Origin: Clostridiales bacterium
GTDB taxonomy: Bacteria > Bacillota > Clostridia > Peptostreptococcales > BM714
Length of the DNA stretch: 22,852 nt
Assembly: GCA_002869095.1 (NCBI GenBank)
Contig: PKTO01000281.1
Location: 1 to 22,852, forward strand
Direction of reading: 5' to 3'
The position numbers and the translations under genes are program-made. Shown here piece by piece: positions 1 to 22,852 of this stretch. The notes below the pieces were generated by a model, which saw only the letters and a program-made list of their open reading frames with translations, made no database searches and was not told the DNA's origin. Position 1 is the first letter of the stretch. The number at the start of each line of letters is the position of its first letter.

Positions 1-1
1 A

Positions 2-892
2 ATAGGATGGATAGGGCTGGGGAAAATGGGATGGAACCTTTGCTTGAATCTTTTGGATTATGGATTCGAAGGCACAGTATGCAAGAGGGACAATGAAAAG
101 GCGAGAGAGATGGTTTCTTTCGGTGCCGGCATGGCTTTCGGCATTGAAGACATGGTCAAAAGATTGGACAAGCCCAGAATAATATGGATAATGGATACGC
201 ACGGAACAGCAGTGGACGATATTATATATGAAATCGAAAAACATCTCGATGCCGGGGACTTGATAGTAGACGGCGGGAATTCACACTATAAGGACAGCAT
301 AAGACGTGCAAAGGACCTTGGAGGCAAGGGCATAGAATTCGTGGATGTGGGAACAAGCGGAGACATTTCGGGAGCCAGGCGGGGAGCATGCATGACGGTT
401 GGGGGAACCGAAAAAGCTTATTGCCGCATACAGCCTTTACTGGAAGCGTTATGCAGGCCGAATGGATATGGCTACATAGGGACTTATGGAAGCGGGCATT
501 ATGTCAAGATGATTCATAACGGAATAGAGTATGGAATGATGCAGGCAATCGGAGAAGGCTTCGAAATAATAGGCGAGAGCGATTACTACATAAATATGGA
601 ATCATTGACCGAAATCTGGAACAATGGTTCAATAATAGGAGGATTCCTGATGGAATCCATGAAAAAGGCATTCGAAATGCACGGAGACCTTTCAGGAATA
701 AGAGGATCGGTGGATTTTTCGGGCGAGGGCCGCTGGGCAGTGGAAGAGGCATTGGAGAGGGAAGTTTCGGCTCCAGTGATTTCACTTTCGGTATTTGAAA
801 GGTACAGGTCAATCAAGAATGAAACATATGCCGGAAAGGTTCTTTCAGCATTGAGGAATGTTTTCGGAGGACATTCCGTTAACGGGGAATGA
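2..892 (+). CDS. 6-phosphogluconate dehydrogenase, short decarboxylating type (5' partial)
   Basis: This enzyme family oxidatively decarboxylates 6-phosphogluconate to ribulose 5-phosphate in the cytoplasm. The frame is open to the window edge: codons upstream of the first in-window ATG (26) read I-G-W-I-G-L-G-K before M-G, which is the N-terminal Rossmann motif GLGKMG (nt 14-31). The ATG at 26 therefore lies inside the dinucleotide-binding motif and the true start is a few codons left of the window. Also visible are the substrate motif DGGNSHYKDS and the catalytic block GSGHYVKMIHNGIEYG with its Lys and His-x-x-Asn. About 296 residues are visible, which fits the short (roughly 300 aa, YqeC/GndA-like) branch rather than the roughly 470 aa enzyme. 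Cofactor preference (NAD or NADP) cannot be told here. No terminator follows before the next promoter. Confidence 0.93.
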   Translation: MGWIGLGKMGWNLCLNLLDYGFEGTVCKRDNEKAREMVSFGAGMAFGIEDMVKRLDKPRIIWIMDTHGTAVDDIIYEIEKHLDAGDLIVDGGNSHYKDSIRRAKDLGGKGIEFVDVGTSGDISGARRGACMTVGGTEKAYCRIQPLLEALCRPNGYGYIGTYGSGHYVKMIHNGIEYGMMQAIGEGFEIIGESDYYINMESLTEIWNNGSIIGGFLMESMKKAFEMHGDLSGIRGSVDFSGEGRWAVEEALEREVSAPVISLSVFERYRSIKNETYAGKVLSALRNVFGGHSVNGE

Positions 893-933
893 TTCTTGTG
901 CATGCGAAGCTGAGGATTTTTATGGCCAAAGAA

Positions 934-963
934 TTTACGCAAAGGTTTGAAATGGTGTATAAT
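934..963 (+). promoter_or_regulatory. Sigma-A-type promoter for the cupin gene
   Basis: TATAAT at 958-963 is a perfect -10 box. It is preceded at 18 bp by TTTACG (934-939), a moderate -35 match. It lies 27 bp upstream of the cupin ATG. Confidence 0.6.
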
Positions 964-989
964 AAAGAAAAAATCGAGAGGTGATATGC

Positions 990-1337
990 ATGATTGTTTC
1001 CAATATGGATACCTTGAAAGAAATAAAAGTCGCGAATCCTGAAGCGAAAGACGCTTTCATGAAAATCTTAGTCGGTCCGGACCAAGGCTGGGCGGATTAT
1101 GTAATGAGAGAATTCGAACTGGGTGCGGGCGGCTTTTCCCCGAAACATGTGCATGACTGGCCCCATATAAACTATATTATCGAGGGCCTGGGCGAGCTTC
1201 AAGTTGGAGATGCGGTCCATGAAATAAAAGCCGGCGGATATGCCTATGTGCCTCCGGGCATCGTCCATCAGTTCAGAAACATGGGAGAAGGCAGACTGAA
1301 ATTCATTTGCATAGTTCCAAAAGAGGGGCATAAATAG
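990..1337 (+). CDS. Small single-domain cupin protein
   Basis: A 115-aa cytoplasmic protein made of one cupin barrel. Motif 1 is visible as GGFSPKHVHDWPHINYIIEG (two metal-ligand His, and the Glu), and motif 2 as GGYAYVPPGIVHQFRN with the third His. A bound divalent metal is therefore likely, but the substrate is unknown; such proteins range from small dioxygenases and isomerases to ligand sensors. The ATG at 990 is chosen because the ribosome site GAGAGG (976-981) sits 8 bp before it, whereas a GTG at 981 would overlap that site. The gene has its own promoter and is followed after 15 bp by a small membrane-protein gene, probably co-transcribed. The domain call is firm; the role is not known. 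Confidence 0.85.
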   Translation: MIVSNMDTLKEIKVANPEAKDAFMKILVGPDQGWADYVMREFELGAGGFSPKHVHDWPHINYIIEGLGELQVGDAVHEIKAGGYAYVPPGIVHQFRNMGEGRLKFICIVPKEGHK

Positions 1338-1352
1338 AAAGGGAAGTGACTT

Positions 1353-1640
1353 ATGACGAGTAAGGATTTTGCCATACTTGTTGTCCCGATGCTGGTGTCG
1401 CTCATCATCAGTCTGGGATACGGGAAAAGCATGGCGGGGAAAAAGATTGACTTTCCCAGGATATTGACAAAGACAATGGGCATCCATGGACGGATAATGC
1501 TTCTTTCAGCCATAGGATGGGTTCTTTATGCGACCGGATGGCGTCAGAAGGCAATCGGCGTAATATACATGGTTATGGCATTCCTGGTCATCGGCATGAT
1601 CGACTATGTAGCCATAAACAAGATGACGGCAAAAGACTGA
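1353..1640 (+). CDS. Small three-helix membrane protein, function unknown
   Basis: A 95-aa protein with three clear hydrophobic segments, at about residues 6-23, 47-62 and 66-87. They are separated by a basic loop (K-S-M-A-G-K-K) and a short WRQK turn, so it should be an inner-membrane protein. No motif that I recognise is present. It starts at ATG 1353 behind an AAGGGAAG-like ribosome site, 15 bp after the cupin stop codon, and is followed directly by an intrinsic terminator. It is therefore the last gene of a two-gene unit with the cupin. The real-gene call rests on the ribosome site, the context and the membrane pattern. Confidence 0.7.
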   Translation: MTSKDFAILVVPMLVSLIISLGYGKSMAGKKIDFPRILTKTMGIHGRIMLLSAIGWVLYATGWRQKAIGVIYMVMAFLVIGMIDYVAINKMTAKD

Positions 1641-1641
1641 G

Positions 1642-1667
1642 GAAGACCGAAAGGTCTTTCTTTTTTT
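1642..1667 (+). terminator. Intrinsic terminator after the cupin/membrane unit
   Basis: Stem AAGACC (1643-1648) pairs with GGTCTT (1653-1658) around a GAAA tetraloop and runs straight into a T-rich tail ending near 1667. Confidence 0.85.
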
Positions 1668-1684
1668 CATTTTTGCATTAATGC

Positions 1685-1713
1685 TTTACAAATTTAGTTC
1701 GCTAAAGTATAAT
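1685..1713 (+). promoter_or_regulatory. Strong sigma-A promoter of amino-acid ABC operon 1
   Basis: TTTACA (1685-1690), a 17-bp spacer and TATAAT (1708-1713) together differ from the full consensus by a single base. The start codon of the binding protein follows 48 bp later. Confidence 0.85.
1693..1706. promoter_or_regulatory. Inverted repeat inside the promoter spacer, possible operator
   Basis: TTTAG (1693-1697) and CTAAA (1702-1706) are perfect reverse complements around TTCG. They lie entirely between the -35 and -10 boxes, where a bound protein would block RNA polymerase. The arms are short, so chance is possible. Confidence 0.35.
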
Positions 1714-1761
1714 ACATCTGTGCTGTAAATTGAAAAATCAAAAAGAGAAGGGGAGATTAAA

Positions 1762-2577
1762 TTGAAAAAAATTCTAGTATTGTTTATGGTTTTGGCCATG
1801 GTCGTGGCTGTATTTGCGGGATGTACGCAGCAGGAGGAACCGGAAGCGGCGGCTGAACCCAATTCTTTGGAAGCAATCATCGAAAAAGGCGAATTTGTCC
1901 TTGGCCTTGACGACAGTTTTCCGCCAATGGGATTCAGGGACGACAATGGCGACATAGTCGGTTTTGACATCGATTTGGCAAAAGAAGTTGCAGAAAGAAT
2001 GGGTGTTGAGCTTGTTGTAAAACCTGTCGATTGGGATGGGATTGCTCTCAGTCTGAAAAACGGAGACATTGACGTAATATGGAACGGATTGACTATTACT
2101 GATGAACGCAGAGAAACGATGGGATTCACGAAACCTTATCTCAACAACAGGCAAATAATTGTTGCAAGGGTCGATTCGGACATAGCGACGAAAGCAGACC
2201 TGGAAGGTAAAGTTGTAGGCGTTCAATTGGGAAGCAGCTCCGACATAGCCCTGAGCAGCGAACCCGAAGTTGCCGACAAGGTTGAAGATGTTAGAAAGTA
2301 TTCCAACAACGTCGAGGCATTGCTTGACTTGGCAAACGAGGGAACAGATGCAGTAGTGGTTGATGAAATTGTGGGAAGATACTATATAGCAAAGAAGCCT
2401 GACATGTATAAGGTTCTGGACGATTATTTCACAGACGAGGAATACGGAGTCGGCTACCGCAAGGAAGACACTGACTTCGGTCAAGAGCTTGACAGAATTT
2501 TGGATGAAATGAAAGCGGATGGAACAGCAGACGCAATCTCCGAGGAATGGTTCGGAGAAGCTATCGTATTGAAATAG
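1762..2577 (+). CDS. Amino-acid ABC transporter substrate-binding lipoprotein (SBP family 3)
   Basis: Extracellular receptor of a polar amino-acid importer. The first 21 residues form a lipoprotein signal (K-K, hydrophobic core, then V-F-A-G-C with the lipidated Cys at 21); an acidic linker follows. The family 3 periplasmic-binding fold shows in DDSFPPMGF (50-58), GFDIDLAKEVAERMG (67-81) and the ligand loop NGLTITDERRETMGF (108-122), where Arg116 is the expected contact for the amino-acid carboxylate. Length, 271 aa, is usual. The start is TTG at 1762 behind AGGGGAG (1749-1755). The permease follows 12 bp after the stop. The exact amino acid (glutamine, cystine, arginine and so on) cannot be told from sequence alone. 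Confidence 0.93.
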   Translation: MKKILVLFMVLAMVVAVFAGCTQQEEPEAAAEPNSLEAIIEKGEFVLGLDDSFPPMGFRDDNGDIVGFDIDLAKEVAERMGVELVVKPVDWDGIALSLKNGDIDVIWNGLTITDERRETMGFTKPYLNNRQIIVARVDSDIATKADLEGKVVGVQLGSSSDIALSSEPEVADKVEDVRKYSNNVEALLDLANEGTDAVVVDEIVGRYYIAKKPDMYKVLDDYFTDEEYGVGYRKEDTDFGQELDRILDEMKADGTADAISEEWFGEAIVLK

Positions 2578-2589
2578 GAGCTGGAGAAT

Positions 2590-3234
2590 TTGGAAAAGCT
2601 TTTTAGCATCACCTTGTATATATTGAAAGGCAGCGGTGTCACACTGGGGCTTTACGCCATTACGGCCGTTTTTTCAATGCCTCTCGGACTCATGTGCGCC
2701 TTGGGGAAAATATCAAAAAACAAGGTTTTAAGCAAGGCGGTAAGTTTGTACACATGGGTTTTCAGGGGAACGCCCCTTCTGCTCCAATTGTTCTTCACCT
2801 ACTATGGCTTGCCCGTATTGGGCATAAGGTGGAGCGGACCGTTTGCTCCCGCCGCTTTGACTTTCATACTGAACTACGCCGCTTACCTGACGGAAATTTT
2901 CAGGGCTGGGATACAGTCAATAGACAAGGGGCAGTACGAGGCTGCAAAGGTTTTGGGCATGAACTACAGCCAGACAATGCGTAAAATAATAATACCCCAG
3001 ACAGTAAAGAGGATACTTCCGCCACTTGGCAATGAAGCCATCACTCTCGTCAAGGACACTGCGCTTGTGGCAGTCATAGCCTTGGCTGAAATACTGAGGA
3101 ATGCCAAGGAAATTGTGACAAGGGAATTCATAATAACCCCGTTTTTCATAGCGGCTGCGATTTATCTTGTGTTGACCTCGGTGATTGTTTTGACATTCAA
3201 CCGCATGGAAGAAAAATATTCGTACTATGAGTAG
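2590..3234 (+). CDS. Polar amino-acid ABC transporter permease (HisM/GlnP type)
   Basis: Integral membrane subunit of importer 1, 214 aa with about five membrane segments, as is usual for HisMQ-type permeases. The family hallmarks WVFRGTPLLLQLFFTYYG (56-73) and the EAA loop QYEAAKVLGMNYSQTM (115-130), which docks on the ATPase, are intact. The start is TTG 2590, 9 bp after AGGAG (2576-2580) that overlaps the stop of the binding protein; no better ATG is near. It is a single permease gene, so the transporter probably uses a homodimer. The ATPase gene follows after 8 bp. Confidence 0.93.
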   Translation: MEKLFSITLYILKGSGVTLGLYAITAVFSMPLGLMCALGKISKNKVLSKAVSLYTWVFRGTPLLLQLFFTYYGLPVLGIRWSGPFAPAALTFILNYAAYLTEIFRAGIQSIDKGQYEAAKVLGMNYSQTMRKIIIPQTVKRILPPLGNEAITLVKDTALVAVIALAEILRNAKEIVTREFIITPFFIAAAIYLVLTSVIVLTFNRMEEKYSYYE

Positions 3235-3242
3235 GTGGATTC

Positions 3243-4004
3243 ATGAAAATGATTGAAATAAAAGATGTTTCAAAGAATTTCGGACCCTTGAAAGTGCTGG
3301 ACAAGATAAATCTGCAAGTGGACAGGGGAGAAATAATTTCGATAATCGGTCCTTCGGGAGCAGGGAAGAGCACGCTTTTGAGGTCAGTGATACAATTGGA
3401 ATCAATCGATGATGGAATAGTTGAAATCGAAGGTCTCAGAATCGCATGCAGGAAAGACAGGGACGACGACGAACCGATCGACAAAACCACGGTCCGGGAA
3501 GGGCTTGCTAAAATGGGTATGGTTTTTCAGGGATTCAATCTGTTTCCTCATATGACTGTTCTTGAGAACGTCATGATAGCTCAGACAATTGTAAAGGACA
3601 GAAGCCAGAAGGAAGCCCAAGAAAAAGCGAAAGCCATATTGAACAAGGTTGGCCTTACGGACAAGGAGAACAGCTATCCTTCACAGATCTCAGGAGGACA
3701 GAAACAACGTGTCGCAATAGCCAGGGCATTGGCCATGGATCCCGACATAATGCTGTTTGACGAACCGACTTCCGCTCTCGATCCTGAATTGATAGGAGAG
3801 GTGCTGGGAGTCATAAAGGCCCTTGCACAAGAACGGATGACAATGATGATAGTCACCCATGAAATGAACTTTGCCCGGGAAATTTCCGACAGGATACTGT
3901 TCATGGAAGACGGCAGGATTGTAGAGTCCGGTCCGCCCGACAAGATATTTGTGAATCCCGAACATCCCAGAATAAGGACATTCCTGGATAAAATATTATC
4001 TTAG
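3243..4004 (+). CDS. Polar amino-acid ABC transporter ATPase (GlnQ/HisP type)
   Basis: Nucleotide-binding subunit that powers importer 1. All motifs are present: Walker A GPSGAGKST (36-44), Q-loop Gln96 in VFQGFNLF, signature ISGGQKQR (149-156, Ile replacing the usual Leu), Walker B IMLFDE (169-174) and the switch His206. Compared with the ATPase encoded at 8395-9150 it carries an acidic insertion around residues 70-80 (R-K-D-R-D-D-D-E). Translation starts at ATG 3243 behind AGGTGG (3233-3238), which touches the permease stop. A terminator at 4040-4067 ends the operon. Confidence 0.95.
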   Translation: MKMIEIKDVSKNFGPLKVLDKINLQVDRGEIISIIGPSGAGKSTLLRSVIQLESIDDGIVEIEGLRIACRKDRDDDEPIDKTTVREGLAKMGMVFQGFNLFPHMTVLENVMIAQTIVKDRSQKEAQEKAKAILNKVGLTDKENSYPSQISGGQKQRVAIARALAMDPDIMLFDEPTSALDPELIGEVLGVIKALAQERMTMMIVTHEMNFAREISDRILFMEDGRIVESGPPDKIFVNPEHPRIRTFLDKILS

Positions 4005-4039
4005 CAGTCGCTTGAATTGGGACTTTTTATTCAATCTCG

Positions 4040-4067
4040 CATCCGCCGAAGTTCGGCGGATGTTTTT
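4040..4067 (+). terminator. Intrinsic terminator after ABC operon 1
   Basis: CATCCGCCG (4040-4048) pairs with CGGCGGATG (4054-4062) around an AAGTT loop, and is followed by a T-run. The next promoter begins within about 10 bp. Confidence 0.92.
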
Positions 4068-4072
4068 GTTGG

Positions 4073-4091
4073 AATGATTTTATGGTAAAAT
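4073..4091 (+). promoter_or_regulatory. Extended -10 promoter with overlapping inverted-repeat operator, OPT operon
   Basis: TATGGTAAAAT (4081-4091) is an extended -10 box (TGN plus TAAAAT) with only a weak -35 (TTTTTG, 4063-4068). The same bases form a perfect inverted repeat, ATTTTA (4077-4082) and TAAAAT (4086-4091). The 19 bp from 4073 to 4091 recur at 6847-6865 in front of the XRE-cupin regulator gene with one change (G to C at the centre), which argues that both are bound by the same protein, most simply that regulator. Transcription would start near 4098. Confidence 0.65.
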
Positions 4092-4095
4092 GAGT

Positions 4096-4191
4096 TATCA
4101 GGACGGTATCCCAAAGAGCTGTACCTGCTCGCAAAATGGAGTTTGATGAACACAATGCAATTACTCCGAGCCCTGATACAGGGCTTTTTTT
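4096..4191 (+). ncRNA. Candidate attenuator or riboswitch-like leader of the OPT operon, class not recognised
   Basis: The leader between the promoter and the transporter gene folds in two incompatible ways. A terminator hairpin uses AGCCCTG (4169-4175). Alternatively TATCAGG at the very 5' end (4096-4102) pairs perfectly with CCTGATA (4172-4178), which dismantles the terminator and closes a domain. Inside that domain are hairpin GAGC/GCTC (4116-4119 with 4127-4130) and hairpin GGAGT/ACTCC (4138-4142 with 4163-4167). GGTA (4105-4108) can pair with TACC (4122-4125) in the first hairpin loop, a possible pseudoknot. I compared it from memory with SAM, TPP, glycine, purine, fluoride, ZTP, guanidine, T-box and cobalamin consensus elements and it matched none. 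A leader-peptide attenuator is the rival explanation. Confidence 0.5.
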
Positions 4192-4193
4192 GA
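4146..4193 (+). CDS. Possible 15-codon leader peptide inside the attenuator
   Basis: ATG at 4146 opens a short frame reading M-N-T-M-Q-L-L-R-A-L-I-Q-G-F-F and ending at TGA 4191-4193. A GGAG (4138-4141) precedes it by 4 bp, a tight but usable spacing, and that GGAG is itself paired in the GGAGT/ACTCC hairpin. The coding frame runs through the whole terminator hairpin, so a ribosome paused on the adjacent Leu codons (4161-4166) would cover its left arm. This is inference: the frame is short enough to arise by chance. Confidence 0.3.
   Translation: MNTMQLLRALIQGFF
4169..4191 (+). terminator. Intrinsic terminator/attenuator upstream of the OPT gene
   Basis: AGCCCTG (4169-4175) and CAGGGCT (4179-4185) form a 7-bp GC-rich stem with an ATA loop, followed by a 7-base T-run (4185-4191). 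It lies 38 bp before the transporter start codon and about 70 bp after the predicted transcription start, the position of a conditional terminator. Confidence 0.85.
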
Positions 4194-4228
4194 CGCTTTC
4201 CTGAAATACATGAATACGGAGGCTCTAC

Positions 4229-5833
4229 ATGCACCAGGCAAGGAATCTAAAGGAACAGCTGACGCCGAGGAGTCTGGTTATCGGTGTCGTGGGAGCACTT
4301 GTCATAACGACAAGCTCAATGTATGTGGCTTTACGAATGGGGGCTTTGCCATGGCCCACAATATTTGTGGCGGTACTTTCCATGACATTGCTTAGGATGA
4401 TGGGAAATACCAATCTCAATGAAATAAACACGGCCCATACCGCCATGTCGGCGGGAAGCATGGTTGCAGGCGGACTTGCATTCACTGTTCCGGGAATCTG
4501 GATGATTCAGGCGGACGCTTCGGTTTCTTATTGGGAAGTCACGGCGGTGGCTCTTTCGGGAGCCCTGTTGGGAATGGTATTCACCGCGCTTGTCAGGTAC
4601 CACTTCATCGTGAAGGAAGAACTGCCTTTCCCTATGGGAATAGCTGCTTCCGAAACCGTAATTGCAGGAGACGAAGGCGGCTTGAAGGCCAGGCTTCTTT
4701 TTTCGTCCATGGCTGCCACCGCGCTTTTTACTGTTTTAAGGGATTGGTTCGGAAAAATTCCTGGAGCTTGGACAGCGAAAGGCCTTTACGCAAAAAACAT
4801 ATTCTTCGGTTTCTGGATTTCCCCGATGGCAATCGCCATCGGTTACATAATCGGGCCGCTCTTCACGGGAGTGTGGTTCCTGGGAGCTCTTGCATCATAC
4901 TTCGTAATCATACCCATAGGCGTGGCCTGGGGGTGGTTTGCCGATGTTGCCGCAGCAACCGCATTCAAGGACAGCTTGGGCATAGGGCTTATGGTCGGCA
5001 CGGGAATTGGTATTTTGTTCAAAGGAATACTGCCCAAGGCAAAGGAAATCTATGGACCCATATTCAGAAGAAAGACGATAGAGGGACTTAATGGCAGATG
5101 GACATTCGTTTCGATTGTTCTTCCTGTATTTCTTCTTACTTTTATATCAGGCATTCCTCTGGCGGGGAGCCTGCTGGCGATTGCGGGAATATGGCTGACG
5201 ACGGCCATGGCAGCGTCGATTACGGGACAAACAGGAATCAATCCAATGGAGATATTCGGCATAATAGTTTTGCTTGCGGTAAGAACTGTAGTAGCAATCG
5301 GCATGAAAGAAGCATTTTTCATAGCTGCCGTTGTGGCGGTCGCCTGCGGATTGGCAGGCGATGTGTTGAACGACTTCAAATCAGGGCACATACTGGGTAC
5401 GGATCCTAGAGCGCAAGTTGTGGCGGAGGCGGTTGGAGGAATTGTCGGAGCTCTGGTTTCCGCAAGCGTGCTGTTTATTATGTTCAAGGCTTATGGAACT
5501 TTCGGACCTGGCACCGAATTGCCTGCGCCCCAGGCCTACGCGGTTTCAACCATGGTTGGAGGATTGCCGAATCAGGGAGCTTTCTTTTGGGGATTTGCTA
5601 TAGGATTTGCTCTTTACATGCTTAATATTCCGGGCATGACCTTGGGCCTGGGAATATATTTGCCGATGTTCATTTCCACAACGGTTTTTGCCGGCGGACT
5701 GCTTGGGCTTGTGTTTGGGAAAAGGGACGAGGAAAGCAAGAATCGTGGAACGGTATTGGCATCCGGAATTCTTGGAGGAGAAGGAGTAGCCGGTGTCTTG
5801 ATTGCAATAATCAAGGTTTTGACCATGGGATAA
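4229..5833 (+). CDS. OPT-family oligopeptide transporter
   Basis: Multi-spanning membrane carrier of the oligopeptide transporter (OPT) superfamily, expected to import short peptides with a cation gradient; some relatives move metal chelates instead. The 534 residues are almost wholly hydrophobic with an estimated 14-16 membrane segments. OPT signatures are visible: AHTAMSAGSMVAGG (69-82), LPFPMGIAASETV (132-144), TGQTGINPMEI (332-342), GDVLNDFKSGHILGTDPRAQ (377-396) and the C-terminal glycine-rich GILGGEGVAG. Start ATG 4229 has CGGAGG (4217-4222) 6 bp upstream. The peptidase gene begins 11 bp after the stop, with its ribosome site touching that stop, so uptake and cleavage are probably coupled. 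Expression should depend on the operator at 4077-4091 and the leader terminator. Confidence 0.92.
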   Translation: MHQARNLKEQLTPRSLVIGVVGALVITTSSMYVALRMGALPWPTIFVAVLSMTLLRMMGNTNLNEINTAHTAMSAGSMVAGGLAFTVPGIWMIQADASVSYWEVTAVALSGALLGMVFTALVRYHFIVKEELPFPMGIAASETVIAGDEGGLKARLLFSSMAATALFTVLRDWFGKIPGAWTAKGLYAKNIFFGFWISPMAIAIGYIIGPLFTGVWFLGALASYFVIIPIGVAWGWFADVAAATAFKDSLGIGLMVGTGIGILFKGILPKAKEIYGPIFRRKTIEGLNGRWTFVSIVLPVFLLTFISGIPLAGSLLAIAGIWLTTAMAASITGQTGINPMEIFGIIVLLAVRTVVAIGMKEAFFIAAVVAVACGLAGDVLNDFKSGHILGTDPRAQVVAEAVGGIVGALVSASVLFIMFKAYGTFGPGTELPAPQAYAVSTMVGGLPNQGAFFWGFAIGFALYMLNIPGMTLGLGIYLPMFISTTVFAGGLLGLVFGKRDEESKNRGTVLASGILGGEGVAGVLIAIIKVLTMG

Positions 5834-5844
5834 GGAGGGGTGGT

Positions 5845-6822
5845 ATGATTTCTATAACCGATATAAAAAACATGCCGGGCGTGCGTATCGGCAGCTGGGA
5901 AGACAGACAGGCAGCTACCGGCTGCACTGTTGTAATTGCGGAGAATGGAGCGCCTGCAGGTGTAGATGTAAGGGGCGGAGCCCCGGGGACAAGGGAAACG
6001 GATTTGCTTGACCCGGTAAATCTCGTCGACAGGGTACACGCCGTCTTTTTGTCGGGTGGGAGCGCTTTCGGACTCGATTCGGCAGGCGGAATAATGCAGT
6101 ATCTCGAGGAACGGAATATAGGATTCGATGTAGGGGTTACAAAAGTGCCTATAGTGACAGGGGCAGTGCTTTTCGACCTGACTTATGGAGATTTCAGGAC
6201 CAGACCTGGCAAAGAAGCGGGGTATGCGGCTGCGGAAGCCTCGGAAGCCAATTGTCTGAAGGAGGGCAGCTACGGCGCCGGAACAGGGGCGACAGTAGGC
6301 AAGGTTAAAGGCATGGATTATGCGATGAAAGGCGGACTCGGGACATTTTGTTTTGAATTTGAAGGGCTTTATGTTGGAGCGGTAGTTGCTGTCAACGCTT
6401 TTGGAAACATATACAGTCCGGAGCGCAAGGAATTTCTGGCTGGAGTTCTTGACGAAGGAAAGAAAAACATATTGGATGCCGAAGAGATCATCGTAGGCAT
6501 GAACAACTCCCAAAAGGACTCTTTCAAGGGCAATACGACAATAGGAGTTGTAATGACAAACGGCAAGTTTGACAAGGCCGAATGCAAAAAAATTGCCCAG
6601 ATGGCGCACAATGGACTTGCAAGAACGATAAGGCCGTCACACACTCAACTGGATGGTGACTCTATATTCGTCATGTCGACCGGCCAAGCTGAAGCTGATG
6701 TCAGCGCGGTTGGCATAATGGCGGCGGACGCTGTTGCGCAAGCCGTTCAAAGGGCGGTAAAGGAAGCCGAATCCACTTGCGGAATGCCGTCCTACAAGGA
6801 CATACACGAAGCTCTTGACTGA
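5845..6822 (+). CDS. P1-family (S58/DmpA-like) N-terminal-nucleophile aminopeptidase
   Basis: A 325-aa cytoplasmic hydrolase of the DmpA/BapA/P1 family, whose members release N-terminal residues from small peptides (L-aminopeptidase, D-esterase or beta-peptidase). They mature by self-cleavage ahead of a Ser/Thr nucleophile. Here the cleavage site is visible as K-G-N230 / T231-T-I-G-V-V-M-T-N-G, making Thr231 the likely nucleophile and giving alpha (1-230) and beta (231-325) chains. The N-terminal MPGVRIGSWEDRQAATGCTV (9-28) and FLSGGSAFGLDSAGG (68-82) blocks are also typical. Start ATG 5845 follows AAGGAGGGG (5832-5840). Being second in the operon behind the OPT carrier suggests it digests the imported peptides; the preferred peptide is unknown. 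Confidence 0.92.
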   Translation: MISITDIKNMPGVRIGSWEDRQAATGCTVVIAENGAPAGVDVRGGAPGTRETDLLDPVNLVDRVHAVFLSGGSAFGLDSAGGIMQYLEERNIGFDVGVTKVPIVTGAVLFDLTYGDFRTRPGKEAGYAAAEASEANCLKEGSYGAGTGATVGKVKGMDYAMKGGLGTFCFEFEGLYVGAVVAVNAFGNIYSPERKEFLAGVLDEGKKNILDAEEIIVGMNNSQKDSFKGNTTIGVVMTNGKFDKAECKKIAQMAHNGLARTIRPSHTQLDGDSIFVMSTGQAEADVSAVGIMAADAVAQAVQRAVKEAESTCGMPSYKDIHEALD

Positions 6823-6846
6823 TGAATATTAAAAAGTGGAGAAATA

Positions 6847-6865
6847 AATGATTTTATGCTAAAAT
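6847..6865 (+). promoter_or_regulatory. Promoter and inverted-repeat operator of the XRE-cupin regulator, copy of the OPT one
   Basis: TATGCTAAAAT (6855-6865) is an extended -10 box. ATTTTA (6851-6856) and TAAAAT (6860-6865) form a perfect 6-bp inverted repeat with a TGC centre. 18 of 19 bases equal those at 4073-4091. This placement fits autorepression by the gene that follows. Confidence 0.6.
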
Positions 6866-6883
6866 AATAGTGAAAATATATGG

Positions 6884-6895
6884 AGTTCATGAACT
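6884..6895. promoter_or_regulatory. Perfect 12-bp palindrome in the regulator leader
   Basis: AGTTCATGAACT reads identically on both strands. It lies about 12 bp downstream of the predicted transcription start and 53 bp before the regulator start codon, so a bound protein there could act as a roadblock. I saw no second exact copy in the window. Confidence 0.4.
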
Positions 6896-6948
6896 ATTTA
6901 TTCAGCTTTTAAAGCAGTCGGGCAATATAAAAGAATTGGAGGGAATTT

Positions 6949-7500
6949 ATGATAGGTGCAAAAATAAGGAAGCTTAGACAGGAAAAAGGCATGACACTGA
7001 GTGAGTTGGCGAAACAGGTCAATTTTACGGCAAGTTATATTTCGCAGATCGAAAGAAGCATTATCGAACCTTCGCTTTCTTCACTTAGAAAAATTGCTTT
7101 TGCTCTTGATACTCCGATTTACAGTTTTCTTTCAGAGGAAAATGCGGATCATTTTTTGGTGAAGGCCGACAAACGCAAGAAGCTGGCCTTGCCCAACAGC
7201 ACAATGGTATATGAATTTGTTACTCCAATGGCCGCAAACAAAATGATCAGGCCAAAGATGGAAATAATTTACGTCCATATGGATCCGGAAAGCTGGAGCA
7301 ATGAAGACTACTTGTCCCATAAGGCGGACGAATGTATTCTTGTTTTGGAAGGGTGTTTCCATGTATATCTTGGAGAGGACAAATATGTGCTCGAAGAGGG
7401 AGACAGCATCTACATACAGGAGAATGTGAGCCACAGGATATACAATCCGCTTAAAAAAGTCACAACCGCAATTTCTTGTTTTTCCCCGTCATTATACTGA
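6949..7500 (+). CDS. XRE-family regulator with C-terminal cupin sensor domain
   Basis: A 183-aa transcription factor. Residues 4-58 form an XRE-type helix-turn-helix (IRKLRQEKGMTLSELAKQVN, then SYISQIERSIIEPSLSSLRK with the recognition helix). Residues about 95-180 form a cupin barrel (HKADECILVLEGCFHVYLG, then EEGDSIYIQENVSHRIYNP), the usual small-molecule pocket in this family. Start ATG 6949 has GGAGGG (6938-6943) 5 bp upstream. It lies 126 bp downstream of the P1 peptidase with no terminator between, and shares its promoter/operator sequence with the OPT operon. The natural reading is a local regulator of peptide uptake that also controls itself. The ligand is unknown. A bidirectional terminator follows. 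Confidence 0.92.
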   Translation: MIGAKIRKLRQEKGMTLSELAKQVNFTASYISQIERSIIEPSLSSLRKIAFALDTPIYSFLSEENADHFLVKADKRKKLALPNSTMVYEFVTPMAANKMIRPKMEIIYVHMDPESWSNEDYLSHKADECILVLEGCFHVYLGEDKYVLEEGDSIYIQENVSHRIYNPLKKVTTAISCFSPSLY

Positions 7501-7537
7501 TAAAAACTATTCAAGTCCATTGAATTCAGATTGCAGG

Positions 7538-7576
7538 AAAACTACCCCCGTATATTGCAGGGGTAGTTTTATTTTT
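7538..7576. terminator. Bidirectional intrinsic terminator between convergent operons
   Basis: AAAACTACCCC (7538-7548) is the reverse complement of GGGGTAGTTTT (7560-7570), with an 11-nt loop and T-runs readable on both strands. It can end both the regulator transcript (+) and the ABC/DUF169 transcript (-). Confidence 0.9.
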
Positions 7577-7614
7577 ATAAAAGGAATGCTAGCCCGACAG
7601 ATACATATGTTAAA

Positions 7615-8379
7615 TTACTTCAAATAATAATTTTCGCCAAGCTTTACATCAATATGACACCCGATGTCGTTGCTTCTTTTGATAACGCCATTTTTCCTTT
7701 TGTCAGTTTCGCTTGGATTTATTGTCCTTACCACCCCGTCAACAACTCTATCGAACATATTGAAAGGAAGACCAATCCCAAGTTCGCTGTCATCCCACTT
7801 GGCTGAAAATCTGGTATTGGAGCATAGGACTGAAACGTTAATATCATTGTTTTCAAACGGCGCAGCTGTGCATTCCAGACAGATTCCCTGGTTGCCTGAA
7901 AACTTGAGGTTTTTGGGCGCGCCGTAATGGAACGAATAGCCTTGAATTATTCTCATTGCCTGATACGGATTGACTATCAACATGACTACATCGGGCTCAA
8001 GCGTGAATTTTTAAAGAGGCATAGCCGTAACCCCATGAATGCTTGATTCAATAATAGTGACATCTTTTAAAGTTTTTTTAGCAGTTCCTATGCTATCATA
8101 CATTCCAAGCCTATAATATGCTTTGCCTGAAATTGTTGCATTGCCAGGCTCTTTGAGTCCCAAGGCATTTATGGCCCCGTTGCACTCCGAGTTTTCCAGA
8201 TTTGCCTTGAATGATTTCCCTTTAGACACAAGACTGATCATCTTGCAATACGAAAGCTTATATTTGACTTGCGGAACTTCGCAAGAGTTGAACTCGCTTT
8301 CGTTGTACAAAAATTTTATACCTATGATGTTTCTACTCATCGACAGTGCCGCATTCAATTTATCTATGTTTCGTTTCAT
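7615..8379 (-). pseudogene. DUF169-family protein interrupted by an in-frame TAA
   Basis: DUF169 proteins are about 230-250 aa, of unknown function, often found in anaerobes and archaea. Here the two halves lie in the same frame, split by a single TAA at 8013-8011. The first half ends V-T-A-M-P-L and the next codons read K-F-T-L-E-P-D-V-V-M-L-I-V-N-P-Y-Q-A-M-R, the typical core of the family. A residue such as Glu before K-F would restore it by one base change (GAA to TAA). Conserved Cys-containing stretches (GICLECTAAP) persist after the stop, so decay is recent. Start: ATG 8379 with AAGGAG (8396-8391) 11 bp before it; a GTG at 8388 is only 2 bp from that site. It is the last gene of the minus-strand ABC operon, 15 bp after the ATPase. 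Readthrough or sequencing error remain possible. Confidence 0.8.
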
Positions 8380-8394
8380 CTGAGTCACATCTCC

Positions 8395-9150
8395 TTAAAA
8401 AAGCTTGTTTATCTTATTTAAAAACTGCTTTGTTCTATCATTCTCAGGATTAAGGATTACTTGGCAGGGAGTCCCTTCCTCGCAAATGATTCCATCATCG
8501 ATAAAAAGTATTCTATCCGAAATTTCCTTGGCAAAGTCGATATGATGTGTAACTATCAACATGGTTCGTCCTGAATTTGCAAGAGATTTAATTGTGTTTA
8601 AAACTTCAAATGCAAGTTCTGGGTCCAGAGCCGAAGTTGGCTCGTCGAATAAGATGATTTCGCAGCCCATTGCCAATTCTCTTGCGATGGCAACCCTCTG
8701 TTTTTGGCCGCCGGACAATTGGAGAGGATAGTTGTCGGTTTTATCTTCCAGCTTAACCGTTTTAAGAGTATCCAAAGCCAATTGGTACGCTTTTTCTTTG
8801 CTGAATTTATTGACCGTCATAAGCGGCTTCGAGATATTCTGAAGAACATTATAATGCGGAAAAAGATTGAATTGCTGAAATACCATACCGGTCTTTTTGA
8901 GCATTTCCTTCCTGTGAATACTTTTTTTATTGATTGAACATTTGTGTATGAGAATTTCTCCCGAATCGATTTGCTCTAGTTGATTGATGCACCTAAGCAA
9001 AGTGCTTTTACCAGAACCGCTTGAGCCGATAATTGAAATGATTTCGCCCTTTTTTACGGAAAGGCTGACCCCTTTCAATACTTCCAAATCGCCAAAAGAT
9101 TTACGGATATCGATGATTTCTATTATATTTTCGACTGAGTTGTTTATCAT
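8395..9150 (-). CDS. Polar amino-acid ABC transporter ATPase, importer 2
   Basis: ATP-hydrolysing subunit of the second importer, 251 aa. It shows Walker A GSSGSGKST, Q-loop VFQQFNLFPH, signature LSGGQKQRVAIAREL, Walker B IILFDEPTSALD and the switch His in IVTHH. Start choice: AAGG (9164-9161) is 10 bp before ATG 9150 but only 1 bp before the in-frame ATG 9159, so 9150 is preferred; the alternative adds three residues. The permease stop lies just upstream and the broken DUF169 gene just downstream, all on one transcript. It lacks the acidic insertion of the ATPase at 3243-4004, and its codons are more AT-rich, so this is not a recent duplicate of importer 1. Confidence 0.94.
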   Translation of the reverse strand: MINNSVENIIEIIDIRKSFGDLEVLKGVSLSVKKGEIISIIGSSGSGKSTLLRCINQLEQIDSGEILIHKCSINKKSIHRKEMLKKTGMVFQQFNLFPHYNVLQNISKPLMTVNKFSKEKAYQLALDTLKTVKLEDKTDNYPLQLSGGQKQRVAIARELAMGCEIILFDEPTSALDPELAFEVLNTIKSLANSGRTMLIVTHHIDFAKEISDRILFIDDGIICEEGTPCQVILNPENDRTKQFLNKINKLF

Positions 9151-9162
9151 TTTAATCATTCC

Positions 9163-9819
9163 TTAATTGTATTTTGCAGATAATTTCGTTTCAATATTCA
9201 AGGCAAGCAAAGAAACAATATATGTCATCAAAAAGTATAGCAGTGCAATCACCAAATATATTTCAAAGGGCTTGGAAGTGCGGGTATAAATCAATTGGCC
9301 GGCCCTGGTGAGTTCTGTAATCGACAACACGGAGATCAAAGAACTTCCTTTTAGAATTCCGGAAAAACCGTTCACCAAAGAGGGGACCGCAATTCTTGTT
9401 GCTTGAGGAAGTATGATGTGCCATGTTTTTTGCAACCATGTATAACCCAAAGTATAGCTTGCTTCATACTGCCCTTTATCAACAGAAAGAATGCCGGCTC
9501 TAATGATTTCGGACATATATGCGCCTCCGTTTAAGGCAAGCCCAATAATTGCGGCGGTGGAACTGTCCAGTACTATATTGAATTTAGGCAGTCCATAATA
9601 GATGAAAAACAGTTGTATTAAAAGAGGAGATCCCCTGAAAAATTCAACATAAAAGTCAAGTAACAGTTTCGGAATACCTTTCAACTTGAATGAACGGAGG
9701 GTGCCGACTATAAAAGCTATTGCCAAGGCAAAAGCGAAAGCGATTACCGTGTGAGTCAGTGTCTTGAATGTAGCTTCAGCAATGAATGGCAAATTCCTGT
9801 ATACGATTAAAAAGTCCAT
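9163..9819 (-). CDS. Polar amino-acid ABC transporter permease, importer 2
   Basis: A 218-aa HisMQ-type inner-membrane permease with about five membrane segments. The hallmark FFRGSPLLIQLFFIYYGLPK and the EAA-like loop QYEASYTLGYTWLQKTWHII are present. Start ATG 9819 is 7 bp after AGGAG on the minus strand. It stands between the binding-protein gene (56 bp upstream) and the ATPase gene, the standard order. As in importer 1 there is one permease gene, implying a homodimer. Confidence 0.93.
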   Translation of the reverse strand: MDFLIVYRNLPFIAEATFKTLTHTVIAFAFALAIAFIVGTLRSFKLKGIPKLLLDFYVEFFRGSPLLIQLFFIYYGLPKFNIVLDSSTAAIIGLALNGGAYMSEIIRAGILSVDKGQYEASYTLGYTWLQKTWHIILPQATRIAVPSLVNGFSGILKGSSLISVLSITELTRAGQLIYTRTSKPFEIYLVIALLYFLMTYIVSLLALNIETKLSAKYN

Positions 9820-9875
9820 TTTGTTCTCCTAAAAAAGGATATTGACTGTTTATAAGTCAATATCCAAATATCTGT

Positions 9876-10703
9876 TTATCTTATTGTCAACCATTTTTCC
9901 ACAAGTTCGTCATACTTGCCGCTGTCTTTTACGGCTTGCAATGCTTTGTTTACATTAAGCGTCAATTCGTCCGAACCGTAAGCAGACGCCATAACAAGGT
10001 CGGTATTGGAAAGAGGCTCGTCAAGAACCCGAATATCTCCATGCGCTTTAAATTCGGTAACTGCATAAGTGTAAGCTACAACCAATGCGTCAATTCTGCC
10101 GGCCCTTAAGTCGGAGAAGATTTCAGGATTGTAATTGTACCTTTTCAATTCCTTTAAACCTTCTATTTTTTCCGCTTGAATTTCAGTGGCGGAGCCTGAG
10201 GATTGAACACCGACGACTTTACCTTTCAAATCGTCCAAAGAGTTGATCTCTTTATTATCGTCAAGCACAACAATCGAAACATCAACCGTATAGTATGGAT
10301 CGGTTACGTTGATATTGCCATCAAATTCATCTCTTTGGGAAAGCCCCGAAATTATCAAATCGTATTTACCTTGTTTGACTCCTTCGATTAAGGTGACAAA
10401 CTCTGCGTCGGTATTGACAATTGTTACTCCAAGCTCTTCACTTAAAGCGGCGGATAAGTCAATGTCAAACCCTTCTATTTTATCGGTATCGCCATTTCTG
10501 GATTCAAAAGGCGGATACATAGCGCACATGCCAGCTATTATTTCTCCCTTATCCTGGACGTCGGTCCATGAGGTATCAACTTCCGGCGTATTTACGGATT
10601 CTTCGCCGACGGCGGAATCTTCTGAAGAACATCCTATTGCCAAAACGGCAACTGTTGACACTAGCACAATCATAATCAAAATATTCTTGATATTTTTTTT
10701 CAT
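9876..10703 (-). CDS. Amino-acid ABC transporter substrate-binding lipoprotein, importer 2
   Basis: A 275-aa receptor lipoprotein. The signal peptide (M-K-K-N-I-K-N, hydrophobic core, L-A-I-G-C) places the lipidated Cys at residue 25. The family 3 fold shows in MYPPFES, GFDIDLSAALSEELG and LKGKVVGVQSSGSATE. The ligand loop reads SGLSQRDEFDGNINVTDPYY rather than the usual TITPERxxxxxF, so the carboxylate-binding Arg region differs from the receptor at 1762-2577 and a different substrate is likely. The start is ATG 10703, with GGGAGG (10716-10711) 7 bp upstream; the longer in-frame opening to 10772 lacks a ribosome site and overlaps the promoter. Confidence 0.92.
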   Translation of the reverse strand: MKKNIKNILIMIVLVSTVAVLAIGCSSEDSAVGEESVNTPEVDTSWTDVQDKGEIIAGMCAMYPPFESRNGDTDKIEGFDIDLSAALSEELGVTIVNTDAEFVTLIEGVKQGKYDLIISGLSQRDEFDGNINVTDPYYTVDVSIVVLDDNKEINSLDDLKGKVVGVQSSGSATEIQAEKIEGLKELKRYNYNPEIFSDLRAGRIDALVVAYTYAVTEFKAHGDIRVLDEPLSNTDLVMASAYGSDELTLNVNKALQAVKDSGKYDELVEKWLTIR

Positions 10704-10744
10704 CTTAAAGCCTCCCTGTGAAATTATATGTATTTTGACTCTTT

Positions 10745-10759
10745 GAACAGTATAAGTTC
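10745..10759. promoter_or_regulatory. GAAC-N7-GTTC inverted repeat over the -10 box
   Basis: Two 4-bp arms flank the -10 hexamer of ABC operon 2. A related but longer repeat lies 100 bp upstream at 10857-10873 (GAAC-N5-GTTC core). Two sites suggest looping repression, but arms this short can arise by chance. Confidence 0.35.
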
Positions 10760-10777
10760 TAAAAGCCGGCAAGTCTA
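10749..10777 (-). promoter_or_regulatory. Promoter of ABC operon 2 with overlapping inverted repeat
   Basis: On the minus strand TAGACT (10777-10772), 17 bp, then TATACT (10754-10749). A second -10-like TATAAT lies at 10728-10723 without a good -35. The -10 box is framed exactly by GAAC (10745-10748) and GTTC (10756-10759), a candidate operator. Confidence 0.55.
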
Positions 10778-10856
10778 ATCGAAAAAAGTAATGATTGAGT
10801 TGGCGGTATTCTAAAATTTGATATGTCGGAGGCGGAACGCCATATGAGCCATTTCA

Positions 10857-10873
10857 AAGAACAAAGTGTTCTT
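10857..10873. promoter_or_regulatory. AAGAACA-N3-TGTTCTT inverted repeat
   Basis: A perfect 7-bp inverted repeat with an AAG centre, upstream of the ABC operon 2 promoter and downstream of the regulator terminator. It has no T-run on either side, so it is unlikely to be a terminator; an operator is more plausible. Confidence 0.4.
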
Positions 10874-10902
10874 GCGTGGAGGACAATAGGAAGCGGCAAT
10901 TG

Positions 10903-10942
10903 AAAAAAGCCTTCCCCGTTTTTTCCGGGGAAGGCTTTTTTT
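10903..10942. terminator. Terminator after the sigma-54 regulator, near-symmetric
   Basis: GCCTTCCCCG (10909-10918) pairs with CGGGGAAGGC (10926-10935), a 10-bp stem with a 7-nt loop. It has A-runs on the left and T-runs on the right, so it works on both strands. On the minus strand it begins at the stop codon of the regulator gene. Confidence 0.93.
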
Positions 10943-12695
10943 ATTTCCTTTCGATGCCGTATTTCTTCATCTTGCGGTATATTGTGTTTCTTGATATTCC
11001 AAGCGCTTCGGAAGTCTGCTTTATATTGTAGTTGTTGACTTCGAGTGCGTCAAGCAGTATATCCATGCTTGAATCCTCAAGGTTCTTTTGGCGGCATGAA
11101 CTATCCCCGGGGCATTCAAGGCCGGCTTGAATCAAGTGGCCTATTTCAAGGATTCCTCCTCCGGACATGAACATGGCTATTGAAAGCATGTTTTCCAACT
11201 GGCGTATGTTTCCCGGCCAATCGTATGAACGAATCAAATCTAGCGCTTCATCAGAAATTCCTGTTACAGGGACTTCCATTTCGGGATTGATTTGTTCTAT
11301 GAAATGTTGGCAAAGCTCGAACAAATCCTCCCTTCTCTCCCTCAATGGAGGCAGCTTTAGATAAAGTATTTTCAGCCTGTAGTACAAGTCCTCCCGGAAC
11401 TGTTTCTTCTCCACCATCTTCTCCAAATCCCTGTTGGTTGCGGCTATTATCCGAACGTCTATGGTTATTGTCTTGTTGCTGCCCAAACGCGTGATCTCTT
11501 TTGTTTCGATTGCTCTGAGCAGTTTTGCCTGAAGCTGCATAGGCATTTCGCCTATTTCATCGAGAAAAAGCGTTCATCCTTCAGCCAATTCGAACTTCCC
11601 GGACTTTCCGCCTTTTTGGGCGCCCGTGAAAGCTCCTTCCTCGTATCCGAACAATTCGCTGTCGAAAAGGTCTATGGGATAGTTTGCGCAGTTTATGGCG
11701 ACAAAGGGACCGGACCTCCTGTCGCTGAAATTATGCATGGCTTGTGAAAAAAGATCTTTTCCTGTTCCGCTTTCACCCTCGAGAAGGGTATTTTTGTTTA
11801 TGTTTGAAAACTCCTTTGCAAGGTTGATCTTGTTCTGCAGGTTGGGACCGCTGCCTATGAAATCCTTGAATTCGTAAGTAGCCCTGTGGCCGGCCATGTT
11901 GCTGGCTATCTGGTAGGAACGTTTTATCCTGCGGAAAATATCGATGGCGCCGATAATTTCCCCCTTGTCGTCAAACACAGGATAAGCGGAGTTCATCAGG
12001 TGTGAACGCTTGCCGCTGTAATAGAGGTCGTATTCGAAGTCCATTTGAGGCTTTTGAGATTTTATTATCTGCACAAGTATTGTGTCCTTGAATGGGGGGT
12101 TGTTGAGGTTTTGGCCAATTACCTTATTTTTGTCGGCTCCAATCAATTGGCATGCGCTTGAATTTATATAAGTGACATTCCCGTCCTTGTCGCAGGCGGA
12201 GATTCCGTCATCGACCGCATCGAGGTAATCAAGCAATTGCTTGTGCGACTTGTGACGCTTTTCATCCTCCACCGCAATATTTTCCATACTCTCATATATC
12301 CTGGAAAGATCCGAAAATGCTTCCGGAACATCATTTTCGGATATCAATAGAAGGGAATATCCGTTTGAATGCAGGGCGGTTTGAATGTTTTTAAGCAAAT
12401 AGAGGGTGGACTTGTCGTATCTTATCATCAGCTTGTGCATTTTTGAGTTTGATTCGGAAAATGAAAAAACCCTGTTTGTCAAATCGAATTCCTCGAAATC
12501 CGAATCGTGTGAAACGATGGAAAGTATTTTGTCATCCTTGTCGATCAGAATCAAAGCCCTGTTTTTGAGAGGGTATATCCTTGCCACTGAAGGAAAAATA
12601 TGGTCAATGAAAAAATCATCCAAGTAATTTTTTTTACTGGATCTTTGGGGTTTGTGGGTAAGGCTTTTTAAAGTTTCGCATAAAAGTTTGGACAT
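10941..12695 (-). pseudogene. Sigma-54-dependent activator (PAS-AAA-Fis) interrupted by in-frame TGA
   Basis: Without the stop this would be a 583-aa enhancer-binding activator. Residues 1-150 hold an unrecognised sensory region. A PAS domain spans about 152-262 (ISACDKDGNVTYINSSACQL). The AAA+ domain has Walker A GESGTGKD (307-314) and the sigma-54 contact loop GAFTGA (354-359), then Walker B TLFLDEIGEMP, the REDLYYRLK region and YDWPGNIRQLEN. A Fis-type helix-turn-helix (KQTSEALGISRNTIYRKMKK) closes it. A TGA at 11576-11574 replaces the second Gly of the near-invariant GGTLFLDE, in the same frame on both sides, so one base change (GGA to TGA) explains it. As read, it would yield 373 residues lacking ATPase completion and DNA binding. 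Start ATG 12695 follows AAAGGAG (12710-12704). It is divergent from the sigma-54 operon at 13072. Confidence 0.88.
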
Positions 12696-12731
12696 GGATT
12701 AGGCTCCTTTGCAAATAATGTATCGGACTTA

Positions 12732-12745
12732 TGTTACATGTTACA
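12732..12745. repeat. Tandem TGTTACA repeat with flanking variants
   Basis: TGTTACA occurs twice in tandem (12732-12738, 12739-12745). The inverted variants TGCAACA (12749-12755) and TGTAAACA (12761-12768) follow, and TGTAACA recurs at 12893-12899. Such clustered heptamers are candidate binding sites for the Fis-type domain of the activator. Confidence 0.4.
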
Positions 12746-12766
12746 TTATGCAACATCATATGTAAA
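12738..12766 (-). promoter_or_regulatory. Probable promoter of the sigma-54 activator gene
   Basis: Minus strand: TTTACA (12766-12761), 17-bp spacer, TAACAT (12743-12738). The -35 is good and the -10 moderate. The -10 lies within the TGTTACA direct repeat, which would suit autoregulation. Confidence 0.4.
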
Positions 12767-12870
12767 CAGAAACTTAAAAATTTAATTTTTTATTTAAACG
12801 TTGAAATATGAAGCCGTCAGCTGATTGCAGGCCGCACTGCGATTTGAGAATATTTTGAAAATGCGGAAAA

Positions 12871-12922
12871 CACAAAATATTGTGCTCCAAAATGTAACAC
12901 GAACCGTTTGCGGGCAAAACGG
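12871..12922. promoter_or_regulatory. Candidate enhancer (upstream activating) sites for the sigma-54 promoter
   Basis: CACAA (12871-12875) and TTGTG (12880-12884), and CCGTTT (12904-12909) and AAACGG (12917-12922), are inverted repeats. They lie about 125-175 bp upstream of the expected sigma-54 transcription start, the normal distance for enhancer-binding proteins. A TGTAACA at 12893-12899 lies between them. Which of these is bound cannot be told. Confidence 0.35.
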
Positions 12923-13018
12923 CGGAGCATCTTTTATCATGCGACATGGTATTTTTCAAAGGCGGCAACCCTCTGTTTTCAACGATTTTGCAAAAAGGCC
13001 AAGCATTTGCAAAAGAAG

Positions 13019-13034
13019 TGGCATGGTATTTGCG
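13019..13034 (+). promoter_or_regulatory. Sigma-54 (-24/-12) promoter of the aminotransferase operon
   Basis: The bases TGGCATGGTATTTGCG match TGGCACG-N4-TTGC at all positions but one. The essential GG (-24) and GC (-12) are exactly 10 bp apart. Transcription would start near 13045, 27 bp before the start codon. The divergent gene encodes a sigma-54 activator, which independently supports this call. Confidence 0.85.
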
Positions 13035-13071
13035 TGATTAATATAAAAAGAAAAATGAATGGAGGTGTGTG

Positions 13072-14175
13072 ATGTACAAGACAAGAAAGCATTTGAGCAA
13101 AATCGAGCATGAAAGCTATGCCAATGTACCCGAGGAATTCGGACCGGGCTGGATTGACTGTTCACTGGGAATAAATCCATTCGGTTTTCCCGAGGGTGTA
13201 GGAGAGGCATTGGGGAGTTTTGACCCGGACATTGTAAATAATTATCCTCATGGAGACGCCAAACTGAAAAAGGCGATCATCGATTATTGGAGCGGGAATG
13301 CCTTGCTTTGCGAGGGGCAGATAGAACTCGCATGCGGATCCATGGACGCCATAACAAAAATAAATAAAATGTTCATAGACAAGGGAACCCCAGTACTTGG
13401 CCATAGCCCGCAATTTCCGGACTTTGGAATGGATGTGGAAGGCATGGGCGGAATATACGAAACTGTGGACATGTCGGCAAGCAAGGGCAAGTTCGACGGA
13501 GTGCGTTTCGAGGATGGAATCGAAAAAAGGCATGCATTCTGCTACATAGACAACCCAAATAATCCGACCGGCCAGATAATCCCTTTGCAGGTCATATCCC
13601 GAATTGCAAAGAAAGCCGCAGGCATTGGCGTTTGCGTCGTGGTTGACGAAGCTTATGGCGATTTCATGGAAAAAGAGAATTCGGCTGTAAATCTGCTTGA
13701 CGGAATGGACAACATAATGGTATTGAAATCTCTTTCAAAGGGATTCGGAATGGCGGGAATGAGGATAGGATATGCATTGGGCCCGGTGGAACTCATGGAC
13801 GTCTACAGAAAAATATCGATCCCATTTTGTGTAACCGGAATCGGAACGCTTTTGGCGGTTGAAGCCTTGAAGGACCAAGATTTTTTAGCCGAAAGCAGAG
13901 AGAAAATAGCGCAGGCAAAGAAACGAATCATTGAATCAATCGAGACCATTGGGACTCTCGAGACGAGCCTTTCTGTTCCGATAATGACGCTTACGCATCC
14001 CGACGAGGGTGTCGACCTTTACAGGGAGTTATTGAAGGTCAAGGTGCTTTCGGTTTCCGGCGAAAATTTCGAGGGTCTTGGCAAAAATAGTGTAAGGTTC
14101 AGAATAGGCAAGGATGCGGATGTTCTCTTGGACAGGCTGAGGCTGGTTGAGAAGAATTGGACGGAGGGGAATTAA
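13072..14175 (+). CDS. HisC/CobD-like PLP-dependent aminotransferase (class I/II)
   Basis: A 367-aa cytoplasmic PLP enzyme of the fold-type I histidinol-phosphate aminotransferase group, which also includes aromatic aminotransferases and threonine-phosphate decarboxylase. Visible landmarks are SLGINPFGFP (31-40), YIDNPNNPTG (158-167), VVDEAYGDF (191-199, the Asp holding the PLP ring) and SLSKGFGMAGMRIGY (220-234) with Lys223 as the Schiff-base lysine. The start is ATG 13072, 6 bp after GGAGG (13061-13065); a GTG at 13069 is too close. No histidine or cobalamin genes adjoin it. Instead it shares a sigma-54 operon with a class III aminotransferase and an amino-acid-type transporter, so amino-acid catabolism or interconversion is more likely than biosynthesis. 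Substrate unknown. Confidence 0.88.
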   Translation: MYKTRKHLSKIEHESYANVPEEFGPGWIDCSLGINPFGFPEGVGEALGSFDPDIVNNYPHGDAKLKKAIIDYWSGNALLCEGQIELACGSMDAITKINKMFIDKGTPVLGHSPQFPDFGMDVEGMGGIYETVDMSASKGKFDGVRFEDGIEKRHAFCYIDNPNNPTGQIIPLQVISRIAKKAAGIGVCVVVDEAYGDFMEKENSAVNLLDGMDNIMVLKSLSKGFGMAGMRIGYALGPVELMDVYRKISIPFCVTGIGTLLAVEALKDQDFLAESREKIAQAKKRIIESIETIGTLETSLSVPIMTLTHPDEGVDLYRELLKVKVLSVSGENFEGLGKNSVRFRIGKDADVLLDRLRLVEKNWTEGN

Positions 14176-15527
14176 TGGCTTTTGAACTGGAAAAAACGAA
14201 AAAAATCATAGAAAGGGATGCGGAAGTATATCCCGGATTTGCAAGGATGCCTTATTATCCGTTGGCGGTCGCAAGAGGGCATGGAGCCATATTGGAGGAT
14301 TTCGACGGAAACGAATTCATAGACTTGCTTTCGAGCGCTTCGGCTCTGAATACAGGGCATGCTCATCCCAGAATAGTGAATGCGATAAAGGAACAGGCCG
14401 AAAAATACATAACCTACACAGCGGCTTACATGTACTCGGAACCTCTAGTCAAATATGCGGAGGCGCTTATTGGCGTTACGCCAGGTGACTATGAAAAGAA
14501 GGTGGCTTATGGAAATTGCGGCTCGGACGCCAACGACGGGGCCATAAAGCTTGCAAGAGCATACACGGGAAGAAAAAAAATAGTGTCATTCATAGGAGCA
14601 TACCATGGTTCTACATACGGAGCCTTGTCATTAAGCGCAATAAGCCTCAATATGCGGAGGAAAATAGGACCTCTCCTGGGAGAAATAGAGCACATCGAGT
14701 ATCCTGACTGCTATAGGTGCAGATACGGAAAAGAACCGGCAAGCTGCGGCCTCGAGTGTCTGGGGGCTTTAAAGAAGGCAATGACGACTTACATGCCGCC
14801 CGAGGACATAGCGGCTGTGATAATCGAACCGATTCAGGGAGACGGGGGGCTAATAGTCCCTCCCAATAGATACATGAAAGCCCTTTTCGAAATGTGCAGG
14901 GAGCATGGAATACTCTTCGTAAGCGAGGAGGTGCAGCAGGGTTTCGGACGCACAGGGAAGTGGTTCGGAATAGAACACTTCGACGTGGTTCCGGATATGC
15001 TGATTTTGGGCAAGTCGATAGGCTCGGGAGTTCCTCTCAGCGCAATTGTGGGAAGAAAAGAAATAATGGATTCGATGGACGCTCCGGCGCATCTCTTTAC
15101 AATGAGCGGAAACGCTATGGCTTGCGCGGCAGCACATGAGACGCTTGAGGTCATAAAGGACGAAAAACTTATCGAAAAAAGCGCCAATCTCGGTGATTAC
15201 GCCAAAGAGCGTTTCCAAGCCCTAATGGAAGAATATGAAATCATAGGCGACGTAAGAGGCTTGGGGCTTTCCATAGGAGTCGACCTTGTGAAGGACAGGA
15301 AAGGCAAGGAAGGCAACAGGGAAGCGGCGGCAAAAATTTGCTACAGATGTTGGGAAAAAGGGGTAATCATAATTTTTCTGGGTGACGGCGTATTGAGATT
15401 CCAGCCGCCACTAGTAATTACCCGTGAAGAAATAGACAAGGCAATTGATGTTATAGAGGAATCGATGAAAGAGTATATGGCAGGGGATATCCCCGACGAG
15501 ATACTCGAAACTGCAAAGGGGTGGTAA
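14175..15527 (+). CDS. Class III PLP-dependent aminotransferase (GabT-like; possible amino-acid epimerase)
   Basis: A 450-aa PLP enzyme of the omega-aminotransferase family. Landmarks are GCSDAN-like NCGSDANDGAIKLARA (114-129), FIGAYHGSTYGALSLS (139-154), IIEPIQGDGG (216-225) and LGKSIGSGVPLSAIVG (278-293) with Lys280 binding PLP. Where most members have D-E-V-Q-x-G-F-G-R-T-G, this one reads S-E-E-V-Q-Q-G-F-G-R-T-G, so Glu251 occupies the place of the Asp that contacts the PLP nitrogen. A C-x2-C-x8-C-x3-C cluster (179-195) could bind metal. Start ATG 14175 shares its A with the upstream TAA stop and has GGAGGGG (14163-14169) 5 bp before it, so translation is coupled. GABA-type transamination or an isoleucine-2-epimerase-like racemase activity are both compatible. 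Confidence 0.88.
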   Translation: MAFELEKTKKIIERDAEVYPGFARMPYYPLAVARGHGAILEDFDGNEFIDLLSSASALNTGHAHPRIVNAIKEQAEKYITYTAAYMYSEPLVKYAEALIGVTPGDYEKKVAYGNCGSDANDGAIKLARAYTGRKKIVSFIGAYHGSTYGALSLSAISLNMRRKIGPLLGEIEHIEYPDCYRCRYGKEPASCGLECLGALKKAMTTYMPPEDIAAVIIEPIQGDGGLIVPPNRYMKALFEMCREHGILFVSEEVQQGFGRTGKWFGIEHFDVVPDMLILGKSIGSGVPLSAIVGRKEIMDSMDAPAHLFTMSGNAMACAAAHETLEVIKDEKLIEKSANLGDYAKERFQALMEEYEIIGDVRGLGLSIGVDLVKDRKGKEGNREAAAKICYRCWEKGVIIIFLGDGVLRFQPPLVITREEIDKAIDVIEESMKEYMAGDIPDEILETAKGW

Positions 15528-15589
15528 GGAAGCAAAAAATTGTTTGTCAATATCGCAATCATACTAAATCAGATCAAGGAGGAACACAC

Positions 15590-16711
15590 ATGAATTTTGT
15601 AAAATCGGACACATTCAAGAAATATTTTGTTCCGGGTATTGTTTTTCAATCTGTTGTAATCGCAGGAGGGTACGGCACGGGTCGCGAGCTGGTAGAGTTT
15701 TTCCTGAATTTCGGGACACTGGGCGGACTCCTTGCAATGGTATTCATATCGACGGTCATCTGGTCTCTTGTCTGCGCTGCAACTTTCGAATTCGCAAGAG
15801 TATTCAAGGCCTATGACTACAGAAGCTTTTTCACCAAACTGCTCGGCAAGGCGTGGTGGCTCTATGAAGTATGCTATTTCGTTCTTCTTCTCATTGTACT
15901 CGCAGTAATAGCATCGACTGCCGGAAGCATACTCAATGAAATCTTCGGACTCAATTACTATGTTGGAGTCGTTGGAATGATGGTTGGAGTCGGACTGCTT
16001 GTATTCAACGGTTCGGAGGCAATAGAGAAATTTCTTTCGTATTGGTCTTTCCTGCTATACGCAGTATACATCGCATTCCTGGTAGTATGCTTCACAAAGT
16101 ACGGCGACGGAATCATGAGCTCCGTATTCCAAGGCAATATGAAGAGCGGATGGGCCCTCGGAGGCTTCAAATACGCATTCTACAATTTGGGAATCATACC
16201 GGCGGTATTGTTCTCGACCAGACACATTGAGACAAGGAAAGAGGCAATAGGATCGGGCATCATGGCTGGAATAATCGGAATCGTTCCCGGGATACTTCTG
16301 TATCTTGCAATGATCGGGCTCTATCCGGAAATTTTGACAGTTGCAGTTCCTACAAACCACATACTTGGGGTATTGGGCTCGCCATTCTTCCAAATAACAT
16401 TCCAAGTGGTACTCTTCGGTACACTTATCGAAACTGGCACAGGGTTCATATTTGCAGTTACAGAAAGAATCAATTCGGTATACAAAGAAAAAGGCGAAAC
16501 AATGCCTACCAAATTGACTACTACACTCACAATCGCCCTTCTCATAGTCGGAGCGGTAATCGCGCAATTTGGACTGATCGGACTAATAGCCAAAGGTTAC
16601 GGAACAATAACATGGGGATTCTTCGTATTTTATGTTGTTCCCGTCTGCACAATCGGTGTTTGGAAGATCAAGCAGCAGGACAATGCATTGGAGAACCGCA
16701 AGGTAGGATAA
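15590..16711 (+). CDS. YkvI-like integral membrane transporter (APC superfamily type)
   Basis: A 373-aa protein with about ten membrane segments, resembling the YkvI family of presumed LeuT-fold carriers. The first helix carries the glycine-rich break VVIAGGYGTGRELVEFF, the kind of unwound segment that binds substrate and ion in that fold. The start is ATG 15590, 7 bp behind a perfect AAGGAGG (15576-15582); the frame is open further left but without any start signal and into the previous gene. It is the third gene of the sigma-54 operon, 62 bp after the class III aminotransferase, so its cargo is probably the amino acid those enzymes act on. No terminator with a T-run follows, only the hairpin at 16738-16771. 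Confidence 0.82.
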   Translation: MNFVKSDTFKKYFVPGIVFQSVVIAGGYGTGRELVEFFLNFGTLGGLLAMVFISTVIWSLVCAATFEFARVFKAYDYRSFFTKLLGKAWWLYEVCYFVLLLIVLAVIASTAGSILNEIFGLNYYVGVVGMMVGVGLLVFNGSEAIEKFLSYWSFLLYAVYIAFLVVCFTKYGDGIMSSVFQGNMKSGWALGGFKYAFYNLGIIPAVLFSTRHIETRKEAIGSGIMAGIIGIVPGILLYLAMIGLYPEILTVAVPTNHILGVLGSPFFQITFQVVLFGTLIETGTGFIFAVTERINSVYKEKGETMPTKLTTTLTIALLIVGAVIAQFGLIGLIAKGYGTITWGFFVFYVVPVCTIGVWKIKQQDNALENRKVG

Positions 16712-16737
16712 ACAAAACCAAAAGTGCAATTTTAATG

Positions 16738-16771
16738 CCCTCCTTTCACGTTTGCAAGCGTGGAAGGAGGG
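16738..16771. repeat. Long near-perfect hairpin after the YkvI-like gene
   Basis: CCCTCCTTTCACGTTTG (16738-16754) pairs along its whole length with CAAGCGTGGAAGGAGGG (16755-16771), counting two G-T wobbles. A loose outer pairing of TTTTA with TAAAT extends it. No T-run follows on either strand, so it is not a standard terminator. It may protect the 3' end of the sigma-54 operon mRNA or slow polymerase. Confidence 0.7.
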
Positions 16772-16806
16772 TAAATTCATGCATAGGGACACGGAGTTTT
16801 GCCTTA

Positions 16807-16817
16807 TATGATAAAAT
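16807..16817 (+). promoter_or_regulatory. Extended -10 promoter for the DUF2157 operon
   Basis: TATGATAAAAT has the TGN element plus TAAAAT, as at 4081 and 6855, but here the flanking bases do not form the ATTTTA/TAAAAT inverted repeat. The start codon follows 23 bp later. Confidence 0.45.
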
Positions 16818-16840
16818 GAAAGAGCAAGGGAGGCGAGTGA

Positions 16841-17926
16841 ATGAAAAGAAAAACAATCGGCAGTGCCAGCTACAGATTCATAAAAAACGAAACAGCTTAT
16901 CTTGAGAGGATCGAGGTCATAGACCATGAGACCGGCGTCCGGATAGTGGATGCATACCAACCCCGGGGGGAAGGCATGAACTACATCCGCATAATTCTGA
17001 CCATAGGGTCGATACTGGTGGGATTGGGCATAATAAGCTTCATAGCCAGCAATTGGCAGCAAATAGGCAATGCCTTGAAATTGTCGGTGCTTGCATCGGG
17101 ATTTTTGGGCTTTGCATGGGCTGGAAGGGTTTTGGAAAAGGAATATCCCAGGACGGGACGAAGCCTTTCATACATATCGGTATTGGTTTTCGGGGCGGGC
17201 ATTTTCCTGGTTGAACAGATGTACAACATATCCATCCACTTTTCAAAAAGTTTTCTGCTTTGGTCACTTGGAACATTGCCTATGGCCTATGTGCTGAAAG
17301 ACAAGCTGCTGTTTTTATTTGCGCATGGACTTCTCCTCATTCACAGCCTTGGTAATTTTGATTATCAGGGAATAGCCTGTGACTTCGCCGCAGTGCTGAT
17401 TTTGCTTTATGCAATCAACAGGCTGGCTTTTGAAAACAGGGAGTATTTCATGTTTGTTGAAAACATATTGGCGGCGGTATGGGTGCTTGACCTGATCTAC
17501 GAATTGCAGGGAAGCGACCTTTTGGCTGCGGGTGTGATTTTTGCTTCCGGCATCTTTATGAAATATGCATTGTCTTCACATGGGGACATGTTTGTGCTTG
17601 AAGGAAATCTGTTTTTAGGGTTTTCCGGTTTGGCTCTCACATACAAAGGTATATGGAGCGACATGCCATGGGAATTCCCGGGAGAGGCCGCGGTGATATT
17701 CGGCATCGCCCTCATGGCTTATTTTCTTGCGGATACAAGGAAAGGCCATATAAGCAGCCTTGTTTTCGTATGCCTTCTAATATTCAGGTACTATGTAGAC
17801 AGTTTTTATGATTTCATGCCTAAATCCATGTTTTTCATCATCGGGGGACTCATGCTCATAGCCTTCGGATACTGGTTTGAAAGAATGAGGAAAAGGGAGG
17901 GCATAAAAAATGAAGAGCGTTCATAG
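16841..17926 (+). CDS. DUF2157 multi-spanning membrane protein
   Basis: A 361-aa membrane protein with a short cytoplasmic N-terminus (about 1-45) followed by roughly ten to eleven hydrophobic helices and a basic C-terminal tail (ERMRKREGIKNEERS). The first helix pair (IILTIGSILVGLGIISFIASNWQQIG) is the conserved start of the DUF2157 domain, where the S-N-W motif follows helix 1. No function is established for this family; it regularly pairs with a GDYXXLXY protein, as here. Start ATG 16841 follows GGGAGGCG. The next gene overlaps its end by 17 bp. Confidence 0.85.
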   Translation: MKRKTIGSASYRFIKNETAYLERIEVIDHETGVRIVDAYQPRGEGMNYIRIILTIGSILVGLGIISFIASNWQQIGNALKLSVLASGFLGFAWAGRVLEKEYPRTGRSLSYISVLVFGAGIFLVEQMYNISIHFSKSFLLWSLGTLPMAYVLKDKLLFLFAHGLLLIHSLGNFDYQGIACDFAAVLILLYAINRLAFENREYFMFVENILAAVWVLDLIYELQGSDLLAAGVIFASGIFMKYALSSHGDMFVLEGNLFLGFSGLALTYKGIWSDMPWEFPGEAAVIFGIALMAYFLADTRKGHISSLVFVCLLIFRYYVDSFYDFMPKSMFFIIGGLMLIAFGYWFERMRKREGIKNEERS

Positions 17927-18458
17927 AAACAGGCTCGGATTTGCAATCGCCTTGCTTGTGCCGCTTGTAATATTGTGCGGAATCGCATTCAAGCCGCTTT
18001 TGGCTAAAACGCAGGGAGTAGAAATACTTCTGGAGACTGAAACCTACGACCCGGGAGATTTGTTCCGCGGGGACTATGTGCATCTGAACCTGAAGATAAA
18101 CAGGACATCGCATGATTTTCTTTCGGAAGAAATTCTACAGGATGTTGAAAAGTACAATGGAGGCTTTGTTTATGTTTTGCTTAAGATGGATGAAAACGGT
18201 TATCATTGCATAGACAAGGTTTTGGGAAAGTCGCCGCCCGAAGGGGTCTATCTGAAGGCGAAAATTTCCGGATTGCGTGAAAAAGGCGAATTTCCAAAGC
18301 CATACGAAGCATATCTTTACTATGGGCTTGAAAGGTACTATGTTGAGGAAAACACCGGAGAGGAACTGCAGTATGACTCAAATCAAGGCATCATCGATGT
18401 CAGGGTTGGGGTCTACAAGGGCTATGGATACGTGGCAGGCCTTGAAAAAAGGGAATGA
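17910..18458 (+). CDS. GDYXXLXY-domain membrane-anchored protein
   Basis: A 182-aa protein with one N-terminal membrane helix (about 10-30) and an extracytoplasmic domain. The family motif appears as R-G-D-Y-V-H-L-N-L (53-61), with Leu in place of the final Tyr. Start ATG 17910 has GGGAGGG (17895-17901) 8 bp upstream and lies inside the end of the DUF2157 gene, so the two are translationally coupled and probably form a complex. In other genomes the two domains can be neighbours or fused. Molecular role unknown. Confidence 0.85.
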   Translation: MKSVHRNRLGFAIALLVPLVILCGIAFKPLLAKTQGVEILLETETYDPGDLFRGDYVHLNLKINRTSHDFLSEEILQDVEKYNGGFVYVLLKMDENGYHCIDKVLGKSPPEGVYLKAKISGLREKGEFPKPYEAYLYYGLERYYVEENTGEELQYDSNQGIIDVRVGVYKGYGYVAGLEKRE

Positions 18459-18462
18459 AAAA

Positions 18463-18530
18463 GCATTTCCGGAAGAGGGCAGGATGGTGAATCCTGTTCC
18501 GCCCGCTGTTTGTGCCTGTGGCGGATATGC
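18463..18530. other. Structured GC-rich intergenic segment, unclassified
   Basis: GCATTTCCG (18463-18471) pairs with CGGATATGC (18522-18530) except for one mismatch, closing a region that holds CAGGAT/ATCCTG (18480-18495) and CCGCC/GGCGG (18499-18503 with 18519-18524, slightly ambiguous). It has no T-run and lies 37 bp before the next start codon. It may be an mRNA processing or 5' structural element. Confidence 0.25.
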
Positions 18531-18567
18531 TTGATTTATGGTTTAATGGATTGGAGAGGTGAAACAT

Positions 18568-19134
18568 ATGAGAGATGCATTCAACGAAATGTGCGTGATG
18601 TTCAATGGGAAGGGATACGAAAAAATAATGATCAATTCCCTTTTCAATCAAATGACTTTAAAGCTGCCCGAAGACTCTTTCTGGAGAGTCAGAAAGAACC
18701 GCATGGAGATTCTTGTCCACAGGGAAACAGCCGAGGGATATGGGACGGTCCTTGGAAGCGAGGGGAATTCCATGGAATTTCTGAACAACCGGAGAATCAC
18801 ATTCGAAGGGGGAAGGATGGTGGACATAAGCCATTTGGACAGCCGGGCCTTCATTTCTGAAAATTTTTCCAAGGAAAATCTGGACAGAGTGGCTGGATTT
18901 TTCATTGAAGAGGATGACGGACACATGAGAATGGGGATTATACTCGGAGGAATGGAGAAAAAGGGCATCATTAACGGAGAAACAATGAATGACGGCGTGT
19001 TCGCAATGAAGGGCGGAAATTTGTGTGATGAATCCATACGCCTTTATATGGACATGACAGATGTCAGAGTGGATGCGGTCAAGCCGGGCGGCAAGATAGA
19101 AGCTCTGCTGAGGGATAGGAAATGGATCCTGTAA
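18568..19134 (+). CDS. Hypothetical protein, 188 aa, not recognised
   Basis: I do not recognise this protein. It has no signal peptide or membrane helix and looks like a soluble alpha/beta protein with many short Gly-containing turns (ILGGMEKKGIINGETMNDGV). A mid-region Asp/Glu-rich stretch reads FIEEDDGHMRMG. Start ATG 18568 is chosen because GGAGAGG (18553-18559) lies 8 bp upstream; an in-frame GTG at 18559 overlaps that site. It stands alone, 109 bp after the GDYXXLXY gene and 62 bp before the prolyl isomerase gene. A long frame with a good ribosome site and codon use like its neighbours makes it a real gene. Confidence 0.75.
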   Translation: MRDAFNEMCVMFNGKGYEKIMINSLFNQMTLKLPEDSFWRVRKNRMEILVHRETAEGYGTVLGSEGNSMEFLNNRRITFEGGRMVDISHLDSRAFISENFSKENLDRVAGFFIEEDDGHMRMGIILGGMEKKGIINGETMNDGVFAMKGGNLCDESIRLYMDMTDVRVDAVKPGGKIEALLRDRKWIL

Positions 19135-19196
19135 ATGGACAGCCCTAAAGCTTTCTGTTATCATGTCATTATACTAAATTCAAAGGAGAATATTAA

Positions 19197-19940
19197 ATGA
19201 GCGAAAATGTTTTGGCAAAAGTAGGGGGCAGGGAAATACTCAAAGAAGAGATGGAAATGATGATCAAAAGCCTTGGACCGGAGCGTGCGGCCCAGTTCAA
19301 TAACGATAAGGGACGGGAGTATGTTTTGAATGAACTTATCAATCAGGAGCTTTTTTATCTTTACGCAATGGCAAATGGAATGGATGGGGAAGAAGCTTTA
19401 AAAGCCCAGCTTGAGACGGTCAAGGCCAACATACTCAAGCAATATGCTGTAAACAAGACGATTGCCGGCGTAGGTGTCGAGGAAAAAGAGGCTGAGGAGT
19501 TTTATGAAAAAAACAAAAGCAACTTCCAAACGCCTGAAAGCGTGCGCACAAAACACATTCTGGTGGACAGCGAGGAAGAAGCCAAAAGCATAAAGGCTGA
19601 AATCGACGGTGGATTCGGCTTTGAGGATGCCGCCAAGAAATACTCCAAGTGCCCTTCAAACGAAAACGGGGGAGACTTGGGAATGTTCGAAAGAGGGAAA
19701 ATGGTTCCCGAATTCGAGGAAGCGGCTTTTGGGATGAAAGTCGGCCAAATAAGCGAACCGGTTAAAACCCAGTTCGGTTACCACCTCATCAAGGTTGAAG
19801 ACAGGAAGGAAGCATCGGTCAGGGCATACGAAGAAGTGAAAAATGAAATAGGGCAAAGACTCGCAGCCGAAAAGCAAAGAGATGTTTACATGGAAAAAAT
19901 AAACGAACTGAAACAGCAGTATGAAGTGAAAATTTACTAA
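19197..19940 (+). CDS. PpiC/parvulin-type peptidyl-prolyl isomerase, cytoplasmic
   Basis: A 247-aa folding enzyme that interconverts cis and trans proline bonds. Residues 1-110 form a helical SurA_N-like chaperone arm. The parvulin domain spans about 115-205, with the strand VRTKHILVDSEEEAKSI, then FEDAAKKYSKCPSNENGGDL and MVPEFEEAAFGMKVGQIS, ending QFGYHLIKVEDR. There is no signal peptide or lipobox, so unlike PrsA it should work in the cytoplasm. Start ATG 19197 follows AAAGGAGA (19182-19189). A TATACT (19170-19175) upstream is a possible -10 without a clear -35. A strong terminator begins right after the stop. Confidence 0.92.
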   Translation: MSENVLAKVGGREILKEEMEMMIKSLGPERAAQFNNDKGREYVLNELINQELFYLYAMANGMDGEEALKAQLETVKANILKQYAVNKTIAGVGVEEKEAEEFYEKNKSNFQTPESVRTKHILVDSEEEAKSIKAEIDGGFGFEDAAKKYSKCPSNENGGDLGMFERGKMVPEFEEAAFGMKVGQISEPVKTQFGYHLIKVEDRKEASVRAYEEVKNEIGQRLAAEKQRDVYMEKINELKQQYEVKIY

Positions 19941-19965
19941 AAGAGCCTTTGGCTCTTTTTTTTTT
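19941..19965 (+). terminator. Strong intrinsic terminator after the PpiC gene
   Basis: AAGAGCC (19941-19947), TTT loop, GGCTCTT (19951-19957), then T's through 19965. Confidence 0.95.
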
Positions 19966-20015
19966 GCCTTTGCAGTGGTACTATTTCAAAAGCGGGACTT
20001 TCAGGAGGCGGTTTG

Positions 20016-21350
20016 ATGAACATGCTTTTGGCTTCGACAATTTTATTTGCACTGTTGCTTTTGGCGGTTGCGGCCAAGGTCAACCTGTTGCTGCCGCTTC
20101 TTGCGGGAATCATCATGTTCGGATGGATGGCACGGCAAAAGGGGTTTTCACTGAGGGAAATAGCTGAAATGATGATTTCTGGCACGGAGGGAATAATGCT
20201 GATAGTACAGATATTCATGCTGATAGGGGCGATAACATCGACATGGATGGCGGCAGGAACAATACCCGCAATAGGATATTACGGACTCAAATGGATGAAC
20301 CCGAAGATTTTCATACTTTTTGCGTTTCTGCTGAGCTCATTTATGTCGTTTCTTCTCGGAACGGCATTCGGAACTGCGGGAACCATAGGGGTGGTATTGC
20401 TTGTGATGGCCAAGTCGGCGGGAGTGGATGCCAATGTCGCAGGAGGAGCCATAATCGCTGGAGCCTATTTCGGCGACAGGTGTTCTCCCATGTCTTCGAG
20501 CGCAAACCTGATTTCGATATTGACAGGCACCGACCTGTACAGGAATGTCAAAAACATGTTCAGGACAGCTGCAGTACCATTTGCCGCGAGTTGTTTCGTT
20601 TATTTGGCGGTTTCGTTTTTCAATCCCCTCAGCAGAGTCGAAACGGCTTTTCTTGAAAGCATGCGAATGGAGTTTTCAATGGGATTCTGGGCCTTTCTGC
20701 CTGCGATTGTATTGTTCGTTTCAGCGGCATTCCGCATACATGTCAAATATGCGATGGGCATGAGCGTTGCAACCGGTGCCTTGGTGGCCGTACTGTATCA
20801 GGGGGAGACGGTAAAAGCCGTTTTGAAATATGTTTTTTCGGGGTACAGCCTGGAGGGAGCGGGACTGCTTTCCGAAATAATGAGAAGCGGCGGCATTTTA
20901 TCGATGATAAACATAGCTCTCATAGTCTTGATATCCGCAGCCTACTCTGGCATTTTGGACAAGGCGGGTTTAATGGATCAAACAGAGGGTAAAATTAGAT
21001 TGTGGGTGGAAAAAGCGGGCGTTTTTCCCGTTGTTATTGCGGCCAGTCTCCTGGCTTCTGCGATAGGTTGCACTCAGACACTCGCAATAGTGATAGTGTT
21101 TCAAATAATGAAGAACCAGGATGTCTACATGGGGGATGGAAGGGAGCGGCTTGCATTGGATCTGGAGAATTCGGTTGTTGTAATGGCGCCCCTCATACCA
21201 TGGAACATTGCGGGGGCGGTTCCCGCCGCATCAATAGGCGTTGGAAGCCTTTTCATACCGTTTGCTTTTTATTTGTATATAGTACCGATTTACTGCATGT
21301 TGACAAGGGGGAGAGCGGTTGGAGCAAAAATCGAAAAAGATGTCGTATGA
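20016..21350 (+). CDS. nhaC: NhaC-family Na+/H+ antiporter
   Basis: A 444-aa inner-membrane exchanger with about eleven helices. The NhaC signature is clear at 149-165 (GAYFGDRCSPMSSSANL), as are GTAFGTAGTIG (116-126) and the C-terminal half-repeat SAIGCTQTLAIVI, ending in a block that reads N-S-V-V-V-M-A-P-L-I-P-W-N. Family members exchange Na+ for H+, and some swap malate for lactate, so an organic-acid substrate cannot be excluded. The start is ATG 20016, 7 bp after AGGAGG (20003-20008); the TTG at 20013 is less likely. A TGGTACTAT extended -10 lies at 19976-19984. The end overlaps the next gene by 32 bp. Confidence 0.88.
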   Translation: MNMLLASTILFALLLLAVAAKVNLLLPLLAGIIMFGWMARQKGFSLREIAEMMISGTEGIMLIVQIFMLIGAITSTWMAAGTIPAIGYYGLKWMNPKIFILFAFLLSSFMSFLLGTAFGTAGTIGVVLLVMAKSAGVDANVAGGAIIAGAYFGDRCSPMSSSANLISILTGTDLYRNVKNMFRTAAVPFAASCFVYLAVSFFNPLSRVETAFLESMRMEFSMGFWAFLPAIVLFVSAAFRIHVKYAMGMSVATGALVAVLYQGETVKAVLKYVFSGYSLEGAGLLSEIMRSGGILSMINIALIVLISAAYSGILDKAGLMDQTEGKIRLWVEKAGVFPVVIAASLLASAIGCTQTLAIVIVFQIMKNQDVYMGDGRERLALDLENSVVVMAPLIPWNIAGAVPAASIGVGSLFIPFAFYLYIVPIYCMLTRGRAVGAKIEKDVV

Positions 21351-22551
21351 CGCGATTGTAATAGGCGGCGGACCCGCGGGAATGTTTGCGGCAATCACAA
21401 TGAAAGAGCATTTGGCCAGAGTGGCAATACTTGAAAAGAATGACCGGATAGGCAAAAAACTGTTGCTCTCGGGAAGCGGTCAGTGCAATCTCACCCATTC
21501 CGGAAACCTGAATGAATTTGCAGGCAAATATGGAGACAAGGGGACCTTCTTGAAACCTGCCTTCAAAGGCTTCGACAATATGGCGCTGCTGAGTTTTTTT
21601 GAAAAGAGGGGAGTAAGCTTCGAGCAAAGGAAGGACGGCAAGTTTTTCCCCAAATCGGGCAAGGCTTCGGAAATACTGGCTGTGCTGGAAAAAGAACTGC
21701 GACGGTCCGGAGTCGACATACTATGCAATGAAAAGGCGGCAAGAGTAATAAAAACGGAAAATGGTTTTCGGGTTGAAACGAAAAACCTTAAGCTTAAATC
21801 AAAATTTCTTTTATTGGCGACCGGAGGCATGTCCTACCCTTCAACCGGGTCTTCGGGAGACGGATACGCTTTCGCAGAGAGTCTCGGACATTCCGTTGTG
21901 CCTGTCAAGCCGGCCCTTGCGCCGGTAGTCTGCAAGGGTTTTGAAGGAGGCTCGCTTGCAGGACTTTCATTCGAAAAGGTTGTAATTGGACTTTGGCGCA
22001 AAGGCAAAAAACTAAGGTCTTTCGAGGGCCCGCTGCTTTACACGCATGAAGGCCTTTCGGGCCCTGCCGTTCTGAACAATTCGAGGGACTTTGAGCCGGG
22101 CGACATACTTGAAATAAACTATCTTTCAGGGCAAGACAGAGCTTCGTTTGAAAAAAAGCTTTCAGAGCGGGCGTCCAAAAGCCTTCCTCCAAAAGTCAAA
22201 AGATACCTGAGGGAAGCAGGGCTTTCGGAACGATTCTGCATCGACAGAATGAAAAAGGCGGGCATATGCGAAGGGCTTTCCATATCCGAGATGGGCAAGG
22301 CGGAAAGAAAGCGATTGGCAGGCTTTCTGACCGAAGACAGAATTGAAATAAGCCGAATAAAAGGGTTCAACATCGCCATGGCGACACGGGGTGGAGTCGA
22401 CACCAGTGAAATAAACCGCAAAACAATGGAATCAAAAAAGGTGGAGGGACTTTTCTTTGTTGGAGAAGTTTTGGACATAGACGGGGAAACCGGAGGCTAC
22501 AACCTTCAGGCGGCTTTTTCGACTGCGCGCCTGACAGGCAACATATTTTAA
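21319..22551 (+). CDS. BaiN/HI0933-family FAD-dependent oxidoreductase
   Basis: A 410-aa flavoprotein. The N-terminal FAD-binding motif is AIVIGGGPAGMFAAI (12-26), followed by GKKLLLSGSGQCNLTH. The middle holds LATGGMSYPSTGSSGDGYAFA and THEGLSGPAVLNNS. The C-terminus has the family block TRGGVDTSEINRKTMESK, then GEVLDIDGETGGYNLQAAFSTARLTG. Relatives include BaiN; the substrate here is unknown. The start is TTG 21319, with GGGGGAG (21307-21313) 5 bp upstream; the later ATG at 21340 has no ribosome site. Thirty-two bases overlap the antiporter gene, so they are co-translated. Confidence 0.92.
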   Translation: MEQKSKKMSYDAIVIGGGPAGMFAAITMKEHLARVAILEKNDRIGKKLLLSGSGQCNLTHSGNLNEFAGKYGDKGTFLKPAFKGFDNMALLSFFEKRGVSFEQRKDGKFFPKSGKASEILAVLEKELRRSGVDILCNEKAARVIKTENGFRVETKNLKLKSKFLLLATGGMSYPSTGSSGDGYAFAESLGHSVVPVKPALAPVVCKGFEGGSLAGLSFEKVVIGLWRKGKKLRSFEGPLLYTHEGLSGPAVLNNSRDFEPGDILEINYLSGQDRASFEKKLSERASKSLPPKVKRYLREAGLSERFCIDRMKKAGICEGLSISEMGKAERKRLAGFLTEDRIEISRIKGFNIAMATRGGVDTSEINRKTMESKKVEGLFFVGEVLDIDGETGGYNLQAAFSTARLTGNIF

Positions 22552-22593
22552 GCGGAAGGGAAGATGCCTTATAAAGGCGAAAGGAGCGGCTTG

Positions 22594-22852
22594 ATGAAAA
22601 TATATACAAAGGGCGGAGATGGTGGAGAAACAAGCCTTTATGACAATACCCGCGTTCCCAAGGACCATATCAGGGTGGAAAGCTATGGAACGATTGACGA
22701 ATTGAATTCCGCGTTGGGTCTTGCAAGAGGGTTCATTGACGACGATGCAATCAAAGATTCCATAATGGATGTCCAGAGGGAACTTTTCAATGTCGCCGGA
22801 GAGCTTGCCACAACCGACCATTCAAAGTTCCCGGAAAAAGTCACCGGGGAAA
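22594..22852 (+). CDS. pduO: PduO-type cob(I)alamin adenosyltransferase (3' partial)
   Basis: This enzyme attaches the 5'-deoxyadenosyl group of ATP to reduced cobalamin to give coenzyme B12. The first 86 codons are in the window and the gene runs off its right edge. They show the N-terminal ATP-binding signature of the PduO class, T-K-G-G-D-G-G-E-T-S-L-Y, then RVPKDHIRVESYGTIDELNSALGLAR and a helical start of the trimeric bundle (IMDVQRELFNVAGELAT). The usual motif has T-G-D-x-G; here G-G-D-G-G. Start ATG 22594 follows AAGGAG (22581-22586), 42 bp after the flavoprotein gene, so it probably continues that operon. Confidence 0.9.
   Translation, partial: MKIYTKGGDGGETSLYDNTRVPKDHIRVESYGTIDELNSALGLARGFIDDDAIKDSIMDVQRELFNVAGELATTDHSKFPEKVTGE

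Follow-up and report, generated by a model that had tools for sequence, protein, structure and literature searches.

The window analysed here, a whole stretch of 22,852 nucleotides of clostridial DNA, contains a leader that is bounded by an upstream terminator (4039-4063, just 3' of an amino-acid-type ABC transporter gene) and an OPT transporter gene (4229-5833), which is followed by a P1 gene. This locus raises the question which kind of RNA switch the leader forms and to which signal its operon may respond. A sequence-only reading had taken it for a conditional terminator with a new type of aptamer, placing peptide uptake under RNA control. We regard it as probable that the leader is a single-hairpin pan element which, together with an intrinsic terminator, controls a vitamin B5 operon, and are less sure of the exact cargo. 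The elements referred to below are as follows.

4083-4091, + strand: possible extended -10 promoter element TGGTAAAAT (read by eye)
4096-4102, + strand: 5' strand of the antiterminator, TATCAGG, its AGG also serving the pan hairpin as outer 5' arm (fold pairs; letters match in leader L327)
4100-4126, + strand: lone hairpin of the pan type, in which A4108 and A4123 bulge out (R1 model, RF01749, covariation, script)
4116-4130, + strand: alternative hairpin, GAGC 4116-4119 with GCTC 4127-4130, arising once the antiterminator displaces the pan hairpin (fold of 4096-4181)
4138-4167, + strand: spacer hairpin GGAGT/ACTCC (folds)
4168-4191, + strand: intrinsic terminator (stem 4168-4186) and T-run (terminator scan; folding)
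4172-4178, + strand: 3' strand of the antiterminator, CCTGATA, located in the terminator's 5' arm and loop (fold pairs; also in L327)
4229-5833, + strand: OPT-family transporter (PF03169, 168.7 bits against a cut-off of 25.8; homologues under pan RNA with PanK-II)
5845-6822, + strand: P1/S58-family amidohydrolase with an NTT motif at residue 230 (PF03576, 147.7 bits against a cut-off of 23.9)

The terminator scan recorded two terminators within 4005-4260, where 0.2 would be expected. A promoter upstream of the leader was not found by a consensus scan; the -10-like element seen by eye would set the RNA start near 4097, and an RNA starting there might miss part of the 5' strand of the antiterminator.

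Identity of the leader hairpin

No Rfam family reaches its gathering threshold in the window, as would be expected if the leader belonged to a novel class of small-molecule riboswitches with the three-way fold proposed earlier. At a permissive threshold, the pan motif RF01749 had the top bit score among six sub-threshold matches (E of 0.53 over all families), spanning 4100-4183 with a fit that depends on the first hairpin of the pan pair; since its 18.8 bits stay below the gathering value of 36.2, the claim made here is limited to a variant of the pan-type hairpin and does not extend to a standard member of RF01749. According to its original description, the pan motif was published without a known effector, protein binding was suggested, and tandem hairpins occur in most, but not all, members (Weinberg et al., 2010; PMC2864571).

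A model of the first pan hairpin, termed R1, was built from 22 RF01749 matches of related genomes; the window was left out, as was locus L051, whose hairpin is identical to that of L049. On the window, R1 matches 4100-4126 at 28.6 bits (E of 5.9e-6), the runner-up scoring 11.2 bits. It has two strong matches in the entire 1.93-Mb assembly, the window hairpin (E of 5.0e-4) and a complete pan RNA on a different contig (30.4 bits), which precedes a gene whose start reads by eye as DUF2520-type; a third match of 20.5 bits lies inside a long reading frame. When both strands of the window were searched by a script for the pairs, the two bulged A's and the consensus letters, the hairpin starting at 4100 was the only match, with ten pairs, A4108 and A4123 unpaired and agreement in six of six consensus checks. 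In an alignment of 34 pan hairpins (the window, 11 from OPT loci and 22 others, L071 being dropped as near-identical to L070), nine of the ten pairs vary on both sides and 94.1% of the cells are paired. All 500 shuffles stay below the observed value in four of five covariation measures, and 5 of 500 attain it in the fifth; sliding controls are far off. The hairpin pairings thus show the covariation that had been named as a check of the sequence-only reading.

The hairpin 4100-4126 is therefore pan-type, and it shares its AGG with the antiterminator TATCAGG/CCTGATA. It resembles RF01749 in the bulged hairpin with two conserved bulged A's, in the covarying stem, in the order of the conserved letters (GnnAUC...GAnC...ACC) and in its position in a 5' leader. 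It differs in the score below gathering and in having a lone hairpin where a tandem pair is usual, as a hairpin scan of 4127-4230 recognised no second one. The pan motif lies before pantothenate genes; the window hairpin precedes OPT-P1, whose OPT has homologues under pan RNA with PanK-II and which at some other loci neighbours panB, panE or panF. The statement that the leader matches no riboswitch class thus gives way to an orphan motif that is represented by one hairpin. Likewise, the GGTA/TACC pairing is no separate pseudoknot, as the same bases sit in the one bulged hairpin, and the three-way aptamer finds no support in a fold that comprises, besides the pan hairpin and the terminator, only an unremarkable hairpin at 4138-4167. 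Since the remaining 40 nt form an ordinary hairpin that is absent from the shorter L327 leader described below, a new riboswitch class seems very improbable. An ordinary attenuator with an accidental likeness to pan is another alternative, but the genome-wide E of 5e-4 and the intact consensus letters, ten pairs and both bulges argue against it, and we consider it improbable.

The conditional terminator and its counterpart before PanC

The perfect complementarity claimed between 4096-4102 and 4172-4178 was confirmed by listing the pairs; a 7-bp complement to the 20 nt that surround the hairpin's 5' arm was met in 107 of 20,000 trials in which the terminator arm was shuffled. The further claim of mutually exclusive folds, making up a conditional terminator of the OPT gene, was borne out by stepwise folding, an equilibrium calculation on fragments that start at 4096 and whose ends advance in three-base steps. 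The pan hairpin is dominant for RNA ends up to 4174 (P of 0.85-0.92), it is melted in favour of the antiterminator at ends 4177 and 4180 (P of 0.80 and 0.97, respectively), mixed states occur at 4183, and the pan hairpin (about 0.9) and the terminator (0.99) prevail from 4186 onward. As computed, the antiterminator is thus predicted to be favoured only while the 3' arm of the terminator is still untranscribed. A bonus of 5 kcal on the pan hairpin, a size chosen by us as stand-in for a bound effector, lowered the antiterminator from 0.80 to 0.12 at RNA end 4177 and from 0.97 to only 0.63 at 4180, so occupation of the hairpin should favour termination. With or without the bonus, the terminated state prevails at equilibrium in the full-length RNA, so that control would have to be kinetic.

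We propose that the pan effector is a metabolite of the CoA or pantothenate type or else a protein that senses such a metabolite. Its presence on the hairpin would lock the AGG, thereby block the antiterminator and cause termination before OPT, while its absence would allow the antiterminator to form and OPT-P1 to be made. The operon would be off when vitamin B5 is plentiful, an OFF direction that we infer from the fold logic.

Attenuation by a leader peptide was also considered, starting from an ATG at 4136 noticed by eye, and was rejected. Its open frame of 22 codons does cross the terminator, but no ribosome site is apparent by eye and the corresponding segment is absent from L327, making this explanation hardly credible.

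The best evidence that the conditional terminator may be a working unit of the pan system comes from one second leader only, L327 of genome G758, which is located upstream of PanC and matched by R1 at 25.0 bits. It has the order TATCAGGATGGCATC-ATCAT-GAGCCATACCC, a short spacer and GCCCTGATAC in the terminator, compared to TATCAGGACGGTATC-CCAAA-GAGCTGTACCT, a longer spacer and GCCCTGATAC in the window. The pairs of the two hairpins differ compensatorily, the antiterminator letters are identical, and the AGG of TATCAGG forms the outer arm of the pan hairpin in both leaders. Apart from the spacer length, L327 differs from the window by a longer terminator stem and by the gene it precedes; its 7-bp complement was met in 167 of 20,000 shuffles. 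The antiterminator helix of the sequence-only reading thus recurs in a second leader, but it does so unchanged, which indicates conservation rather than covariation. That identical switch letters surround a pan hairpin upstream of PanC also speaks against an accidental likeness of the window hairpin to pan.

A hairpin-arm antiterminator as a general rule for pan RNAs was not upheld in 32 hairpin-terminator cases with 100 shuffles each: a p of 0.05 or less was obtained for the 5' arm in the window and L170 and for the 3' arm in one hairpin each of L140 and L318, but in none of the remaining cases. L327 falls outside this set because it has too few T after the stem for the rule applied. An earlier scan without control, covering 30 leaders including the window, had hinted at 3'-arm pairing in many panB leaders.

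Further matches of R1 show that single-hairpin pan elements exist as a real form. Among 60 relatives, five matches of at least 24.7 bits that are not above the RF01749 cut-off (L252, L257, L262, L263 and L265) all precede genes recognised by eye as panD-panC, DUF997-panF, DUF2520-panB (twice) or panC; L252 shows a sub-threshold RF01749 match over the full model (28.1 bits) and may be tandem. Three of four weaker matches inspected overlap long reading frames (L239, L264 and L267), the fourth (L266) does not. A search of the order yielded 89 matches in 393 genomes, of which 20 were chosen as seemingly not classical pan RNAs. As identified by tblastn, 17 of these are located upstream of DUF2520, PanB, PanC, PanD or PanF; no such gene was found downstream of L322 (27.5 bits), L328 (24.5 bits) and L331 (24.4 bits), and L322 lends some weight to the chance explanation. 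A scan of the 17 loci for second hairpins returned candidates of ten pairs (L315 and L318) and of nine pairs (L316, L327, L330 and L333), while shuffled segments yield one of nine pairs in 6%. The candidate of L327 begins about 100 bases downstream, at the start of PanC; the second hairpin of L330 is classical, L326 may have one as judged by eye, and the scan found none in the remaining ten.

Pan RNAs at pantothenate and OPT loci

The genes controlled by pan RNAs were surveyed in a census of 82 RF01749 matches, 81 of them above the cut-off, from the 60 relatives and 391 genomes of the class; the complete pan RNA of the window's own genome, lying at a contig end, was excluded. First downstream genes were classed by clusters, with Pfam names assigned to the representatives of most of these; in the PanB/PanC cluster, PanB is backed by matches to Pfam-named PanB and PanC by recognition. 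DUF2520, PanB/PanC, PanD or CoaBC follow the pan RNA in 59 of the 82 cases, an ECF substrate component in 12 (nine with a type III pantothenate kinase, one with PanK-II), DUF997 plus a sodium symporter in four, an OPT transporter in five (all with PanK-II), and PanK-II itself in one; one case is unclassified. Transporter genes are not named among the pan targets in the available text of the 2010 paper (PMC2864571). A pan RNA or hairpin lies directly before DUF997 and a PanF-like symporter in L209, L210, L218, L220, L257, L314 and L325 (tblastn found the symporter alone in L325), and L191 combines a pan RNA with an ECF substrate component and PanK-II, compared to PanK-III in nine of the 12 pan-ECF loci.

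Relatives of the OPT gene were collected from 98 loci, duplicates included (L062 is identical to L090, and L063 to L111). The permissive Rfam scan was applied to 12 of them and detected a pan RNA above gathering, upstream of OPT and on the same strand, in 11 (L065, L067-L072, L074, L140, L142 and L153), all with PanK-II downstream; no pan RNA was detected upstream of OPT in L073. L066 and L134, which share one hairpin sequence, likewise show the tandem hairpins by script and by eye. These operons resemble the window in having a homologous OPT (about 46-52% identical) under a pan RNA, which argues against an accidental likeness of the window hairpin, and they differ by the tandem pan RNA, by PanK-II in place of P1 and by a separate clade in the OPT tree. 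PanK-II is found near OPT in 17 of the 98 loci and corresponds to one clade of 16 rows (support of 100, quick method), while P1 adjoins OPT in 59; the two do not occur together at any of the 98 loci within the flanks examined. In this tree, from which L066, L003, L004 and L006 were omitted as presumed copies, the nearest rows to the window's OPT are mostly P1-linked, the fork between the P1 side and the rest having a support of 90, below the starred level.

The second pan hairpin of L065, L067, L070, L072, L074, L134 and L153 ends, by eye, in a GGAGG or GGGGG resembling a ribosome-binding site. It is followed by a short frame of about 7-12 codons, not shared in sequence and well upstream of OPT, which is perhaps a translated decoy under pan RNA control.

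Most OPT-P1 loci show no pan hairpin, and the 11 pan-OPT loci are without P1; pan control of OPT-P1 is thus rare, which weighs against the reading favoured here. With stricter filters for many genomes, R1 placed a hairpin beside OPT in the window only, that is, in one of 70 OPT genomes among 393 genomes of the order. This value, and the fact that no close homologue of the leader was found before another OPT-P1 pair, count in favour of a chance resemblance. A looser script applied to 25 further OPT loci retrieved a divergent pan form in two, and one more genome of the same genus carries it as well, giving three genomes of one genus. These leaders (L278, L292 and L334) contain two pan-like hairpins plus a terminator before OPT-P1, and a candidate antiterminator in them draws on the second hairpin's 5' arm. 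That of L278 is identical to that of L128 of C. aminobutyricum, for which RF01749 gives a sub-cut-off score of 24.0 bits.

Transporter, hydrolase and the likely cargo

The gene neighbourhoods of OPT-P1 loci that lack pan RNA point toward vitamin B5 as well. PanB and PanE each occur near OPT-P1 in nine of 80 loci (PanB of L106 on the opposite strand) and a PanF-type symporter in four of 80, counts that do not represent as many independent events because several loci are close relatives; representatives of these neighbours lie above the NCBIfam thresholds of panB, apbA_panE and panF. The earlier proposal of an RNA switch over peptide uptake thus holds with respect to the RNA switch, while the comparative evidence points to vitamin B5 rather than to peptide nutrition.

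PanB stands beside OPT-P1 in L075, L077, L081, L090, L122, L123, L130 and L144, joined by PanE in all but L090, and several of these loci add an M20 peptidase (six loci), PanF plus DUF997, an amidohydrolase, or FolD (L144). Showing no PanC or PanD matches, they look like an unstudied cluster for salvage or breakdown of vitamin B5.

Such neighbours would also suit a catabolic role, in which P1 splits pantothenate or pantetheine, PanE and PanB run in reverse to ketoisovalerate and methylene-THF, and the pan hairpin ties degradation to the vitamin supply. FolD in L144 and the lack of any PanC or PanD detected by tblastn in the 98 OPT loci agree with this. Against it, the window has neither PanB nor PanE near OPT-P1 (clustering of its first 12 kb), and the fold logic predicts repression at abundant effector, which is better suited to uptake. 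We consider the catabolic variant as unlikely, although clearly the most serious of the alternatives, and continue with the reading as an operon for vitamin B5 acquisition, in which OPT would import a pantetheine-type vitamer and P1 would hydrolyse it to pantothenate.

The OPT protein remains below the NCBIfam cut-offs of TIGR00733 and TIGR00728. P1 contains the sequence NTTIG at residue 230, and the Thr of the NTT motif is presumably the nucleophile. P1 shares its family, to which DmpA also belongs, with ThnT (PDB 3s3u and 3tm1; E of about 1e-45), the NTT motifs being aligned, but polyamide hydrolases and one aminopeptidase are its better structural matches. ThnT, the pantetheine hydrolase of thienamycin synthesis, degrades only a carbapenem-attached pantetheinyl group, yielding cysteamine (PMC6097109). 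Because of the better matches to the other enzymes, the substrate of P1 can only be proposed by analogy.

Yeast Opt1 is taken by us to belong to the same OPT family as the window's transporter. Named an oligopeptide transporter, it was reported in 2025 to import pantetheine as a mixed disulfide with glutathione; in contrast to the window's protein it is eukaryotic, and its authors see seemingly no orthologues outside yeast (PMC12406275). The same source states that type I and II pantothenate kinases also phosphorylate pantetheine, while type III cannot (PMC12406275), so that an OPT importing pantetheine would need either PanK-II or a hydrolase. PanK-III is present in 16 of 17 OPT genomes, the exception being the window's own assembly (91% complete), in which neither PanK-II nor PanK-III was found and TIGR00554 gave a sub-cut-off match only; none of the 17 genomes contains a TIGR00554 match reaching the cut-off. 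PanK-II occurs in all ten genomes with OPT-PanK-II and in none of the seven with OPT-P1. This distribution of kinase and hydrolase matches the need expected of a pantetheine-importing OPT. By analogy, the likely cargo would be pantetheine-type vitamers, cleaved by the ThnT-related P1.

A more far-reaching proposal, which we put forward tentatively and hold to be possible rather than probable, is that this bacterial OPT branch provides the missing uptake of pantetheine vitamers, feeding either a pantetheine-capable PanK-II or, where PanK-III is the only kinase, P1; it would be controlled by pan RNAs, of which a lone hairpin of 27 nt may be a complete sensor. If true, the OPT gene set would mark the pan effector as a metabolite of the CoA pathway. 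A 2025 review describes the mechanism by which bacteria take up pantethine and pantetheine as unknown (PMC12570885). Among the matches listed from the open-licence literature, no paper joins pan RNA with OPT or P1 and none names a pan effector. The single-hairpin forms and the transporter and hydrolase targets extend the set of genes under pan control and point to an effector from the vitamin B5/CoA pathway, and the OPT operons allow a direct genetic and biochemical test of how pantetheine and pantethine enter the cell.

The best NCBIfam matches of the ABC transporter encoded upstream (1762-4004) are cystine transporter families, below their cut-offs. Cysteinopantetheine enters B. subtilis via a cystine ABC transporter (PMC11487621), and the vicinity of a cystine-like transporter to the OPT-P1 operon is possibly a coincidence.
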